Program-made: the position numbers and the translations under genes | The notes under the pieces: generated by a model | Databases searched by the model: none | What the model was told of the DNA's origin: nothing | The model's input: the letters and a program-made list of their open reading frames with translations, nothing else | Origin: Nonomuraea polychroma | GTDB taxonomy: Bacteria > Actinomycetota > Actinomycetes > Streptosporangiales > Streptosporangiaceae | DNA: 64,000 nt | Assembly: GCF_004011505.1 (NCBI RefSeq) | Contig: NZ_SAUN01000001.1 | Location: forward strand, 3,534,001 to 3,598,000 | Reading direction: 5' to 3' | In this document: positions 1 through 64,000 of the stretch, piece by piece | Layout: every line of letters starts with the position of its first letter | Numbering within the stretch: position 1 is the stretch's first letter

Positions 1-1003
1 CCAGCGCCCCGCAGGCCGAACAGAGCTTGGAGGAGGGGAAGAACCTGCCGATCTTCACGAACGTCCGGCCGTACAGCTTCGCCTTGTACTCCACCATGCC
101 GATGAACGACGCCCAGCCCGAATCGTGCACACTCTTGGCCAGCCCGGTTCGTGCCAGTCCCTTGCCCGCCAGATCCTCCACATAGATCGCTTGGTTTTCG
201 CGGATCAGCTTCGTGGACAACTGGTGGTGGAACTCGCGGCGCGCGTCGGCGACCTTGGCATGCCGGCCGGCGACCCTCACCCGGGCCTTGGCCCGATTCT
301 TGCTGCCTCTCTCCTTACGTGACAGGGCTTTGTGTGCCCGCTTGAGTTTCTTCTCCGCTCGGCGCAGGAACCGCGGGCTGTCGATCTTCCGTCCGCCCGA
401 CAGCACCGCGAAATGCGTCAGGCCGAGGTCGATCCCGGTCTCGGCCTCGGCCGCAGGCAAGGGGGTTTCGGCGGCTTCGACCACGAACGAGGCGAAATAC
501 CTCCCGGCGGCATCCTTGACCACGGTGACGGAAGAGGGCTCGGACGGCAAGCGCCGTGACCAGCGCACCGCCACATCGCCGATCTTCGGCAGCCGCAACT
601 TGCCGACCGCGGTGATGGCGAAACGGGCGTTGCGCGTGAAGCGGATCGCCTGCCGGTTGTCCTTGCGGGACCGCAAACGCGGCGGCCCCAGCTTGGGCCC
701 CTTGCGGGTCCCGGCCAGGGAGGCGAAGAAGTTCCGGAACGCCACGCACGCGTCGGCCGGCGCCTGCTGGAGCACCACCGCCGACACCTCGCCCAGCCAG
801 GAGCGTTCCGGTGTCTGCTTCGCCTGGATGATCACCAGGCGGGACAGTTCCGCGTCGGTGATGAACGGCAAGCCCTGCTGGCGGGCGTGGTTACGCAGTG
901 CGACCGCGTCGTTGAACACCACCCGGGCGCACCCGAACGCCCGCGCGAGCGCGATGCGCTGGCCGGGGGTCGGGTCAATGCGGAAGGCGTACCGCAACTG
1001 CAC
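1..1003 (-). CDS. tnpB: TnpB, RNA-guided nuclease of an IS200/IS605 element (3' end cut by the window)
   Basis: A frame with no stop runs 334 codons from GTG at 1003 to the window edge. An in-frame TAG lies just upstream, so GTG (start VQLRYAFRIDPTP) is the only reasonable start. RuvC-like signatures are readable: GIDLGLTHF carries the first acidic residue and YVEDLAGKGL the catalytic Glu. The first Cys pair of the zinc ribbon (CSACG) sits at the edge, so roughly the last 40-60 residues, including the final catalytic Asp, are missing here. TnpB proteins are omega-RNA-guided DNA endonucleases. It is divergent from the adjacent tnpA with 23 bp between starts. Its reading frame is intact while tnpA is destroyed. 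Confidence 0.93.
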   Translation of the reverse strand, partial: MQLRYAFRIDPTPGQRIALARAFGCARVVFNDAVALRNHARQQGLPFITDAELSRLVIIQAKQTPERSWLGEVSAVVLQQAPADACVAFRNFFASLAGTRKGPKLGPPRLRSRKDNRQAIRFTRNARFAITAVGKLRLPKIGDVAVRWSRRLPSEPSSVTVVKDAAGRYFASFVVEAAETPLPAAEAETGIDLGLTHFAVLSGGRKIDSPRFLRRAEKKLKRAHKALSRKERGSKNRAKARVRVAGRHAKVADARREFHHQLSTKLIRENQAIYVEDLAGKGLARTGLAKSVHDSGWASFIGMVEYKAKLYGRTFVKIGRFFPSSKLCSACGAL

Positions 1004-1026
1004 ACGATCATCCTACGGTTCGGGTC

Positions 1027-1445
1027 ATGGCCGAGTACGGCGATATCAGGACCGGCAGACATGGCGTTTTCGTGCTGCACACACATGTGGTTTTCGTGAC
1101 GAAGTTCCGGCATCGGCCTTTCACCGGCGAACACCTGACCCGGCTGCAAGAGATCACGAGATCCGTGTGCGCCGACTTCGAAAACCGAGCTACGCCAGTT
1201 CAACGGCGAAGACAACCACGTCCACCCGCTGGTCAACTTGCCACCCAAGGTGGCCCCTGTCCAAGCTGGTCAACTGCCTCAAGGGCGTGTCCTCGCGCCG
1301 GATGCGTCAGGAGTTCCCGAACTGGCCCGCCGCTACTACCGGGCGAACAAGCTGTGATCGGGCTCCTACTTCGCCGGATCGGTAGACGGCGCTTCGATGA
1401 GTGTTCTGCGCCAGTACATCGAGGAGCAAAACCGGCCCCGTCTGA
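1027..1445 (+). pseudogene. tnpA: IS200-type TnpA (Y1 HUH transposase), multiply broken
   Basis: The N-terminus (MAEYGDIRTGRHGVFVLH) and later blocks (FNGEDNHVHPLVNLPPK, SSRRMRQEF, SVLRQYIEEQNRP) are those of the small IS200/IS605 tyrosine transposase, but they lie in different frames. Shifts occur near 1190, 1255 and 1320. The expected Trp in the KLW-SGSYFAG block is a TGA at about 1358. With at least four lesions the protein cannot be made, so the element cannot move on its own. The HUH motif itself reads H-V-H (DNHVHPL). It is arranged head to head with tnpB as in IS605-type elements. Confidence 0.88.
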
Positions 1446-1635
1446 GCTGGGTGGACGCCGTTTCTCCTGGCGGCGAAACGGCTGTTCCTGCCCCGCTACG
1501 CGGGCTGGTCGGCTTCCCCCGGCCTGGAGGCCGGAGCACTGCCGACGATTCCGGTAGCCGCGTCCGCCGAGACGGCTTTGTCACACCTGTCGGATAGAGT
1601 GCGGTCCGCCATGACCCAGCCCCCGGGCCGGCGCA

Positions 1636-1716
1636 CGCGAACAGGCCACGGGCTGGGAGGAGCGCGACCGGACCCTCGACACGGTGCTCGACGAGCTCAA
1701 GGAAAAGGGGATTCTC
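1636..1716 (+). pseudogene. possible 3' remnant of an SRPBCC/AHSA1-type gene
   Basis: Just ahead of the next gene, the frame reads EQATGWEERDRTLDTVLDEL then KEKG. This resembles the C-terminal helix of AHSA1/SRPBCC proteins, which often precede TIGR03086 genes. A one-base shift would end it at the TGA overlapping the next gene. I infer that IS insertion to the left removed its 5' part. No start codon or full domain is visible. It could instead be an in-frame N-terminal extension of the following protein. Confidence 0.3.
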
Positions 1717-2313
1717 GTGACGAGTGAGATCGCCGGCCGCTACCGGCGCCGGGCCGACGCCTTCGAGCGCAAGGTCGCGGCCGTACGCCCGGACCAGTGG
1801 TCGCATCCGTCCCCATGCGCGCAGTGGACCGCCAGGGACGTGGTCCGGCACATCGTCGACATGCACGCGGCGATGCTGCGGCCCCTGGGCCGCTCGCTCA
1901 GCCCGGCGCCGACGGTCGACGACGACCCGGTGGCGGCCTTCCGCGCCGCCCGCGCCGACGTGGGGGCGATCCTGGGCGATCCCGTCCTCGCCGCCCTGCC
2001 CTGCGACACGCCCACCGGACCGATGACGGCCGAGCAGCACATCGACCAGGTCGTCAGCGACGATCTTCCGCTGCACGGGTGGGACCTGGCTCGCGCGACG
2101 TCGCAGGACGACACGATGGATGCCGACGACGTCGAACGCGCCTGGGCGGCCATGAAGGCGCTGCCTGCCGAATTCATGGACAAGCTCCGCACGCCGGGCG
2201 CGTTCGGGCCGGGCATCGAGGTGTTCGGCCCGCAGGTGCAGATCGAGGACAACGCCTCCCCGCAGGACAAACTGCTCGCCTTCGTCGGACGCGACCCACG
2301 GTGGCGGCCGTGA
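1717..2313 (+). CDS. TIGR03086 / DinB-like metal-binding family protein
   Basis: The product is about 198 residues and starts VTSEIAGRYRRRADAFE at GTG 1717, preceded by a purine-rich AAGGAAAAGGGG at 6 nt. SPCAQWTARDVVRHIVDMH is the family's N-terminal signature, whose His residues correspond to the metal-ligand helix of mycothiol-dependent maleylpyruvate isomerase-like (DinB-fold) proteins. HGWDLARAT supplies another conserved His. Members are cytoplasmic and mostly uncharacterised; a mycothiol link is plausible but unproven. An in-frame GTG at 1684 lies within the apparent remnant of the upstream gene and lacks a better ribosome site. Confidence 0.8.
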   Translation: MTSEIAGRYRRRADAFERKVAAVRPDQWSHPSPCAQWTARDVVRHIVDMHAAMLRPLGRSLSPAPTVDDDPVAAFRAARADVGAILGDPVLAALPCDTPTGPMTAEQHIDQVVSDDLPLHGWDLARATSQDDTMDADDVERAWAAMKALPAEFMDKLRTPGAFGPGIEVFGPQVQIEDNASPQDKLLAFVGRDPRWRP

Positions 2314-2468
2314 CGATCGCGACACCGTCGGAACGCGCGGGCCATCCTCCTGCCCGATAGCGCGGGATGGGGCCGGAAACCCGGCCCTCTGAGCCATGCA
2401 CGCCATCCGAAGGGGCGTTCTGCTGATATTGAGCGGTGTCGCCGATCGTCGTTCCGCGACACTGTCTC

Positions 2469-2862
2469 ATGAGCGAGCAGTCCCCCTACGGCTGGTGCGT
2501 GGTGGCCAATGTCGCCGAGGAGATCCCCTACGGTGAAGGCGGCAGGCGGACCAGGCGCGGGCTCAGGCATTTCTCCGCCGGCGCCAAGGTGTGGGTGCTG
2601 CTGCCGCAGTGGGGTGATGGCTGGGAGCAGGTGATCGTGGTGGGGCGGCACCGCGCGGCCCCCGCGGCTGGTACGGCTGGTGGTGCCGCTGCGGCATTTG
2701 CGCGATTTCCGCGTCCGCGGCGTGTACAGCCCCGCCGTGTGGCGCGCACTGTCGCGGCCGTGGAAACCACGCGGCGGGCACCCGATCGGATTGTGGGCGT
2801 CCCAGGAAGAGGCCGAGGCGGCCGTGGCGGCCCTCCAGGTCAGGTTCGTCGACATCCCGTGA
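2469..2862 (+). pseudogene. hypothetical protein, frameshifted
   Basis: ATG 2469 opens a frame (MSEQSPYGWCVVANVAEEI...GAKVWVLLPQWGDGWEQVIVVGRHR) that loses sense near 2655. Sense resumes in the +1 frame as LVRLVVPLRHLRDF, then SPAVWRALSRPWK, then WASQEEAEAAVAAL, ending at TGA 2862. The shift falls at a run of five C (GCGGCCCCCGCGG), a typical slippage or sequencing-error site. Joined, the product would be about 130 residues. I do not recognise a named domain, and function is unknown. It could be a real gene if the indel is an assembly error. Confidence 0.6.
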
Positions 2863-2987
2863 CGCCAGGAGCCGGCCGCGGTTTGGACAGCGCTCAGGCA
2901 TGTCGGTGAGAGTAGCGGCGCCCAGCGGGACGGAGCGATCAGAAATCGAGAAGCGCGGGTCACCGAGCCGCACTTAGCGTGACACCT

Positions 2988-3473
2988 ATGGCTTCCATCG
3001 AATTCGTCACCCTCGAGGTGGCCGACCCCACGGCGGCCAGCCGCTTCTACACCACTGCCTTCGGTTCGGACATTTGGGTACGCCTGCAGGCCTCGGCGGC
3101 ACCCACGACTGGCTTCCGCGGGTTCACGCTGTCGCTCATCGTGTCCCAGCCGGCCACCGTCAACGGCCTCATGGGTGCCGCACTCGACGCCGGCGCCACG
3201 CCGTTGAAGCCGGCCGCGAAGTCGCTATGGGGCTACGGCGGTGTCGTACAAGCCCCGGACGGGACGATCTGGACGGTCGCGTCCTCGGGGAAGAAGGACA
3301 CCGGCCCGGCCACCCGGCAGATCGACGAGATCGTGCTCCAACTAGGAGTCGCGGACGTGGCCGCGAGCAAGCGGTTCTACGTTGACCGCGGCTTCGCCGT
3401 GACGAAGAGCTATGGCCGCAGATACGTCGAGTTCGCCACTTCGTCGAGTCCCGTCAAACTGTCGCTCTACAAG
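2988..3473 (+). pseudogene. VOC (glyoxalase-fold) protein, 5' portion interrupted by a transposon
   Basis: ATG 2988 begins MASIEFVTLEVADPTAASRF, a VOC-superfamily start, with two betaalphabetabetabeta modules (second module from IDEIVLQLGVADVAASKRFY). The frame runs into transposon sequence after ...VKLSLYK and hits a chance stop at 3485. The missing C-terminus (SRALAKVAGVAPDGTGSHR...) is found at 28073-28219 in the correct frame. The intact ancestor was therefore about 211 residues, a normal length for a two-module VOC protein. A GTG nine bases upstream is an alternative start. Confidence 0.9.
3466..3473 (+). repeat. left target-site repeat of the outer transposon
   Basis: TCTACAAG lies immediately left of the terminal inverted repeat. 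The same eight bases lie immediately right of the opposite end (28065-28072). Collapsing the two copies restores the VOC reading frame. Tn3-family elements normally give 5-bp duplications, so 8 bp is unusual, or part of the match is coincidental. Confidence 0.75.
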
Positions 3474-3640
3474 GGGTGCCGGTAAGAAACGTGTCATGAG
3501 CCCCAAACGGCGGCATCGGCCCTGCTCAACAGCACGTGATTGTTGTCTGGGCGGGTGTCGGCGATCGTCGTCAGAAGTGCGGGCAGGGGCGTTGATTCTC
3601 GGTCCGAGGGCTGTCGCTGTCTTGCCGGTATTGCTGTAGA
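3474..3640 (+). repeat. left terminal segment of the outer transposon, copy 1 (167 bp)
   Basis: These 167 bases recur at 12806-12972 in the same orientation with a single mismatch (CGGCATCGG against CGGCGTCGG). The first 38 bases are the terminal inverted repeat. No gene lies between here and the inner transposon end at 3650. Confidence 0.9.
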
Positions 3641-3849
3641 GGCCTCCGAGGAGGATCGGACCGGATTTTGGCGCTAGTAAGTCGATCTTGACGACGATTC
3701 GGTGACGACGGCTGTTTGCCCTGGCTGAGCGCCCTAGCGTGCCTGCTCATGCCTCAGGTGAGGCATACGGAGGGCAGGGCCGGAGTGTGCCGATGGGCCA
3801 CGCCTGCCTCCTGAATCCCGGTTGGCGGTCCGGCCCGCCGAGGCCGCGT

Positions 3850-4785
3850 TCAGAGCGGGATTGCCCAGTCCGGCGCCCAGGTCCCGGCGGCGCCGTGGCC
3901 GGCCGCCGTGGCGGCGAGGTGGGCGCGGAGGGTGGCCAGCGCGGGGTGGGGGTTGTCGCGGTGCCACAGGAGCGAGTGCGGGTAGACCGGCGTGGGGCCG
4001 ATGACCGGGATGCGGCGCAGGCCGTGGCCGGCGGGCCAGACGAGGCGGGTCTGCGCGCCCATGAAGGTGGCCAGGGCCGGGGTGTCGGCGATGGTGTCGA
4101 GGAGCGCGTCGGAGCCGAAGTTGGGGCCGGTCGCCTCGATGGTCAGGCCGAACTCGGCGACGAGGTCGTCGTAGTAGGCGGCCCATTCGGTTCCGGGGAC
4201 GAGGCCGGGCATCCAGATCCGGTGCCCGGCGAGCTGGGTCAGGGTCACCGAACGGGCGGACGCCAGCGCGTGAGCGGGGCCGGTGAGGAGTTGGAGAGGC
4301 TCGTCGAGCACCCGGACTGACTCAATGTCCTCGGGAAGGGGCCGGCCGGGCATGGCGACGGCGCGGAAGGACGCGTCGATCGCACCGGACCGAATGGCGG
4401 CGAGGGCCGTCTCGATGTCGAACAGCATCACCACGTCGAGGTCGATCTCGGGGTACGCGCGGTGGAAGCCGCGCATCAGGCCCGACGCCGCGCTGCGCGA
4501 GGTGATCATGTCGACGCGCAGCGGACGGCGGCCGGTGCGCACGGACGCGACCGCGCGCTCAGCGACGCGCAGCAACTCGCGGGCGTGGGGCAGGAACGCC
4601 TGCCCGTCGATGGTGAGCTCGGCGCCGCGCGGCGTGCGAGTGAACAGTCGCACGCCGAGGGTGCGCTCCAGCGCGGCGATGCGCTTGGAGACGGCCTGCT
4701 GGGTAACCGCCAGGTCGGCGGCGGCCTCCTGGAACTGCCCCGCGTCGGCGGCGGCGACGAAGGTCCGTATGGTGTCGAGGTCCAT
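3850..4785 (-). CDS. LysR-family transcriptional regulator
   Basis: The protein has 311 residues. It starts MDLDTIRTFVAAADAGQFQEAAADLAVTQQ (first 20 residues MDLDTIRTFVAAADAGQFQE), a classic LysR winged-helix N-terminus, followed by VSKRIAALERTLGVRLFTRT and a substrate-binding domain. It is divergent from the MFS gene at 4921. The 135-bp gap holds an ACAAC-N5-GTTGT repeat, a likely autoregulatory and activation site. The effector is unknown; control of the exporter and the isochorismatase-like gene is inferred from position. It is cargo of the inner transposon. Confidence 0.92.
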   Translation of the reverse strand: MDLDTIRTFVAAADAGQFQEAAADLAVTQQAVSKRIAALERTLGVRLFTRTPRGAELTIDGQAFLPHARELLRVAERAVASVRTGRRPLRVDMITSRSAASGLMRGFHRAYPEIDLDVVMLFDIETALAAIRSGAIDASFRAVAMPGRPLPEDIESVRVLDEPLQLLTGPAHALASARSVTLTQLAGHRIWMPGLVPGTEWAAYYDDLVAEFGLTIEATGPNFGSDALLDTIADTPALATFMGAQTRLVWPAGHGLRRIPVIGPTPVYPHSLLWHRDNPHPALATLRAHLAATAAGHGAAGTWAPDWAIPL

Positions 4786-4804
4786 GCGGACACACCCTAC
4801 GGAT

Positions 4805-4819
4805 ACAACCGTTCGTTGT
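4805..4819. promoter_or_regulatory. putative LysR-type operator
   Basis: ACAAC-CGTTC-GTTGT is a perfect 5-bp dyad with a 5-bp spacer, 19 bp upstream of the LysR start in the divergent intergenic region. This fits the T-N11-A LysR-box style. Confidence 0.5.
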
Positions 4820-4920
4820 GGCTAACGGCCCCGCAGTTGTTTGATGCCCTGGTACGGCGCGCGCTTTGATGCTTGCGATCGCAAATCGGTTGTGCGAGTG
4901 AGTGGCGAGGAGCGTTGGGC

Positions 4921-6165
4921 ATGCGGAGAGGGCACCGGTTGGGGCGGCAGTTCGGGTGGCTCTGGGCAGCGTACGGCACCAGCGCGCTCGGCACGTGGCT
5001 CGCCTTCGGCGCGTTCCCGCTGATCGCGATTCAGGTGCTGCACGCCGGGCCGGCGCAGGTCGCGGCGTTGTCCTCCGTGGGGGCTCTGGCGGGCGCGGCC
5101 GTGGCGGTGCCGCTGGGCCCGTGGGTGGAGTTCCGCCGCAAGCGGCCAGTGCTGATCGGGATGGACCTGGTGCGGTTCGCGGCGCTGCTGACGATCCCCG
5201 CCGCGTTCGCGCTCGGCGTGTTGTCCTTCGTTCAGCTCCTGCTGGTCTCGGTCGTCGTGGCGGCCGCCGACATCACCTTCCGCGCCGCCTCGGGTGCGTA
5301 CCTGAAGACGCTGCTGCCGGCCGAGCACCTGCTCGTCGCCAACGCCCGATTCGAGTCCACCACCTGGACCATCACCATCATCGGACCGCCGCTGGGCGGC
5401 GCCGCAATCGGGCTCCTCGGTCCGGTGGCCACGGTGGTGGCCGACGCGGTCAGCTACCTGCTCTCGGCCCTGGGCATCCGCGCGGCGGGCGGCCAGGAGC
5501 CGCGGCCCGAACGCCGGCCGGCCGCGCGCATGCGGGCCGGGGACCTGCTCGACGGCTGGCGGTACATCCTCGCCGACGCGACGCTGCGTCCGCTGTTCTT
5601 CAACACCGCCCTGTTCAACGGCCTGGTGATGGCCACCGACGCGCTGCTGGCCGTCCTGATGCTCGGCCAGCTCGGGTTCACACCGTGGCAGTACGGCCTC
5701 GCCTTAGCCGCGCCCGCGATCGGCGGGCTGTTCGGTGCGCGGCTGGCCCGACCGCTCGTCACCCGGTTCGGGCAGCACCGGGTCCTGGTCGTGGCCGGGA
5801 CGCTGCGCGCGATCTGGCTCGTCGGGCTGACCCTCGTGGGGCCGCGGACCGGAGGGCTGCTGCTGGTGATGGGCGTCCAGCTCGGGCTGATCTTCTGCTG
5901 CGGGCTCTTCAACCCCGTCTGCGCCACCTACCGTCTCGAGCGCACCGCGCCCGACCGGATCACCCGCACGCTGTCCGCCTGGACGGTGACGACCAAGGCC
6001 TCGACCGCGCTCCGGACGGCCGCATGGGGCGTGCTCGGCGGCCTGCTCGGCCCGCGAACGGCCATCGGCCTGGCCGGCGTGCTCCTGCTGACGACTCCGC
6101 TCCTGCTCCCCCGACGCGCCGCGGCGCCCCTCGCCGAGCCGGACCCAGCACCGAGCCGCGCCTGA
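4921..6165 (+). CDS. MFS transporter (drug-exporter type)
   Basis: About 414 residues from ATG 4921, with GCGAGGAGCG about 8 nt upstream. There are repeated hydrophobic helices and the loop VEFRRKRPVLIGMDLVRF between helices 2 and 3, as in MFS exporters of the enterobactin-exporter/macrolide-efflux (MefA-like) type. It is an inner-membrane protein. It is divergent from LysR and followed after 151 bp by the isochorismatase-like gene, so it is probably in the LysR regulon. An upstream in-frame ATG at 4873 has no comparable ribosome site. The substrate cannot be told from sequence. Confidence 0.88.
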   Translation: MRRGHRLGRQFGWLWAAYGTSALGTWLAFGAFPLIAIQVLHAGPAQVAALSSVGALAGAAVAVPLGPWVEFRRKRPVLIGMDLVRFAALLTIPAAFALGVLSFVQLLLVSVVVAAADITFRAASGAYLKTLLPAEHLLVANARFESTTWTITIIGPPLGGAAIGLLGPVATVVADAVSYLLSALGIRAAGGQEPRPERRPAARMRAGDLLDGWRYILADATLRPLFFNTALFNGLVMATDALLAVLMLGQLGFTPWQYGLALAAPAIGGLFGARLARPLVTRFGQHRVLVVAGTLRAIWLVGLTLVGPRTGGLLLVMGVQLGLIFCCGLFNPVCATYRLERTAPDRITRTLSAWTVTTKASTALRTAAWGVLGGLLGPRTAIGLAGVLLLTTPLLLPRRAAAPLAEPDPAPSRA

Positions 6166-6316
6166 CAACCCCCTCTTCGGAGCGGTTCGCCCCTCCGCGC
6201 ACAGCTCGGAGACGGCCTCCACCGTCACCCAGCGGCACCTCACGACTCACGCCCAACATGCAGGCCCCGGGACGTGATCTCGCGTGTCAGGGCGCCCTCA
6301 TCACCCAAGGAGAGAA

Positions 6317-6949
6317 ATGACCTTCACGACCCCGGCGCTGGACCCCCGGACGGCAGCGCTGCTCGTCTTGGATTACCAGCAGGGAATCCTGGCCTCGCTC
6401 CCCGGTCTGGCCAACCCGGACGCGCTGCTGTCACGGGTGGCCGGCGCCATCGCCGACATGCGAGCCCACGGCGCCACCATCGCCTACGTGCGAGTCGGAT
6501 TCACCGAAGCCGACTGGGCGGCGATCCCGCCGGCCAACAAGACATTCTCCTTCATCGGCCAGCAGCACCTCATGCACCACGAGGAACCTGACACCGCCTT
6601 CCACCATCAACTCGCTCCCGAGCCCGGCGACATCACCGTCCGCAAGACCCGCTACGGCGCCCTGTCCACCACAGACCTCGACCGGCAACTGCGGGATCGC
6701 GGAATCATCACCCTGGTCATCGCCGGCATCACCACCAGCGGTGTCGTACTGTCCACCGTCACCGACGCCGCCGACCGCGACTACCAGCTCTACGTCCTCT
6801 CCGACGGCGTCACCGACCCGGATCCACAGGCCCACCAGAACCTGATGACCAGCATTTTCCCGAGGCTGGCCCACATCATCGACACCGCCGAACTGCGCTC
6901 CCTCCTGCACGAGAGCCATCCCGATCGGGCAAAGAGCGGCACGGCATAA
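6317..6949 (+). CDS. isochorismatase-superfamily protein lacking the nucleophile Cys
   Basis: 210 residues; ATG 6317 follows AAGGAGAG. LVLDYQ (Asp19) and the conserved Lys region (VRKTRYGAL) are present. The motif that normally reads G-x-x-T-D-x-C-V is AGITTSGVVLST, which puts Val143 where the catalytic Cys belongs. A sub-branch of this superfamily carries this change and its activity is uncertain; classical hydrolysis through Cys is not possible. It lies downstream of the MFS gene within the inner transposon and may help detoxify or bind the exporter's substrate (inference). Confidence 0.85.
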   Translation: MTFTTPALDPRTAALLVLDYQQGILASLPGLANPDALLSRVAGAIADMRAHGATIAYVRVGFTEADWAAIPPANKTFSFIGQQHLMHHEEPDTAFHHQLAPEPGDITVRKTRYGALSTTDLDRQLRDRGIITLVIAGITTSGVVLSTVTDAADRDYQLYVLSDGVTDPDPQAHQNLMTSIFPRLAHIIDTAELRSLLHESHPDRAKSGTA

Positions 6950-6985
6950 CCGCCAATGATGATCAGTTACCGTCAGGGGATCGCT

Positions 6986-7017
6986 GTCAGTGACCAGACT
7001 CGGTTCTGGCCACTGAC
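6986..7017 (+). terminator. strong hairpin after the isochorismatase-like gene
   Basis: GTCAGTG-A-CCAGA pairs with TCTGG-C-CACTGAC around a 6-nt loop, 36 bp after the stop. There is no U-run, as is common for actinomycete terminators. Confidence 0.6.
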
Positions 7018-7142
7018 GGATCATGTGGCCATCTCGTTCCCAGAGCATCCTTCCTGCGCGTGAGACCGTACTCGCAGAAATGAGGAGTTCTGACAGATCC
7101 CGACCCGCCACCCGGCAGTGTCCGATTTGTACCTGACCGTCA

Positions 7143-7199
7143 TTCTCACAACCTCTCGCAAAACCGTGTTCTCACAACAAGGCTCGCGGTAGGTTTTGC
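7143..7199. other. res-like recombination site of the inner transposon
   Basis: Directly upstream of the resolvase, TTCTCACAAC is repeated directly (7143-7152, 7169-7178), and GCAAAACC (7158-7165) faces GGTTTTGC (7192-7199). Paired subsites beside a resolvase start are the expected res arrangement; this is not otherwise proven. Confidence 0.5.
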
Positions 7200-7202
7200 A
7201 AC

Positions 7203-8088
7203 ATGAGCGATCTTGATGACCCGGCGGCCGCGGTTGAGGCGTTCGACTGTCCGACGTGCCAGGCATCGGCGGGCAGCGCCTGCCGGACCCCGGGGTGGGA
7301 AGGTTGCCCCGAAGTACCACACACCGCGCTTCATGCTGGTACCGCAACTGCGGGCCGAGCTGGAGGTGCGCACGCCCGTCGATCGCGGGCCGGGCCGGGC
7401 CTGGGCGGCGGGCCCGGCACGCGAGGCCGCTGTCGCCGGTGCTCGGGTCAGGCCGACCAGGGTCGGCTATGCCCGGTGCAGCACCGTGCAACAGGAACTG
7501 CAGAGCCAACTGGACGCCCTAGAGGCGGCGGGATGCGAGCCGATCTTCTCCGAGAAAATCAGCACGCGCGTGAAGGTGCGGCCGGAGTTCGCCAAGGCCA
7601 TGGACTACGCCCGCACGATCAAGACCGCTGTCCCGCACCAGCGGGTGATCTTCACGGTGCACGAGATGAAGCGCCTGGGCCGCGGCGCGGCCGAGCTGCT
7701 CACCATCGCCGAAGAGCTGCGCCGGGCCGACATCCAGCTGGAGCTGCTGACCGGCCCGTTGCAGGGGGTGTACGACCCGTCCGGGCACGGGGCCGCGCTG
7801 TTCGCGTTCTTCGCCGGGATGGCCGAGTCCGAACGCGAGTACATCCGGGAGAAGTCCCTCGAAGGCCAGGCCTCCGCGCGCGAGCGCGGCCGCCACGGCG
7901 GACGTCCCAAGGTGTTCGACGACGACATGGCGGCCTACGCCCGCAGTCTGCGTGCCCGGGGCGTGCCGGTGCCGGAGATCGCGGCCAAGCTGGTCATCCC
8001 CGCGGGCAAGAACAAGGGCCGGCACCCGTCGCTGGCCAGCGCCTATCGGATGCTGGCCGAGGATGCCGGTCCCGGTCTCGGCGCCTGA
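7203..8088 (+). pseudogene. serine recombinase (resolvase) of the inner transposon, frameshifted in the N-terminal zinc finger
   Basis: ATG 7203 gives MSDLDDPAAAVEAFDCPTCQ then SACRTPGWEG, a CxxC...C finger-like start. At 7290 a CCCCGGGG run shifts the frame. The rest (KVAPKYHTPRF...RVGYARCSTVQQELQSQLDA) continues in the +1 frame to 8088. The catalytic Ser is in GYARCST; MKRLGRGAAEL and the YDPSGHGAALFAFFAGMAE core and a C-terminal HTH follow. Removing one C restores colinearity with the paralogue at 13321-14274. It may still be made from an internal start without the finger, or the extra C may be a sequencing error. Confidence 0.85.
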
Positions 8089-8108
8089 CCGCCTGGCCAC
8101 GCCGGGGT

Positions 8109-11100
8109 TCAACCGCCCTCGTGAGCACCGTCATGGAAGGGACGCAAGCCCCCAGCCACATCGGCGCGGGAGAAGGCGTAGCGGCCCAGGAAGTTGATGT
8201 GGTCGTACTGAATCGGCGACAGCCGCGCGCACATCTCGTCAGTGACCGGGAACCCCTGCTCGCGCAAGTGCTTGACAGCAGCATCCAGATACAGGCTGTT
8301 CCACCAGATGACCGCGTTCAACGCCAGCCCCAGACTGCCCAGCTGGTCCTCCAGGCCCTCACGGTAGCGCTGACGCAGCTGGCCCCGGTTGCCGAAGGCG
8401 ATCTTCCGCGCCAGCCGGTGGCGGGCCTCCTGCACGTTCAGCTGGGTGCCGATCATCCGACGATAGCCTTCGTCGGCGATGAACTGCAGCAGATGCAGCG
8501 TCTTGAAGATGCGGCCATAGTGGGCGAACGCCTCACCCAGGCCGGTGGTGCGGCCGTCGGCCGACAACATCCGGATCAGGTCGTAGGCGCGTACGGTGCC
8601 CATCGTCAGCGAGCCGGCCACGCGCAGCATATCGCCCCAGTGCGCGCGCATCTTGTCCAGCCGGACGGTGTGGCGGGACATGTGCTCCAGCGCCCCGTAG
8701 ACGGCGCGGGTGTTGGTGCGCCACAGGCGGGTGTCGGCCAGGTCGGCGATGCGCGGGGAGAACTGGTAGCCGCAGATCGCGAACAGGCCCGAGACGATGT
8801 CGGAATAGCTGGCGGTGTCGGTGACCACCGTCTCGGGCTTGGGCCCGCCGTCGAGGTTGTGGATGGCGTCCAAGATGAACAGCGAGTCGCGCAGTGTGCC
8901 GGGCACGACCAGCCCGCCGATGCCCATCACCTGGTCGTTGACCACGTTCAGCCAGGTCGCGCCGCGCTGGCGGCCGAAGTAGACGGGGTTGTGGCCGGTG
9001 TGCAGGTTCTGCACCGGCACCACGAAGCGCAGCCCGTCGGCCGAGGCGATGTGCCCGCCGCCCCAGCAGGCGACGATGTCGAGTTCGGCCTGGGCGGCGA
9101 TAAGGCGGGCGTTGGCCGCCGCGATCGTCTCGCCGCGCAGGTAGCCCTGGTCGACCTGGAGTAGCCGGGCCCTCGTCAGCGCGGGCACGTTCGGTTTCTC
9201 GATCGGGACCAGGCCGACGTTGCATGCCTCGGCCACGATTAGCGCGGCCAGGCTGACCCCGAAGTCCTCCATCGACGCATCAGCGCCGGAGATGTGGGTG
9301 AAGTCGCCCGGCAGGCCGGTGCGGTCGAACACCTCCAGCACCAGCTCGGGAAAGTCCAGCCGGGGCAGCATGCCATCGATCAGCGCGCGCAGCTCCTTCA
9401 TCAAGGGCGGTTCTTCGGCCGCGCCGAGCTTCTCCAATTGCAGCCGGCCGCCGACGAACTGCACCGCGGTGTTGGCGCCCAAGCCGTCCAGCACCCGGGC
9501 GTAGGCGCCCTCCAATGCACTGGCGAGCTCGGCCAGATGCCCGGCCGGTTCGACCTCCAGCTCCAGCGAGGTGAGGACGCGCGGCCGCGCCTGCTGCCAC
9601 GCGTTCCCGTCCAGCAGCCGGGCCCGCGGGTCGCTCCAGCGCTCGGACCCTTCGGCGAACATATCGCGCCGGCGCAGCGCGTGATGCAGGTGCATGACCG
9701 CGCACAGCACAAACGCGGCCTTGTCGATCTTCCCCTCCGGCACATCCGGATTGCGGTAGACCAGCGGCCGCCATGACCCTGTGATCAGCTCCTCGTGCGC
9801 GGCGATATCGCTCGGCGCGTAGCGGCGGCGGCTCTTGGCCATAGCCGCGGCGGTGCGCACCATCGCCAGCACCGCGCGGTCGGCCTCGACCGCGCGGAAG
9901 CGGATCACCTCCAGCAGCAGCTCGATGAAGCCCTGCACGGTGCGGTAGCGCTTGACCAGCTCGGCTCGCCATTCGGCGGCTGCGTCATCGTCAGTCGTAG
10001 GCACGAACGCCGCGACCGTCTCTACCGCCGAGGCCAGCTTCTCGCGCGGCACCACCTCCTCGATCGCCTTCCACACCTCCACCAGCGACACCAGCCGATC
10101 CTCGGTCGCCTCCGGCGCCGACATCAGCACCTCCACCGCCGAGGCCATCGTGCGCGCCGCCTTGCGCAACTTGGGGAACGTGCGCAGTTGCTCGGCCTTG
10201 CCCGCCCGCTCGGCCCGGGCCAGCAGGTTGGAGGTGATGAGCAGATCCAGCACGTCCAGGGCGTCATCGACGGACGAGGTCTCCAGGTGCCGCACGGTGG
10301 CCAGCAGCGTGGCCGCCTGCCGATCGCTTTCCAGATCTCGTAACGTCGGCGCCTTGGAGACCAGCCCGTAGCGGGCCAGCGCCGACAGTTTCACCGCCGG
10401 CGCCGGGTCCAGCCGCACGGCCCCGGCGCCCAATCCGACGATCTCGGCCACCCGATGCAGCTCCGCCACCATCACTCGGCCCGAGGCCCGCGTCGGCGCG
10501 GTACGTAGCCGTCCAGCTCCGACACTCGCCGATCGGCGGGCACCTGCAGCAGATCGGCCAGCCGCGCCCGCAGCTCTGGGCCGGCGCGCTCGGCCAGTGT
10601 GCGATACAACCGGGCGTGCTCGGCCCGGCGCACTTCACTGATCAGCCGGGTCAGGGTGGTGATACCCGCGGGCAGCAGAATGCCTTCGCGCAGCATGTGC
10701 ACCACGGCACGGTCGAACAACGCCCGCGGCCCCTCGATCGTCGACCACGCCCGGGCGGCCAGGTAGTCGCGAACCTCCTGCTCGCGTTTGGAGAACTCCG
10801 ACAGCTCCAGCAGGTCCCGGATCTCCCAGGCGTGCTCGTAGGCGGTCTTCGGCCGGGTCAGGTACTCCGGCGCGCACGCCGGGTTGATGTCGAGTTGCTC
10901 GGCGACGAACTCCAGCACGTCCCTTGGCACGTCCGGGGGGTCTTCGGCCAGGAAGGTGCCGAGCATCCGCACGGTCCCCCACTGCACTGCCCACCCCAGC
11001 TTCGTCGCCGGACGACGCTTGCCCGCCAGCGCCTGCAGCGCCTTGACGTCCAGCCGGAAGAACCGCTCGAGCTCGGCCACCGACACCTCGGGCCGGAACC

Positions 11101-11146
11101 GGCGATAGCGGGCTACTTGCTCATCTGAGAGGAAATCCACAGGCAT
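8109..11146 (-). pseudogene. tnpA: Tn3-family transposase TnpA of the inner transposon, split by one frameshift
   Basis: Two abutting frames make one Tn3 transposase of about 1010 residues. Residues 1-224 run from 11146 (MPVDFLSDEQVARYRRF, the N-terminal DUF4158-type domain), and the remaining 788 run from 10475 to 8109. The junction is near 10480 (RRRGPRA/SGRVMVAELHRV) and the frames overlap by 4 nt. DDE-region blocks are intact: VVTDTASYSD, GYQFSPRIADL, and QRYREGLEDQLGSLG with the Glu. Either one base is missing or translation restarts at the overlapping GTG-ATG. It converges on the resolvase gene with 20 bp between them. Confidence 0.9.
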
Positions 11147-11269
11147 GAGCAGGCACGTTAGGGCGCGCCATCAGGGCAAAAAGCCGTCGTCACCGAATCG
11201 TCGTCAAGATCGACTTTGTAGCGCCAAAATCCGGTCCGATCCTCCCTGAAGGCCGGTTGCGGTGGCGTT

Positions 11270-11639
11270 GGCGCCTACCAGGTTGCCGGGCGGATCCATG
11301 GCAGGCGGCGCTTGGTCTTGACGTCGCGAGTGGTGATCTCGTTCCAGAATTCGTCGTCAGAATCGAGATTGCTGAAGAGCTGATCCCAGAGGTCGGCCTG
11401 CTGAGAGCTGTCGAAGGGGTACGAGGGGTACAGGGTGGGAGCCGCCGCGCCACCCGTGGGCGTGGTGGGTGAAGGGCCGGCGGCGCGCTCCTCGGAGCAA
11501 ACCTCGCCCTGGCGTCGGCGTCGAGTTGCCGTTCAAGAACGCGGATCTGGTGGCGGAGGGCAAGAATCTCGGCGTCCTTGTCCCTATCCCCCAGCGGCAG
11601 CAACCGCAGCGCGGTTTCACGCCAGGAGGAGTCGGGCAA
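11270..11639 (-). pseudogene. IS/integrase N-terminal remnant joined to an unidentified gene 3' end
   Basis: From 11639 the frame reads RLLPLGDRDKDAEILALRHQ followed by IRVLERQL, the N-terminal block of a common actinomycete integrase-type IS transposase, lost after about 11500. In a neighbouring frame the sequence continues as SEERAAGPSPTTPTGG, then YPSYPFDSSQQADLWDQLF, then DEFWNEITTRDVKTKRRL, to TAG near 11280. That looks like an authentic protein C-terminus that I cannot name. I read this as a junction scar beside the inner transposon. Confidence 0.5.
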
Positions 11640-11775
11640 GCCGGATGACCTGCGCGGATGACATTATCGGCAGGAACAGGTTTGGGTGTCCCTACTGTCC
11701 TGGCTCACTGTTTTGCCCTGCGGATCACCTCTTGATGCCATCCAGGTCGTCGCACGCGCCGATTATCCTGCCCGG

Positions 11776-12762
11776 GTGTCTGACGAACGTTTGATTCTGA
11801 GCAGCGCGGCGCCTGACGGCCGGATCGACGACCTCGCGGTGGTCGATGTGGACGGGGCGCCGTTGGTGGTATGCACCGGCGACTACAAGCTGTGGAGCTG
11901 GGCTCCGCTGCAGGACGAGTGGCGGGAGCGGCCGCTGGCGTACGCCTGCGCCGAGGATCCGCTCGCCGCCGAGTATCCGGACGCCGAGAACGATATCGAC
12001 TCGGTTGCCGTGGCCGTTTCCGACGGGCGCGTGGTGCTGGCGGCCGGCGGCGATGAACAGGGAGCGGCCATCTGGGACCTGGACAGCGGCGAACTGCTCC
12101 GCGGGACGACGTACGACGGGCTCTACATCTCGTCCATCGCCACCGTGAAGGGCGAGGGACCGCCCCAGTTCGTAGCAAGCAGCGGGGTCCATTGGGACGG
12201 AGTCCAGGTGTTGGGGCTGTCCGCCGAGGAGCTTCCGGTGGAGTTGGCCGCTGGCCCCATCTGGGGTCTCGCCACCGCACGAATCGACGGCCGCTCGCTG
12301 GTCGTTGGGGGCGGGGAAGAGTATGTGGAGATGTGGAATCTGGCGAACGGCGAGCAGGCCGCGTCGTTCTATGTGAACGACGGGCGGACATACGCCGTCG
12401 CTTTGTCCGAGCTCGACGGCCGTCCGGTCGTCGTGGCAGGCACGGACTCCGGAAAGGTGTACGTGTTCGACCTGTCCGGGGGCGAAGAGGATGATCCGAT
12501 CCACGAACCGTCTACCGGCCATGAGGGCAGGATCAACGCCTTGGACGTCGCCATGGTCGGCGAACGGGCGGTCGTGGTGACCGGCGGCGAGGACGGGACC
12601 ATACGGCTCTGGGACCTCGCCAGCGGTCGACAAATCGGGCCGCCACTGACCGGCCACAATTGGAGCGTCGAAGCTGTGGTGGTCACCACGATGCAAGATC
12701 GCCCGGTCGCCCTGACCGCCGGTCGGGACGGCGTCGCACGCGTCTGGGACCTGACCCTCTGA
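11776..12762 (+). CDS. WD40-repeat protein
   Basis: About 328 residues from GTG 11776 (VSDERLILSSAAPDGRIDDL). Repeats of the WD40 type are visible, ending in GxxxGxxRLWDLASGRQIGPPL and RDGVARVWDL, with several degenerate blades (VVAGTDSGKVYVFDLSGG; AAIWDLDSGELL). This should fold as a beta-propeller with no enzymatic motif. Many actinomycete relatives are fused to kinases or NTPases; this one is free-standing. It lies between the inner transposon and the second copy of the outer left end. The frame is open upstream to 11686, so the start is uncertain and the protein may be the C-terminal part of a larger one. Confidence 0.8.
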   Translation: MSDERLILSSAAPDGRIDDLAVVDVDGAPLVVCTGDYKLWSWAPLQDEWRERPLAYACAEDPLAAEYPDAENDIDSVAVAVSDGRVVLAAGGDEQGAAIWDLDSGELLRGTTYDGLYISSIATVKGEGPPQFVASSGVHWDGVQVLGLSAEELPVELAAGPIWGLATARIDGRSLVVGGGEEYVEMWNLANGEQAASFYVNDGRTYAVALSELDGRPVVVAGTDSGKVYVFDLSGGEEDDPIHEPSTGHEGRINALDVAMVGERAVVVTGGEDGTIRLWDLASGRQIGPPLTGHNWSVEAVVVTTMQDRPVALTAGRDGVARVWDLTL

Positions 12763-12805
12763 GAGGGCGTTTGATTTGAGTAGTTTGCGGCTTATGTTCT
12801 AGTAG

Positions 12806-12972
12806 GGGTGCCGGTAAGAAACGTGTCATGAGCCCCAAACGGCGGCGTCGGCCCTGCTCAACAGCACGTGATTGTTGTCTGGGCGGGTGTCGGCGATCGT
12901 CGTCAGAAGTGCGGGCAGGGGCGTTGATTCTCGGTCCGAGGGCTGTCGCTGTCTTGCCGGTATTGCTGTAGA
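12806..12972 (+). repeat. internal second copy of the outer transposon's left end
   Basis: It matches 3474-3640 at 166 of 167 positions, including the full 38-bp terminal repeat, in the same orientation. Its left flank (CTAGTAG) does not match the target repeat TCTACAAG, so this is not a second independent insertion boundary with its own duplication. Confidence 0.9.
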
Positions 12973-13094
12973 AGCGCTTGGCGTGTTCGTACTGGCCGGT
13001 GGTTTATCAGGTTAGGCCGGGATGGCGGATCTCCAGCTCGCGCATGGCAGTACGCCTGAGGGGCAGCGACCCGTTCGCCAGAGAGAAAAGCTGT

Positions 13095-13208
13095 TCAATG
13101 GGTACGGCGGGGCGGCGCTAGGTGGGTGGTGACGGCCGCCATGGCCTCGGTACCGGGTTTGACGTAGCGCGTGGCGGTGCGCGGGTTCTTGTGCCGGGTC
13201 TTACCCAT
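13095..13208 (-). pseudogene. tyrosine recombinase C-terminal fragment
   Basis: The 37-residue frame MGKTRHKNPRTATRYVKPGT followed by EAMAAVTTHLAPP has the HKNPRTATRYV signature around the nucleophilic Tyr of phage-type integrases. The rest of the gene (Arg-His-Arg regions) is absent upstream. It is a remnant, possibly of an earlier integrative element in this region. Confidence 0.6.
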
Positions 13209-13320
13209 GCTTGTGCCGTCAAGCCTGCGGGGTTCGGTTTTGATGCATCGGTACAGCGGTTGTCGATGAGTACGACCATGGTCGGTGCTGGATGCCGTCG
13301 CGGTGTGCGGACCCGGAAGT

Positions 13321-14274
13321 TCACCAAGCCTGGAGGGCGGCGAAGTCGGCGTGCGCCTGTTCGACGGCTTCGGGGTATGCCTCGCGCTTGGCGTGCTCGG
13401 CGAGCGCCCGGTAGATGCTGGCGACGGAGGGGTTCCGTCCCTTGCGCTTGCCGGTGGGTATGATCAGGTCGGGCTGGATCTGCTCGACGGATTCTCCGAG
13501 CGCTCGGCGCCGCAGCACGGTGTGCAGCATGTCCTCGGTAATGACCGGTGGCCGGCCGCCCTGCTTACCCTTTCGGGCCGCGGCGTCCAGCCCTTCCAGC
13601 GTGGACTCGCGGATGTTCTCCCGCTCGGTCTCTGCCATCGCCGCGAAGAACGCGAACAGCAGCCTGCCGTGCCCGCTGGGGTCGTACATCCCCGCGAGGG
13701 GTCCGGCGAGCATCTCCAGCACCAGGCCGTGGGCGGACAGGTGGTCGGCGAGCGCGGTGAGCTCGGCGGCGTCGCGGCCGAGCCGCTTCATCTCGTAAAC
13801 CGCGAGGATCACCCGGCAGTGCGGGGCGTGGGCCTTGATCTCCCGGGCGGCGGCCAGCGCGGCCTCGAACTGCGGACGGACCCGCACCCGGGTGCTGATC
13901 TTCTCAGCGAAGATCTTGTCTCGGGGGATGTTCTTGGCGGCGAGCGCGTCGAGTTGCGAGTCGAGCTCTTGGCCGAGGGTCGAGCAGCGCGCGTAGCCGA
14001 TCCGGATGTCCGCGGTCGGGGTGTCGGGGTCGATCGGTGCCGGGGGCGGGGTGCCGGGCCGCCAAGGTTGCCCGGGTCCGCGGTCGGCCGGAGTGGGGAC
14101 CCGCAGCAGTTTCGCCAGTCGGGGCACTTTGGTGAAGCGGCCGGTGTGGTAGGCGCTGGCGACCGCGCCGCCGCGCGAGCGGCACGGCGAACCGGGCTCG
14201 GCGCCGCAGCGCGGGCACGGGTGGCGCTCGATGTCGTCCGGATCGGACGCGGGTGCGGGGTGAGGGTTCGTCAT
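13321..14274 (-). CDS. serine recombinase (resolvase) of the outer transposon
   Basis: 317 residues from ATG 14274 (MTNPHPAPASDPDDIERHPC); GTG at 14292 is an alternative. An N-terminal finger-like CPRCGAEPGSPC...H module precedes a resolvase domain with the catalytic Ser in IGYARCSTLGQELDSQLDA. The Arg-rich core MKRLGRDAAEL, YDPSGHGRLLFAFFAAMAE and a C-terminal HTH (GGRPPVITEDML) follow. It is the intact counterpart of the broken recombinase at 7203. It probably resolves cointegrates at the adjacent inverted-repeat region and may repress its own promoter there. Confidence 0.9.
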   Translation of the reverse strand: MTNPHPAPASDPDDIERHPCPRCGAEPGSPCRSRGGAVASAYHTGRFTKVPRLAKLLRVPTPADRGPGQPWRPGTPPPAPIDPDTPTADIRIGYARCSTLGQELDSQLDALAAKNIPRDKIFAEKISTRVRVRPQFEAALAAAREIKAHAPHCRVILAVYEMKRLGRDAAELTALADHLSAHGLVLEMLAGPLAGMYDPSGHGRLLFAFFAAMAETERENIRESTLEGLDAAARKGKQGGRPPVITEDMLHTVLRRRALGESVEQIQPDLIIPTGKRKGRNPSVASIYRALAEHAKREAYPEAVEQAHADFAALQAW

Positions 14275-14285
14275 AGGCCCGAATT

Positions 14286-14349
14286 TTCGCACAATGCAAC
14301 TCTCATAAGGGGGTGTCTCCCGCTTTCGAGTGAGAACGGGTTGTGCGAA
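14286..14349. other. res-like site of the outer transposon
   Basis: TTCGCACAA (14286-14294) faces a perfect TTGTGCGAA (14341-14349), just upstream of the resolvase start. The size and position fit a res subsite; further subsites may extend to about 14420, where no gene is seen. Confidence 0.5.
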
Positions 14350-14433
14350 TCGATCCGGGGGTCCAGAGGGTCTCCTCAGCTATCGAATGATCTTGCTCCA
14401 GTAAAGGACCGTTTGTGAGAGCGCCCTTCGAGA

Positions 14434-15126
14434 TCAGCTTCCGGCCGATTCACGGGGAGCGGAGCATGTGCGTCCGAGGCTGATCATGGCTCGGTACAGG
14501 GCGGTGTTCGTGGGCGGGGCGGGGAGCGGGTCGCGGGCCGGGGCCTGGAAGGACTGGATCATCAGTGCGAGGGTGCGGCGCCAGGCCTCGGGGGCGGCGT
14601 CGGCGGTGGCGGTGATGACGCCCGCGGTGGCCATGAGGAGCAGGACCAGATCTTGCGGGGCGAAGTCGTCACGCAGGTGGCCTGCGGTTTTGGCGCGGGC
14701 GATGAGGCGCACCGCGCCGTCGTAGGCCTCTTCGCGGCGGGCTTCCAGGGCCTTGGCGGTGGGGAAGGTCATGGTCAGCACGTCGGCGAAGCCGCGGTCG
14801 GCGGCCTGCATGGCGCACACCGTGTGGAGGTAGCCGGTGAAGCCGTGCCAGGGGTCGGGGTCGGCCAGGGCGGTGGAGACGGCGTCGACGTAGGCGTCCA
14901 TGCGGTCGGCGAAAACGGCGGCGACCAGGTCTTCCTTGGCGGGGAAGCGGCGGAACAGCGTGGCGATGCCAACGCCCGCTTCGCGGGCGACCGACGCCAT
15001 GGAGGCGCCTAGGCCGTCGCGGGCGAACACGGTGCGGGCGGCGGCCAGGACACGTTCGCGGTTGCGTTCGGCGTCGCTGCGCAGCGGCGGGGTGAGGTCG
15101 TCGGCTTGCTGGTCGCCTGGGTTCAT
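14434..15126 (-). CDS. TetR-family transcriptional regulator
   Basis: 230 residues from ATG 15126 (MNPGDQQADDLTPPLRSDAE). The HTH is clear: RNRERVLAAARTVFARDGLG, ASMASVAREAGVGIATLFRR, FPAKEDLVAAVF. The C-terminal ligand domain is of the TetR_C_33-like/actinomycete type. It is divergent from the oxidoreductase at 15225. Two GGAAAG-type dyads in the 98-bp gap make autorepression and control of the redox operon likely. The ligand is unknown. Confidence 0.92.
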   Translation of the reverse strand: MNPGDQQADDLTPPLRSDAERNRERVLAAARTVFARDGLGASMASVAREAGVGIATLFRRFPAKEDLVAAVFADRMDAYVDAVSTALADPDPWHGFTGYLHTVCAMQAADRGFADVLTMTFPTAKALEARREEAYDGAVRLIARAKTAGHLRDDFAPQDLVLLLMATAGVITATADAAPEAWRRTLALMIQSFQAPARDPLPAPPTNTALYRAMISLGRTCSAPRESAGS

Positions 15127-15145
15127 GGACCCCACTCTACCGAAC

Positions 15146-15202
15146 TGGAAAGGCTTATCCATTTGGCTGCTATGCTGACCGAAGAACCGGAAAGACCTTT
15201 CC
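15146..15202. promoter_or_regulatory. two putative TetR operators
   Basis: TGGAAAGGCTTATCCA (15146-15161, imperfect) and GGAAAGACCTTTCC (15189-15202, perfect dyad) share the same half-site and lie 27 bp apart between the divergent TetR gene and the oxidoreductase gene. Confidence 0.65.
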
Positions 15203-15224
15203 AGATCGACTGGAGGAGTGTGTG

Positions 15225-16160
15225 ATGCGAGCCGTGACGCTGGCGCAGGTGCCAGGGACCCCCGAGGTGACCGAGGTGGAGGCACCCCGCCCGGAGGCGG
15301 GCGAGCTGCTGGTACGGGTGCAGGCGTCGTCGGTGAACGGGTTCGACCTGGGCACCGCGGCCGGATACCTGCAGGGCATGATGGAGCACCGCTTCCCGCT
15401 GATCCCGGGCAAGGACTTCGCCGGCACCGTCGAGGCGGTCGGTGACGGTGTCGAGGGCTTCGCGGTCGGCGACGCCGTGTTCGGCGTGGTGACCAAGCCG
15501 CACCTGGGCACCGGGTCGATGGCGCAGTACGTCGCCGTTCCCGCCGCCATCGGCCTCGCCCGCCGGCCGGAGGGAGTCTCGGTGCGTGACGCGGGTGCGC
15601 TCGGGCTGGCGGGCACCGCCGCCTTCGACGGTCTCGCCCTGGTCGGCCCGTTGGAAGGCAGGACGGTGCTGATCTCGGGTGCCACCGGCGGCGTTGGTGC
15701 GATCGCCGTACAGCTGGCCGCGGCCCGGCGCGCGCGCGTGATCGCCACGGCCAAGCCGGGTCCCGAGACCGACTTAGTCGCCGCGCTGACCGACGCCGAG
15801 GTCACCGTCATCGACTACACCCAGGACGTGAGCGCGCAGGTCCGCGCGGCCGCTCCCGACGGAGTGGACGCGGTGCTGCACCTCGCCGGCGACGTGGCCG
15901 AGCTCACCGCGCTCACCCGCGACGGCGGCGCCGTCGCCTCCGCCCTCACCGTCCCCGAGGCCTCGGAGGACCGCAAGCTGCAGACCGCCATGATCCGGTC
16001 CAACCCGACCGCCGACACCCTGTCCACACTCGCCGGACAGGTCGCCTCCGGCGCACTCAAGGTGTCGGTGAACTCCGAGTTCGACCTGGAGCGGGCCCCC
16101 GAGGCGTTCGCCGCGTTCGGCGGCGGCACCCTCGGCAAGATCGCCATCACCGTCGCCTGA
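15225..16160 (+). CDS. NADP-dependent quinone-oxidoreductase-like MDR enzyme
   Basis: 311 residues; ATG 15225 follows GGAGGAG at 6 nt. Medium-chain dehydrogenase/reductase fold: N-terminal GroES-like domain (VNGFDLGTAAGYLQG, FPLIPGKDFAGTVEAVG) and Rossmann motif ISGATGGVGAIAVQLA. The Cys/His zinc ligands of alcohol dehydrogenases are absent, so this is the zinc-free quinone reductase/zeta-crystallin branch. It is the first gene of a TetR-controlled run with SDR and DoxX. The substrate is unknown; reduction of enones or quinones is typical of the family. Confidence 0.88.
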   Translation: MRAVTLAQVPGTPEVTEVEAPRPEAGELLVRVQASSVNGFDLGTAAGYLQGMMEHRFPLIPGKDFAGTVEAVGDGVEGFAVGDAVFGVVTKPHLGTGSMAQYVAVPAAIGLARRPEGVSVRDAGALGLAGTAAFDGLALVGPLEGRTVLISGATGGVGAIAVQLAAARRARVIATAKPGPETDLVAALTDAEVTVIDYTQDVSAQVRAAAPDGVDAVLHLAGDVAELTALTRDGGAVASALTVPEASEDRKLQTAMIRSNPTADTLSTLAGQVASGALKVSVNSEFDLERAPEAFAAFGGGTLGKIAITVA

Positions 16161-16202
16161 CCAGTCCGTATCCCAGACGCTTCCCCACGAAAGGACTTCA
16201 CC

Positions 16203-16877
16203 ATGCCCAGCATCGCCATCGTCGGAGCCGGCCCCGGAATGGGCCTCGCCATCGCCCGCACCTTCGGCTCGCGCGGCTACGACGTCGCTCTCATCGCCCG
16301 CAACCGCGCCAAGCTCGACGACCTCGTCGGCCGGCTCACCGTCGAGGGCATCACCGCCGCCGCGTTCCCGGCGGACGTGCTCGACCACGACGCGCTGACC
16401 CAGGCCCTCAAGGACGCCGCCAACCGCTTCGGCGGCATCGACGTCCTGGAGCACTCCCCCGCTCCGAGCATCGGCTCCGTGAACCTCACCTCCCCGTCCC
16501 AGACCAGCGCCTCCGATGTACAGGGATGGATCGACTTCCTGCTCTGCAGCGCCATCACCGCCACCCAGGCCGTCCTGCCCGCGATGCGTGAGGCCGGCGC
16601 GGGCACCCTGCTCTTCACCAACGGTGCCGGCTCGGTCGACCCCATCCCGATGCTCGGCAACGTCAACCCCGCCCAGGCGGCGCTGCGCAACTGGGCGCTC
16701 AACCTGCACAAGGAGCTGGCCGGCACCGGTATCCAGGCCGCGCACGTCGCCATCGGCGTGTGGATCGGCGCGGGCGGCCCTCCCGAAATCCCGACCGCCG
16801 AGGCCGAGGAGATCGCCCCTCTCTACTGGGACCTGCACACCCAGCGCGACGAAGCCGAGCGCGTCTTCACCGGCTGA
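16203..16877 (+). CDS. SDR-family oxidoreductase
   Basis: 224 residues. ATG 16203 lies after CGAAAGGACTTCACC. The N-terminus MPSIAIVGAGPGMGLAIART gives a Gly-rich nucleotide site of the GxGxGMG variant. The usual Tyr-x-x-x-Lys is not obvious: the region reads LLFTNGAGSVDPIPMLGNV then NPAQAALRNWALNL, so the catalytic Tyr/Lys pair appears replaced. Related actinomycete proteins of this branch share that feature. It sits 42 bp behind the MDR gene, so probably in the same transcript. The reaction is unknown. Confidence 0.85.
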   Translation: MPSIAIVGAGPGMGLAIARTFGSRGYDVALIARNRAKLDDLVGRLTVEGITAAAFPADVLDHDALTQALKDAANRFGGIDVLEHSPAPSIGSVNLTSPSQTSASDVQGWIDFLLCSAITATQAVLPAMREAGAGTLLFTNGAGSVDPIPMLGNVNPAQAALRNWALNLHKELAGTGIQAAHVAIGVWIGAGGPPEIPTAEAEEIAPLYWDLHTQRDEAERVFTG

Positions 16878-16978
16878 CGTTGCCCAGCTCTCCGCCTTTG
16901 AATCTTGATCCGCTCAATCCTCGTCCGCCGCGGCGATCCCCGCTGCGGCGCGACCGAAGAAGAAGGTTTTCCGCTCCG

Positions 16979-17350
16979 ATGAACGTGTTCCTGTGGATCC
17001 TGCAAGGCGTCCTCGCCGCGCTGTTCGCAGCCGCCGGCGTCACCAAGGCCACCCAGCCCCGCGAAAAGCTCATATCCCAGCTGCCGTGGGTCAGTGACGT
17101 CTCCACACCCGTGGTGCGTCTGATCGGCGTCGCCGAACTCGCCGGCGCCCTTGGGCTGATCCTGCCGGGTGCTTTCGACATCGCCACCGTGCTCACCCCG
17201 CTGGCCGCCACCGGCCTGGCTGTGATCATGGTCCTGGCCATGGGCCTCCACGCCCGCCGCAAGGAGCCGCAGGCAATCGGGTTCAACGCGATCCTGCTCA
17301 TCGTCGCCGCGGTCATCATGTGGGGCCGGTACGGGCCCTACGCCTTCTGA
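16979..17350 (+). CDS. DoxX-family membrane protein
   Basis: 123 residues from ATG 16979, with four predicted membrane helices (starting MNVFLWILQGVLAALFAAAG). It has the DoxX-like signature VTKATQPREKLISQLPWV and AELAGALGLILPG. DoxX-like proteins are small inner-membrane proteins linked in some systems to oxidative-stress complexes. Placement in the TetR redox run fits that, but the role here is inferred. The ribosome site GAAGAAGAAGG is somewhat distant (12 nt). Confidence 0.85.
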   Translation: MNVFLWILQGVLAALFAAAGVTKATQPREKLISQLPWVSDVSTPVVRLIGVAELAGALGLILPGAFDIATVLTPLAATGLAVIMVLAMGLHARRKEPQAIGFNAILLIVAAVIMWGRYGPYAF

Positions 17351-17448
17351 CCACCCGGCCCCCGACCCTCGCGCCACGCCATGTACCGAGCCCTGACCCG
17401 CCTGCACCCGGCAGACGAGCGGGATCCTGACGAAAAGGAGGCATAGCC

Positions 17449-18441
17449 GTGGAGACACTGCAGGTCGTCATGCCACGCTCGGGCGAGCCGGACGTGCTAG
17501 AGCTTCGGCGGCGGCAGGTGCGGCCACCCGGTCCGGGCCAAGCGCTGGTCCGTGTCGCGGCCACCGGGGTGGTCTCCGCCGAGGTGCAGATGCTACGCGG
17601 GCGCTACTTCGCCCAGCCGAAGTTTCCATTCGTGCCCGGCTATGACCTGGTCGGCACGGTGGAGGCGGCCGGACCGGACGCCGCGGTGCCGGTGGGCCAG
17701 CAGGTCGCGGCCATGACCCGTACCGGCGCATGGACCGAGCGGATCGTCTTGCCGACGGCCCATCTCGTGCCGGTCCCCGACGAACTGGATGCCGGAGAAG
17801 TCGTCGCCCTCATTACCAACGGCGTCACCGCGTACCAGATGGTGCACCGCGCCGCGAAGGTGAAGGCAGGCCAGACGGTCCTCGCGCACGGCGCGGCTGG
17901 CGGCGTCGGCACGCTGCTGGTCCAGCTCGCGCTGCGCGCCGGCGCCCAGGTCATCGGCACCGCCTCGCCGCCCAAACACGACCGGCTCCGCGAACTCGGC
18001 GCGATCCCGCTCGACTACCGGCAGCCGCACCTCGCCGACCGGGTACGCGAAATCGTCCCCGACGGCGTGGCCGCAGTCTTCGACCACGGCACCGGTCCCG
18101 GCCTGCACGAGTCTTGGCGGTCACTGGCCCGCGGCGGCCGGCTGGTCGCCTACGGCACCACATCCAGCCTGGACGACACAGGTTGGCGGTTCACACCGCT
18201 GTTGTCCACGGTCGGCAAGCTGCTGTGGTGGTCGCTGCGACCCGGCAGACGGCGCTGGACGTTCTACGGCCTCAGCCAGAACAAGAACTTCGACGAGGAC
18301 CTCACCACCCTCCTCGAACTGCTCCGCACCGGTGAACTACGACCCGAGGTCGCGGCACGGCTGCCATTGTCCGAGGCCGCCAAGGCGCTCCAGATGCTCA
18401 TCGACCGCACCGTCGTCGGCAAGATCATCCTTCTTCCGTAG
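17449..18441 (+). CDS. second MDR-family oxidoreductase
   Basis: 330 residues; GTG 17449 follows a near-perfect AAAAGGAGG at 7 nt. GroES-like domain (FPFVPGYDLVGTVEAAGPDA) and Rossmann motif LAHGAAGGVGTLLVQLA; zinc ligands are absent, so quinone-reductase-like. Its C-terminal 79 residues are duplicated at 21249-21493. Together with the downstream broken SDR it repeats the MDR-SDR order of 15225-16877, suggesting an old module duplication followed by divergence. Confidence 0.88.
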   Translation: METLQVVMPRSGEPDVLELRRRQVRPPGPGQALVRVAATGVVSAEVQMLRGRYFAQPKFPFVPGYDLVGTVEAAGPDAAVPVGQQVAAMTRTGAWTERIVLPTAHLVPVPDELDAGEVVALITNGVTAYQMVHRAAKVKAGQTVLAHGAAGGVGTLLVQLALRAGAQVIGTASPPKHDRLRELGAIPLDYRQPHLADRVREIVPDGVAAVFDHGTGPGLHESWRSLARGGRLVAYGTTSSLDDTGWRFTPLLSTVGKLLWWSLRPGRRRWTFYGLSQNKNFDEDLTTLLELLRTGELRPEVAARLPLSEAAKALQMLIDRTVVGKIILLP

Positions 18442-18457
18442 ACCGGCCAAGAACGAA
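18198..18457 (+). repeat. 260-bp direct repeat, copy 1 (3' end of the second MDR gene)
   Basis: It recurs at 21249-21508 with few mismatches, from GCTGTTGTCCACGG through the stop codon and about 16 bases beyond. The pair brackets the block holding the SDR remnant, the beta-lactamase-fold gene and the RidA/LLM remnants. Confidence 0.85.
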
Positions 18458-18545
18458 CGAGCGCCGGCCCGCTGTCACCTGGCTGCCGCCTGCACCGGAC
18501 GGACCCGAATCGACCCGAGTCATTATTCGGACAGGGAGCTCATCC

Positions 18546-18946
18546 ATGCCCGTCATCGCCATCGTCGGCGCGGGACCCGGCCTTGGCCTGGCAATCGCCC
18601 ACCGCTTCGGAGCCGAGGGCTACCAGGTCGCACTCATCGCCCGGAACCAGCAGAAGGTCGACGGGCTCACCGCGCAACTCGCCGTGGCCGGAGTCCACGC
18701 CGCAGGCTTCGCCGCCGACGTGATGCGTCCGGACACGCTGCGATCCGCACTCGCCGCCGCGGCCGACCACTTCACAGCGGCACCCTCCTGTTCTCCACCG
18801 GCGGCTCCTCGGTGCGGCCGAGGGGAGGCACCTGCGGCAGCATCGGTATCGCCGCCGCCTCACTGCGCAACTACGCGAGCATCCCGTTCGCGGTCGACCA
18901 CCAGTGCGGCTTCTGGGCGGGCCGCGAAGGTGACGGCCACCGATGA
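18546..18946 (+). pseudogene. SDR-family remnant with internal deletion
   Basis: ATG 18546 opens MPVIAIVGAGPGLGLAIAHR, closely resembling the SDR at 16203, and is colinear through AAADHF. The following block SGTLLFSTGGSSV and GSIGIAAASLRNYA lies in another frame. The intervening 50-60 residues and the C-terminus are missing. A non-functional copy of the SDR that follows an MDR gene. Confidence 0.8.
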
Positions 18947-19027
18947 GTTCGGCCGGCGACAAGCTTCTCACCCAGCATGCGCGAAGCGGAACATCCGCTG
19001 TCGGTACGAGATGGAAGGAACCGTGAC

Positions 19028-20326
19028 ATGGATAGGCGAACAGTGTTGGCGGGTGCGGCGGCGATCGGCGCGTCCGCGTTGACCGCTGGTGTGGTGCCGG
19101 GCGGTCTGGTGGCGCCGGCGTCGGCCGGCACCAGCGGGTCGTGGCGGGCTGGACTCGCGCGGCTGCACGAGGCGATGGCGGCCCGCGTCGCGCGGCGCGA
19201 GCTGGCCGGCATCGTCTACCTCGTCGCCCACCGCGGCCTGCTGCACGTCAACACGATCGGCACCTTGACGCTGGATGGCCACGAGCCGATGCGACGGAGC
19301 ACGCCGTTCCGGATGGCCTCGATGACCAAGCCGATCATCGCGGTAGCCACGATGATGCTGGTCGAGGAGGGCCGGCTGGTACTGGACGAGCCGGTCGACC
19401 GGCTGCTGCCCGAGCTGGCCAACCGGCGGGTGCTCACCCGGATCGACGGACCGCTCGACCAAACTGTGCCGGCGGCGCGCCCGATCACGGTCGAAGATCT
19501 GCTGACCGTCCGCATGGGCCACGGCATCATCTTCGAACCCAGCTTCCAGCCGCCGTACCCGATCATCACCGCGGCCGACGAGCTGCAGCTGGTGATGGAT
19601 CAGCCAGACCCACGGACGCCGCACGACCCGGACGAGTGGATCCGGCGGTACGGCACCCTGCCCCTGATGTACAAGCCCGGCCAGCGGTGGCAGTACAACA
19701 CCGGCTCCATCGTGCTCGGCGTGCTGATCGCCCGGGCCGCGCGGGAACCGCTGGAGAAGCTTCTCCGCAAGCGTGTCTTCCGGCCGCTGGGCATGAACCA
19801 CACAGGATTCTCCCTGTCACGCGCCGACGCCTCGCGGTTGCCCGGCCTGTACAGGGCAAACCCACAGACGGGACAGTTGGAGCTCCAGCCCTACTCGCGG
19901 CCGGAGGAGTGGACCCGGCCGCCCGCGTTTCCCTCCGGTGCCGCAGGGCTGGCCTCAACCATCGACGACTACCTGGCATTCAGCCGGTTCCTACTCAACC
20001 AGGGCGTCCACCATGGCCGGCGCCTGCTTTCGGCCGAGTCGATCCGGCTGCTGACCATGAACCACCTGACGCCACGGCAGCTCGCCGATGCCGGCTTCCC
20101 GCTCACCGGTCGCGGCTGGGGGTACGGCATGGCCGTCAGCGTCACACCCGACGAGGTCTCGCAGCCGGGCCGCTACGGCTGGGAGGGTGGCTACGGCACC
20201 AGCTGGTTCAACGACCCGCACCGCGACCTGACCGCGATCGCCCTGACGCAGACCATCGACTTCTGGTTCAACGGCTACTACGAGGAGTTCCAGCGATTGG
20301 CCGCGGCGGTCGACACTCCGCGGTAG
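19028..20326 (+). CDS. secreted serine hydrolase, class C beta-lactamase fold
   Basis: 432 residues from ATG 19028, after GGAAGGAA. A Tat-style signal begins MDRRTVLAGAAAIG and ends near ASAG at residue 34. Catalytic elements: SMTK (Ser98-Lys101), the Tyr-x-Asn motif in QYNTGS, and GGYGTS at the position of the KTG motif. The class C family includes esterases, D-aminopeptidases and EstB-like lipases as well as lactamases; relatives of this type are usually esterase-like, so antibiotic resistance should not be assumed. It is cargo of the outer transposon between the 260-bp repeats. Confidence 0.87.
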   Translation: MDRRTVLAGAAAIGASALTAGVVPGGLVAPASAGTSGSWRAGLARLHEAMAARVARRELAGIVYLVAHRGLLHVNTIGTLTLDGHEPMRRSTPFRMASMTKPIIAVATMMLVEEGRLVLDEPVDRLLPELANRRVLTRIDGPLDQTVPAARPITVEDLLTVRMGHGIIFEPSFQPPYPIITAADELQLVMDQPDPRTPHDPDEWIRRYGTLPLMYKPGQRWQYNTGSIVLGVLIARAAREPLEKLLRKRVFRPLGMNHTGFSLSRADASRLPGLYRANPQTGQLELQPYSRPEEWTRPPAFPSGAAGLASTIDDYLAFSRFLLNQGVHHGRRLLSAESIRLLTMNHLTPRQLADAGFPLTGRGWGYGMAVSVTPDEVSQPGRYGWEGGYGTSWFNDPHRDLTAIALTQTIDFWFNGYYEEFQRLAAAVDTPR

Positions 20327-20592
20327 GGCAGGCGTCACGGCTTGCGACCGACACTTCGGAAGGCGTCGACGTCCTTCGGGTCGTCGCCGGGGTCCGGGCG
20401 CCCGCGTGGATGGCAACGGTGCTGCGTCCAGTAGAAGGCTTCCTGGCCGGACGGCAGGTAGAGCCGGCCGCTGGAGCGCCCTCGTAGTTGCCGCGGGCGT
20501 CGTTGACCTAGGAGTGAACAGTCGTCACCTGCCGCCGCCGTCCGGTAATGGCCCAGTACGCCCGAAGCCGCCGGGCACAATCCCGGCGGGTG

Positions 20593-20850
20593 TCACACGA
20601 CCGCGACGGCGTCAATCTCAACCAGGAACCCAGGGGCCAACCCGGCGACGACGTGGACCGTGATGGTCAGCCGGGTTCCACACCTGTTGGAACGCGGCCA
20701 CACCCTCGTCGAAACTTTGGCCTTCCACCGTTGCGATTCTCCAGTGCACGACGTTCGCCAGGCTCCCCCCTTCGCTCTCCAGGATGGTCGCGTACGCCGA
20801 CGCGTCGCCCAACGCCCACATGCCCCTGATGAAGACATCCGCGCGCCTCG
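20593..20850 (-). pseudogene. RidA/YjgF-family remnant
   Basis: [20 protein letters not shown] then GVAAFQQVW, followed in another frame by [20 protein letters not shown] ending AVV at TGA 20593, is the C-terminal two-thirds of a RidA-type protein. At least one frameshift (near 20680) separates the blocks. It is fused head to tail to the LLM remnant without its own start. Confidence 0.7.
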
Positions 20851-21200
20851 ACCTTCGCGGTGCTGCGGGGTGAGGCGGTAGTGCTCGGCGAGGGGGCGGA
20901 CCAGTTCGGATGTCCCCGCCAATGAGGCCGAGCGCCATGGGCAGGCCGAGGCAGCCGGCGCGTTCCACGCTGGAGGGGGTGCCGCCCACGCCGAGCCACA
21001 GCGGCAACTGCTGGGGCGAGGGCTGGACGGACAGGCCGTCCATGGCCGGGCGGAACCGCCCGCGCCAGGTGACGTGTTCGGGGTTCTCACGGATGGCGAG
21101 CAGCAGCCGCAGCTTCTCCGCGAACACGTCGTCGTAGTCCTCGAGGCAAGGAGAGGATGCCCAGTTCCACGGTCGTCTCCGATAGGGCGGACAGGGGTCG
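20850..21200 (-). pseudogene. LLM (luciferase-like, flavin/F420) oxidoreductase remnant
   Basis: [20 protein letters not shown], then [20 protein letters not shown], then [11 protein letters not shown] are diagnostic of the bacterial luciferase-like monooxygenase family, followed in another frame by [11 protein letters not shown]. The N-terminal half is missing and frames are broken. A decayed gene within the repeat-bounded block. Confidence 0.75.
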
Positions 21201-21248
21201 GGAAGGAGCGGCCCGACCCGGCGTGGTCGCGGATCGGGCCGCCGTGAA

Positions 21249-21508
21249 AGCTGTTGTCCACGGTCGGCAAGCTGCTGTGGTGGTCGCTGCGACCCGGCGG
21301 ACGCCGCTGGACGTTCTACGGCCTCAGCCAGAACAAGAACTTCGACGAGGACCTGACCACCCTCCTCGAACTGCTCCGCACCGGTGAACTACGACCCGAG
21401 GTGGCGGCGCGGCTGCCATTGTCCGAGGCTGCCAAGGCGCTCCAGATGCTCATCGACCGCACCGTCGTCGGCAAGATCATCCTTCTTCCGTAAACCGGCT
21501 GAGAACGA
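21249..21508 (+). repeat. 260-bp direct repeat, copy 2 (orphan 3' end of an MDR gene)
   Basis: It encodes [20 protein letters not shown]...VVGKIILLP in frame to TAA 21493 with no upstream gene: a stranded copy of the end of the oxidoreductase at 17449-18441. Confidence 0.85.
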
Positions 21509-21807
21509 AGGGGCTCCACGCTTCTCGATGTTGCCGGCGGTCAGCACAGCTCACGCCCGGGGCCGTCGTAACCCCCGCTGCCCTGGCCGGCAAGACCGTG
21601 ATTGTTTCCGCCAGCGCGGATCCCCGGCTTTGCCTGGCACGGCCGACAAGGCGTACGCGAGAGCCTGCACGCTGGTGAGCTGACCAGAAACGAACGCGAG
21701 CGTGACCTGCCCCTTGAGCGTGCCGCCGCACTGTCACCGTGAGGGGCTTGTCGTCGGAGCCGGTGAGCTTGTCGTTGACGTGCAGGCCCGGCTTCGGCCG
21801 TGGCAGG
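21509..21807. other. gap without a supported gene
   Basis: No frame here has both a credible start and family features. On the minus strand HVNDKLTGSDDKPLTVTV and, in a shifted frame, VTLAFVSGQLTSVQALAYAL look protein-like and may be scraps of an old gene that I cannot name. Confidence 0.4.
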
Positions 21808-22860
21808 ATGGCGGACATGCACGTGGTCGCGGCCAAGCTCACCTCGCTCGACCCCGAGGCTGGGGCCGCGATCCGGGTGATCGAGCGCTTCGATGCGCTG
21901 GTCGAGGGCCGGACCGGTGTCGAGCCGATCCTCCGCGCCGTCGCGGACATCACCCGCTGCCCGGTCCGGTTCGTCGACAGTGAGCGCGGCATCGCCCTTC
22001 GCGTGGATGTCGACGGCTGGTCGGGGCCGCCCGTGTCCGCGCCGGACGCGGACTGGCTGTCGGCTCCGGTGACGAAGGGCGGCCCTCCTGCCCTGTGGCT
22101 GGAGCGGATCGGGTCCTGCACGCTGGTCGAGGGCATGGTCCTGGATCGGGCGGTGTTCGCGATACGCGAGGCCATACGCCGCGAGCAGGACGACTTCATC
22201 GGGCCGGTCGACGTCGCGGACGCCGTCTCCGTGGTGCTCGACGCGGCCGCCGCTGAGCCGGCGCGGCTGGAGGCCGCGCACCTGCTTGGTCTGCGCACGA
22301 AGGACGTCTGCAGGGTGATCGCACGACCCGGCGTCCCCGGACAGATCGAGCTCCAGGGGCGGAACGGCGCGTCGCCCCTTCGCATCGCCGCCGCGCGGCG
22401 TCCCACAGGGAGCCCGAGGACGGGCATCGGTCCGGCGGTTACCGTCCTTGACCTGCCGAAATCCTGGAGGCAGGCGAGCCTGGCACTGGCCTTCGCCGCC
22501 GAGGGCGACGAGCGCGATCCCGGCCCCAGCGTCGTCTCGGCCGAAGAGCTGGGCACGCTCACGGTGCTGGCGGCCGGTCTGCGGGGCGCGGGTGGGCAGG
22601 TGCCGGACGTGGCGACGCTCGAGGCCGTGGCCGCGACGGCGCCGTGGGTGCTGGAAACGCTGGTCGCCGTCGTGTCCCACGCCAGTCTGCGGCTGGCCGC
22701 GGCGGCGTTGTTCGTGCATCACTCGACCCTGCACGCCCGGCTGGCGACGATCGAGCGGCATCTGGGATGGCCGGTACGCGACGCGCCGGGCCGGCTGCGT
22801 GTCCACCTCGCGCTCGCGGCCCGGCGCTATCTGCTGCACCCGCCCGAGATCACCGGCTGA
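21808..22860 (+). CDS. PucR/CdaR-type helix-turn-helix regulator
   Basis: 350 residues from ATG 21808 (second ATG at 21817). The C-terminal segment SHASLRLAAAALFVHHSTLH then ARLATIERHLGWPV is the PucR_C/HTH_30 domain. The N-terminal region resembles a degenerate sensory domain (VEPILRAVADITRCPVRFVD). It converges on the CocE esterase with an 11-bp overlap of coding ends, so the two are antisense at their 3' ends. A role in controlling the esterase is possible but not shown. Confidence 0.82.
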   Translation: MADMHVVAAKLTSLDPEAGAAIRVIERFDALVEGRTGVEPILRAVADITRCPVRFVDSERGIALRVDVDGWSGPPVSAPDADWLSAPVTKGGPPALWLERIGSCTLVEGMVLDRAVFAIREAIRREQDDFIGPVDVADAVSVVLDAAAAEPARLEAAHLLGLRTKDVCRVIARPGVPGQIELQGRNGASPLRIAAARRPTGSPRTGIGPAVTVLDLPKSWRQASLALAFAAEGDERDPGPSVVSAEELGTLTVLAAGLRGAGGQVPDVATLEAVAATAPWVLETLVAVVSHASLRLAAAALFVHHSTLHARLATIERHLGWPVRDAPGRLRVHLALAARRYLLHPPEITG

Positions 22861-24589
22861 TGATCGGCAGGATGAGCCTGCTGGGCTGATCGGGGCCGCG
22901 GTGGACGCGGTTGACGGCCGCGACCATGTCGTCCTCGTGCTCCTTGTGGATGACGCCGCCGGTGTTGGAATTGCGGTCGTAGCGTGGGAAGTTGCTGCTG
23001 GAGATCTCCAGCAGGATCCGATGGCCGGGCAGGAAGACGTTCGAGGTCGCGGTCATGTCGATGGTGATCTCGTACACTTCGCCCGGCGTCATGAGCTCGG
23101 GACGTTCGAGTGAGGCGCGGTAGCGCATGCGCTGGATGCCGTCGCACAGGATGATGGCCCTGCCGTCGGGATGCACGTCGACCAGCTTCGCGGTGAAGTC
23201 GGTGTCGAAGGCCGAGGACGACACGAACAAGGTCGCCGACACCGGGCCGGTGACCTCGAGCGGATCGTCGAGGATCTCGGTGCTGAAGCACAGGACGTCG
23301 TCACGGCCGTGCACCGGGCGCTGATCAGCCGGGCCGTCGAAGTTCACCATATCCATGATCGTGCCGCCGAGCGTGGGCACCGGGCGGCGCGGGTCGTACA
23401 GATAGGCGTCGGCGGTCTCATGGGCAGGATCGGCCGTGGACAGGCGTCCGGCGCCGGCGGCGGTGTTCGCCGGGCCCGCGCCGTCGAGAAAGTACGGGAC
23501 GTAGCGGGTGTCGGGCAGGGGCCAGTCGGCCTCGTCGCGCCACTGGTCGATTCCCATGACGAAGATCCGCACCGGTGACCGGCCGTCCAGGGCGTCCTCG
23601 CGGCCCCGTACCCACCGGTCGAAGAAGGCCACGTGCGCGCCGATGAGATCGGCCATGGCCATGCCGCCCATCATGCCGAAGTTCCGGTCGGGGAACTTCC
23701 CGAGGTGGTTCATGTGGCTCCACGGCCCGATGATCAGCCGCTGTCCCTCGCGGGCCGCGGCCGAGCCGCCCTCCTGCTTCATCCGGGTGTAGGCCTGCAA
23801 GCCCTCGCCGAGGAACAGGTCGTACCAGCCCGCGATGGTGAGCGCCGGCGCGGTGATCGACGCCGCCTTGTCGATCACGCTGAGCGCCTGCCAGTGCTCG
23901 TCGCGGTCCGGGCGCCGGAGCACCTCGGAGAGCATCCACGGCATGCGCTTGGCCAGCAAGGGGTGGTCGCAGGTCGGGGTGTGCCGGACGACCGCGTCGG
24001 GGTCGGCCATGACCGCGCCCAGGGCCGCGAGGTCGCGCGCCTTCTCGGCGTCGAGATGGACATCGCCCCGCAGCACATTCGCGGCCTGGGTGTGGCTCCA
24101 GGCGAGCCCGGTGTGCAGGGACATCGCGCCTCCCGGCGAATACCAGGGAGCACGGTACAGATCGGCGCTGGACACCATGGGCACTATGGCCCGCAGCCCC
24201 TCGACCCCGGTCGAGGCGGCGGCCCATTGGGTGAATCCCAGGTACGAGGGGCCGAAGGCGCCGACGTTTCCATCGCACCAGGCCTGCTCGCACAGCCACC
24301 GCACCGCGTCCTCGCCATCGGCGGCATCATCGATGTGCGGGGTGAACGTGCCCTCGGAGTCGAACATGCCCCGGTTGAGCTGGAGCGCCACCGCGTATCC
24401 TGCCTCGACCAGCGCGAGAGGCGGCAGGAAGTCCAACGGGGCGAGGTCCTGCCAGCTCTTGCCGTAGGGGGTGCGCAACAACAGCGCCGGGACAGGCTCG
24501 TCGATGTCAGGGCGGAGGATGGTGGTCGCCAGCTTCGTACCGTCCCGCATAGGCACGAGCACGTCGTCCGAAATGGTGTATTTGCCCAT
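22850..24589 (-). CDS. CocE/NonD-family hydrolase (X-Pro dipeptidyl-peptidase S15 fold)
   Basis: 579 residues from ATG 24589. An alpha/beta-hydrolase domain has nucleophile Ser115 in GAFGPSYLGF. A cap region follows, then a C-terminal jelly-roll (PLEVTGPVSATLFVSSSAFD; PGHRILLEISSSNFP). The family hydrolyses esters and amides (cocaine esterase, glutaryl-acylase-like enzymes). No signal peptide, so cytoplasmic. It is the last intact cargo gene before the transposase. Confidence 0.9.
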   Translation of the reverse strand: MGKYTISDDVLVPMRDGTKLATTILRPDIDEPVPALLLRTPYGKSWQDLAPLDFLPPLALVEAGYAVALQLNRGMFDSEGTFTPHIDDAADGEDAVRWLCEQAWCDGNVGAFGPSYLGFTQWAAASTGVEGLRAIVPMVSSADLYRAPWYSPGGAMSLHTGLAWSHTQAANVLRGDVHLDAEKARDLAALGAVMADPDAVVRHTPTCDHPLLAKRMPWMLSEVLRRPDRDEHWQALSVIDKAASITAPALTIAGWYDLFLGEGLQAYTRMKQEGGSAAAREGQRLIIGPWSHMNHLGKFPDRNFGMMGGMAMADLIGAHVAFFDRWVRGREDALDGRSPVRIFVMGIDQWRDEADWPLPDTRYVPYFLDGAGPANTAAGAGRLSTADPAHETADAYLYDPRRPVPTLGGTIMDMVNFDGPADQRPVHGRDDVLCFSTEILDDPLEVTGPVSATLFVSSSAFDTDFTAKLVDVHPDGRAIILCDGIQRMRYRASLERPELMTPGEVYEITIDMTATSNVFLPGHRILLEISSSNFPRYDRNSNTGGVIHKEHEDDMVAAVNRVHRGPDQPSRLILPIISR

Positions 24590-24926
24590 TGAATACTCCC
24601 TTCCGGCTCGGAGCCTAGGACGCGGGCGCCCTTTCCCGGCATCGCCAAGTGTCGGAACCTATCCGCCAAATGGCGTGCCGGGTGGCCACAGGGAGCGATG
24701 ACAATGCCAACCCCCTCGCCCCGTAGAGGCCCTGATTGATCATCTTCGGTTTTAGGATCTTGCTCGTTCACCGCGTGCCCTCGCGTCGGGCAGGCTCGGT
24801 CCTGCGCCGCCTTCGACGATCTGCTTGCCAAGATCGCCGCTAAACGATGACCCGGCTTGGCCAGGCATGCGATGCGCGCGGTCGCGTCGGGCCGGCGCGC
24901 ACCGGTCCACCATCACGATCGTGAAG
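24590..24926. other. gap without a supported gene
   Basis: This 337-bp gap lies between the esterase start and the transposase stop. It presumably holds the esterase promoter. I see no coding frame with recognisable content and no strong hairpin. Confidence 0.4.
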
Positions 24927-27900
24927 CTACTCCGGGTTGCCCGCCTCCGGGGCCGGTGCACTGCCGCCGAGCGGCAGGCGCTTGGCCACATCCAGCCGTA
25001 CCTCGCCGTAGGGCTGGACGTGCTGCCGGAACAGCGGAGTCAGTCCGCGCCGGTCGGCGGGCTTGAGCAGCTTGGCCCACTCCGGATCGGCGAGGACGTC
25101 CTGCAGCATAAGGGTGTTGATGTACACGAGTGCGGCCTGCAGGATCCGCAGACACAACACGCTCATCTCCAGCTCCTCACGCCGGTTGGTGGCGATGTCA
25201 CCGCCCTTGCCGTAGAAGATGACGCTGTTGGCGCCGTTGGAGGACTCCACCACGTTGAGCCCTTCCTGGATCTCCCGCTGGAGTTCACGCAGGCGCAGAT
25301 AGCGAGCAACGAAGATGGTCTTCTGCGCGCGGCCGACCTCCAGCATGGCCTGGTAGGTCGGGTGCGAGGCGGACTCGGTGAAGCGGCGCAGGATCGCCTC
25401 GGTGGAGGCGGTGCCCTGTTTGATCGCGGTGGCGTACTTGATCATCTGGTCGTAGTTCTGCTCGATCAGTTCCCACTTGATCGGCCGGGTCATCGCCGGT
25501 GTCAGCGCGGGTACAGGTCGCTTTCACCGCTCTCCACGCGGTAGAGCTTGACCTTGTTGATCTGCTTGATGCGTGGCAGCAGGTCAAAGCCCAAGAGCCT
25601 GGTCACGCCGAACCCGATTTCCGTCTGGCCGTGGGAGTCGACATAGTTGCCCTCGACCTTCATCGTGGTGCCGTGCCGTACCGCGCCCTCGATCATCGCG
25701 TGCACCTCCGAGGCCGAGGCGCGCAACGTCTGGGAGTGCACGACCATGGACCCGCGTTCGATGTGCCAGTAGATGAGGATGCCTCGGCCGCCGTAGCGGG
25801 AGTGCCACTCGGTGAAGATGTTCTGGTCGTAGGCGCGCACGTGCGTGGAGTCGGAGGCGACGGTGGTCGTCCCCTCGCCCCACAGCTCCACGTCCCGCGC
25901 GGTGAAGGTCGCGTTCGCGATGGCGATCGCGATGTCGGTGGCGATGTCGGTGGCGATGTCGGTGGCGATCTGAGGGGTCAGGTAGCGGCGCCGCACGTAG
26001 CGGATGTCGTCCTCGCTGTAAGCGTGGCCACCGGCGGCGACCGCCCGGATCCCGGTGTTAGTGCCGTACCCGAAGATCGCCAGCATCAGCCGTTCGGCCA
26101 GGACCTCCTGCCTGAGGCTGGAGCTGCCCGCCACCGAGGTGACGGCCTTCAGGCAGCCGGTGCGCAGCACCGCCTCCTTGAGCATGTCGATCAGCGGAAC
26201 CGAGCCCCAGCGCCGCCTCACCTCGTTCTTGATCTTGCGCAGGTTTCGCGGCTCCTCCGTCGGGCCGAGCTTCGTCAGCTTGATCGCGCCGAACTTGCGC
26301 TCGGAGATCGCCACCCAGTCCAGCTTGGGCAGCGCGGTGTTGAGCGCCTCCAGTTCCGCGCGCATCTCGGCCTTCAACTCGGCGATGAAGTCCTTCGGGT
26401 CCAGCGGTTTGCGCAGCTCGGCGTAGTTCTCCACACGGCGGGCGGCAAAATCCTTGGGCAGGTCCTCCTCCGGGTTGCGGAAGGAGTGGGCGCCGGCCAC
26501 CCAGATCTCCTTGCACCGCAGCGCGTCGCGCAGCGCCTGGAAGGTGACGATCTCATACACCATCCGCACCACCCGCCGGCGCCCGCGCTTGTCGTTCTTG
26601 AACACCAGGTTCTCCCAGTCGCCCGCGGTGCCGCGGTGCTCGGGCACCACCTCGCCGCGCGGGTAGTAGGTGGTGTTGCCCGCCTTGGCGTAGCGGCGGA
26701 TCAGCTCCAGCGCCTCGATCACCGGCTGGTAGACGGTGTTGTTGCTCCTGAACTCCAGGGTGTCCAGCAGCGCGATCAGGCCGCGGCGGTAGTGGTTGGT
26801 GTAGGAGGCGCGCAGCGTGGTGCACCGTGGTGCGGTAGGCCGGGCCCTTGGTCTTGAACTCGTGCACCAGATCCTTGAGCGTCTGCTCACCGCCGGTGAC
26901 GGCCGGGAAGATGACCTGGCGGACCGGATCGTCGGGGTGACCGAGGGCGGCGTCGGCGACCTTGAACAGGATGTTCTCCTTGCCGGTCACCCGCTTGAAC
27001 GCGTTGATCAGCTCCTTGGTCACCTTGCTGTCGGCCCGCGCCTTGATCCGATGCACCGTGGCGATCAGCAGCTCCACCAGTGTGTCGGTGATCTCCCGCT
27101 CCCGCTCGTGGACCAGCGCCGCCAGCAGCAGGACAGTCACCTCGCGCGGGTGCGTGCGCATGTGCGAGGGAGCCTCCACCGCCGCCCGGGCCCGCCAGGA
27201 CGCCAGCATCTTGGGCGCCACGTCGGCGAACAACCCGGGCGGCAGCTCGATCGAGCGGACCGCCGCCAGCTTGCGTATCTCGGTCATCATCGACTCCAGG
27301 CTCACGTTGCCCGGCGCGGACTTGATGAACGCCAGCACGTCGAAGTTCTCGTCGTCGTCCTCTACAGCCGTCTCGCTGGCCGGCTCCTGGCCGTCGCCGA
27401 CCGCCTCGGCTCCCGCGCGGCTGGCATCGTCGATGCCGACCAGCGCGCAGATGCGCTGGGTGGTCTCGGGGCTCAACCGGGAGCAGATCCGCACCGACCA
27501 GGTGACCTCCGCGTTGTGCAGCGCTGAAGCCACGATCCGGGAGATCCGCCCAGGCGTCGGCGGTTCGATCCGCTCCTCGCGCAGATGCTTGAGCAACTCC
27601 TCTCGTACCCGCTCGGGCCGCCGCTCGGCGTGCGCGACGTTCTCGGCCAGCCACACCGCCAGCTTCGTCGCGTCCGCGGTCGTGCAGGTGCGAAAGCCCA
27701 GGTGCGTGCGGATCTGACTGCGGTGGTACTCGATCGTCGAGCCGGACCACTCGTAGAAGCCGAGCTCTGAGGCCGGCACCTGAACCTGTTTGGCCACGTG
27801 CTCAACCACGTCGTCTGGCAGTTCCGAGCGGCCGCGCAGGAACCGGCCGTGCTGCGTGTAGAACTTCAGCAAGATCGCGAAGCCGAGTCGCGTGGCGTCG

Positions 27901-27986
27901 CGCTTTCCGGCGATGAGGTCGCGCTCTTCGTCCAGGATCGTCCAGTGCTCGACCAGCTCGTCGATGTGCATCGGGGGGTGTTTCAT
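24927..27986 (-). pseudogene. tnpA: Tn3-family transposase of the outer transposon, split by two frameshifts
   Basis: Three consecutive frames form one transposase of about 1000 residues: MKHPPMHIDELVEHWTILDE (27986) to about 26840; TTLRASYTNHYRRGLIALLD to about 25503; then ALTPAMTRPIKWELIEQNYD to 24927. Catalytic blocks are readable: VASDSTHVRAYDQN and YVDSHGQTEIGFG (Asp residues), and REIQEGLNVVESSNGANSV (Glu). The shifts near 26840 and 25500 are each one base. A 12-bp unit is tandemly repeated at about 25935-25970, adding an IATD run just before the first catalytic Asp. As sequenced it should be inactive. Confidence 0.9.
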
Positions 27987-28026
27987 GACCGCCCAGCATT
28001 GACCAGGCAAGTCACAGCAAGATCAA

Positions 28027-28064
28027 CGCCGTTTGGGGCTCATGACACGTTTCTTACCGGCACC
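28027..28064 (-). repeat. right terminal inverted repeat of the outer transposon
   Basis: The exact 38-bp reverse complement of 3475-3512 (reads inward GGTGCCGGTAAG...). It lies 40 bp upstream of the transposase start, the normal Tn3 layout. Confidence 0.95.
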
Positions 28065-28219
28065 TCTACAAGAGTCGTGCCCTCGCCAAGGTCGCCGGCG
28101 TCGCTCCCGACGGCACTGGCTCGCACCGGCTCATCATTGGCAGCGATGCCGGGCCCTTCACCGATCCGGACGGCTTCGTCTGGGAGGTGGCTCCCGCTGG
28201 AGTCGTCGCCGGCTCGTAG
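28065..28219 (+). pseudogene. VOC (glyoxalase-fold) protein, 3' portion
   Basis: After the second copy of TCTACAAG the frame continues SRALAKVAGVAPDGTGSHRL, then IIGSDAGPFTDPDGFVWEVA, to TAG 28219. It completes the gene begun at 2988: the DPDGFxWE block is the usual last strand of a VOC module. It has no start of its own. Confidence 0.9.
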
Positions 28220-28291
28220 GCAGACCGGCGGCCACCCTCCTGACCGCGCTCGCCGTGACCCCGAGCGGCACCTCTCGGCCGAAGAACACCG

Positions 28292-28693
28292 CTAGCGCGT
28301 CGCGTCCAGGACCGGTTTCACGTCAACGATCGGGGTGCCGTCGATGGCCTCGAGATCGGCTACCCGCACCCGAAGCCCGTCGATCGCGAGCACCCGAACT
28401 CGGTGCAGACCGATGGGATTGGGCCGGTCGGAGGAACGGGTACTGAAGACACCGGTCAGCGGATTCCGCAGGTCATCGCGCGGATGTACCGCCAGCACGG
28501 ATCGGTCGGCGAGGTGCAGCCACGTGAGGACGAACACCTCATCGCCGACCGTAAGATCACGGATACCGTCGGCCATTGCGGGATCGAACACCAGCCAAGC
28601 CTCGGGGCTGCCCTCCACACCCTGCTTCGGAGCGCTCGCGCGATCCGCCAAGGGCGACTCGACGACTCCGATTGGACGAATCTCGTACGTCAC
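28292..28693 (-). CDS. trmO: TrmO (TsaA-type) tRNA t6A37 N6-methyltransferase
   Basis: 133 residues starting VTYEIRPIGVVESPLADRAS at GTG 28693. Signature blocks: the FSTRSSDRPNPIGLHRVRVL core (SAM binding) and the DLEAIDGTPIVDVKPVL end. The family methylates N6-threonylcarbamoyl-A37 in tRNA decoding ACY codons. The GTG overlaps the TGA of the upstream small gene (GTGA), implying translational coupling. It is slightly shorter than the E. coli enzyme, which has an extra C-terminal domain. Confidence 0.88.
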   Translation of the reverse strand: MTYEIRPIGVVESPLADRASAPKQGVEGSPEAWLVFDPAMADGIRDLTVGDEVFVLTWLHLADRSVLAVHPRDDLRNPLTGVFSTRSSDRPNPIGLHRVRVLAIDGLRVRVADLEAIDGTPIVDVKPVLDATR

Positions 28694-28944
28694 GACTCCT
28701 CCATACCGCGGGGGACTTCTCGTTGGCGGTGCAGCAGCGACTGCCGCGTTTTGATCGTGTCAAACACAAAGGCGTCATGATCGCCGGCGTAGGCGGCGCT
28801 CCGAGCCGGTCGCAGACGAACCCGCGAACCACCCGCATCGCGGCCATCGTGTCCCGCTTCGCAAGCTCGAGCAGATGCTGCATCTTGCCGGGGCTCAGTC
28901 CTCGACGCAAGCGCGCCTGTGATCTTGTCGCATGAGATGTCCAT
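28690..28944 (-). pseudogene. small conserved-looking protein with two compensating frameshifts
   Basis: ATG 28944 has AAGGGAG at 4 nt and the frame is open for 84 codons, but only its ends look native (MDISCDKITGAL; then DAFVFDTIKTRQSLLHRQRE ending VPRGMEES). The middle reads as protein in the next frame (RRGLSPGKMQHLLELAKRDT, MAAMRVVRGFVCDRLGAPPT). An indel near 28905 and an opposite one near 28800 would reconcile all three parts. I do not recognise the family. The stop overlaps the trmO start. Confidence 0.5.
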
Positions 28945-28992
28945 CGTCTCCCTTCTGGACAGGTCCGCCGGCGGCACCTGACCGGCCGCGGG

Positions 28993-29949
28993 CTAGGAGC
29001 CGATCGCGCGCAGGAACCGCCGGGCGATCGTATGCAGCTCCGCGGCCAGCTCGGGCGACCCCTCGACCGTGAAGTCCTCGCCGAGCATGGCCAGGTAGCC
29101 CGCCAGCATCAGCGGATCGTCCGACCCGGGCTCGAACACGCACCGGTCCTCCCCTACCGGCTGGATCTCGGCCGGCACCGGCAACCGCCTCGCCACCCGC
29201 TCGGCCGGCGCATGGACGATCACCCGAGCCCGGTAGCGCCAGGTCGCCTCGCCGACGCCACGGGCCACGTGCCGCGCGACGTCGCCCCCTTCCGGCAGCG
29301 GGCGCGGGGTGAAGCGAGGGCCCGCGGGCGTGCGGGGCTGGATGCGGTCGACCCGGAAGGTACGCCAGTCGTCGCGATCCAGGTCCCAGGCGAGCAGATA
29401 CCAGCGGTGCCTGGTGTGCACGAGACGGTGCGGCTCGGTGGTGCGGACCGCCTGGCCGCCGTCGTATGTACGGTATTCGAAGCGCAGCCGCTCATGATCC
29501 CGGCACGCGGTCGCGATCGTGGTCAGGACACCGGCGTCGACGCTCGGCCCCGCCCAGCGCTCCGGCACCGTGTACACCCGCAGCGCCTCCACCCGGCGGC
29601 GCAGCCGCGGCGGCAGCACCTGCTGCAGCTTGACCAGCGCCCGGGCGGAGGTCTCCTCGATCCCGGCGACGGTGCCGCCGGCGGCCGTGCGCAGGCTCAC
29701 GGCGATGGCCACCGCCTCCTCGTCGTCGAGCAGCAGCGGCGGCAGCGCCGCCCCCGCGCCGAGCCGGTAGCCGCCGGTCGGACCAGCCGTGGCGTGCACC
29801 GGGTAGCCGAGGCGGCGCAGCCGTTCCATGTCGTTGCGGATGGTCCGCGTGGTCACGTGCAGGCGTGCGGCCAGCTCGTCGCCGGTCCAGTCACGCCGCG
29901 CTTGTAACAGGGACAGCAATTTCAGCAGCCTCGCCGAGGTCTCCAGCAT
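28993..29949 (-). CDS. WYL-domain (YafY/DeoR-type HTH) transcriptional regulator
   Basis: 318 residues from ATG 29949. N-terminal winged HTH: MLETSARLLKLLSLLQARRD, LAARLHVTTRTIRNDMERLR. A WYL domain follows with HTRHRWYLLAWDLDRDDWRT then FRVDRI, and a C-terminal WCX extension. It is divergent from the epoxide hydrolase at 30037 across 87 bp and very likely controls it and itself. WYL domains bind nucleic acid or small ligands; the ligand here is unknown. Confidence 0.9.
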   Translation of the reverse strand: MLETSARLLKLLSLLQARRDWTGDELAARLHVTTRTIRNDMERLRRLGYPVHATAGPTGGYRLGAGAALPPLLLDDEEAVAIAVSLRTAAGGTVAGIEETSARALVKLQQVLPPRLRRRVEALRVYTVPERWAGPSVDAGVLTTIATACRDHERLRFEYRTYDGGQAVRTTEPHRLVHTRHRWYLLAWDLDRDDWRTFRVDRIQPRTPAGPRFTPRPLPEGGDVARHVARGVGEATWRYRARVIVHAPAERVARRLPVPAEIQPVGEDRCVFEPGSDDPLMLAGYLAMLGEDFTVEGSPELAAELHTIARRFLRAIGS

Positions 29950-29971
29950 TCTTCGACTCTGACATCGATAG

Positions 29972-29988
29972 CGGAAAGAAGTGTTCCG
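29972..29988. promoter_or_regulatory. weak dyad between WYL regulator and epoxide hydrolase
   Basis: CGGAA-AGAAGTG-TTCCG, 5-bp arms, in the divergent promoter region; a candidate operator only. Confidence 0.3.
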
Positions 29989-30036
29989 GATTGGTCCGTA
30001 GCGTGGGAGGCGTACCTCAGCCGAAGGAGAAACCCC

Positions 30037-31140
30037 ATGGACATCCAGCCGTACCGCATCGCCGTCCCCCAGGCCGACGTCGATGACCTGGCCGACCGGC
30101 TGGCCAGGACCCGCTGGCCGGACGAGCTGCCCGGCGTCGGGTGGAGCCGCGGCGTGCCGCTGGAGTTCCTGAAGGAGCTGGCGGCCTACTGGGCCGACGG
30201 CTACGACTGGCGGGCCACCGAGGCTCGGCTCAACGAGTATCCGCAGTACGTCACCGAAATCGACGGGCAGCCGATCCACTTCCTGCACCTTCGCTGCGAC
30301 GACCCCGGCGCACTCCCGCTGGTGCTCACCCACGGCTACCCGAGCTTGTTCGCCGAGTTCACCGCCCTGATCGAGCACCTGAGGCAGGACTTCCACCTGG
30401 TGGTGCCGTCGCTGCCCGGCTTCGGCTTCTCGACCCCCGTCCGCGAGGCGGGCTGGGCGCTCGGCCGCACCGCGCGGGCCTGGGCCGAGCTGATGCGCCG
30501 CCTCGGATACGGCCGCTACGGCGTCCACGGCGGCGACATCGGCGCCGGCGTCTCCGGCGCGGTGGCCGGGCTCGACGGTGAGCACGTCGCCGGGGTGCAC
30601 GTGGTGACCGACGCCCGCACCGCCGCCAGCACCGCCACCTTCCTGCCCGGCATGGCGGACGGGCTGGACCCGCAGGACGAGGTGGACCGGCTGATCCTGG
30701 ACCGGATGGCGGCATTCCGCAGCGAGGGCAGCGGATACCTGGCGATCCAGAACAGCCGACCTCAGACCATCGGGTACCTGCTCAACGACTCGCCGGCCGG
30801 ACAGCTCGGCTGGATCGCGGAGAAGTTCGAGGAGTGGACTGACCTGCCGTACGACCGGGACCAGTTGCTCACGATCGTGAGCCTGTACTGGTTCACCGGC
30901 TCCGGCATCTCGGCGGCCCGCCACTTGTACGAGCAGGCCCACTCCACCGACTGGGGGGCGCCGGCGGCGGTGCCGCAGGGACTCTCGGTGTTCGGCGCCG
31001 ACGCCACGGTCCGCAGGCTGCTCAACCCGTCCGCCGACACCTTCTGGACGGAGCACGAGCGGGGCGGCCACTTCCCGGCCATGGAGGCGCCGCAGGCGCT
31101 GGCCGCGGACCTGCGGGCCTTCTTCGGCCAGCTGAAATAG
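30037..31140 (+). CDS. epoxide hydrolase, alpha/beta-hydrolase fold with EHN domain
   Basis: 367 residues; ATG 30037 is preceded by GAAGGAG at 7 nt. The N-terminal EHN domain (IQPYRIAVPQADVDDLADRL) is typical of microsomal-type epoxide hydrolases. Catalytic features: HGYPS oxyanion motif (99-103), nucleophile Asp167 in VHGGDIGAG, and His in ERGGHFPAMEAP. It adds water to epoxides to give diols. No signal peptide. Single gene opposite a WYL regulator. Confidence 0.92.
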   Translation: MDIQPYRIAVPQADVDDLADRLARTRWPDELPGVGWSRGVPLEFLKELAAYWADGYDWRATEARLNEYPQYVTEIDGQPIHFLHLRCDDPGALPLVLTHGYPSLFAEFTALIEHLRQDFHLVVPSLPGFGFSTPVREAGWALGRTARAWAELMRRLGYGRYGVHGGDIGAGVSGAVAGLDGEHVAGVHVVTDARTAASTATFLPGMADGLDPQDEVDRLILDRMAAFRSEGSGYLAIQNSRPQTIGYLLNDSPAGQLGWIAEKFEEWTDLPYDRDQLLTIVSLYWFTGSGISAARHLYEQAHSTDWGAPAAVPQGLSVFGADATVRRLLNPSADTFWTEHERGGHFPAMEAPQALAADLRAFFGQLK

Positions 31141-31142
31141 CG

Positions 31143-31796
31143 TCAGCCGGCGTCGCGGGAGAACGTCCAGCGGGGCAGGACGGCGTGGGAGGCCGGATCA
31201 TCGGGCTCGCTGAGCCGCAGGTGGTTGCCGAACGGGTCGGCGAGGATCAGCACCCGGGCGTCCCATTCCACCTTCATGATGTCCGGCACCCAGATCCCCG
31301 GCCCCCAGATGCGGAGGTTCCTCTCCTGGACGTAGGCCGACAGCTCCTCCCACAGGCCGTCGAGCCCGGCCAGCCAGATGTCGACCGTCGCGCCCGGCCC
31401 GGCCTGGTACGCGTGCTCGCTCAGCTGCAGCGTCGTGCCCGGCCGGGAGACCTGGCCGTAGAACGGGGTGCCGGGCCCGCGGGCCGGCCCGCCGAAGTCC
31501 AGGGTGAAACCGAGGAAGTCGACGTAGAAGTCCTTGGCCGCCTCCTCGGAGAAGACCCGCAGGACCGGGATGGTGGTGGTCTCCGAGAACGGAGTGCGCC
31601 ACACCGAGCCCGCCCGCGGCTGCTCGCCGGGCCCGCTCTCCTCGAGCTTGGCCGCCAGGATGTTGTAGTTGTCCAGGCCGAACTGCCGGGCCACGATCTC
31701 CAGGCAGGCGCTGTGGGAGAGCTCGACCTGGCAGCGGTCGAGGAGCTCGGCGCGCAGGGTCTTGGCCATCGCCTTGGCGTCGCGGAAGGTACGCAT
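31143..31796 (-). CDS. glyoxalase-superfamily protein with an N-terminal helical domain
   Basis: 217 residues from ATG 31796. Residues 1-50 (MRTFRDAKAMAKTLRAELLD, SHSACLEIVARQFGLDNYNI) form the helical module found on glyoxalase-related resistance-like proteins. A bleomycin-resistance/VOC domain follows (IPVLRVFSEEAAKDFYVDFL, GFTLDF...LILADPFGNHLRLSEP). It ends two bases from the epoxide hydrolase stop on the opposite strand. Function unknown; ligand sequestration or dioxygenase-type chemistry are family options. Confidence 0.82.
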   Translation of the reverse strand: MRTFRDAKAMAKTLRAELLDRCQVELSHSACLEIVARQFGLDNYNILAAKLEESGPGEQPRAGSVWRTPFSETTTIPVLRVFSEEAAKDFYVDFLGFTLDFGGPARGPGTPFYGQVSRPGTTLQLSEHAYQAGPGATVDIWLAGLDGLWEELSAYVQERNLRIWGPGIWVPDIMKVEWDARVLILADPFGNHLRLSEPDDPASHAVLPRWTFSRDAG

Positions 31797-32059
31797 GAAG
31801 GTGATCCTCCAGAGTGCCGATGCGGACGCACATGATCAGCGCTTGCGTTACTGACGGCGTCCGCGGCCGTGTGAAGAGGATCAGGCGCGAGATCGCGGTG
31901 CGTTCACCCTCCCCGGAAGGGGTGCAAGCGGCAGGCCGCACCAGCCGAGCCCGAGCGTACGAAGACGAGGCCGAGCGTGTCAACGGCATACGTGGTGCCC
32001 AGGTACGCCGTTGGCTCACCCTGCCGCGGAGCGACCCCGGCAGGGTGATGAGCGCGTGG

Positions 32060-32458
32060 TCAACGACCGCCCGTGAACGGCGCCTCGCCCTCCTTGAGCG
32101 GGCGGAAGCGCAGCGCCGACCACACCTCGTCGACGGCGACCTGGCTGTTGGGCCGCAGGCCGTACTCGCCCACGATCGGCCACAGCGTGTCGCGGTTGAT
32201 GTCGGACTTGTTGCCCTTGGGGTAGGCCACCCACAACACGCCCGGCGCGGTCAGCTGGTCGCGGTGCCGGTCGAGCAGGCCGCGAGCCGCGGCGGCATCG
32301 GCGGCGAAGACGACCGCGACGTCCGCTTCCTTCAGGTCCTCGACGTGGTGGGCGCCGTCGGGCAGCGGTTCGAGGAGCGGGCGGTGGGCGGGGTCGGAGA
32401 CCCACACGGTGGTCTGGGGCTTGACGAGCAGCTTGGCGGCAACGGTCTTGGTGGACAT
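32060..32458 (-). CDS. DUF3052-like small protein
   Basis: 132 residues from ATG 32458 (MSTKTVAAKLLVKPQTTVWV). It matches the pattern of DUF3052-type proteins: LEPLPDGAHHVEDLKEADVA, VLWVAYPKGNKSDINRDTLW, EVWSALRFRPLK. It is a compact alpha/beta protein without catalytic motifs that I can name. Upstream, a perfect 12-bp inverted repeat (32471-32514) lies in its leader or promoter. The 263 bp on its 3' side (31797-32059) hold no gene that I can support. Confidence 0.75.
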   Translation of the reverse strand: MSTKTVAAKLLVKPQTTVWVSDPAHRPLLEPLPDGAHHVEDLKEADVAVVFAADAAAARGLLDRHRDQLTAPGVLWVAYPKGNKSDINRDTLWPIVGEYGLRPNSQVAVDEVWSALRFRPLKEGEAPFTGGR

Positions 32459-32470
32459 GCCCCAACCCTT

Positions 32471-32514
32471 CCACCGACAAATCAAGTGGTCAAGGCTGCT
32501 GCATTTGTCGGTGG
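32471..32514. promoter_or_regulatory. perfect 12-bp inverted repeat between DUF3052-like gene and broken response regulator
   Basis: CCACCGACAAAT and ATTTGTCGGTGG are separated by 20 bp. It could be an operator for the DUF3052-like gene, a transcription stop for the kinase operon, or the footprint of the deletion that removed the response regulator. Confidence 0.5.
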
Positions 32515-32518
32515 ATCG

Positions 32519-32623
32519 TCAGGACTCCAGGAAGTGCGGCTCGGCCGGCACCCGCCGGCTGTACCCACTGGTATGCGACAACACCGGCACCTCGACCGCG
32601 GGCTCGGCCAGGATCACCCGCAC
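32519..32623 (-). pseudogene. response regulator reduced to a 34-residue stub
   Basis: A GTG overlapping the histidine-kinase stop by 10 bp starts VRVILAEPAVEVPVLSHTSG; VRVILAE is exactly how LuxR-type response regulators begin, and the overlap is typical of kinase-regulator pairs. The frame then ends after 34 codons with no Asp-acceptor or HTH. The receiver and DNA-binding parts have been lost, leaving the kinase an orphan. Confidence 0.6.
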
Positions 32624-33714
32624 GGCAGCACCGCCGTGATCGTCGTCGGCCCGCCCGCCGGGCTGTCGACCTCGAAGACGCCGTCCAGCGCGGCCACCCG
32701 CCGGGCCAGCCCGGACAGCCCGCCGCCCGCGCGGCTCGCGCCGCCCACCCCGTCGTCGCGCACCCGTACGACCACCGCCGCATCCTCCTCGCGCACCTCG
32801 ACCGTGATGAGCTCCGCGCCGGCGTGCTTGGCGGCGTTCGTCACGGCTTCGCACACCACGAAGTACGCCGCCGTCTCCACCACCATCGGCGGCCGCCGGC
32901 GCAGGTCGCACGCTACCCTCACCGGCACGCTGGAGCGTTCGGCCACGCCCGCGAGCGCTTCGCCCAGCCCGAGCGAGTCCAGGCCGCTCGGATAGACCCG
33001 CCAGGCCACCTCGCGCAGCTCGGCCAGCGCCTGCTGCGCCTCCTGGTGCGCCTGCTCCAGCAGCTCCGGCCGCCCCCGCCGGGCGCGCCCGACGAGCATC
33101 GACAGCGCCACCAGGCGCTGCTGCAGCCCGTCGTGCAGGTCCCGCTCGATGCGGCGCCGCTCGGAGTCCACCGCCGCCACGATGCCCGCCCGGCTCTCGG
33201 CCAGCTCGGCGATCCTGCGCTCCAGCGCCTCGGTACGGTCCGGGCCGAGCATCCGCATCGCCAGCCGCCGCTCCAGAACGTGCACCCCCGCCACGCCCGA
33301 CAGGGCCACGAACAGCAGCACGCTCCCGAAGGTGCCGGTGTACAGGGCGAGGGGCAGCGAGCGCGCCATCCCGTCGAACGGCTCACCCCACAGCCACGCC
33401 CAGGCCAGCTGCCCCCCTTGCCATGCCCCGAAGGCGAGCATAAGGATCACCATCCCGCCCAGCAGGCCCACGGGCGCCCGCGCGGCCAGATAGCGCAGCG
33501 GCCGCCCGTCGTTCGCGGTGAGCGCGTCGAGGGCGGCGATGTCCACGCGCAGGCGGCGCGCCTCCAGCCGGGCCAGCCGCCGCGCCGCCGCGCCGACGTT
33601 CGGACGGCCCGCGAACGGCAGCGCCGGGAGCACGAACGCCAGGCCGCCCAGCGCGGTGACGGCGCCCAGCGTCACCGCGCCCAGCTGCCGCAGCCCCTCA
33701 ACGACGAGCCGCAT
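32614..33714 (-). CDS. NarL-system type sensor histidine kinase (HisKA_3)
   Basis: 366 residues. An N-terminal sensor/membrane part has helices around residues 80-100 and 120-145. The dimerisation/phospho-acceptor motif DSERRRIERDLHDGLQQRLV has His194. An HATPase_c domain follows with N-box EAVTNAAKHA and DDGVGGASRAGGGLSGLARRV. Its start overlaps the dedA stop by 17 bp, so they are co-transcribed. The partner regulator immediately downstream is a stub, so signalling must go elsewhere or be lost. Confidence 0.9.
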   Translation of the reverse strand: MRLVVEGLRQLGAVTLGAVTALGGLAFVLPALPFAGRPNVGAAARRLARLEARRLRVDIAALDALTANDGRPLRYLAARAPVGLLGGMVILMLAFGAWQGGQLAWAWLWGEPFDGMARSLPLALYTGTFGSVLLFVALSGVAGVHVLERRLAMRMLGPDRTEALERRIAELAESRAGIVAAVDSERRRIERDLHDGLQQRLVALSMLVGRARRGRPELLEQAHQEAQQALAELREVAWRVYPSGLDSLGLGEALAGVAERSSVPVRVACDLRRRPPMVVETAAYFVVCEAVTNAAKHAGAELITVEVREEDAAVVVRVRDDGVGGASRAGGGLSGLARRVAALDGVFEVDSPAGGPTTITAVLPCG

Positions 33715-34315
33715 GCTTGCCCTTACGGCGCTCGGCCAGCCGCACGCCGACGAACACCAGCACCGCCGCCACCACCATGCCGATCACGATGTTGGTGCCG
33801 ACCCCGACGTAGGCCTCGACCAGCGACCAGTTCTCACCCAGGAAATAGCCGGCCAGCACGAAGATGGTGTTCCAGATCAGGCTCCCGGCCGTCGTCAGCA
33901 GCATGAACGCGGGCAGCGGCATGCGCTCCACCCCCGCCGGGACCGAGATGAGGCTGCGGAAGATGGGGATCATCCTGCCGAAGAACACCGTCTTGCGGCC
34001 GTGCCGGGCGAACCACGCCTCCGTCTTCTCGATGTCGGAGACCTTCACCAGCGGCAGCCGGGCGGCGATGGCGTGCACGCGCTCGCGCCCCAGCAGCGCC
34101 CCCACCCAGTACAGCGCCAGCGCGCCGACCACCGAGCCCAGTGTCGTCCACACCAGCACCGCCACCAGGTCCATCTCGCCCCTGCTGGCGGTGAAGCCGG
34201 ACAGCGGCAGGATCACCTCGCTGGGCAGGGGCGGGAACAGGTTCTCTAACGCGATCGCGAGGCCCGCCCCCGGGGCCCCGAGAGTCTCCATCAGTGCAAC
34301 GAGCCAATCAGTCAT
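33698..34315 (-). CDS. DedA-family membrane protein
   Basis: 205 residues from ATG 34315 (MTDWLVALMETLGAPGAGLA). Signature motifs: ENLFPPLPSEVILPLSGF and the FFGRMIPIFRSLISVPAGVE arginine motif of the SNARE-associated/DedA domain; several membrane helices. DedA proteins are proton-dependent phospholipid (C55-P or PE) flippase-type transporters in recent work. It leads the kinase operon, suggesting an envelope-stress role (inference). Its start is about 100 bp from the divergent helicase gene. Confidence 0.9.
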   Translation of the reverse strand: MTDWLVALMETLGAPGAGLAIALENLFPPLPSEVILPLSGFTASRGEMDLVAVLVWTTLGSVVGALALYWVGALLGRERVHAIAARLPLVKVSDIEKTEAWFARHGRKTVFFGRMIPIFRSLISVPAGVERMPLPAFMLLTTAGSLIWNTIFVLAGYFLGENWSLVEAYVGVGTNIVIGMVVAAVLVFVGVRLAERRKGKHAARR

Positions 34316-34398
34316 GGGCTCAAGGCTATGGAAGATCAGATATGCCCGGAATGAGGCGAGTGCCCGACCGTGACTGTGGTAAACCACACCCCTCCCGT

Positions 34399-34415
34399 AC
34401 CGTACACTGTACGGT
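34399..34415. promoter_or_regulatory. perfect 17-bp palindrome at the helicase start
   Basis: ACCGTACA-C-TGTACGGT ends one base before the GTG start at 34417. TACACT inside it could act as a -10 box, giving a leaderless transcript whose promoter is covered by the operator. Confidence 0.6.
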
Positions 34416-34416
34416 C

Positions 34417-37146
34417 GTGAATGTCATGACGGATCTAGTGAGGCACGCAGCAGTCTTCGAACCCGGCGACCCGCCCAGGTCCGGGCATGTGACGTTTCTG
34501 GACCCGGGCGGGGACGACGCCGTGACCGTGGCCGAGCAGCACGCCGGCGCGGTGCGCCCCCGCCGGGTCGCCGCCACGCGGGTGCCTGTGGCGACGGCGG
34601 TGGCGGCCCTGGCAAGGGCACGCACCGACGAACAGGCCCATCCCGCCGCCCGCTTCTGGGGCGCGGCCGCGCTGGTCGCTCTCCAGCTTGTCACCCGCGG
34701 CCGCATCGTGCCCGGCGTGACGGCGGGCGACCACGACTCCTGGCGCGCCGGCCCCTTGGACGCGGCAGACGTACAGCGCATCCGCGACCTGGCCGCCGCC
34801 ATGCCCGCCACCGCCCGCGCCGTCCCGATCGACGGCGGCGATGGGCCGATCGGCGAGGAGCTGTGGCTGCCCGATGCGGAAAACCTGCTGCGGGCCTTCC
34901 TCGACGCCGTCGCCGACGCCATGCCGCGCTCGCCCGGCGCCGTACGCGCCACCGGCACCACCGCCTACGCCGCCGTCAAACCCGTGAAAGTGCCGCACCT
35001 GCGCCGGTGGGCCGAGGAGTTGTCGGCCGGGCTCGACGCCGGGGTGCGCCTGTCCCTGCGCCTGGAGGGCGACGACCTGGCACTCGCCGAGTTCCGCGCG
35101 GTGGTCCAGCTGCACAGCCTGGCCGATCCGTCGCTGGTGGTGGACGCGGCCGAGCTGTGGCAGGGCAACGATCCCGGGTTCGGGCCACGGGCCAGGATCG
35201 AGGCGACACTCGCCATCCGCCGCGCGGCCCGCGCCTGGCCACGGCTGGAACGGCTGCTCGACAACGCGGTGCCGGACGAGCTGGCCCTGTCCGACGGCGA
35301 CGTGGAAGACCTGCTGGCCGGCGCCGCGCAGCGGCTGGCAGCGGCCGGAGTGGAAGTCCACTGGCCGAGGTCGCTGGTGCGCGGCCTGACCGCCACCGCC
35401 GTCATCGGCGAGCAGGACGCGGCGCCGTCCGACCTGCCGTCGTTCCTCGGCGGCCACCACCTGACCAGCTTCAACTGGCAGCTCGCCCTCGGCGGGCAGC
35501 GGCTGACGGCCGCCGAGATGGACCGGCTGGCCGAAGCACACCGGCCCGTCGTACGGCTGCGCGACCAGTGGGTGCTCATCGACCCCGACCTGGCCCGCAA
35601 GGCCCGCCAGCGCGACCTCAAGCCGCTGACCGGGCTGGACGCCCTCGGCGCCGCGCTGACCGGATCGGTCGAGGTCGACGGCGAACAGGTGCCCGTGGAG
35701 CCCACCGCCTGGCTGCGGGAGCTGCGCGACCGGCTGGCCGAGCCGGCGGAGATCGCCCAGCCGGAAGGGCTGGCCGCCACCCTGCGCGACTACCAGCTGC
35801 ACGGGCTGCGCTGGCTGGCCAGGATGACCTCGCTCGGGCTCGGCGGCTGCCTGGCCGACGACATGGGCCTGGGCAAGACCATCACGCTGATCGCCCTCCA
35901 CCTGCACAGGAACGCCGGGCCCACGCTCGTGGTGTGCCCGGCGTCGCTGCTGGGCAACTGGGAGCGGGAGATCGCCAGATTCGCGCCAGGAGTCCCGGTA
36001 CGACGCTTCCACGGCGCCGCCCGCACCCTGGCCGACGAGGGATTCATCCTGACGACGTACGGCACGATGCGGCTCGACGCGGCCCGGCTGGGCGCGCACT
36101 CCTGGGGCCTGCTTGTCGCCGACGAGGCACAACACGTCAAGAACCCGGCCTCCGGCACCGCCAAGGCTCTCCGCGAGATCCCCGCCGCCGCCCGCGTCGC
36201 CCTGACCGGCACCCCGGTCGAGAACAACCTGTCGGAGTTGTGGGCCATCCTCGACTGGACCACGCCGGGGCTGCTCGGCCCGCTCGCCCGATTCCGGTCG
36301 CGGTGGGCCAAACCCGTCGAGTCCGGCGACAGCGAGACGGCGGCCCGGCTGGCCCGGCTGGTAGGGCCGTTCCTGTTGCGCCGCCGCAAGAGCGACCCCG
36401 GCATCGCACCCGAGCTGCCGCCCAAGACCGAGACCGACCGGCCGGTCGCCCTCACCACCGAGCAGGCCGGCCTGTACGAGGCGGTGGTGCGGGAGATCAT
36501 GCAGCAGATCGCGGACGCCCAGGGCATGGCCAGGCGCGGCCTCATCGTCAAGCTGCTGACCGGGCTCAAGCAGATCTGCAACCACCCCGCCCAGTACCTG
36601 CACGAAAGCGCCTCCAGGCTGCCCGGCCGCTCCGGCAAGCTGGAGCTGCTCGACGAGCTCGTCGACACCATCGTCGCCGAGGACGGCGCGGTGCTGGTGT
36701 TCACTCAATACGTCGCCATGGCCCGCCTCATCGACAAACACCTGACCGAACGCGGCGTGCCCACGCAACTGCTGCACGGCGGCACCCCCGTCGCCCGACG
36801 CGAGGAGATGGTGCGCCGCTTCCAGGACGGCCAGGCCCCGGTGTTCCTGCTGTCGCTCAAGGCCGCCGGCACCGGGCTGAACCTCACCCGCGCCGACCAC
36901 GTCATCCACTACGACCGCTGGTGGAACCCCGCCGTGGAGGACCAGGCCACCGACCGCGCCTACCGCATCGGCCAGACCCGCCCCGTCCAGGTGCACCGGC
37001 TGATCGCCGAAGGCACGATCGAGGACCGGGTCGCCGAGATGCTGACAGCCAAGCGCTCGCTCGCCGACGCCGTGCTCGCCTCGGGCGAGGCCGCCTTCAC
37101 CGAACTGACCGACGCCGAACTGGCCGCGCTCGTGGAGCTGCGATGA
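34417..37146 (+). CDS. SNF2-family DEAD/DEAH helicase-like ATPase
   Basis: 909 residues from GTG 34417 (VNVMTDLVRHAAVFEPGDPP); ATG 34426 is the alternative. A long N-terminal region includes a SNF2-associated domain (DLPSFLGGHHLTSFNWQLAL). The ATPase core follows: LADDMGLGKTITLIALHLH (Walker A), ADEAQHVKNP (DEAQ box), LTGTPVENNLSELWAILDW. The C-terminal helicase domain has VFTQYVAM and DRWWNPAVEDQATDRAYRIG. It probably moves on or remodels duplex DNA. Its stop overlaps the SWIM gene start (ATGA), matching the YwqA-YwqB type pairing in Bacillus. Confidence 0.93.
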   Translation: MNVMTDLVRHAAVFEPGDPPRSGHVTFLDPGGDDAVTVAEQHAGAVRPRRVAATRVPVATAVAALARARTDEQAHPAARFWGAAALVALQLVTRGRIVPGVTAGDHDSWRAGPLDAADVQRIRDLAAAMPATARAVPIDGGDGPIGEELWLPDAENLLRAFLDAVADAMPRSPGAVRATGTTAYAAVKPVKVPHLRRWAEELSAGLDAGVRLSLRLEGDDLALAEFRAVVQLHSLADPSLVVDAAELWQGNDPGFGPRARIEATLAIRRAARAWPRLERLLDNAVPDELALSDGDVEDLLAGAAQRLAAAGVEVHWPRSLVRGLTATAVIGEQDAAPSDLPSFLGGHHLTSFNWQLALGGQRLTAAEMDRLAEAHRPVVRLRDQWVLIDPDLARKARQRDLKPLTGLDALGAALTGSVEVDGEQVPVEPTAWLRELRDRLAEPAEIAQPEGLAATLRDYQLHGLRWLARMTSLGLGGCLADDMGLGKTITLIALHLHRNAGPTLVVCPASLLGNWEREIARFAPGVPVRRFHGAARTLADEGFILTTYGTMRLDAARLGAHSWGLLVADEAQHVKNPASGTAKALREIPAAARVALTGTPVENNLSELWAILDWTTPGLLGPLARFRSRWAKPVESGDSETAARLARLVGPFLLRRRKSDPGIAPELPPKTETDRPVALTTEQAGLYEAVVREIMQQIADAQGMARRGLIVKLLTGLKQICNHPAQYLHESASRLPGRSGKLELLDELVDTIVAEDGAVLVFTQYVAMARLIDKHLTERGVPTQLLHGGTPVARREEMVRRFQDGQAPVFLLSLKAAGTGLNLTRADHVIHYDRWWNPAVEDQATDRAYRIGQTRPVQVHRLIAEGTIEDRVAEMLTAKRSLADAVLASGEAAFTELTDAELAALVELR

Positions 37147-38279
37147 ACGACGCACGCGGATTCTCCGCTTTCCCGCCGCAGCGCGCCGGCGCCCGTTTCG
37201 CCACCTCCTGGTGGGGGCGCGCCTGGATCAAGGCGATGGAGGACACCTCGCTCGACCAGGTCCTGCTGCGCAAGGGCCGCACGTACGCCAAAATCGGCCG
37301 GCTCGGCCCCATCACCGTCAGCCCGGGGCGCATCGCCGCCGTCGCCGACAGCGAATACGACACCGTCGTACGTGTCGAGCAGCTCACCGACGCCGAATGG
37401 GAACGTTTCCTGGACCAGGTCGCCGCCAAGAGCGGGCACATCGCCGCGCTGCTCGACCGCGACATGCCGCACGACCTGGTCCAAGCCGCCGAGGACGCCG
37501 CCGTGCCGCTGCTGCCCGCCGTCGGTGACCTGGAGCCGGAGTGCTCCTGCCCCGACTGGGGGCACCCGTGCCAGCACGCCGCCGCCCTGTGCTACCAGGT
37601 CTCCTGGCTGCTGGACGCCGACCCGTTCGTGCTGCTGCTGATGCGCGGGCGCGGCGAGCGGCAGCTGATCGAGGCGCTCCAGGGCCGCGACGTGCCCGAC
37701 ACCGCGCAGGCCGCGCGCGGGGTGCCGGCGGCAGAGGCGTTCGCCGCCGGCGTGCCGCCGCTGCCCGAGCCACCCCCCTCCGACGTCCCCTTCGCCCCGC
37801 CCGCCCTGGAGCCAGGAACCGGTGCCGAGTCCGTGGACGTGGCGGCCCTGCGGGTGCTGGCCGCCTCCGCCGCCGCCCGCGCCCGCGAGCTGCTGGTACG
37901 CGGCCGTCTCCCGGAGCTGACCGAATACCAGGACCGGGTACGCCTGGCCGCCGAGCACGACCTGGACCTCGGCCTGGAGAGCGCGGTGGCGGCCTGGCGC
38001 CACGGCGGCGCCGACGGCCTGGAGGTGCTCGAATCGGCCTGGACACCGCCCCGGCGGGACCTGGCCAGGGCGCGAGCCCTGCTGGAAGCCGGCTGGGAAG
38101 GCGAGCGGCCACCCCCGATCGAGGCGTGGCGCAACCGCTGGACCCTCGGCTCCCTACAGCTGCGCTACGGCCGCGACGGCCGCTGGTACCCGTTCGTCGA
38201 GCGCGACGGCGGCTGGTGGCCGGCCGGTCCGCCCGAACGCGACCCCTCGGCGCTGACCCACCACCTTCAGGGGGCGTAA
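37143..38279 (+). CDS. SWIM zinc-finger protein
   Basis: 378 residues from ATG 37143, overlapping the helicase stop by 4 nt, so translationally coupled. The SWIM motif CxCx6CxH is ECSCPDWGHPCQH (Cys134, Cys136, Cys143, His145). The N-terminus has FATSWWGRAWIKAMEDTSLD, conserved in this family. A DNA- or protein-binding partner of the SNF2 ATPase is the likely role. Its last 13 bases overlap the end of the WYL gene on the other strand. Confidence 0.9.
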   Translation: MNDARGFSAFPPQRAGARFATSWWGRAWIKAMEDTSLDQVLLRKGRTYAKIGRLGPITVSPGRIAAVADSEYDTVVRVEQLTDAEWERFLDQVAAKSGHIAALLDRDMPHDLVQAAEDAAVPLLPAVGDLEPECSCPDWGHPCQHAAALCYQVSWLLDADPFVLLLMRGRGERQLIEALQGRDVPDTAQAARGVPAAEAFAAGVPPLPEPPPSDVPFAPPALEPGTGAESVDVAALRVLAASAAARARELLVRGRLPELTEYQDRVRLAAEHDLDLGLESAVAAWRHGGADGLEVLESAWTPPRRDLARARALLEAGWEGERPPPIEAWRNRWTLGSLQLRYGRDGRWYPFVERDGGWWPAGPPERDPSALTHHLQGA

Positions 38280-39211
38280 CGCGCGACCAGCTCCGCGCCG
38301 ATCCTGGCCAGCTCGGCGCGGACCTGCTCCGGCTCCACCACCTCGATCCGGGCGCCCCACCCGGCCAGGTGCTCGGCGATCGACAGCGCCATCGGCGCCG
38401 CCACCCGCACCCGGGTCCGGCCGCCGGCGTCCTGCCCGAGCACCTCGCAATGGCGGCCGAACTGGTCACGCAACACCGGCACGTGCCGGTCGTGGATCAG
38501 CACCACCGCCGAGACGAGCGAGCGCCGCTGCTCGACCTCGTCGACGACCCGCTCCCACTCCGCCGACAGGTCGAAGTCGTCGGGGTGCTCGGCGGGCAGG
38601 TCCGTCATCTGGGCGCCGGCGATCCGATCGACGCGGAACGTGCGCCGCCCGCTGTCCGTGCCGGCCAGCAGATACCACACGCCGTCCTTGTCGACCAGCC
38701 CCAGCGGATCCACCAGCCGCTCCGTCGAGCGCCCGCCCCTGCCGGTGTAGGCCAGCCGCACCTTCCGCCGGCCCACCACGGCGCCCTGCAGGTCCTCCAC
38801 CAGCTCCGGCAGCTCCCGGCCGACCTCGCCCCACCGCGCCGAGTCCGACACCACCGCTCGCGCCGCGGCCTCGGCGTCGGCCCGGAACGTCGCGGGCAGG
38901 GCTCGCATCAGCTTGCGCAGCGCCGACGTCAGCGGGGCTGCCGCGGTCGTCGCCGGCCCCAGCATCAGGAACAACGCCCGGGCTTCGGCCGCGGTCAGAC
39001 CGGTGAGGTCGGTACGGGCGCCGCCGACGAGCTGCCAGCCGCCGCCGCGGCCCTGCTGCGGGTACACCGGGATGCCCGCCGCCGACAACGCCTCCAGGTC
39101 GCGGCGGGCGGTGGCCACGGAGATCTCCAGCTCCTCCGCCAGCTCAGCGGCGGTCACCCGGCCACGGGCCTGGAGGAGCAACAGGACGGCTACGAGACGG
39201 TCGGCACGCAT
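38267..39211 (-). CDS. WYL-domain (YafY-type) transcriptional regulator
   Basis: 314 residues from ATG 39211. The HTH is MRADRLVAVLLLLQARGRVT then AAELAEELEISVATARRDLE, and the WYL part is VDKDGVWYLLAGTDSGRRTF followed by RVDRI. It is divergent from the VOC gene at 39300 with a perfect 10-bp dyad between them, so it most likely represses that operon and itself. Its end overlaps the SWIM gene on the other strand. It could also influence the helicase pair by antisense transcription (speculative). Confidence 0.9.
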   Translation of the reverse strand: MRADRLVAVLLLLQARGRVTAAELAEELEISVATARRDLEALSAAGIPVYPQQGRGGGWQLVGGARTDLTGLTAAEARALFLMLGPATTAAAPLTSALRKLMRALPATFRADAEAAARAVVSDSARWGEVGRELPELVEDLQGAVVGRRKVRLAYTGRGGRSTERLVDPLGLVDKDGVWYLLAGTDSGRRTFRVDRIAGAQMTDLPAEHPDDFDLSAEWERVVDEVEQRRSLVSAVVLIHDRHVPVLRDQFGRHCEVLGQDAGGRTRVRVAAPMALSIAEHLAGWGARIEVVEPEQVRAELARIGAELVARYAP

Positions 39212-39230
39212 GTCCTCATCCTCGCAAACA

Positions 39231-39255
39231 AAGTGCTCAATTGATGAGCACTTTC
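39231..39255. promoter_or_regulatory. operator-like dyad between WYL regulator and VOC operon
   Basis: AAAGTGCTCA-ATTGA-TGAGCACTTT: perfect 10-bp arms, 5-bp spacer, 20 bp upstream of the WYL start and 45 bp upstream of the VOC start. Confidence 0.75.
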
Positions 39256-39299
39256 GCGGCGAGGATGGTCACATGAACCCGAGAGGAAAGGAACCGACC

Positions 39300-39725
39300 A
39301 TGCTGGCCGGGCTCACCACCGTCGCCTACTACACCCCCGACATGGAGGCGACCAAGCGCTGGTACACCGAGCTGCTGGGCCTCGCGCCCTACCTCGACAC
39401 GCCGGACTACATGGAGTTCCGCATCGGCGACTACCTGCACGAGCTCGGCTTCGTCAACAGCAAGCATGCGGGCAGCGAGCTGGCCAAGACCCCGGCTCCC
39501 AGCACGGTCGGACCGGCGGGCGCCGTGGTGTTCTGGCACGTCGACGACGTGCCGGCGGCCCTCGCGCGGCTCGTGTCCATGGGCGCCCGGGAGCACGACG
39601 CCCCGCACGACCGGGGCGAGGGTTTCATCACCGCCTCAGTGATCGACCCCTGGGGCAACATCCTGGGCCTGATGTACAACCCGCACTACCTGAGCGTCCG
39701 CGCCGCACTCAAGGAGACGTCATGA
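39300..39725 (+). CDS. VOC-family protein
   Basis: 141 residues; ATG 39300 is preceded by AGAGGAAAGGAA. A single glyoxalase/bleomycin-resistance type domain: MLAGLTTVAYYTPDMEATKR, WYTELLGLAPYLDTPDYMEF, DPWGNILGLMYNPHY, with a metal-ligand-like His (LHELGFV) and Glu positions. Its stop overlaps the next ATG (ATGA). WYL regulators of the YafY type often sit opposite such a gene. Substrate unknown. Confidence 0.85.
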   Translation: MLAGLTTVAYYTPDMEATKRWYTELLGLAPYLDTPDYMEFRIGDYLHELGFVNSKHAGSELAKTPAPSTVGPAGAVVFWHVDDVPAALARLVSMGAREHDAPHDRGEGFITASVIDPWGNILGLMYNPHYLSVRAALKETS

Positions 39726-40075
39726 CCATATTCACCGACGCCGCCGCGTGGCGGGACTGGCTGGCCGGCCACCACGACAGCGAGACCGAGGTGTGGCTCG
39801 TGATCGCCAAGAAGGGCACGACGGAGCCGACGACCCTCACCTACGGGCAGGCGCTGGAGGAGGCGCTGTGCTACGGCTGGATCGACGGCCAGGCCCGCTC
39901 CCGCGACTCCGCGACCTACCTGCAGCGCTTCAGCCCGCGCCGCACCCGCAGCCCGTGGTCCCAGCCCAACATCGCCCGCGTCGAGCGCCTGCGACGCGAG
40001 GGCCGGATGCGCCCGGCCGGCCTGGCGGCGGTCGAACGTGCCAAGGCCGACGGCCGCTGGGACGAACGCCCTTGA
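39722..40075 (+). CDS. YdeI/OmdA-family protein, probably C-terminally truncated
   Basis: 117 residues from ATG 39722, coupled to the VOC gene. TEVWLVIAKKGTTEPTTLTY, EALCYGWIDGQARSRDSATY and LQRFSPRRTRSPWSQPNIAR are the YdeI/OmpD-associated signature. Family members are usually near 190 residues with a second helical region. Here TGA follows RAKADGRWDERP, and nothing resembling the rest is found downstream, so about 70 residues seem deleted. Function of the family is poorly known. Confidence 0.82.
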   Translation: MTIFTDAAAWRDWLAGHHDSETEVWLVIAKKGTTEPTTLTYGQALEEALCYGWIDGQARSRDSATYLQRFSPRRTRSPWSQPNIARVERLRREGRMRPAGLAAVERAKADGRWDERP

Positions 40076-40097
40076 GGCGACCGGCCCGGACTACGGC

Positions 40098-40736
40098 CTA
40101 GGACGCCACCGAGATGACGTGCCGCGCCGACGTGGGGTCGCCGATCAGCCCCAGCATGCAGTCGGCCACGTCGGCGCGGGTGGTGCTCATGCCGCCCCGC
40201 ACATTGAGGTCCCGGGCGGTGCGGTAGCGGTTGGTACGCCCCGCGTTCGTCAGCCGCGAGGGCCGCACGATCGTCCAGTCCAGATCGGAGGCCCGCACCA
40301 GCTCCTCCGACGCGGCCAGGTCGGCGTAGGACTGGCCGAACACGCGCTGCACGACGAGCGGCTTGAGCACGTACCGCGTGAGCAGGCCGTCGCCCGCGTC
40401 GGCCACCATGCCGCTCGCGCCCACCGTCAGCAGCCGCCGCACCCCCGTCCGCCGCATGGCCTCGATGATGGAGGCGATACTGGCGGAGTGGACGGTGGTC
40501 GGGCCGCGTCCGCGCGGGCCGATCGCGGTGATCACCGCATCGCGGCCCTTGACCGCCGGCGTGATGGCGTCGGGGTCCATCACGTCGGCCTCGACGACGT
40601 CGACCCGCGCATGCAGCTCAGCGGGCAGCCGGGACGCCGAGCGCACGACCGCGGTGATCTCGTGGCGCAGGTCGAGCCCTTGGCGGACCACCTCCAGCCC
40701 GATGCCGCCGGTCGCGCCGAATACGACGAGCCTCAT
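40098..40736 (-). CDS. NAD(P)-binding oxidoreductase, atypical SDR (NmrA/BVR-B-like)
   Basis: 212 residues from ATG 40736, preceded by AGGGGAAGG. Rossmann motif VVFGATGGIGLEVVRQGLDL; the pattern VEADVMDPDAITPAVKGRDA then VITAIGP and DLDWTIVRPSRLTN is typical of atypical SDRs related to biliverdin reductase B and NmrA. No Tyr-x-x-x-Lys, as in that branch. A TetR-style dyad lies directly upstream, but no TetR gene is adjacent. Converges on the YdeI gene. Confidence 0.85.
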   Translation of the reverse strand: MRLVVFGATGGIGLEVVRQGLDLRHEITAVVRSASRLPAELHARVDVVEADVMDPDAITPAVKGRDAVITAIGPRGRGPTTVHSASIASIIEAMRRTGVRRLLTVGASGMVADAGDGLLTRYVLKPLVVQRVFGQSYADLAASEELVRASDLDWTIVRPSRLTNAGRTNRYRTARDLNVRGGMSTTRADVADCMLGLIGDPTSARHVISVAS

Positions 40737-40759
40737 GCGCCTTCCCCTTCCGTTCGTTA

Positions 40760-40775
40760 GTGAGCATTCACTCAC
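40760..40775. promoter_or_regulatory. TetR-style operator upstream of the atypical SDR gene
   Basis: GTGAG-CATTCA-CTCAC, a 5-bp dyad inside GTTAGTGAGCATTCACTCAC, placed about 25 bp from the start. The repressor gene is not in the vicinity. Confidence 0.45.
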
Positions 40776-40917
40776 CACCCTACCCAGTGCAGCCGCCGCC
40801 CGGCCGACCGCCCGAAGCCAGAGAAGGCCGTCCTCGGCAACGAGGAGACGTTCTCCGTCACGGTGGTGATCACGATTCCGCATCTTCGTGCCCTGATATG
40901 CGGGCCCGAGATGGATC

Positions 40918-43878
40918 ATGCGTGATGTGGGGGTGGCACCAGAAGAGTCCCGGCCGCGGCGCCGGACGGCACGGTGGCTGAGCGTCGGGGTGGTGCTCCT
41001 TGCCGTCGCCGGCGGGTTGCTCACGGTGATGAACGTGGACGTGCCGCCTCCGCCTGGGGAGTATCCCGCCGAAGAGCCCACGGAGACCCCCTCGCCCGCC
41101 CCGCTTCGCGTGACCCTCGACCCGCCACGTGTGCCGGCCGGAACCGATGCGGTGCGGGTGAGCGCCTCCTGCCAGGTACCCACCGCTTTCGTGGTATCTG
41201 ACGCCTTCCCGTACAACACGGCCCTGGAGCCCACCGCCGGCGGCGGCGTGTCCGGCGAGGTGGAGCTGGAGAGGAACATCAGCCCCGGCACGTACCGAGT
41301 GCTCGTCAGTTGCGAGGACGGCTCCGGCAGCGCCCAGGTCGGCAGCGCCGAGCTCGTCATCACGAAGGGTCCGGCCACTCCAACCCCGTCCGCTCAGGCG
41401 CGGATCGCGACCACCTACGTCACGCTCGCCCAGGCTCAGCCCGACGCCTGGCGCGCCCATCCGTCGGCGACGGCCACCGCCGGCGGCGACGAGCCGGACG
41501 ACATTCCCTACGTGTTCACGGTCACGCACGAGCTGCGGGTGCCGGCCGATGATCCCGACGTCGCCGCCATGAGGTCGGGCGCCGCTGCTCGCTATCCCGA
41601 TATGTTCGCCGTGACCAGGCTGGGGTGGGTCACCCCGGATTCGAACTCCTCCCGGATGCCGATCGTCTTCGCCGCGCCCGTCGTACGGCTGGAGCGCGGC
41701 GCGAGCGAGGCGGTCGTCACCTTCACCGGTCGGACCTATGGTTTCGCCGACCCCGACGACGGCGGTCTCATAGGCGTCGACTTCTCACCGCCCGACGGCG
41801 AAGACATGCTTCCTCTGACAGCGCACGAGATCGTCGTCTCCGCCACCGGCTGGACGGTGAGCGGCACGCGCGGCTCCCCGCCGCTGAGCCAGGACCGGCA
41901 CCACCTGCGCATGAACGCCCGGAGCTCGATGAGAGCCGCTTTCCTCAGGGACGGCCAGACCGGATCCGTGGCCGGTTACCTCCTGGATGGCGGAGCGATC
42001 ACCTCCTACATCGAAGGCAGCGAGCCGGACAGCAGTCCGGAGGAACAGCCTGAGGTGGAACTCCTCCCGCGAAGCTGGACAGCGCTGCAGACCGTCTCCG
42101 AGGTGGCGGCCTGGCTGGCCCTGCTCTACGCCCTCGTGCGGGCGCTCGGCGGCGCATGGTGGCGGCGGCGCCGCAACTGGGTGTGCGCGGCCATGCCACT
42201 GGCCGTCTCCGTCCTGCTCGTGGTGTTGTCCGGCTCGGGTTTCCTCGAAGGAGGGAGTCTGGCCGTGACCGCCATGGCGGTTCTGACGTTCGGCCTTCCC
42301 CTGCTGTCAGTCGTCTCCGCCGCCCGGGCCCTGAGCGACACCCGCCCAACGCTGGTCGGGGCCGGGGCGGTAGCGCTGGCCGGCATCGTGCTCTTGCTGT
42401 GGGCACTGTGGATGCTCACCGGCAACGCGGTCGTCTTGTGGGGGCCGGTCGCCGTCGCGGTCGCCACAGGTGTGGTGGCGGCGGTCCCCCGGTGGCGGCG
42501 CGCTCTGCCGGTCGTCGCGCTTGGCACGCTGGCCGTCGGCGCGCTGATGGCCGGACGGATCGCCGTGGACGGGATCGTCCCCGGACACGCGGTGTGGTTC
42601 GCACTGTACGTCGTGTTCATGTCCGTCCTGGCCATCGGCTGGGTCACCGAGGCGAGCCACCGATGGTCCACACGTACTGCGGCCGCATGCGCCGTCGCCG
42701 TGCCGGTGCCGCTGGGCGTCGTGTACTACGCGGCCAGCTCTGAGTGGACCACGACGCATATGACCGCCGACCAGCTCGAATCGATCCTGACCCCGGTCTA
42801 CTTCTTCGCCACGTACGGTGTGCTGCTGCTGGCCTTGGCCGCGCTCCTCGTCCGAGTACGCCGCATCGGCCAGGAAAGCGCTGCTCTGACCTCGACGATC
42901 GCCTTCCACACGGCCGTGTTCTTCCTGCTCATGCTGAGCTGGCAGGCCGCCGGGAGCACCGAGTACTTCGGGCCGGCGCTGCTGCTGGCCTGGGCCGGCA
43001 TCGCCTGGCTGCTGCCCCGCGCCGACGCGGCGGGACCCGCGGCGTTGACCCCCGTGTCCGCCACCGAGCACCGGACCCTGGTCCGCGACATGATCAGGCG
43101 CCGCTCCGTCCGCCTCTCCCTGACCGGCCTGCTGCGGCAGGGACCGGCGAGTGACGGCTCGCCGGCCGCCTTCGAGGAACAGCGCGCGGCGCTCGAACGG
43201 GCGGGCGACGAGCACGCCGGGCCCCTCGATTCCGACTACGCCCTCGCCACCGTCGCGGGGCGGACGCCGTGGCAGAACGCGCTGGCGGCGCTCGCCATGG
43301 GAACGCTCCTGTCGCTGCCCTTCTCGACGGTACGGATCATCGTGTCCGCCGACACGTGGCGCAGCGGAAGCACCGATGCGCTGACGGCTCTGCTCGCCCT
43401 GATCTCGCTGCCCGCCCTCTGCATGATCTTCGGCTACTTCTATCCGCGGGTGCGCGGCGACAACCCGATCGCGAAGTCGATGGCGTTGCTGGTGGCCGCG
43501 CTCCTCGTCGAACTGCCCGTCTACGTCCAGACGCTCGCCGCCGTCACCGCCACTCCGCCCTCGACCACGGCACCGGTGCCCGCGGCGGACGAGGCGCTGA
43601 TCGGCACGCTCGTCGCCGTGGGCAACATCGCGGTCGTCAGCATCGGGCTCGGCTTGTGGTGGGAATGGCGGCTGATGCGGCTGGCGGGCGAGCCGTGGGC
43701 GCGCATCAGGAGCATCCGTACGCTGCGCACGCTGGGCCCGCCGCTGGCCGCCGCCGCCATCGCCATCGCGACCACGGCCGCGACCGCCCTGGTCAACAAC
43801 GTGATCGCACCGCTGCCCACCGCCCAGGTCGGGGAAGCAGGTAACCAGAGCACGCCGTCCCCCACCCCCCGCCCCTGA
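40918..43878 (+). CDS. large multi-pass membrane protein of unknown function
   Basis: 986 residues from ATG 40918. One N-terminal helix (RWLSVGVVLLAVAGGLLTVM, residues 19-38) leads to an extracytoplasmic region of about 330 residues starting with a Pro/Glu-rich linker and an Ig-like stretch (LRVTLDPPRVPAGTDAVRVS). From residue about 385 on there are roughly ten or more membrane helices in two groups, split by a cytoplasmic loop (residues about 715-775). The C-terminus is Thr/Pro-rich. I recognise no catalytic motif. It is monocistronic between divergent neighbours. A sensor or envelope-assembly role is possible but not shown. Confidence 0.8.
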   Translation: MRDVGVAPEESRPRRRTARWLSVGVVLLAVAGGLLTVMNVDVPPPPGEYPAEEPTETPSPAPLRVTLDPPRVPAGTDAVRVSASCQVPTAFVVSDAFPYNTALEPTAGGGVSGEVELERNISPGTYRVLVSCEDGSGSAQVGSAELVITKGPATPTPSAQARIATTYVTLAQAQPDAWRAHPSATATAGGDEPDDIPYVFTVTHELRVPADDPDVAAMRSGAAARYPDMFAVTRLGWVTPDSNSSRMPIVFAAPVVRLERGASEAVVTFTGRTYGFADPDDGGLIGVDFSPPDGEDMLPLTAHEIVVSATGWTVSGTRGSPPLSQDRHHLRMNARSSMRAAFLRDGQTGSVAGYLLDGGAITSYIEGSEPDSSPEEQPEVELLPRSWTALQTVSEVAAWLALLYALVRALGGAWWRRRRNWVCAAMPLAVSVLLVVLSGSGFLEGGSLAVTAMAVLTFGLPLLSVVSAARALSDTRPTLVGAGAVALAGIVLLLWALWMLTGNAVVLWGPVAVAVATGVVAAVPRWRRALPVVALGTLAVGALMAGRIAVDGIVPGHAVWFALYVVFMSVLAIGWVTEASHRWSTRTAAACAVAVPVPLGVVYYAASSEWTTTHMTADQLESILTPVYFFATYGVLLLALAALLVRVRRIGQESAALTSTIAFHTAVFFLLMLSWQAAGSTEYFGPALLLAWAGIAWLLPRADAAGPAALTPVSATEHRTLVRDMIRRRSVRLSLTGLLRQGPASDGSPAAFEEQRAALERAGDEHAGPLDSDYALATVAGRTPWQNALAALAMGTLLSLPFSTVRIIVSADTWRSGSTDALTALLALISLPALCMIFGYFYPRVRGDNPIAKSMALLVAALLVELPVYVQTLAAVTATPPSTTAPVPAADEALIGTLVAVGNIAVVSIGLGLWWEWRLMRLAGEPWARIRSIRTLRTLGPPLAAAAIAIATTAATALVNNVIAPLPTAQVGEAGNQSTPSPTPRP

Positions 43879-43931
43879 ACGGCGAAAGCGGCGAGGATGA
43901 GCCCGCCGGGCCGCCCGCTACCTCGGCGTCG

Positions 43932-44549
43932 TCACGACGACTCTTCCTCGGGGGCGTAGAAGGCGGTGATGTTCGCGACGGCGGCGGCGACCTGGTCCGG
44001 CGCGCCGCCCGCGGCCTCGTAAGCCCGGCCCCACGCCTCGCTGCTCTCGATGATGACCCGCCGGCCCTCGTCGGTCAGGTGGAAGGTGCTCTCGTCGAAC
44101 TGCGGCAGGCCCGACAGGTGCAGGCTCAGGCCCAGCAGCCCGAGGTCCCAGCCGACCCCGACCGAGCCCGGACCACCCATCGCCCAGAACTCGGGCGGCA
44201 CCTCGGCGGTGTGGACCAGTTCGAACAGGGTGCCGCCGTCCTCGGCGGACAGGCGCACCTCCACCTCGGAGAAGCCGGGGTTGTCGCCGAACAGCCAGCT
44301 GACCTTCAGCAGGCGGGGCGGCTCGCACTGCAGGATCTCGCCGCCCGCGTTGCCCTCGAACTGGTATTTGCCGCCCAGCTTCAGGTCTCCTGTCACGGGC
44401 AGGAACCAGCGGCTCAGCCGCTCGGCGCTGGTGCAGGCGTCCCACACGTCCTCGACGTCGGCGTCGTAGCTCCGGCGCAAGGTGACGACCTTGCGGTCGC
44501 CGTCGAGCAACTCGCGATGCGCCCGGGTGATCTCGTCAAACAAGTCCAT
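43932..44549 (-). CDS. SRPBCC (AHSA1/START-like) protein
   Basis: 205 residues from ATG 44549, overlapping the ArsR stop by one base (TGATG). AHSA1-type fold: RSYDADVEDVWDACTSAERL, SRWFLPVTGDLKLGGKYQFE, GNAGGEILQCEPPRLLKVSW. These hydrophobic-pocket proteins are frequent partners of ArsR regulators in actinomycetes. The ligand is unknown. Confidence 0.88.
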   Translation of the reverse strand: MDLFDEITRAHRELLDGDRKVVTLRRSYDADVEDVWDACTSAERLSRWFLPVTGDLKLGGKYQFEGNAGGEILQCEPPRLLKVSWLFGDNPGFSEVEVRLSAEDGGTLFELVHTAEVPPEFWAMGGPGSVGVGWDLGLLGLSLHLSGLPQFDESTFHLTDEGRRVIIESSEAWGRAYEAAGGAPDQVAAAVANITAFYAPEEESS

Positions 44550-44899
44550 CAGGTGTCCTTCGTCTCGCCTGTCATGCGGCGTTCGCGCTTGCCGCGGGCC
44601 AGCTCCGTGGCCAGCGCGTCCAGGCGCTGAGTCCAGAAGCCGCGGAAGAGCTCCAGCCACGCGTCGATTTCCTGCAGAGGCCCGGGCTGGACGGCGTAAA
44701 GCCGTCGCGTGCCCTGAGCCCGCACGCTGGCGAACCCGTTGTCACGCAGCACCTTCAGATGTTGGGAAACGGCCGGCTGGGAGATGCCGAACTCGCGCTG
44801 GATGACGGCGGTGAGCTCGCCGGAGCTCTGCTCGCCGCCGGCCAGCAACTCCAGGATCCGGCGCCGGACAGGATCGCCGAGGACGTCGAATGCGTGCAC
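44549..44899 (-). CDS. ArsR-family winged-helix regulator
   Basis: 116 residues from ATG 44899. The HTH is MHAFDVLGDPVRRRILELLA then FGISQPAVSQHLKVLRDNGF; no CxC metal motif, so not a metal sensor of the ArsR/SmtB class. It belongs to the branch paired with SRPBCC proteins. A perfect 14-bp AT-rich dyad 22 bp upstream is a convincing autoregulatory site. Operon: arsR then SRPBCC. Confidence 0.92.
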   Translation of the reverse strand: MHAFDVLGDPVRRRILELLAGGEQSSGELTAVIQREFGISQPAVSQHLKVLRDNGFASVRAQGTRRLYAVQPGPLQEIDAWLELFRGFWTQRLDALATELARGKRERRMTGETKDT

Positions 44900-44920
44900 G
44901 ACCTCAGTGTTTCAGGGACG

Positions 44921-44934
44921 ACTTATATAAGTCA
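44921..44934. promoter_or_regulatory. ArsR operator overlapping a promoter
   Basis: GACTTATATAAGTC is a perfect palindrome in a GC-rich setting, 22 bp upstream of the ArsR start. Its TATA core can serve as the -10 box. Confidence 0.75.
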
Positions 44935-44951
44935 AACCTGAGGGAGGAGGG

Positions 44952-45557
44952 TCAGTCGTCCAGGCCGCGGGCGCTGAGCGCCTCCCCCAGCGCATCGGCG
45001 TGCCGCAGCGCGCTGACCACCATCGGCACGGCGAAGGCCCGCAGGCTGCGCTCGACACCCCGGGCCCGCTGGGCCTCCCGTACGCGGGTGGCCAGCTCGG
45101 CCAGCACGGGCACGCTCCGCACGGTCAGCGACAGCAGCAATGACAGCCGGAACGGGTCCAGCCCGGCGAACCTGGCCGGCCGCAGGCACCGTTCCAGCGC
45201 GGCCATCATGGCCGACGTGCGGGTGGTGATCGTGACCAGGCCGGCCAGCGCGACCGCGACCACCACCCGCAGCGTCGTGGACGTCGCGCCCGCCAGATCC
45301 ACGAAGATCCACTGCATGCCGAACAACGCCACGGCGAACCAGCGCACCGGCCGTACCTGCGCCCAGGCCGCCGCCACCCCGACCCGCGAGACCGCGTAGA
45401 GCCCGGCCACCACGGCCGCCGCCCCCGCCAGCGCGAGCGGTGAGCGCAGCACCACCAACACCGTGCACGCGAGCGCGAGCCCGGCCAGCTTGGCGCCTGC
45501 GGGCAGCCGGTGCAGCGGGCTGGCGCCGGGGACGTAGGCGCCGGTGAGCCCGTTCAT
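44952..45557 (-). CDS. bioN: ECF transporter T component, biotin type
   Basis: 201 residues from ATG 45557, overlapping the ATPase stop by 4 nt (ATGA). CbiQ/EcfT family: membrane helices and the coupling motif region LATRVREAQRARGVERSLRA, containing the Ala-Arg-Gly signature that contacts the ATPase. It is last gene of a minus-strand run with bioY, a ligase, a thiolase and the ATPase. With bioY in the run, biotin is the likely substrate. Confidence 0.85.
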   Translation of the reverse strand: MNGLTGAYVPGASPLHRLPAGAKLAGLALACTVLVVLRSPLALAGAAAVVAGLYAVSRVGVAAAWAQVRPVRWFAVALFGMQWIFVDLAGATSTTLRVVVAVALAGLVTITTRTSAMMAALERCLRPARFAGLDPFRLSLLLSLTVRSVPVLAELATRVREAQRARGVERSLRAFAVPMVVSALRHADALGEALSARGLDD

Positions 45558-46228
45558 GACATGAGCTTGCGGTAGTGGCCGATGGCCTCGCCGGGCGTGC
45601 CGTCGGCGACGACTCGGCCCTGGTCCAGCACCAGCACCCGGTCGAAATCGGCCAGCAACGGCAGATCGTGGCTGACCACCACCACCTGCTGGGGCATCTC
45701 CCGCAGCAGGGCGGCGACCTGGCGCGAGTGACGCAGGTCCAGCAACGTGGTCGGCTCGTCCATGACCAGCACGTCCGGCTCCAGCACCATCACCGAGCAC
45801 AACGCGAGCAGCTGCTTCTGCCCGCCGGACAGGTGGTGCGCGGGGTGGTCGGCGTGGCCGGCCAGGCCGTACCTGGCCAGGACGTCCGCCACGCGCCGCT
45901 CGACCTCCTCTCGGGGCAGGCCTTTGCGGCGCAGCGAGAACGCCACGTCCTCTGCCACCGTCGGCATGACGATCTGCGCGTCCGGGTCGGTGAACAGGAA
46001 GCCCACGCCGCGCCTGATCTTCGCGGCGTGGCGGCGGGTGTCCATGCCCAGCACGGTGACGCTGCCCGACGTCGGCATCGCCAGGCCGTTGATCAGGCGG
46101 GCCAGCGTGCTCTTGCCCGAGCCGTTGGCCCCGACCACGCCGACGCGCCGCTCCGGCAGGGAGGCGGTGACGCCGCACAACACGTCCCGCAGGCCGAGGC
46201 GCACGTGCACATCACTGAACTCGATCAC
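45554..46228 (-). CDS. bioM: ECF transporter ATPase, biotin type
   Basis: 224 residues starting VIEFSDVHVRLGLRDVLCGV at GTG 46228. Walker A VGANGSGKSTLARL, signature HLSGGQKQLLAL, Walker B DVLVMDEPTTLLDL, switch His in VVVSHDLPLL; all ABC motifs are intact. Upstream, two further copies of the coding start are found in tandem (46283 and 46331). It powers substrate uptake with BioN and the S component BioY encoded 2.8 kb upstream in the same run. Confidence 0.88.
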   Translation of the reverse strand: MIEFSDVHVRLGLRDVLCGVTASLPERRVGVVGANGSGKSTLARLINGLAMPTSGSVTVLGMDTRRHAAKIRRGVGFLFTDPDAQIVMPTVAEDVAFSLRRKGLPREEVERRVADVLARYGLAGHADHPAHHLSGGQKQLLALCSVMVLEPDVLVMDEPTTLLDLRHSRQVAALLREMPQQVVVVSHDLPLLADFDRVLVLDQGRVVADGTPGEAIGHYRKLMS

Positions 46229-46331
46229 CTCACTCCACCACCCCCAGGCCGAGGCGTACCGGCACGCCGGCGAACTCGATCATCGCCACCCAGCGGCAGA
46301 GGCACAGGTGCATGCCGGCGAACTCGATCAC
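46200..46331 (-). repeat. three tandem copies of the bioM coding start
   Basis: GTG 46331, ATG 46283 and GTG 46228 each begin (A/G)TGATCGAGTTC and encode VIEFAGMHLCLC, MIEFAGVPVRLGLGVV and VIEFSDVHVRLGLRDV. The first two are in frame with each other, forming a 33-codon frame that ends at TGA 46230, just ahead of the true start. Spacings are 48 and 55 bp. Confidence 0.8.
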
Positions 46332-46333
46332 GC

Positions 46334-47611
46334 TCACCTCACCACTTCGAACAGGGCGGCCACGCCGAGGCCGCCGCCGACCGCGGCCGCGGCCAGGCCG
46401 AGCGTTCCCTGCGGGGCGCCGGCGCGGACGAGCCGGGTGAACAGCCTGGTCACCACGACCGCGCCCGTGGCGCCCCACGGATGGCCCAGTGCCAGCGCGC
46501 CGCCGTCCGGGCAGACCCGCTCCCCGTCGGCGCCCAGCGGGTCCAGGCCGAGCGCCTCGGTGACGGCCAGCACCTGCGCCGCGAACGCCTCCACGACCTC
46601 CACCGCGGCGACCCCCGCCACATCCACCCCCGAACGCGCCAGCACCCGGCGTACCGCGGGCACCGGCCCCCACCCGGGCAGCTCGGGATCGCACCCGACG
46701 ACAGACCCGGCCACCAACCGCATCCCCGGCAGGCCCGCGCGCAACCGCTCGGGCACGATGGCCACGGCCGCGGCGCCGTCGCTGACCGGGGAGGAATTAC
46801 CGGCCGTCACTGTACCGCCCGCCACGAACGCCGCAGGCAGCCGGGCCAGCGACGACGGCCGCAGTGGCCGCGGCCGCTGATCGTCACCCCGCCCGCCGAC
46901 CGGGACGATCTCCTCGGCGAACCGGCCCGCCTCGCGGGCGGCCAGCGCGGCGGCGTGGCTGCGGCAGGCGTAGGCGTCCTGCCGCTCGCGGGTGACACCG
47001 CGCGCCGCGGCCAGCGCTTCGGCGGCCGGTCCCATGTCGGGGTCAGGGTGACCGGCGGGCGTGAACGGCGCCCGGCCGTACGGCTCGGCCGCCCCCCGGT
47101 GCGTACGCAGCGGCGCGGTCGAGGCGCTCTCCGCCCCGCCCGCGATCACCAGGTCCGCCTCCCCGGCGCGGACCGCCTGCCCGGCCAGCAGGATCGCGGC
47201 CAGCCCGCTGCCGCACTGCCGGTCCACCGTCACCCCGGGCACCGCGTGACCCAGCCCGGCCGCCAGCGCCGCCACCCTGGCCACGTTGCCGCCGGGACCC
47301 ATGCAGTTGCCCAGCACCACGTCGTCCACCTGGCGTCCGGCGACGTCGCGGGCCACGGCCTCGATCACGGGCGCCGCCAGCAGGTCCACGGTCAGGTTTT
47401 TGAACGCGTGCCCGGCCGTGCCGATCGGGGTCCGACGCGCGGCCACGATGACCGGCTCGTCACCCGTGAGCCGGCGCCGGGTAGGGCGGTCGCTCGTGGG
47501 TTCGCGGTCGGTGCCTGCGGCGGGCGGCCGGTCGCTCGTGGGCTCGCGGTGGATGCCTGCGCCGGTCGGCTGGTCGCCGCCTGCCGGTGCGCCGATGGGT
47601 GTGGCAGCCAT
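46334..47611 (-). CDS. thiolase-family protein with altered active site
   Basis: 425 residues from ATG 47611. Thiolase core from residue 52 (PVIVAARRTPIGTAGHAFKN) with nucleophile Cys133 in DRQCGSG and His377 in LALGHPWGATGA. Two canonical residues are changed: the NEAF Asn is Val340 (EVVEAFAAQ) and the second catalytic Cys is Ala410 (AAAAVGGGLG). Residues 1-51 are a Pro/Arg-rich extension with REPTSDRP twice. Normal acetyl-CoA C-acetyltransferase chemistry is doubtful. It starts one base after the ligase stop, in the biotin-transport operon; a role in pimeloyl-type precursor supply is only a guess. Confidence 0.85.
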   Translation of the reverse strand: MAATPIGAPAGGDQPTGAGIHREPTSDRPPAAGTDREPTSDRPTRRRLTGDEPVIVAARRTPIGTAGHAFKNLTVDLLAAPVIEAVARDVAGRQVDDVVLGNCMGPGGNVARVAALAAGLGHAVPGVTVDRQCGSGLAAILLAGQAVRAGEADLVIAGGAESASTAPLRTHRGAAEPYGRAPFTPAGHPDPDMGPAAEALAAARGVTRERQDAYACRSHAAALAAREAGRFAEEIVPVGGRGDDQRPRPLRPSSLARLPAAFVAGGTVTAGNSSPVSDGAAAVAIVPERLRAGLPGMRLVAGSVVGCDPELPGWGPVPAVRRVLARSGVDVAGVAAVEVVEAFAAQVLAVTEALGLDPLGADGERVCPDGGALALGHPWGATGAVVVTRLFTRLVRAGAPQGTLGLAAAAVGGGLGVAALFEVVR

Positions 47612-47612
47612 G

Positions 47613-48980
47613 TCAGGTCAGCCGCCGGATGTCGGGATCGTCGGCGGCCAGGCGTGCCGCCACCAGGGCGCGCGCGGGCTTGCCCGCCCGGGTGCGCGGC
47701 AGGCTCGGCACCGCGTACCAGCGGCGCGGCCGCTGCGCCACGTCCAGACCGCTCCTGGCCACCGCCTCCAGCAGCGCCCGCGGCGGGGGCCCGCCGCCGT
47801 CGGCCTCCAGGATGGCCGTGACCACCGAGCCCAGCGACGGGTGCGGCGAGCCGATCACCACGATGTCCCCCACGCCGGGCACCTTCCTCAGCACGTCCTC
47901 GACGTCCTCGGGCACGACGGTGGCGCCGCCGGTCTGGATCGCGCCGTCGCCGCGCCCGCGCAGCCGCAACACCTCTCCTTCCCGGTACGGGTGCGCCAGG
48001 TCGCCCACCGTCATCCACCCGTCACCGTCACGCCGCAGCGGACCCGCCGCCCCGCCCAGATATCCCTCGGCCAGCCACGGCGAACGCGCCCACACCTCGC
48101 CCAGCATGCCTCCTGGGCCGGTCCGCACCTCGATCTCGACGCCCGGAAAAGGGTGCAACCCGCCCCCGTCGGCGTCCGCCGCGACGAACGACAGCTCGGT
48201 CGCGCCGTAATACGACACCACCCGCACCCCGGCCCGCTCCGCCGCCGCCCGCCACCGGGGGTCGAGGGCAGCGCCGCCGGCCACGGCCGTACGCAGCGCA
48301 CCCGGCGCGGCGAGCACGGCAGGCAGCAGGTGCGGCACCAGATGCACGACCGTGGCCTGTTCGAGGAACGCGCCCAGCGATCCCGCGGGCCAGCGGCCGG
48401 GCACGACGGCCGTCGCGCCGGTGGCCAGGGCGTGCACGGCCGCGAAGGCGTACAAGGAGGACGACAGCGGCCCAGGGATCAGCACGACGTCGTCACGCCC
48501 GATCCCGGCCAGCTCGTCGAGGTGCGGGAACGACGCCGTCCATGACGCGCGCGTGCGGACGACGGCACGCGGGCGGCCGGTGCTGCCCGAACTGAAGCAC
48601 GCCCACGACCGGTCGCCAGGCCCCGGCACGTGCTCGACGGCGGGACCCGGCACGTACGGCAGCGGCGCGTCGACCAGGACGTCCACCGCCGCCGCGCCGA
48701 TCATCCGAGCCCACCGCCGCCGGTCCCAGGCATGGTCGCCCACCAGCGGCGTGGCACCGGCCAGGTCCGCCGCCAGCACGCTCACCACCAGCGCCACCGG
48801 GTCGGCCACCCCGATCCCCACCAGCGACGCCGGGCTCACACCGCGGCGCAGCAGATGCCGCGCGGCACCGTGGACGTTCTCGGCGAGCTCGCCGTAAGTG
48901 AGCTCGCCGAGCGGCCCGCGCAGCGCCACCCGGCCCGGACGAAGGGCCGCGTGGCGCATGACGTGATCGGCTACCGGCAT
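47613..48980 (-). CDS. acyl-CoA synthetase-like AMP-binding enzyme
   Basis: 455 residues from ATG 48980. ANL-superfamily motifs: P-loop FSSGSTGRPRAVV, YYGATELS, WMTVGDLA, the hinge RGRGDGAIQTGG, and the C-terminal catalytic Lys in LPRTRAGKPAR. It is shorter than FadD enzymes because the N-domain is compact. It activates a carboxylate to acyl-AMP and then a thioester. Placed between bioY and the thiolase, it may activate a dicarboxylate or fatty acid linked to biotin metabolism (inference). Confidence 0.87.
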   Translation of the reverse strand: MPVADHVMRHAALRPGRVALRGPLGELTYGELAENVHGAARHLLRRGVSPASLVGIGVADPVALVVSVLAADLAGATPLVGDHAWDRRRWARMIGAAAVDVLVDAPLPYVPGPAVEHVPGPGDRSWACFSSGSTGRPRAVVRTRASWTASFPHLDELAGIGRDDVVLIPGPLSSSLYAFAAVHALATGATAVVPGRWPAGSLGAFLEQATVVHLVPHLLPAVLAAPGALRTAVAGGAALDPRWRAAAERAGVRVVSYYGATELSFVAADADGGGLHPFPGVEIEVRTGPGGMLGEVWARSPWLAEGYLGGAAGPLRRDGDGWMTVGDLAHPYREGEVLRLRGRGDGAIQTGGATVVPEDVEDVLRKVPGVGDIVVIGSPHPSLGSVVTAILEADGGGPPPRALLEAVARSGLDVAQRPRRWYAVPSLPRTRAGKPARALVAARLAADDPDIRRLT

Positions 48981-49035
48981 GAACCCGCCCCGCCGCCGCT
49001 CTCGGCCGACACTTCCCCGGCCGGATGGGCGCGAG

Positions 49036-49644
49036 TCAATGCATCCTGCCGGCCCGCAGCCGCTCGCGGTATACGGTGGGCACCGCGTCCGGGTAGGCCC
49101 GCTGCGTGCCCCTGACCACGACCGCGGCCAGCACCGCCTTGATCAGGTCACCCGGCACGAACGCGAGGGCGAACCACGCCGTCGTGCCCAGGGACGCCCC
49201 CGTGACCACGGCCTGTACGGGGATCCCGAACAGGTAGACCACCCCGACCCCGCCCGCCAGGCACGCCAGCACGAGCTGGGCGGTCCCCGGGTTGCGGCCG
49301 GCCCGTTCGACGAGCCAGCCGGTCAGGGCGGCCCCGGGGATCCAGCCGATGAGGAATCCGGCCGATGGCCCGGCGAACACGCCCAGGCCGCCGCGCCCGC
49401 CGGCCAGCAGCGGCAGCCCGGCGGCGACCAGCACGAGCAGCACCACGACGGCGAGTGCGGCCCGCCACGTGCCGAGAATCGCGCCCGCCAGCATCACGCC
49501 CAGCGTCTGCAACGTGATCGGCACAGCGTTGCCGAAGACGTTGAACGAGCCCGGCAGCCCGAGCACCGCGATCAGCGCGGCGAACACGGCCACCCTCGCC
49601 AGGTCTCCCGTGGGGAACCTGCGCTTCCTGCCTGCATTCTTCAT
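49036..49644 (-). CDS. bioY: BioY, biotin-specific S component
   Basis: 202 residues from ATG 49644 (MKNAGRKRRFPTGDLARVAV). Six hydrophobic helices and the BioY signature: VPITLQTLGVMLAGAILGTW, then LPLLAGGRGGLGVFAGPSAG followed by FLIGWIPGA. It binds biotin in the membrane and associates with BioM/BioN encoded downstream in the same orientation. The ligase starts 55 bp after its stop, so one transcript is likely. No recognised BioQ-type box is evident upstream. Confidence 0.93.
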   Translation of the reverse strand: MKNAGRKRRFPTGDLARVAVFAALIAVLGLPGSFNVFGNAVPITLQTLGVMLAGAILGTWRAALAVVVLLVLVAAGLPLLAGGRGGLGVFAGPSAGFLIGWIPGAALTGWLVERAGRNPGTAQLVLACLAGGVGVVYLFGIPVQAVVTGASLGTTAWFALAFVPGDLIKAVLAAVVVRGTQRAYPDAVPTVYRERLRAGRMH

Positions 49645-49743
49645 GAGGTCGATCCCACACCAGAACGGCACGCTTCAGTCATGGAGGTATCCCACAACTT
49701 TCCTGTCGATGGTCTGCGAGCGAACGATACCGTCCCGCCGCAC

Positions 49744-50808
49744 TCAGGCGGCCAGGCGCAGGGCGCGGGCCACGTCCGCGGTGGCGGCGGAGGTCTCGGT
49801 CGTGGTGTAGCCGTCGCGCAGGGAGGCGTCGAGATCCTTGAGCCCATTGCCGCTCAGCGTGATCACCACGCGCAGGCCCGGCTCCACCAGGCCCCGCTCG
49901 TGCCGGTCGAGCAGCCCTGCCACCCCGGCCGCCGAGGCAGGTTCGACGAAGACGCCGTCGCGGCGGGCCAGCTCGCGGTACGCCGCGAAGATCTGCTCGT
50001 CGTCCACCGCGGCGATCAGCCCGCCGGACTCCGCACGAGCGGCGACGGCTCCGTCCCAGGTGGCCGGGTTGCCGACGCGGATCGCGCTCGCCTCAGTCCG
50101 CGGATCGCTGACCGGCGCGCCGTGCACCAGCGGCGCCGCGCCCGCCGCCTGGAAACCCCAGATGCGCGGCAGCCGGGCCGCCAGGCCGGCCTCGTGGTAG
50201 GTGCGGTAGCCGCCCCAGGTCGCGGTGATGTTGCCGCCGTTGCCCACGGGCAGGCAGTGCACGTCGGGTGCGTCGCCCAGCGCGTCGACGATCTCGTAGG
50301 CGACGGTCCGCTGTCCGGCCAGGCGCAGCTCGTTGCCGACGGAGTTGACCAGGGCGACGGGGTGGTGGCCGGCCAGCTCGCGGGTGACGCGCAGGCAGTC
50401 GTCGAAGGTGCCGTCGATCTCCACGATGCGGGCGCCGTAGCGGACCGCCTGGCTGAGCTTGCCGAGTGCGATCCTGCCCTTGGGGACGAGCACGGCCGCG
50501 GTGAGGCCGGCACGGGCGGCGTACGCGGCGGCCGAGGCGCTGGTGTTGCCCGTGGAGGCGCAGATGACGGTCTCGGCGCCGCGCTCGGCCGCCCTGCTGA
50601 TCGCCACCGTCATGCCGCGGTCCTTGAACGACCCTGTCGGGTTGGCCCCCTCGACCTTCAGCCACACCTCGCAGCCGGTGAGCGAGGACAGGTACGCCGA
50701 ACGCAGCAGCGGGGTGTTGCCCTCATTCAGCGAGACGGCTGGGGTGTCGTCGGTGACCGGCAGCCAGCGCCGGTAGCGGCTGTCGATCAAACCATGCCAG
50801 GTACTCAT
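49744..50808 (-). CDS. thrC: threonine synthase
   Basis: 354 residues from ATG 50808 ([20 protein letters not shown]). Fold-type II PLP enzyme: PLP Lys62 in [30 protein letters not shown], the phosphate-binding VGNGGNIT and the terminal TLSGNGLKD. This is the short actinobacterial ThrC type, converting O-phosphohomoserine to threonine. It is divergent from an RpiR regulator across 65 bp rather than linked to hom or thrB, so it may be a second copy or a differently regulated paralogue. Confidence 0.9.
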
Positions 50809-50873
50809 GCCCGCCACCGTAACATTCGTTCCGTAAGTGCGCGCAAGTGGAGATCCATGTAACAATTGTCATC

Positions 50874-51722
50874 ATGGAGAACGATCCGGTGGCGAGCCGC
50901 CTCAGCGCCGTCTACTCCGAGCTGCCGCCCGGCGAACGCGCGATCGTGCGGGTGTTGCTCGACGACTATCCGTTCGCGGCGCTCGGCTCGCTGCGCGCGC
51001 TCGCCGAGCGTGCGGGGGTCAGCCCGCCGACGGCCTCGCGGCTGTTCGACCGGCTCGGGTACGCCGGGTTCGCCGAGTTCCAGGCCGCCGTCAGGGACGG
51101 GGCGCGGGACCGTTCACGGCTGCTGGAATTCGTCACCGCGCCGGGTGCTCCCCGCGCTCAGCCGTCCGCCGGCCTGCCCGAGGTGCGGCGGGCCGCGGAA
51201 GACCTGCGCTCGGGTCTGGACGGCACGCTTGCGGCTGTCTCCGAGCCCCTGCTCACGGCCGCGGCGGCGCTACTGGCCGAGGCCCGCACGGTGTGGGCGC
51301 TGGGCGGGCCGCTGAGCGAGCTGGCGGCCGAATATCTGATCCGCCAGCTCGCCAGCCTGCGTCCCGGCGCGCACCGGGTGCCCGAGCCGGCGCATGGCCG
51401 CGCTCGTACCCTGCTGGACCTGGGGGCTTCCGACGTGATCGTGGCCTACGACTTCCGCCGCTATTCCCCCGCCACCGCCCGGTTCGTACACGCTGCCCGC
51501 GAGCGGGGGGCGCGGCTGGTGCTCGTCACGGACGCCTGGGGGTCGCCGCTGGCCCCCCATGCGGAGGTGCTGGTCAGCCTGCCGCGCGAGGCCGCGGGGC
51601 CGATCGCGCCGCTGGCGCACGAGATCGCCGTCACCGAGCTGCTGCTCGTCGCCGCAGCCGCGCGCCTGTCACCCGCCGAGCGCCTGGCCGACCTCGATGC
51701 GCTCACGCAGAGTCTGACGTGA
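50874..51722 (+). CDS. MurR/RpiR-family transcriptional regulator
   Basis: 282 residues from ATG 50874; an in-frame GTG lies at 50847. N-terminal HTH_6 (ALGSLRALAERAGVSPPTAS then RLFDRLGYAGFAEFQAAV) and a SIS domain (VWALGGPLSELAAEYLIRQL, RERGARLVLVTDAWGSPLAP). SIS domains bind phosphosugars. It is divergent from thrC; the gap contains AT-rich TGTAACAATTGTCA, a possible operator. Its last codons are part of a duplicated 42-bp segment shared with the convergent GNAT gene. Confidence 0.88.
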   Translation: MENDPVASRLSAVYSELPPGERAIVRVLLDDYPFAALGSLRALAERAGVSPPTASRLFDRLGYAGFAEFQAAVRDGARDRSRLLEFVTAPGAPRAQPSAGLPEVRRAAEDLRSGLDGTLAAVSEPLLTAAAALLAEARTVWALGGPLSELAAEYLIRQLASLRPGAHRVPEPAHGRARTLLDLGASDVIVAYDFRRYSPATARFVHAARERGARLVLVTDAWGSPLAPHAEVLVSLPREAAGPIAPLAHEIAVTELLLVAAAARLSPAERLADLDALTQSLT

Positions 51723-51780
51723 GCCCCTTGCAGAGGGACTCGACGTGCTCACGCGGAGCCTGACGTGAGCCGCTTGTAGA
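51693..51780. repeat. 42-bp tandem duplication at two convergent gene ends
   Basis: 51693-51734 and 51739-51780 match at about 36 of 42 bases. Copy 1 holds the RpiR stop; copy 2 holds the GNAT stop on the other strand. Confidence 0.75.
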
Positions 51781-52300
51781 AGAAGCTGCAGTCGCGCAGC
51801 GTGCCGTCCGGCGATCCGGCGTACTCGGGGACGATGCCGTAACGCGTCCAGCCGCCGGTGAGGTAGACGTGCTCGGCGGTGCTGCCGGTCTCGGTGTCCA
51901 GGAGCAGCAGATCGGCCCCGGCCTCCAGGGCGGCCCGCTCGGCCGTGGCCAGCAGGGCCCGCGACAGGCCCCGGCCGCGCGCCTCGCGGTGCACCATGAG
52001 CTTGACGATCTCGCCCCGATGGCGGGCATTGGGCTTGGCGGCCAGCGCCAGGCTGACGGTGGCGTCGATGCCGGCGCCATCGCGGGCGACCCACACCATC
52101 AGGCGGCCCTCGGCCACGGCTGGGGCCTGCGCCCGCCACCAACCGGCGGCAGCCTCATGGTCGAACGGCGCCAGGAACCCCACGGAGGCGCCGTCGTCCA
52201 CGGCGTCGACGAGCAGATCGGCCAGTTCCTTCACACTGGCCTCGAACTCCGCGGCGGACAGGCGCTCGATGGTGTGCACGGACGATTCCTCGGCTTTCAT
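51749..52300 (-). CDS. GNAT-family N-acetyltransferase
   Basis: 183 residues from ATG 52300, overlapping the regulator's stop by 4 nt. Acetyl-CoA site: IVKLMVHREARGRGLSRALL (R/QxxGxG/A type), with LLLLDTETGSTAEHVYLTGG then WTRYG as the C-terminal GNAT half. The substrate is unknown. The pairing with an XRE-cupin regulator is a recurring arrangement in actinomycetes. Confidence 0.9.
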   Translation of the reverse strand: MKAEESSVHTIERLSAAEFEASVKELADLLVDAVDDGASVGFLAPFDHEAAAGWWRAQAPAVAEGRLMVWVARDGAGIDATVSLALAAKPNARHRGEIVKLMVHREARGRGLSRALLATAERAALEAGADLLLLDTETGSTAEHVYLTGGWTRYGIVPEYAGSPDGTLRDCSFFYKRLTSGSA

Positions 52301-52863
52301 GGCAGGACGACGAGTAGGGCGTAACGCACCGGGTCCGGTCCCGGGCAGCGGAAACGGGAGGCGCCCCAGAGGCGGAACCGCAGGCAGTCACCGGTTTCGA
52401 GAGTGTGCGCGTGACCGTTCGCGGTGATCTCCACCGTGCCGTCCAGCGCCCAGATGTGCTGCTCGAGCCCGGGAACCGCAGGCGCGTCGTAGACGATGTC
52501 CGCGCCCGGCCGCAGGATGCCCTCGACGACCTCGCCACGCAGGCCGGGGTGCGGCGGCGACACCGATCTGCGGACGAAGCCGGATTCCTCGTCCCGCCAC
52601 ACCTGCTGGGCCTCGGCCCGCACCAGCTGCGGCGGCTCGGACTCGACCTCGGCCAGCAGGCGGGACATCGTGCGCTCGTAGACTGCGCAGAGCTTGTTGA
52701 GCAGCGCCGCGGTCGGGCTGATCTCACCGCGCTCCAGACGGGACAGGGTCGAGCGGCTGATCGCGGCCCGCCGGGCCAGCTCGTCCAGCGACCAGCCACG
52801 CTCGACCCGCAGCTCCGCCAGCCGCTCGGCCAGCCGGGTATCCAGCTCCTCAGCCTGTCTCAT
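52297..52863 (-). CDS. XRE-family regulator with C-terminal cupin domain
   Basis: 188 residues from ATG 52863. HTH_3: LAELRVERGWSLDELARRAA then ISRSTLSRLERGEISPTAAL. A cupin follows from about residue 105 (LRGEVVEGILRPGADIVYDA, EQHIWALDGTVEITANGHAH). It likely represses its own operon with the GNAT gene through the dyad immediately upstream. The transcript is probably leaderless or has a very short leader. Confidence 0.92.
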   Translation of the reverse strand: MRQAEELDTRLAERLAELRVERGWSLDELARRAAISRSTLSRLERGEISPTAALLNKLCAVYERTMSRLLAEVESEPPQLVRAEAQQVWRDEESGFVRRSVSPPHPGLRGEVVEGILRPGADIVYDAPAVPGLEQHIWALDGTVEITANGHAHTLETGDCLRFRLWGASRFRCPGPDPVRYALLVVLP

Positions 52864-52867
52864 ATCC

Positions 52868-52880
52868 GGGAATATATCCC
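52868..52880. promoter_or_regulatory. XRE operator candidate
   Basis: GGGA-ATATA-TCCC, followed by an overlapping TCCC-AAATAC-GGGA, forms alternating half-sites 5 bp upstream of the XRE start. TATATT on the minus strand is a fair -10 box. Confidence 0.6.
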
Positions 52881-52901
52881 AAATACGGGACAGACGGAGA
52901 A

Positions 52902-53726
52902 CTAGGCGCCGTTGAGCAGCGGAACGAGCTGCTCCTCCTCGTAGTCGAGGTGCGCCTCGAGCTCCGCGGTGAGGCGGTTCACCTCGATGGACAGCGCCTC
53001 GGGAGCGACGTCGTCCGCCGCCAGGAGCTCCTGCAGTCGCCCGAGAAGCTCCTGCACGACGGCGTGCTCCGCGCGCAGCCGCTCGAACGCCGCGGCCAGC
53101 TCCGGATGCCGCCCCTCCAGCGCGGGGAACATGAACCCGTCCTCGCGCTCATGGTGCACATGCAGCCCCTGGCACAGGGTCAGGCAGTTGACCCGCAACT
53201 GCGCGCCCAGCCGCGGCCCTGACGCGGTGACCTCCCGGCGGATCAGCGCCAGCTCCCTGCGGAAGGCGTCGTGCAGCCGCTTGAGCGCGTCGCCCATGGG
53301 CCCGGCCGGCGGCCCGTTGTCGATCGGGATGAGCGAGACCACCGGCAGGACCCGGCCCGACCGCGTCTCGTAGGCAGCCCACCCGGAGTCGGCCTCCACC
53401 GCGCGGGCGAACATACGATCCCGCTCCTCGCCCTCCAGTACGACGGCCTTCGCCTGGTAGGTGAAGACGCCGTCCTCCACGGTGACCTGCGGGTTGGCCC
53501 GCAGGTTGTGGTACCAGGCCGGGTGGGCAGGCGAGCCGCCGGCCGAGGCGATGACGAGGATGCGGTCGCCGTCGGGCAGGTAGCCGAGCGGCGTCGTATG
53601 GCGGGCGCCCGTCTTCGCGCCGACGGTCGTCAGCAGGAGCAGCCTGGCTCCTTCGAAGGGGCCGCCGACCTGCCCCTTGTTGGCGCGGAATTCGTCGATG
53701 ATCTGCTGGTTGAAGTCCATGGGCAT
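52902..53726 (-). CDS. F420-type nitroreductase (DDN) fused to a hemerythrin domain
   Basis: 274 residues from ATG 53726 (MPMDFNQQIIDEFRANKGQV). Residues 1-125 are a deazaflavin-dependent nitroreductase domain (RLLLLTTVGAKTGARHTTPL, GYLPDGDRILVIASAGG, HPAWYHNLRANPQVTVEDG). Residues about 140-274 are a hemerythrin HHE-type helical bundle (LHDAFRRELALIRREV; LHVHHEREDGFMFPAL; LEAHLDYEEEQLVPLL) with His and Glu ligands for a di-iron site. The fusion links an F420H2-dependent reductase with an O2/NO-responsive bundle. Monocistronic. Redox sensing or detoxification is inferred. Confidence 0.88.
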   Translation of the reverse strand: MPMDFNQQIIDEFRANKGQVGGPFEGARLLLLTTVGAKTGARHTTPLGYLPDGDRILVIASAGGSPAHPAWYHNLRANPQVTVEDGVFTYQAKAVVLEGEERDRMFARAVEADSGWAAYETRSGRVLPVVSLIPIDNGPPAGPMGDALKRLHDAFRRELALIRREVTASGPRLGAQLRVNCLTLCQGLHVHHEREDGFMFPALEGRHPELAAAFERLRAEHAVVQELLGRLQELLAADDVAPEALSIEVNRLTAELEAHLDYEEEQLVPLLNGA

Positions 53727-53998
53727 GCGTGTTTTCTCTCCAGGCGGGATGGGAGTCGAGGACATGGGAAACCCGCACGGCATGCCGGAAGAGACGGCGG
53801 GTCGACTACACCGCCGAAGGCATGGGACGTCGCGCGGGGACTACGCGGTCAGGCACGACCGATGGTGTGAGTGGTCACGGCGGCATCCCCTTTGATTCGG
53901 CGCCTCCATGCCGCCGCCGTCCACCCGGCCGGCGTCACGCGACGCGACCGCCATTACACGATCAACCGCGCATCCTGTCAACCCGGCCGGCTGGGATC
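53727..53998. other. gap upstream of the nitroreductase gene
   Basis: Holds the promoter of the minus-strand nitroreductase gene and the 3' flank of the tRNA cluster. No coding frame with recognisable content is seen. Confidence 0.4.
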
Positions 53999-54099
53999 GT
54001 GCGCGAGGACGGAGTCGAACGTAGGGCCGTTTCCCGAACAGCCAGAGCCGAAGCGTCCGGTTCACAGCCGGGTGGGCTCCCACGTGCCCAGCTCGCGCA
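53999..54099 (-). tRNA. tRNA-like sequence with long variable arm, possibly degenerate
   Basis: Perfect 7-bp acceptor (TGCGCGA/TCGCGCA), a D stem (GGGC/GCCC), a 4-bp anticodon stem CCGG/CCGG around CTGTGAA (anticodon GTG by position), a long variable region, and a T-loop TTCGACT with a poor stem. GTG would be His, but His tRNAs lack long variable arms. It may be a degenerate copy or a non-canonical tRNA. Confidence 0.4.
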
Positions 54100-54102
54100 A
54101 AG

Positions 54103-54175
54103 TACCCCGTACCGGACTCGAACCGGAGATTTCCCGGATGAAAGCCGGGCGTCCTGACCACTAGACCAACGGGGC
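54103..54175 (-). tRNA. tRNA-Glu (TTC)
   Basis: A 73-nt cloverleaf. Acceptor GCCCCGT/ACGGGGT (G1-U72), discriminator A, D arm with GG, anticodon stem CCCGG/CCGGG around CTTTCAT, T-loop TTCGAGT. Anticodon TTC. CCA is not encoded. The T stem has one T-T mismatch. Confidence 0.85.
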
Positions 54176-54185
54176 GCGTATTACG

Positions 54186-54258
54186 TACGTCCGGCGGGAT
54201 TCGAACCCGCACCGTCCGGCTCCTTAGGCCGGTGCCTCTGCCATTGGGCCACGGACGC
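54186..54258 (-). tRNA. tRNA with anticodon AAG by position, isotype uncertain
   Basis: Acceptor GCGTCCG/CGGACGT, perfect T arm GCGGG-TTCGAAT-CCCGC, anticodon stem CCGGC/GCCGG around CTAAGGA. Position 34-36 reads AAG (Leu CUU), which is very rare in bacteria, and the short variable loop (5 nt) is wrong for a leucine tRNA. It lies 10 bp from tRNA-Glu. Confidence 0.75.
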
Positions 54259-54271
54259 GTATATTCCAGCG

Positions 54272-54342
54272 TGGACCGACGGGATCTCGAAACCCGAACT
54301 CCTGCTTGCAAGGCAGGTGTGATGCCTTTTCACCATCAGCCC
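54272..54342 (-). tRNA. tRNA-Ala-like (TGC)
   Basis: Acceptor GGGCTGA/TCGGTCC with two G-U pairs, D stem GTGA/TCAC, anticodon stem CCTGC/GCAGG around CTTGCAA (TGC), 4-nt variable loop, T-loop TTCGAGA with one stem mismatch. 71 nt, so smaller than standard. It lacks the G3-U70 pair at the normal strength context, although G3-T70 is present in the pairing used here. Confidence 0.7.
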
Positions 54343-54344
54343 GA

Positions 54345-54384
54345 AGAAAAAGAGAAAGGCCGCCTGGATGCGTCTCCGGCGGCC
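54345..54384 (-). terminator. rho-independent terminator ahead of the tRNA cluster
   Basis: On the minus strand GGCCGCC (54378-54384) pairs with GGCGGCC (54358-54364), followed by TTTCTCTTTTTC. A textbook hairpin plus U-tract, stopping the transcript of the 31-codon frame before the tRNAs. Confidence 0.8.
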
Positions 54385-54406
54385 TGCGGATTCCCTCTTG
54401 CGAGGA

Positions 54407-54502
54407 TCATCCCGGGGCCGGGTCGGCGAGCGCGAGACCGGACACGGCGGCTCGGCGATAGAGATGCCGTTCCCGCTCGTGTGCGACGGCTGCGTAGCGC
54501 AT
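54407..54502 (-). CDS. possible 31-residue peptide upstream of the tRNA cluster
   Basis: ATG 54502, with AGGAAAGG about 7 nt upstream, reads MRYAAVAHERERHLYRRAAV ending SGLALADPAPG, stop TGA 54407. A strong terminator follows 22 bp later, so the unit promoter-peptide-terminator is plausible. The sequence is Arg-rich and not recognised. It could be a leader peptide or chance. Confidence 0.4.
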   Translation of the reverse strand: MRYAAVAHERERHLYRRAAVSGLALADPAPG

Positions 54503-54709
54503 GGCCTGGCCTTTCCTGACGTCCTGCGTTCGACGTGGACCACGGTAGCCCGGGGCTTTCCGCGAATGCCACCTATTTATTGTCGGCCCGGCGCCTTGCG
54601 GTTGGTGAAACCGTTCCGTGGGCCGGGCTTTGCCCATCGACCCGGAGTGTCCGGGCCCACAGGGTTATATTTGAATATTGGGAGCAAACCATCGTCATCG
54701 GGGGTTGCG

Positions 54710-55603
54710 ATGGTTGGAGACCTGCCGCGACGGCTCGTCGCGGAAGCAATCGGAACGATGTTGCTCGTCCTTTTCGGCGCCGGGTCGGTCGTGGCGGCGC
54801 TCGTGTTCGGGACGGGACAGCTGGACTACGCCGCGCTCGGCTTCATCTCGCTGTCGTTCGCCTTCGTCGTCGCGATCGTCATCTACGCGTTCGGCAGCAC
54901 CTCTGGGGCTCACATCAATCCCGCGGTCACCATCGCCCTCGCCACGGGGCGCAGGTTCCCGTGGGCGGAGGTGCCGTTCTACATTGCCGCCCAGCTCGTC
55001 GGCGCGTTCGTCGGCGGACTGCTCATCGTGGGCGGATTCGGCCGGCGGGCCATCGATCCGGGCGGTGTCGGGCTGACCCGGCTCGGCGAGGGCGTGAACT
55101 ACGCGCAGGGCATCCTGCTCGAAGCGCTCGGCACGTTCCTGCTACTGCTCACGATCATGGCGCTGGCCGTCGATCGCCGGGCGCCGGCCGGATGGGCCGG
55201 GCTGATGATCGGACTGGCGGTGGCGGGAGAGATCTTCCTGATCGGCCCGTCGACGAACGGCTCGGTCAATCCGGCTCGGACCTTCGGCCCTTACCTGGCC
55301 AACAGCCTGTTCGGCGGCGACACGCCCTGGGCGCAGATCGGCGTCTACATCGCCGGGCCCGTCATCGGCGCGGTGGTGGCCGTCGTCGTGTACGACGTGG
55401 TCGCCCGCCCGGCGCGCGAACTGCCCGAGATGGCCGAGCAGGGAGCTGCCGGGGAGATCACGGGCGCCAGGGAACCGCGGCCCGAGGCCGCCCGGGAGGA
55501 GCTGGCGGGTCAGGTTCCGGGGGCCCGTGCGCCGCAGGACGATCAGCTCAGGGACCGTGTCGGGCACGGCCGCCGACGTTGGCATCTCGGCCGGAGGGGG
55601 TGA
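54710..55603 (+). CDS. aquaporin / MIP-family channel with extended C-terminus
   Basis: 297 residues from ATG 54710 (MVGDLPRRLVAEAIGTMLLV). Six membrane helices; both NPA boxes are present: GAHINPAVT and GSVNPARTFGPY. The residue pattern after the second NPA (Ala-Arg) is standard. The last 65 residues (after VYDVVARPARELPEMAEQ) are hydrophilic, Glu/Arg/Pro-rich and unusual for the family. It precedes the formaldehyde dehydrogenase by 57 bp, so probably co-transcribed. Selectivity for water or for small solutes such as glycerol or methanol cannot be decided. Confidence 0.9.
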   Translation: MVGDLPRRLVAEAIGTMLLVLFGAGSVVAALVFGTGQLDYAALGFISLSFAFVVAIVIYAFGSTSGAHINPAVTIALATGRRFPWAEVPFYIAAQLVGAFVGGLLIVGGFGRRAIDPGGVGLTRLGEGVNYAQGILLEALGTFLLLLTIMALAVDRRAPAGWAGLMIGLAVAGEIFLIGPSTNGSVNPARTFGPYLANSLFGGDTPWAQIGVYIAGPVIGAVVAVVVYDVVARPARELPEMAEQGAAGEITGAREPRPEAAREELAGQVPGARAPQDDQLRDRVGHGRRRWHLGRRG

Positions 55604-55660
55604 TCCATGAGCTCGTGAACGACCGTACGTCCGCCACTTGCGAGCGAGGGAGAGATCGCC

Positions 55661-56884
55661 ATGCCTGGCAACAGGGGAGTCGCATACGAAGGCCCAGGCA
55701 AGGTCGAGGTACGCGAGACCGACTATCCGACATTCGAGCTCAAGGACGGCCCCGGGGTGAACCCGGCCAACGTCGGTCGCAAGCTGCCGCACGCCGCGAT
55801 ACTCAAGACGGTCGCGACGAACATCTGCGGCAGCGACCAGCACATGGTCCGCGGCCGCACCACGGCGCCCTCGGGGCTCGTCCTCGGCCACGAGATCACC
55901 GGTGAGGTCGTCGAGACCGGCCCCGATGTCGAGTACATCAAGACCGGCGACCTCGTGTCCGTGCCGTTCAACATCGCCTGCGGCCGCTGCCGCAACTGCA
56001 AGGAGGGCAAGACCGGAGTCTGCGAGAACGTCAACCCGGACCGGCCGGGGTCGGCGTACGGCTACGTCGACATGGGCGGCTGGGTCGGCGGACAGGCCGA
56101 CTACGTCCTCGTGCCCTACGCCGACTGGAACCTGCTGAAGTTCCCCGACAAGGACCGGGCCATGGAGAAGATCCTCGACCTGGCCATGCTCGCGGACATC
56201 TTCCCGACCGGGTTCCACGGCTGTGTGAGCGCGGGGGTGAAGCCGGGCTCGACCGTCTACATCGCCGGCGCCGGCCCGGTCGGGCTGGCCGCGGCCGCCT
56301 CGGCGTTCCTGCTCGGCGCCGCCGTGGTCATCGTCGCCGACCTGAACAAGGAGCGCCTCGACCAGGCGCACAGTTTCGGCTGCGAGACCATCAACGTCGC
56401 CCTGGGTGAGCCGAAGGACCAGATCCTGCACATCATCGGCGAGCCGGAAGTGGACTGCGCCGTCGACGCGGTCGGCTTCGAGGCGCGGGGCCACGGCCAC
56501 GAGTCGGAGGTGGAACGTCCTGCCACCGTGCTCAACTCGCTCATGGACGTCACCAGGGCGGGTGGCGCGCTCGGCATCCCGGGCCTGTACGTGACGGGAG
56601 ATCCGGGGGCCGCGGACGAGGCCGCCAAGCAAGGGTCGCTGTCCATCCGGATCGGTCTCGGCTGGGCGAAGTCGCACAGCTTCGTCACCGGCCAGTGCCC
56701 GGTCATGCGGTACAACCGCCAGCTCATGATGGCGATCCTGCACGACCGGGTGCAGATCGCGAAGGCGGTCAACGCCACACCGATCCCGCTCGACCAGGCG
56801 CCGCGGGGATACCACGAGTTCGACGAGGGGGCCGCACGCAAGTACGTGCTCGATCCGCACGGCATGCTCACCAGAGCATCCTGA
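55661..56884 (+). CDS. fdhA: glutathione-independent formaldehyde dehydrogenase
   Basis: 407 residues from ATG 55661, behind GCGAGGGAGAG. Zinc MDR of the Pseudomonas FdhA type: NICGSDQHMVRGRTTAPSGL (catalytic Cys), GHEITGEVVETGPDVEYIK, structural-zinc loop CGRCRNCKEGKTGVC, Rossmann IAGAGPVGLAAAASAFLLGA, and the long insertion typical of formaldehyde dismutase-like enzymes (GWAKSHSFVTGQCPVMRYNR). It oxidises formaldehyde with tightly bound NAD without glutathione. It probably forms an operon with the aquaporin. Confidence 0.9.
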   Translation: MPGNRGVAYEGPGKVEVRETDYPTFELKDGPGVNPANVGRKLPHAAILKTVATNICGSDQHMVRGRTTAPSGLVLGHEITGEVVETGPDVEYIKTGDLVSVPFNIACGRCRNCKEGKTGVCENVNPDRPGSAYGYVDMGGWVGGQADYVLVPYADWNLLKFPDKDRAMEKILDLAMLADIFPTGFHGCVSAGVKPGSTVYIAGAGPVGLAAAASAFLLGAAVVIVADLNKERLDQAHSFGCETINVALGEPKDQILHIIGEPEVDCAVDAVGFEARGHGHESEVERPATVLNSLMDVTRAGGALGIPGLYVTGDPGAADEAAKQGSLSIRIGLGWAKSHSFVTGQCPVMRYNRQLMMAILHDRVQIAKAVNATPIPLDQAPRGYHEFDEGAARKYVLDPHGMLTRAS

Positions 56885-56890
56885 CCACAG

Positions 56891-56924
56891 TCATGAGGCC
56901 GCCGGATCTCCGGCGGCCTCATGA
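56891..56924. terminator. bidirectional terminator with a perfect 16-bp stem
   Basis: CATGAGGCCGCCGGA and its exact complement flank a TC loop, extended by one T-A pair, seven bases after fdhA. No U-run. Confidence 0.8.
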
Positions 56925-56956
56925 TGCGACCATCGCCAAGACGGAACGTCTCGTCT

Positions 56957-56966
56957 CACTGCAGTG
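56957..56966. promoter_or_regulatory. small palindrome before the TetR gene
   Basis: CACTGCAGTG, 14 bp upstream of the TetR start; candidate autoregulatory site. Confidence 0.4.
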
Positions 56967-56980
56967 GTAGGATGCCGGGC

Positions 56981-57586
56981 ATGTCCAAGCAGCCCGACCC
57001 CACCCGCCGCAGCGAGCGGTCCCGGCAGGCCATCCTCGCCGCCGCCCGCGAGCTGGTCTCCGAGGTGGGATACGCCAAGCTCACGATCGAGGCCATCGCC
57101 GCGCGGGCCGGCGTGGGCAAGCAGACGATCTACCGGTGGTGGCCCTCCAAGGGGGCGGTGGTCTTCGACTCCATCCTGGCGTTGAGCGAGCCGAGCGCGG
57201 ACAGCGGCATGGCGCTGCCCGACACGGGCGACATCGAGGCCGATCTCAAGGTCGTGATGCGGGCGACGGTGGCCGAATTCGCCGATCCGGCGTTCGAGGC
57301 GCCGATCCGGGCGCTCACCACCGAGATCATCAACGATCCCGGCCTCGCCGCCCAATACCGGGAGAAGCTGGCGGGCCCCGTCGACGAGGCCAAGAAGGCC
57401 CGGCTGCGCAGCGCGCAGCGGGCCGGGCAGATCGCCGCGGACGCCGATCTCGACCTGGCGCTGGAGCTGCTGTACGCCCCCCTCTTCCAACGCTGGCTGC
57501 TGCGTTCCGGCCCGCTGACCCCCGAGTACGCCGACACGCTCGTCGACCTCTTCCTGAAGGCCATGCGCCCCCCGCTTCGACATTGA
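56981..57586 (+). CDS. TetR-family regulator (TetR_C_16-like)
   Basis: 201 residues from ATG 56981 (MSKQPDPTRRSERSRQAILA). HTH: KLTIEAIAARAGVGKQTIYR, WWPSKGAVVFDSIL; the WWPSK form is characteristic of a large actinomycete TetR group. C-terminal domain with ALELLYAPLFQRWLLRSGPL. A perfect hairpin separates it from fdhA, so it is a separate unit. The target genes cannot be fixed; self-control is likely. Confidence 0.92.
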   Translation: MSKQPDPTRRSERSRQAILAAARELVSEVGYAKLTIEAIAARAGVGKQTIYRWWPSKGAVVFDSILALSEPSADSGMALPDTGDIEADLKVVMRATVAEFADPAFEAPIRALTTEIINDPGLAAQYREKLAGPVDEAKKARLRSAQRAGQIAADADLDLALELLYAPLFQRWLLRSGPLTPEYADTLVDLFLKAMRPPLRH

Positions 57587-57659
57587 CGTGACAGCAGGGA
57601 ATTGATCACTAGGTGCGGGAAGCCTATTACCGTGTCCTGGCCCGTACTACGATCAGCGC

Positions 57660-58256
57660 ATGGTCGCGAGGCGTGTGCTGACATTTCTCGGTTCGCGGTT
57701 TCTTTTCCTGGCGCTGATGGCCGGTTATCTCGTGGTGGCGACAATGAGCCATGGTGTTCCCCTGCCGAGAAAATTAGAGCCCCTTCTCGCATTTATGCCG
57801 TGGCTGTTGTTCGGCATTCTGATGATCCGGGGTCTTCTCATCCATTGGGGAGCGGTGGAGCCGAGGCCGCGGGTGCGCGAGCGGTCGGCTCTCTGGCGGT
57901 CGGTGCCGTTGTGGCTGCTGTTCGCGGCGGTTGGCGTAGCGGTGTGGGTGAGCTCCGATCATGGCAATGTGTCACTCGTCTGCACGGACAACCGGACTTC
58001 GTGCGCGAAGGTCAACAGCTACGACTACAGAGCACTCGACGGCGGTTACGCCCGCCGGTACGCATTGGACGAACAGGGCGCCACGGACCTGGAGCAGCCC
58101 TGGGTCGTGATCAGTGAAGAGACGTACGTGGCCGAGGTCGGAACGATTCTGCGCGGGGCCATCAACTTCGGTGCGTATTGCCTCTTCTTTGCTTTTGTGG
58201 TCGGCGAGGCGATCCGTCTAGGAATATGGAGGCAATCGAAGAAGGACTGGTGGTGA
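57660..58256 (+). CDS. hypothetical membrane protein
   Basis: 198 residues from ATG 57660. Four likely membrane helices (LFLALMAGYLVVATM, FMPWLLFGILMIRGLL, LWLLFAAVGVAVWV, FGAYCLFFAFVVGEAI). A loop between helices 3 and 4 of about 75 residues holds two Cys (SLVCTDNRTSCAKVNSYDYR) that could form a disulphide outside the membrane. The first 150 bases are less GC-rich than their surroundings. No family recognised. Confidence 0.7.
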   Translation: MVARRVLTFLGSRFLFLALMAGYLVVATMSHGVPLPRKLEPLLAFMPWLLFGILMIRGLLIHWGAVEPRPRVRERSALWRSVPLWLLFAAVGVAVWVSSDHGNVSLVCTDNRTSCAKVNSYDYRALDGGYARRYALDEQGATDLEQPWVVISEETYVAEVGTILRGAINFGAYCLFFAFVVGEAIRLGIWRQSKKDWW

Positions 58257-58286
58257 CCGGTCAGGAGGCCGGTTCATGCCCGCTTG

Positions 58287-58307
58287 ACCTTGACGTGACG
58301 TCAAGGT
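58287..58307. promoter_or_regulatory. MerR-family operator within its promoter
   Basis: ACCTTGACGT and ACGTCAAGGT flank a single G: perfect 10-bp arms. TTGACC (-35) overlaps the left arm and TTAAT (-10) lies after the right arm, the spacer-centred layout of MerR promoters. The start codon is 13 bp beyond, so the mRNA is probably leaderless. Confidence 0.75.
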
Positions 58308-58319
58308 CTTAATGGTGTC

Positions 58320-59093
58320 ATGCGGATCGGAGAGCTCGCCGCGCTGCTCGGAGTGTCCACCCGGACGGTGCGCTACTACCACCACCAGGGCGTCCTCCCC
58401 GAGCCGCCCCGCCGGGCCAACGGCTACCGCGAGTACGGCATGCGCGACGCCATCGCCCTGGCCCGCGTCCGCCGTCTCGTCGCGCTCGGGCTGAGCCTGG
58501 AAGAGGTGCGCGACGTCATCGCCCACGACCGGTCCAGGGAACTGCCCGAGATCCTCGCCGAGATCGACGCCGACCTGGCCAGGCAGGAGCAGGCGATCCG
58601 GGACCGGCGGCGACGCCTGGCCGAGGTGCTCCAGCAGGCCGAGGCCGGGAGGCTGGCCCCGGAGGACACCGCTTCGACCGACCTGCTGGCCTTCCTGCGG
58701 GCGGTCGATCTCCCCACGTCGCAAGCCGCGGCCTGGGACCGCGAGCTGCTGGTGCTGATGGACACCGTGTCGGCGTCGCCCGACCGGCAACGCGCGTTCT
58801 CCATGCTGGAGACGCTCGCCGCGGATCCTGAGCTGCAGGCGCGCGGGCACGAGTTCTACCGCAGGCTCGACGAGCTGGCCGACGCCGAGCCGGACGACCC
58901 GCGGATCGCGCCGCTGGCCGAGATCGTCGCCGAGTACAGCGTGCGCCACCTGCTGGCCGACGCCGGGCCGGCCGGGCCCACGTGGAACGTCGAGACGGTC
59001 GAGCCGTTCCTCGACGGGCTGGCCCCGGCCCAGGCGGAGGTGATACGGCAGGCGGTCCGGCTCATCGCACGTGAAACCTCACGCCTCAGCTGA
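58320..59093 (+). CDS. MerR-family transcriptional regulator
   Basis: 257 residues from ATG 58320 (MRIGELAALLGVSTRTVRYY). MerR winged HTH, then the coiled coil (ELPEILAEIDADLARQEQAI, RDRRRRLAEVLQQAEAG), and a C-terminal domain of about 120 residues without Cys clusters, so not a metal sensor. No partner gene follows in the same direction except the lyase 190 bp downstream, so autoregulation through the upstream dyad is the main inference. Confidence 0.92.
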   Translation: MRIGELAALLGVSTRTVRYYHHQGVLPEPPRRANGYREYGMRDAIALARVRRLVALGLSLEEVRDVIAHDRSRELPEILAEIDADLARQEQAIRDRRRRLAEVLQQAEAGRLAPEDTASTDLLAFLRAVDLPTSQAAAWDRELLVLMDTVSASPDRQRAFSMLETLAADPELQARGHEFYRRLDELADAEPDDPRIAPLAEIVAEYSVRHLLADAGPAGPTWNVETVEPFLDGLAPAQAEVIRQAVRLIARETSRLS

Positions 59094-59244
59094 GGGTGAA
59101 GGCGGCACGGTCGGCGTCGGGCAGCCACTGCCTGCCGGGATCGAACGGCCGGCGCCGGGCGACGAGGTGAGGACCGGCACACCCTCGAGGGTGTCCCCGA
59201 CCGCGCCCGAGACCCGGCACAACACAGCGTCGACGGCGCCCGAC

Positions 59245-59263
59245 ATACCGCGGATATACCGCG
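59245..59263 (+). promoter_or_regulatory. direct repeat upstream of the lyase gene
   Basis: ATACCGCG occurs twice, one helical turn (11 bp) apart, 20 bp before the lyase start. A regulator site or an unusual promoter element. Confidence 0.4.
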
Positions 59264-59282
59264 CACCTCTACGTTGGCGTGC

Positions 59283-62051
59283 ATGTCTCCCTCGTGGCGG
59301 CGGCTCGCCGTCCTGATTCTGGTTGCCGCGTGCCTGGTGCCGGCCCCTCCGGCCGCCGCGGCTGCGTTGTCCGACGCGGGCTTCTTCGGCAGGTGGAGCG
59401 CCGGCGCCTGGACGGTGGGGCCGCGGCTGAACTACGCGCTCGCGGGCCTGAAGCCCGTGGAGAGCGCGGTGAAGGCGGGCGCCTACGCGCTGGCCAAGCA
59501 GCGGCTGCTGGATTACTACCGCGCGCGCCCGGCGATCGAGGCGGGTGGCTTCTCGCACACGACCTGGCCGGGCGCACTCGAGCTGACCGCCAGCCACATC
59601 TGGACGCTGGGATCGGGCGAGGTCTACATCAAGACGCTGACCTTCGGCCCGGGGGAAAAGACGGTCACGGCAGACGTCACGAGCAGCATCACCAGCGGCA
59701 AGCCCGGATTCTTCCTGATGAGCCGGTACAAGGACGCGGTCATCGCCCTCATCAACAGCAGGAGCAAGGGGTCGGGCAAGCCCACCCTCCGGCTGACCCT
59801 GGCCGACGGATCGGTGAAGACCCTTCACCCCACGCACGACACCTACATCTGGGCGGCCCACCCGGGCAGCGTGTACGGCACCAAGTACTACATGCAGGTC
59901 AGCGACCAGGGTGCGGGGCCGTTCACCGGCGAGACGCGCAAGGCGTACCTGCGGTTCGACCTCGACGGCGTCACCGGCGTGAAGAAAGCGGAGCTGACGC
60001 TGACCGGCACGGCCGACACCGCGAAGGACATCATGCTGTACGGCAACGCCGAGACCTTCGACGAGGCCACCCGCACCTGGTCCAACACTGTGCAGAACAC
60101 GTTCTCCTGGGAGGGCGACCCCGGCGGCTTCGACTGGAAGCTCCCCGGCGGTGCCGACAAGGAGTATCTCATCGCCGACATGGAGTATCTCTACCAGCTT
60201 CCCCGCTTCTACTTCGCCGGCCCGCTGGCGCTGGAGTACCAGAAGACGGGCAACGAGCAGTACGCCCGCACGCTCATCGGCCTGATGACCGACTTCATCA
60301 AGGACGCCGACGCCTACGACGCCATTCAGGGCGCCGGTTCCTACCCGGGCAACCTGCACGCCGCGCGCCGCCTGCACAACTGGATCGCGGCCTACGAGAT
60401 CCTGCGCAAGAGCCCGTCGCTGACCCCCGAGGCCAACACCGCGATCCTCAAGACGATGAACCGGGCGGGCCTGTACCTGCAGGAGAACGTCAACGCCACG
60501 CCGAACAAGATGCAGTCGCAGAAGATCACGCTGTTGCACGCCTCCGTCTATTTCCCGGAGTTCCGCGTGGCGCCGGCGTGGCGGACCAACGCCGCCAACT
60601 TCCTCTCGGCCCAGCTCAACGACTCGACCTACGCCGACGGCGGCTACAAGGAATCCACGGACGCCTACCTGCGGGGCTACCTCAGCCAGTACGTGGACGT
60701 CGTCGCCTACATGCAGCGCAACGGCATCGCGTTCACCGCCACCGCCAAGCTGCGACAGCTGGCCCGCTTCCTCATGGACCAGAGCTATCCCAGCGGATAC
60801 GGCCCGGCCTACGGCGACAGCGACTCCCTCGACCTGCGCAGCACCCTCGGGAAGCTGGGCCAGCTGCTCAATGACCCCGAACTCCTCTACGCCGGCACCT
60901 CCGGCAAGTCGGGCGAGAAGCCGGCGCACACCTCCGCCCTCTACCCGGACACCCGGGTCGCGGTCTCCCGCTCCGGCTGGACCGCCGACGACTCCCACCT
61001 CCGGATCAACGCCGACCGCGGCAACCACAGCCACCCGGACGAGCTGGCGATCACCGCTTACGCCTACGGCCGGCCGCTCCTGCCTGACATGGGCACCTTC
61101 ACCTACAGCACGGACGCCCGCGCGCAATGGCTGCGGAAAACCACGGAGGCGCACAACACGATCGAGATCGACGACAACCCGCAGACCTCGACCGCGGCAG
61201 GCGCGATCTCGCCTCTGATCACCAACCCCGCCTTCGATCTGATCGGCGCGTACACCGACAGCTCCGCCGGTGCTCGCCACGAACGGTCGGTCCTGTCGCT
61301 GCACTCGGGCCTGTGGGTGGTCTCCGACCGGCTCACGCCGGTGGACACCGCCAGGCACCGCTACGAGCAGAACTGGCACTTCGCCTCGGGCGCCAAGCCC
61401 TCGATCCGCTCCGGGACGGAGGCCACGACCACCGCCTTCGCGACGGGCGCGAACCTCACGATCGTCCCCGCCGACCCGGCCGAGGTCGCCTCCACCCTGC
61501 GCGACGGCTTCTACGCGCCGCGGTTCTACTCGGTGGAGAACGCGAAATACGCCTCCTACGTCAAGACGGACACCGGCCAGCAAACCTTCGACACCCTCCT
61601 GGTGCCGTCCAGGGGCGCGGCCGACACGTCCGTGACGGTGGAACGGCTCCCCGTGGGCACCATCCCGTCGTACCAGGCGACAGCCCTCAGCCTGAACGGC
61701 GGCGCGGGGGTCTACTACAAGTCCTGGACCCCGAAGGCGCCGCGCGCGTTCGGTTCCTACACCTTCGACGGCCAGCTGCTCTACGCCGACGCCGGGTCGA
61801 TCGTGATGGTCGACGGCTCGTCGGTCGAACGTGCCGGCGCGACCCTGGTCAAGGCGCCTGCCGCGGTCAAGGACCTGGCCGTGACCTTCGGCGGGGACGG
61901 CACCGTACGCATCGACGGCAGCGGGCTGACCGCCAGCACCGACCCGGCCCGGGCCATCGCGATCGCGGCGCCGAATGCCGCCAAAGTGATCCTCAACGGC
62001 AACGTCGTTCCCTTCGAACGCGCGGGCGCGCTCATCTACGCGGCCGCCTGA
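59283..62051 (+). CDS. secreted heparinase II/III-family polysaccharide lyase with inserted carbohydrate-binding-like domain
   Basis: 922 residues from ATG 59283. Sec signal MSPSWRRLAVLILVAACLVP ending AAAA near 28. An N-terminal helical segment is followed by a DNRLRE/CBM96-like beta domain at about residues 175-275 (HDTYIWAAHPGSVYGTKYYM; RKAYLRFDLDGVTGVKKAEL). The (alpha/alpha) toroid follows (LEYQKTGNEQYARTLIGLMT; LHAARRLHNWIAAYEIL), then the heparinase II/III C-domain (NADRGNHSHPDELAITAYAY; EAHNTIEIDDNPQ). His residues in NHSHPD and the Tyr in the toroid are candidate catalytic groups. It cleaves uronate-containing glycans; the exact polymer is unknown. Confidence 0.88.
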   Translation: MSPSWRRLAVLILVAACLVPAPPAAAAALSDAGFFGRWSAGAWTVGPRLNYALAGLKPVESAVKAGAYALAKQRLLDYYRARPAIEAGGFSHTTWPGALELTASHIWTLGSGEVYIKTLTFGPGEKTVTADVTSSITSGKPGFFLMSRYKDAVIALINSRSKGSGKPTLRLTLADGSVKTLHPTHDTYIWAAHPGSVYGTKYYMQVSDQGAGPFTGETRKAYLRFDLDGVTGVKKAELTLTGTADTAKDIMLYGNAETFDEATRTWSNTVQNTFSWEGDPGGFDWKLPGGADKEYLIADMEYLYQLPRFYFAGPLALEYQKTGNEQYARTLIGLMTDFIKDADAYDAIQGAGSYPGNLHAARRLHNWIAAYEILRKSPSLTPEANTAILKTMNRAGLYLQENVNATPNKMQSQKITLLHASVYFPEFRVAPAWRTNAANFLSAQLNDSTYADGGYKESTDAYLRGYLSQYVDVVAYMQRNGIAFTATAKLRQLARFLMDQSYPSGYGPAYGDSDSLDLRSTLGKLGQLLNDPELLYAGTSGKSGEKPAHTSALYPDTRVAVSRSGWTADDSHLRINADRGNHSHPDELAITAYAYGRPLLPDMGTFTYSTDARAQWLRKTTEAHNTIEIDDNPQTSTAAGAISPLITNPAFDLIGAYTDSSAGARHERSVLSLHSGLWVVSDRLTPVDTARHRYEQNWHFASGAKPSIRSGTEATTTAFATGANLTIVPADPAEVASTLRDGFYAPRFYSVENAKYASYVKTDTGQQTFDTLLVPSRGAADTSVTVERLPVGTIPSYQATALSLNGGAGVYYKSWTPKAPRAFGSYTFDGQLLYADAGSIVMVDGSSVERAGATLVKAPAAVKDLAVTFGGDGTVRIDGSGLTASTDPARAIAIAAPNAAKVILNGNVVPFERAGALIYAAA

Positions 62052-62218
62052 AGGAGAACTCCAGCCCGGATCGGCAGGCGCCCGCCGGCGCGCCGGCCTC
62101 GGCCGACCCACCGTGCCCCTGCTCCGCGACTCCCCAGGAGGCGCGGGCAGAGGCACGGAAGGTGGCACATGCAGCGCGGCCAGGGCCCAAGGGTGGGCGA
62201 CGCGCTATGCGCCGTGGA

Positions 62219-64000
62219 TCAGACCACCGCCCCGCTGCCCGTACGATCGCGCGGGGCGGTGCGCCCGGCCGGAGGGGCGGGCGGGCGGCGGTCGAACCGG
62301 GCGAGCACGACGGCCGCCGGCCCGGCCACGAACGCCGACGACAGCGTCCCCGTGACGATCCCGGCCACCAGCGCGATGGAGAAGTCCCGCAGCGAGTCGC
62401 CGCCGAAGACCATCAACGCCACCAGGATGAACAACGCGCCGAGCCCGGTGTTCACCGTACGCGGCAGCGTCTGCACGATGGCCCCGTCGACCGCCGCCGC
62501 GAACCCGCCCCGGGAGGTCCACAACTCCCGGACCCGATCGAACACCACCACCTTGTCGTTCACCGAATACCCGACGATCGTCAGCATCGCCGCCACGAAG
62601 ATCCCGTCGATCGGCTTGCCCAGCCACGCGAACAACCCGACCACGACGGCCACGTCCACCAGCAGCGCCAGCACCGCCGCCGCCCCGAACGTCCACCGGA
62701 ACCGGATCGCCAGATACAGCAGCTGCATGGCCACGGCCACCCCGAGCGCCACGAGAGCGTTGCGCCGTAGCTCCTCGCCCAGACTGGGACCGATGAACTC
62801 CTCGCGCGTCTTGCTCACCTCACCCCCGTGCGGCGCCAGCGCCTGCTCGATCCTGGCCACCTCGTCCAGGCCCAGACTCGCCGCCCGCACCGCGACGCCG
62901 TCGTCCGTGGACTGCACCACCGCCGACGGGAACCCGGCCCGCGCCACCGCCTGCCCGGCGACGTCGGCGGGAACGGGCTTCGACGTGGCGAACTCCACGA
63001 GCCGCCCGCCGGTGAACTCCACGCCGACGTTCAGCCCGCGCACCAGCAACCCGGCCACGGCCACCACCGCCAGCCCGCCGGCCACCGCCAGCCACAACCT
63101 TCTGGCGGCCATGAGCCGTGGGTTCCTGCGCGCCAGCCAGCTCCGCACGGCCCCCTGGGAGGCCAGCCCCGACGCGCGCGGCCCGATCCTGCCGATGACG
63201 CTGTGGACGAGCACGCGAGTGATCACCATGGCGGAGACGAGCGAGGCCAGCACGCCGATCGCCAGCGTCACTCCGAACCCCTTGACCGGTCCCGAGGCCA
63301 GCCAGAACAGCAGCCCGGCCGCGATCAGAGTGGTGACGTTGGAGTCCGCGATCGCGCTCCAGGCGTTCCTGAACCCCAGGTCCAGCGCCCGCCCGAGCCC
63401 GCGCCGGGAACCGTGTTCCTCCCTGGCCCGTTCGAAGACGAGCACGTTGGCGTCGATGGCCATGCCGATCGCCAGCACGAACCCCGCCAGTCCCGGCAAC
63501 GTGAACGTCGCCCCCATCGCCACCAGCGCCGCATACGAGATCAGCCCGTAGCAGGCCAGCGCCACCGCCGCGAGCAGCCCGGACACCCGGTAGACCGCCA
63601 CGATGAACACGGCGGTCAGCACCAGCCCGGCCACCGCCGCCTGGGCGCTGGCCTCGATGGCCGCCGCCCCGAGCGTGGGTCCGACCGTACGCTGCTCCAC
63701 CAGGGTCAGCGGAACGGGAAGCGCGCCGCCCTTGATGAGCACGGCCAGGTCGCGTGCCTCCTCGTGGGTGAACGACCCGGTGATGTCGGCGCCGCCGCCG
63801 GGAATGCCGGTACGGCACGGGATCGACGGGTCGAGCGGCGGAGAGGAGATGATCTCCTGGTCGAGCACGATCGCGATCCTGCGCTTGGGATCGCCCTGCG
63901 GCTCGCACGCCGCCGCCCCGGTCAGCCGCTGCCAGGCGCCGGCGTCGCGGAAGTCGATGCGCACCCACCAGCCGGGGCCGCGCTGCGGATCGCTCTGCTC
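62219..64000 (-). CDS. secDF: SecD-SecF fusion protein translocase subunit (5' end beyond the window)
   Basis: The frame is open from the window edge; 594 residues are present. The SecD part has the periplasmic end (IPGGGADITGSFTHEEARDL then AVLIKGGALPVPL) and the membrane block GFVLAIGMAIDANVLVFERA REE. The SecF part begins near the LNVGVEFTGGRLVEF motif, with TIVGYSVNDKVVVFDRVREL and LPRTVNTGLGALFILV. SecDF uses proton flow to pull exported proteins through SecYEG. Fused forms are usual in some Gram-positives; the N-terminal first helix and P1 base lie outside the window. Confidence 0.9.
   Translation of the reverse strand, partial: EQSDPQRGPGWWVRIDFRDAGAWQRLTGAAACEPQGDPKRRIAIVLDQEIISSPPLDPSIPCRTGIPGGGADITGSFTHEEARDLAVLIKGGALPVPLTLVEQRTVGPTLGAAAIEASAQAAVAGLVLTAVFIVAVYRVSGLLAAVALACYGLISYAALVAMGATFTLPGLAGFVLAIGMAIDANVLVFERAREEHGSRRGLGRALDLGFRNAWSAIADSNVTTLIAAGLLFWLASGPVKGFGVTLAIGVLASLVSAMVITRVLVHSVIGRIGPRASGLASQGAVRSWLARRNPRLMAARRLWLAVAGGLAVVAVAGLLVRGLNVGVEFTGGRLVEFATSKPVPADVAGQAVARAGFPSAVVQSTDDGVAVRAASLGLDEVARIEQALAPHGGEVSKTREEFIGPSLGEELRRNALVALGVAVAMQLLYLAIRFRWTFGAAAVLALLVDVAVVVGLFAWLGKPIDGIFVAAMLTIVGYSVNDKVVVFDRVRELWTSRGGFAAAVDGAIVQTLPRTVNTGLGALFILVALMVFGGDSLRDFSIALVAGIVTGTLSSAFVAGPAAVVLARFDRRPPAPPAGRTAPRDRTGSGAVV

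What the first reader, a model, noticed from the sequence alone, without database searches (positions are those of the whole stretch)
44952..49644. Biotin-uptake operon carrying an acyl-CoA ligase and an atypical thiolase
bioY, an ANL ligase, a thiolase, bioM and bioN run in one direction with overlaps or short gaps. Known BioMNY systems need only Y, M and N. The thiolase keeps Cys133 and His377 but has Val340 for the NEAF Asn and Ala410 for the second Cys, so Claisen condensation or thiolysis should be impaired. A dedicated route that activates and modifies a biotin precursor or biotin side chain, paired with uptake, would be new.
Basis: partly seen in the sequence, partly recalled or inferred. 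Interest (0 to 1): 0.7.

Follow-up and report, generated by a model that had tools for sequence, protein, structure and literature searches.

The report
Biotin-import operon with modified thiolase enzyme
Soil bacteria that import the vitamin biotin carry, in the same gene cluster, an acid-activating enzyme and a thiolase that has lost a key catalytic residue, which points to an uncharacterised way of recovering biotin from altered forms of the vitamin.

Summary
The five genes are real. On the minus strand the order is bioY, ANL ligase, thiolase, bioM, bioN, found in 24 of 25 genomes of the genus. A ligase-thiolase pair near BioYMN also occurs in other Actinomycetes, in 74 of 80 Arthrobacter-group loci, and in Azospirillum and Sinorhizobium. 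Pairing BioY with an acyl-CoA ligase and a thiolase is not new: papers place yhfT and yhfS in the BirA biotin regulon of Bacillus subtilis and Staphylococcus aureus. I found no paper in the held library giving their role in biotin.

The new result is enzymological. All 149 BioY-type thiolases aligned lack the second catalytic Cys (Ser, Ala or Gly instead); all 27 ordinary ones keep it. The type is one side of one branch (support 100/99). Val for Asn is a lineage-specific change; relatives have Asn, Thr or Met.

Most carriers sampled cannot make biotin: bioB is missing in 27 of 33 class genomes and in the window's complete genome. Pimelate is therefore an unlikely substrate. A few relatives add an enoyl-reductase-like protein and a thioesterase. 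I favour salvage of side-chain-altered biotin through CoA thioesters. No substrate was tested, and the window's lineage may do acyl transfer only.

The parts
49036..49644 (-). bioY, substrate-binding (S) component of the biotin ECF transporter; the only BioY match in the genome
   Evidence: Pfam BioY 120.9 bits; one match in G000
47613..48980 (-). ANL-superfamily acyl-CoA ligase, 455 aa; closest curated family NF005797 (PRK07638), below its cut-off
   Evidence: Lys434 and the SG, YGA.E and GR stretches are invariant in alignment A2 of nine sequences
46334..47611 (-). thiolase-fold protein, 425 aa: Cys133 and His377 kept, Val340 for Asn, Ala410 for the second Cys, Asp190-Pro191 signature
   Evidence: model and fold match to thiolases
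45554..46228 (-). bioM, ATPase of the ECF transporter
   Evidence: Pfam ABC_tran; best NCBIfam TIGR04520, below its cut-off
44952..45557 (-). bioN, transmembrane (T) component
   Evidence: Pfam CbiQ 57.1 bits
49650..49698 (-). conserved upstream element, GTTGTGGGAnnCCTCCATG then TGGTGTGGGATCG; probably promoter or operator, function unknown
   Evidence: upstream alignment of 20 loci of the genus; single exact copy of the first half in the genome

Best explanation
A biotin-acquisition operon with a built-in activation and acyl-transfer step. BioYMN imports biotin-type acids. The ligase turns an imported acid into its CoA thioester. The thiolase-fold enzyme takes the acyl group onto Cys133, helped by His377 and the glycine-rich loop. 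Because most carriers sampled lack bioB, the acid most likely already has the finished biotin ring and differs in its side chain, for example a biotin shortened by beta-oxidation (bisnorbiotin or tetranorbiotin). In the ancestral form, still seen with an MECR-like enoyl-thioester reductase and a 4HBT thioesterase in the same cluster, the simplest reading is a two-carbon extension. Losing the Cys that deprotonates acetyl-CoA suggests condensation with malonyl-CoA, as in ketoacyl synthases; ketoreductase and dehydratase would come from general metabolism, then reduction and hydrolysis give biotin. In the window's lineage the Asn is also lost and that reductase is not found, so acyl transfer through Cys133 may be all that remains. 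Shown: gene content, conservation, residues, clustering on the tree, bioB absence, linked reductase-like and thioesterase-like genes in relatives. Inferred: substrate, direction, product, and that the seven-gene form is ancestral.
For: The cluster recurs across two phyla in several gene orders: Y-L-T-M-N, Y-L-T-N, M-N-Y-L-T, convergent. Second Cys replaced in 149 of 149 BioY-type sequences, kept in 27 of 27 ordinary ones; one side of one branch, 100/99. bioB missing in 27 of 33 carriers in the class, in 23 of 25 genus genomes (one of them 63% complete) and in complete G000. Rhizobium phaseoli CIAT652 (by strain number the source of L169, filed as R. etli CIAT 652) and Sinorhizobium meliloti 1021 (same species as L175) are described as biotin auxotrophs rescued by biotin-synthesis genes (PMC8914248, passages). 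Seven genes on one strand, thioesterase-bioM-bioN-bioY-ligase-thiolase-reductase, in G591, which is of the window's family and lacks bioB; the same seven by homology in Streptantibioticus, Shinella and S. meliloti. The reductase profile matches human MECR at E 6e-50 to 1e-49, with MECR's GxY Tyr aligned. BirA control of yhfT-yhfS fits a role in biotin shortage.
Against: No substrate or product was tested. The window's cluster has no close reductase or thioesterase gene, nor have the other subclade II loci or the 80 Arthrobacter-group loci that I fetched; weak reductase matches (25-40% identity, at window 17.5 kb, in L128 and in L236) are MDR-family relatives. G000 has no reductase orthologue. 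No ketoreductase or dehydratase was seen in the clusters examined. Asn340 became Val, Thr or Met in subclade II, which argues against carbon-carbon bond formation there. Among BioY-positive genomes, lack of bioB is not significantly more frequent with the thiolase (27 of 33) than without it (83 of 123; Fisher p = 0.13), so auxotrophy follows BioY rather than this pair. Six of 33 carriers do have bioB. B. subtilis and S. aureus also make biotin (papers).
Confidence: 0.4

Rival explanations
1. Acyl transfer only. The ligase makes biotinyl-CoA (or a close analogue) and the thiolase-fold protein moves that acyl group from Cys133 to another acceptor (a protein lysine, a small amine or alcohol, or water), for trapping, storing or releasing biotin rather than building carbon chains.
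For: Cys133 and His377 are kept in all 148 BioY-type sequences without a frameshift, while both residues specific to carbon-carbon chemistry are lost in the window's lineage. The enzyme is under purifying selection. No reductase orthologue in the window's genome.
Against: Subclade I keeps Asn and in part carries an enoyl-reductase-like gene and a thioesterase. A biotin protein ligase is already present.
Confidence: 0.28
2. Ordinary fatty-acid support under biotin shortage: when acetyl-CoA carboxylase lacks biotin, the cell activates and processes fatty acids with a dedicated ligase and thiolase; co-regulated with uptake but not acting on biotin.
For: BirA control of yhfT-yhfS in Firmicutes; yhfT is described there as involved in surfactin production, yhfS as a putative acetyl-CoA acetyltransferase. 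Generic family matches are mostly fatty-acid enzymes.
Against: The pair sits between transporter genes of one operon in many families; the genome has eight other thiolase matches at E <= 0.001; the second Cys is lost in every sequence of the type examined, which should spoil beta-oxidation.
Confidence: 0.15
3. Supply of a biotin precursor: the pair makes pimeloyl-CoA from an imported or endogenous diacid for de novo biotin synthesis.
For: B. subtilis and S. aureus combine yhfTS with biotin synthesis; 6 of 33 carriers have bioB; BioZ-type synthases are reported to start biotin synthesis (PMC8024396, start of abstract in a search listing).
Against: No bioB in 27 of 33 carriers, in 23 of 25 genus genomes or in the window's complete genome, so the last step of the known pathway is missing there.
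Confidence: 0.08

Closest known systems
yhfT-yhfS with bioY (BirA regulon of Bacillus subtilis and Staphylococcus aureus)
   Same: acyl-CoA ligase plus thiolase tied to biotin uptake; the ligase's best NCBIfam match is NF005797, and the thiolase's best equivalog match is NF005212, a model that one of 14 control genomes passes (that it is B. subtilis, and that the two models are the YhfT and YhfS families, is inferred)
   Different: window proteins score far below both curated cut-offs (171 vs 518 and 316 vs 498 bits); here the pair is inside a bioYMN operon; regulator unknown. The Firmicutes proteins themselves could not be fetched, so their second Cys is untested
BioYMN / BioMNY ECF biotin transporter
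   Same: all three components adjacent, as in Corynebacterium glutamicum bioYMN (PMC3398298, passages)
   Different: ligase and thiolase genes inserted between Y and M
Biosynthetic and degradative thiolases (Zoogloea PhaA type, FadA)
   Same: fold (Z about 44 to 1wl4, 4n45, 5f0v), nucleophilic Cys and GHP His
   Different: second Cys replaced by Ala, Asn by Val; Asp190-Pro191 signature
Mitochondrial enoyl-thioester reductase MECR (for the linked reductase in relatives, not in the window)
   Same: profile E about 1e-49 to 7ayc, 2vcy and 1zsy, GxY Tyr aligned
   Different: closer to 3gms, a putative NADPH:quinone reductase (4e-74); activity not tested

Membership tests
BioYMN ECF biotin transporter | BioY, ECF ATPase and T component encoded together | tested here: met
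   Pfam BioY, ABC_tran and CbiQ above gathering cut-offs
BioYMN ECF biotin transporter | transports biotin | not testable with these tools
   needs an uptake assay; inferred because it is the only BioY match in a genome without bioB
Thiolase family (TIGR01930) | curated model score | tested here: met
   319.8 vs cut-off 240.55 bits
Catalytically canonical thiolase | nucleophilic Cys and GHP His | tested here: met
   Cys133 and His377
Catalytically canonical thiolase | second Cys (CxGGG) | tested here: not met
   Ala410; 0 of 149 BioY-type sequences have it, 27 of 27 ordinary thiolases do
Catalytically canonical thiolase | Asn of NEAF | tested here: not met
   Val340 in the window; N, T, V or M in relatives
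YhfS family, taken as NF005212 | curated cut-off | tested here: not met
   316.2 vs 498 bits
YhfT family, taken as NF005797 | curated cut-off | tested here: not met
   171 vs 518 bits, though the best of 84 families
yhfT-yhfS biotin-regulon module | genetic linkage to BioY | tested here: met
yhfT-yhfS biotin-regulon module | repression by biotin | not testable with these tools
   no known operator recognised; the upstream element is unique in the genome
ANL acyl-CoA ligase | AMP-binding domains and catalytic Lys | tested here: met
   PF00501 and PF13193; Lys434 invariant in A2; its role as the catalytic Lys is recalled

The most novel reading that the evidence does not exclude
A biotin side-chain repair pathway. 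Bacteria that cannot make biotin import beta-oxidised norbiotins, activate them as CoA thioesters, and re-extend the side chain by two carbons with a thiolase turned into a decarboxylating condensing enzyme, then an MECR-like reductase and a thioesterase, to give biotin. It could also explain the yhfT-yhfS genes of the BirA regulon.
Probability: 0.25. Interest if true: 0.87.

Novelty: new variant of a known kind. Interest (0 to 1): 0.58.

Why it matters
yhfT and yhfS are placed in the BirA biotin regulon by papers, one of which cites Rodionov et al. 2002 for it (that paper itself was not held), and the passages I read in the held library give them no role in biotin metabolism. This work shows that such a pair is a companion of BioYMN in two phyla, that its thiolase has a fixed and testable active-site change, that most sampled carriers lack bioB, and that some relatives add an enoyl-reductase-like protein and a thioesterase. 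Together these suggest a short list of substrates. If it is a salvage route, biotin supply in soil and root communities includes a recycled pool that auxotrophy surveys miss, and some predicted auxotrophs may grow on vitamers now thought useless.

Tried and rejected
Regulation in Alphaproteobacteria: the BioR box TTATMKATAA (recalled) was not found in ten alphaproteobacterial and two actinobacterial loci; with one mismatch there was a single match, at L170 12858, far from the genes. Regulon in the window's genome: the conserved upstream element has one exact copy and two 2-mismatch copies against two control matches, so no regulon. NF005212 alone did not separate this type at phylum level; a profile from BioY-linked sequences did, 33 genomes at 427 bits or more, next 358. 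Auxotrophy as a specific correlate: significant against all 246 genomes (p = 1.6e-4) but not among BioY-positive ones (p = 0.13). bioF was uninformative: all 41 genomes match, none over the cut-off. BioY-type thiolases in viral contigs: 15 pattern matches, none a relative. Replacement of biotin protein ligase by this pair: rejected, BirA is present. Structure: the thiolase model has mean pLDDT 74.9 with weak loops and adds only the fold.
Full report
OBSERVATION. The five genes are present on the minus strand at the stated places: bioY 49036-49644, ligase 47613-48980, thiolase 46334-47611, bioM 45554-46228, bioN 44952-45557. Gaps are 55, 1 and 105 bp, then a 4-bp overlap. Pfam agrees with each call. 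In the alignments to two solved thiolases Val340 falls on the Asn of NEAF and Ala410 on the second Cys.

CONSERVATION IN THE GENUS. The window lies in a one-contig 11.5-Mb genome, G000. The five-gene order is present in 24 of 25 genomes of the genus, G000 included. G019, 63% complete, gave none; G015 carries a thiolase broken by a frameshift; in G017 bioY is cut by a contig end. Nonomuraea gerenzanensis also has the order, so the genus is probably Nonomuraea, which is an inference. dN/dS for the thiolase is 0.13-0.32 in 11 comparisons, in the range of the transporter genes, so the gene is kept for function.

CONSERVATION BEYOND THE GENUS. A profile from nine such thiolases (A1) split 246 class genomes cleanly: 33 score 427 bits or more, the next 358. 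All 33 have BioY. By coordinates 31 have it within about 3 kb; in G498 the fetched stretch ends in a partial bioY beside the ligase; in G030 BioY lies 34 kb away. Of the 33, 11 show Y-L-T-M-N, 17 show Y-L-T-N without bioM, G515 shows Y-L-T up to the contig end, G569 shows Y-T-N without a ligase match, G316 shows Y-T-M-N with a ligase match beyond bioN, G591 has a seven-gene version, and G030 has the ligase-thiolase pair alone. Azospirillum, Shinella, Sinorhizobium and Streptantibioticus have M-N-Y-L-T (the Sinorhizobium ligase, in a stretch without a listed gene, was found). Alloyangia has the pair convergent to bioYNM. Five Rhizobium plasmid loci carry ligase-thiolase without BioY beside it.

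RESIDUES AND PHYLOGENY. In 176 aligned thiolases (147 and 26 distinct sequences of the two kinds), the 149 of this type have Ser (83), Ala (56) or Gly (10) at the second-Cys position, never Cys, and all have Asp-Pro at 190-191. All 27 ordinary thiolases have Cys and Asn; one of them (L072) has Asp-Pro. The nucleophilic Cys is kept in all 149; the GHP His in all but the frameshifted L079. These counts are not independent: 81 rows are Arthrobacter-group (80 loci plus L022, the same locus as L088). Position 340 is Asn in 94, Val in 47, Thr in 6, Met in 1, and unreadable in L079. Asn: Arthrobacter group, Azospirillum, rhizobia, Shinella, Streptantibioticus, G591, G026, G027. Thr: G088, G263, G306, G316, G547, G579. 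Met: Alloyangia. Val: the genus, G437, G496, G534, G549 and family f93. A tree of 61 sequences puts all 41 of the type on one side of one branch (100/99), with two starred subclades; the window is in subclade II. The root is drawn at the midpoint only, so whether the type is a clade is not settled by this tree. One loss of the second Cys and later, repeated loss of Asn is the economical reading.

WHICH ACID. bioB is over its cut-off in 2 of 25 genus genomes (G003, G013) and absent from complete G000. In the class it is missing in 27 of 33 carriers. This disfavours pimelate, glutarate or other precursors as the purpose. The control matters: among BioY-positive genomes without this thiolase 83 of 123 also lack bioB, and the difference is not significant (p = 0.13). 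For the rhizobia, PMC8914248 (passages read) calls R. phaseoli CIAT652 and S. meliloti 1021 biotin auxotrophs and reports rescue by bioBFDAZ genes (for S. meliloti as data not shown). BirA is present in G000, so the pair does not replace the biotin protein ligase.

LINKED ENZYMES. G591, of the window's own family and without bioB, has a seven-gene set on one strand: 4HBT thioesterase, bioM, bioN, bioY, ligase, thiolase, MDR-family reductase. The same seven are found by homology, in other orders, in Streptantibioticus, Shinella and S. meliloti; five Rhizobium loci have reductase, thioesterase, ligase and thiolase. The reductase profile matches mitochondrial enoyl-thioester reductase at E 6e-50 to 1e-49, with the Tyr of the GxY stretch aligned; that this Tyr is catalytic in MECR/Etr1 is recalled. 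The first hit is 3gms, a putative quinone reductase. Within 246 class genomes G591 stands alone (473 bits, next 246); two other carriers, G534 and G306, have only distant matches near 180 bits, away from the cluster. G000 has no orthologue. Fetched subclade II and Arthrobacter-group loci show no close reductase or thioesterase; weak reductase matches occur in L128, in L236 and at window 17.5 kb.

MECHANISM. Established thiolase enzymology (recalled) assigns the second Cys to proton transfer at the alpha carbon and Asn-His to stabilising the enolate, while Cys-His and the glycine loop suffice for acyl transfer. Losing the second Cys should therefore remove ordinary acetyl-CoA condensation and thiolysis. 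Keeping Asn in subclade I, with reductase and thioesterase in part of it, fits a two-carbon extension driven by decarboxylation, as in ketoacyl synthases. The natural biotin derivative that lacks two side-chain carbons is bisnorbiotin (recalled), hence the salvage proposal. In subclade II, the window included, Asn is replaced three ways, so acyl transfer only is a serious rival. I put 0.4 on salvage of side-chain-altered biotin in general and 0.25 on full re-extension.

LITERATURE. PMC6391492, PMC7235819, PMC11089781 and PMC6323116 (passages) place yhfT-yhfS under BirA with bioY; the passages give no biochemical role in biotin, and PMC6323116 calls the yhfT product involved in surfactin production. 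Searches listed no paper, by title and start of abstract, on this pair in actinomycetes or on bacterial re-extension of norbiotin; two searches listed only 20 of 7,176 and 20 of 13,650 matching papers, and the library is partial. Rodionov 2002 is not held.

LIMITS. No Firmicutes sequence was obtained. No activity is shown. The thiolase model is moderate (mean pLDDT 74.9) and only confirms a thiolase fold.

Noticed in passing
window 47488-47562: About 33-bp imperfect direct repeat inside the 5' end of the thiolase gene (peptide REPTSDRP twice); most of the first 48 residues are low-confidence in the model and outside most relatives' matches, so the true start may lie further in.
   Followed up: partly
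window 46230-46335: The stretch between thiolase and bioM encodes two degenerate copies of the start of bioM (VIEFAGMHL.., MIEFAGVPVRLGLG.. before VIEFSDVHVRLGLR..), a small tandem duplication.
   Followed up: no
window 49650-49698, minus strand: Strongly conserved element upstream of bioY in the genus, with a repeated TGTGGGAT; a related form is seen in G437, G496, G534 and G549. One exact copy in the genome.
   Followed up: partly
L213-L226, L228, L230-L232 (family f93): bioY-(ligase)-thiolase-bioN clusters without a bioM match: the transporter ATPase must come from elsewhere.
   Followed up: no
L087 (G010) 4743-6579: A second, plain bioYMN operon without ligase and thiolase matches, in a genome that also has the five-gene form.
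   Followed up: no
L079 (G015) 6182-7311: Thiolase gene split over two frames; real frameshift or assembly error.
   Followed up: no
L168 and L176 (Azospirillum): An MFS transporter gene follows directly after the thiolase.
   Followed up: no
L170 (Alloyangia pacifica plasmid) 7199-7879: A nitroreductase-family gene lies between the ligase-thiolase pair and bioYNM; the thiolase there is very divergent, with MEAY for NEAF.
   Followed up: no
NZ_LT559118.1: The 11.85-Mb Nonomuraea gerenzanensis record is filed as a plasmid; by size it is a chromosome.
   Followed up: no
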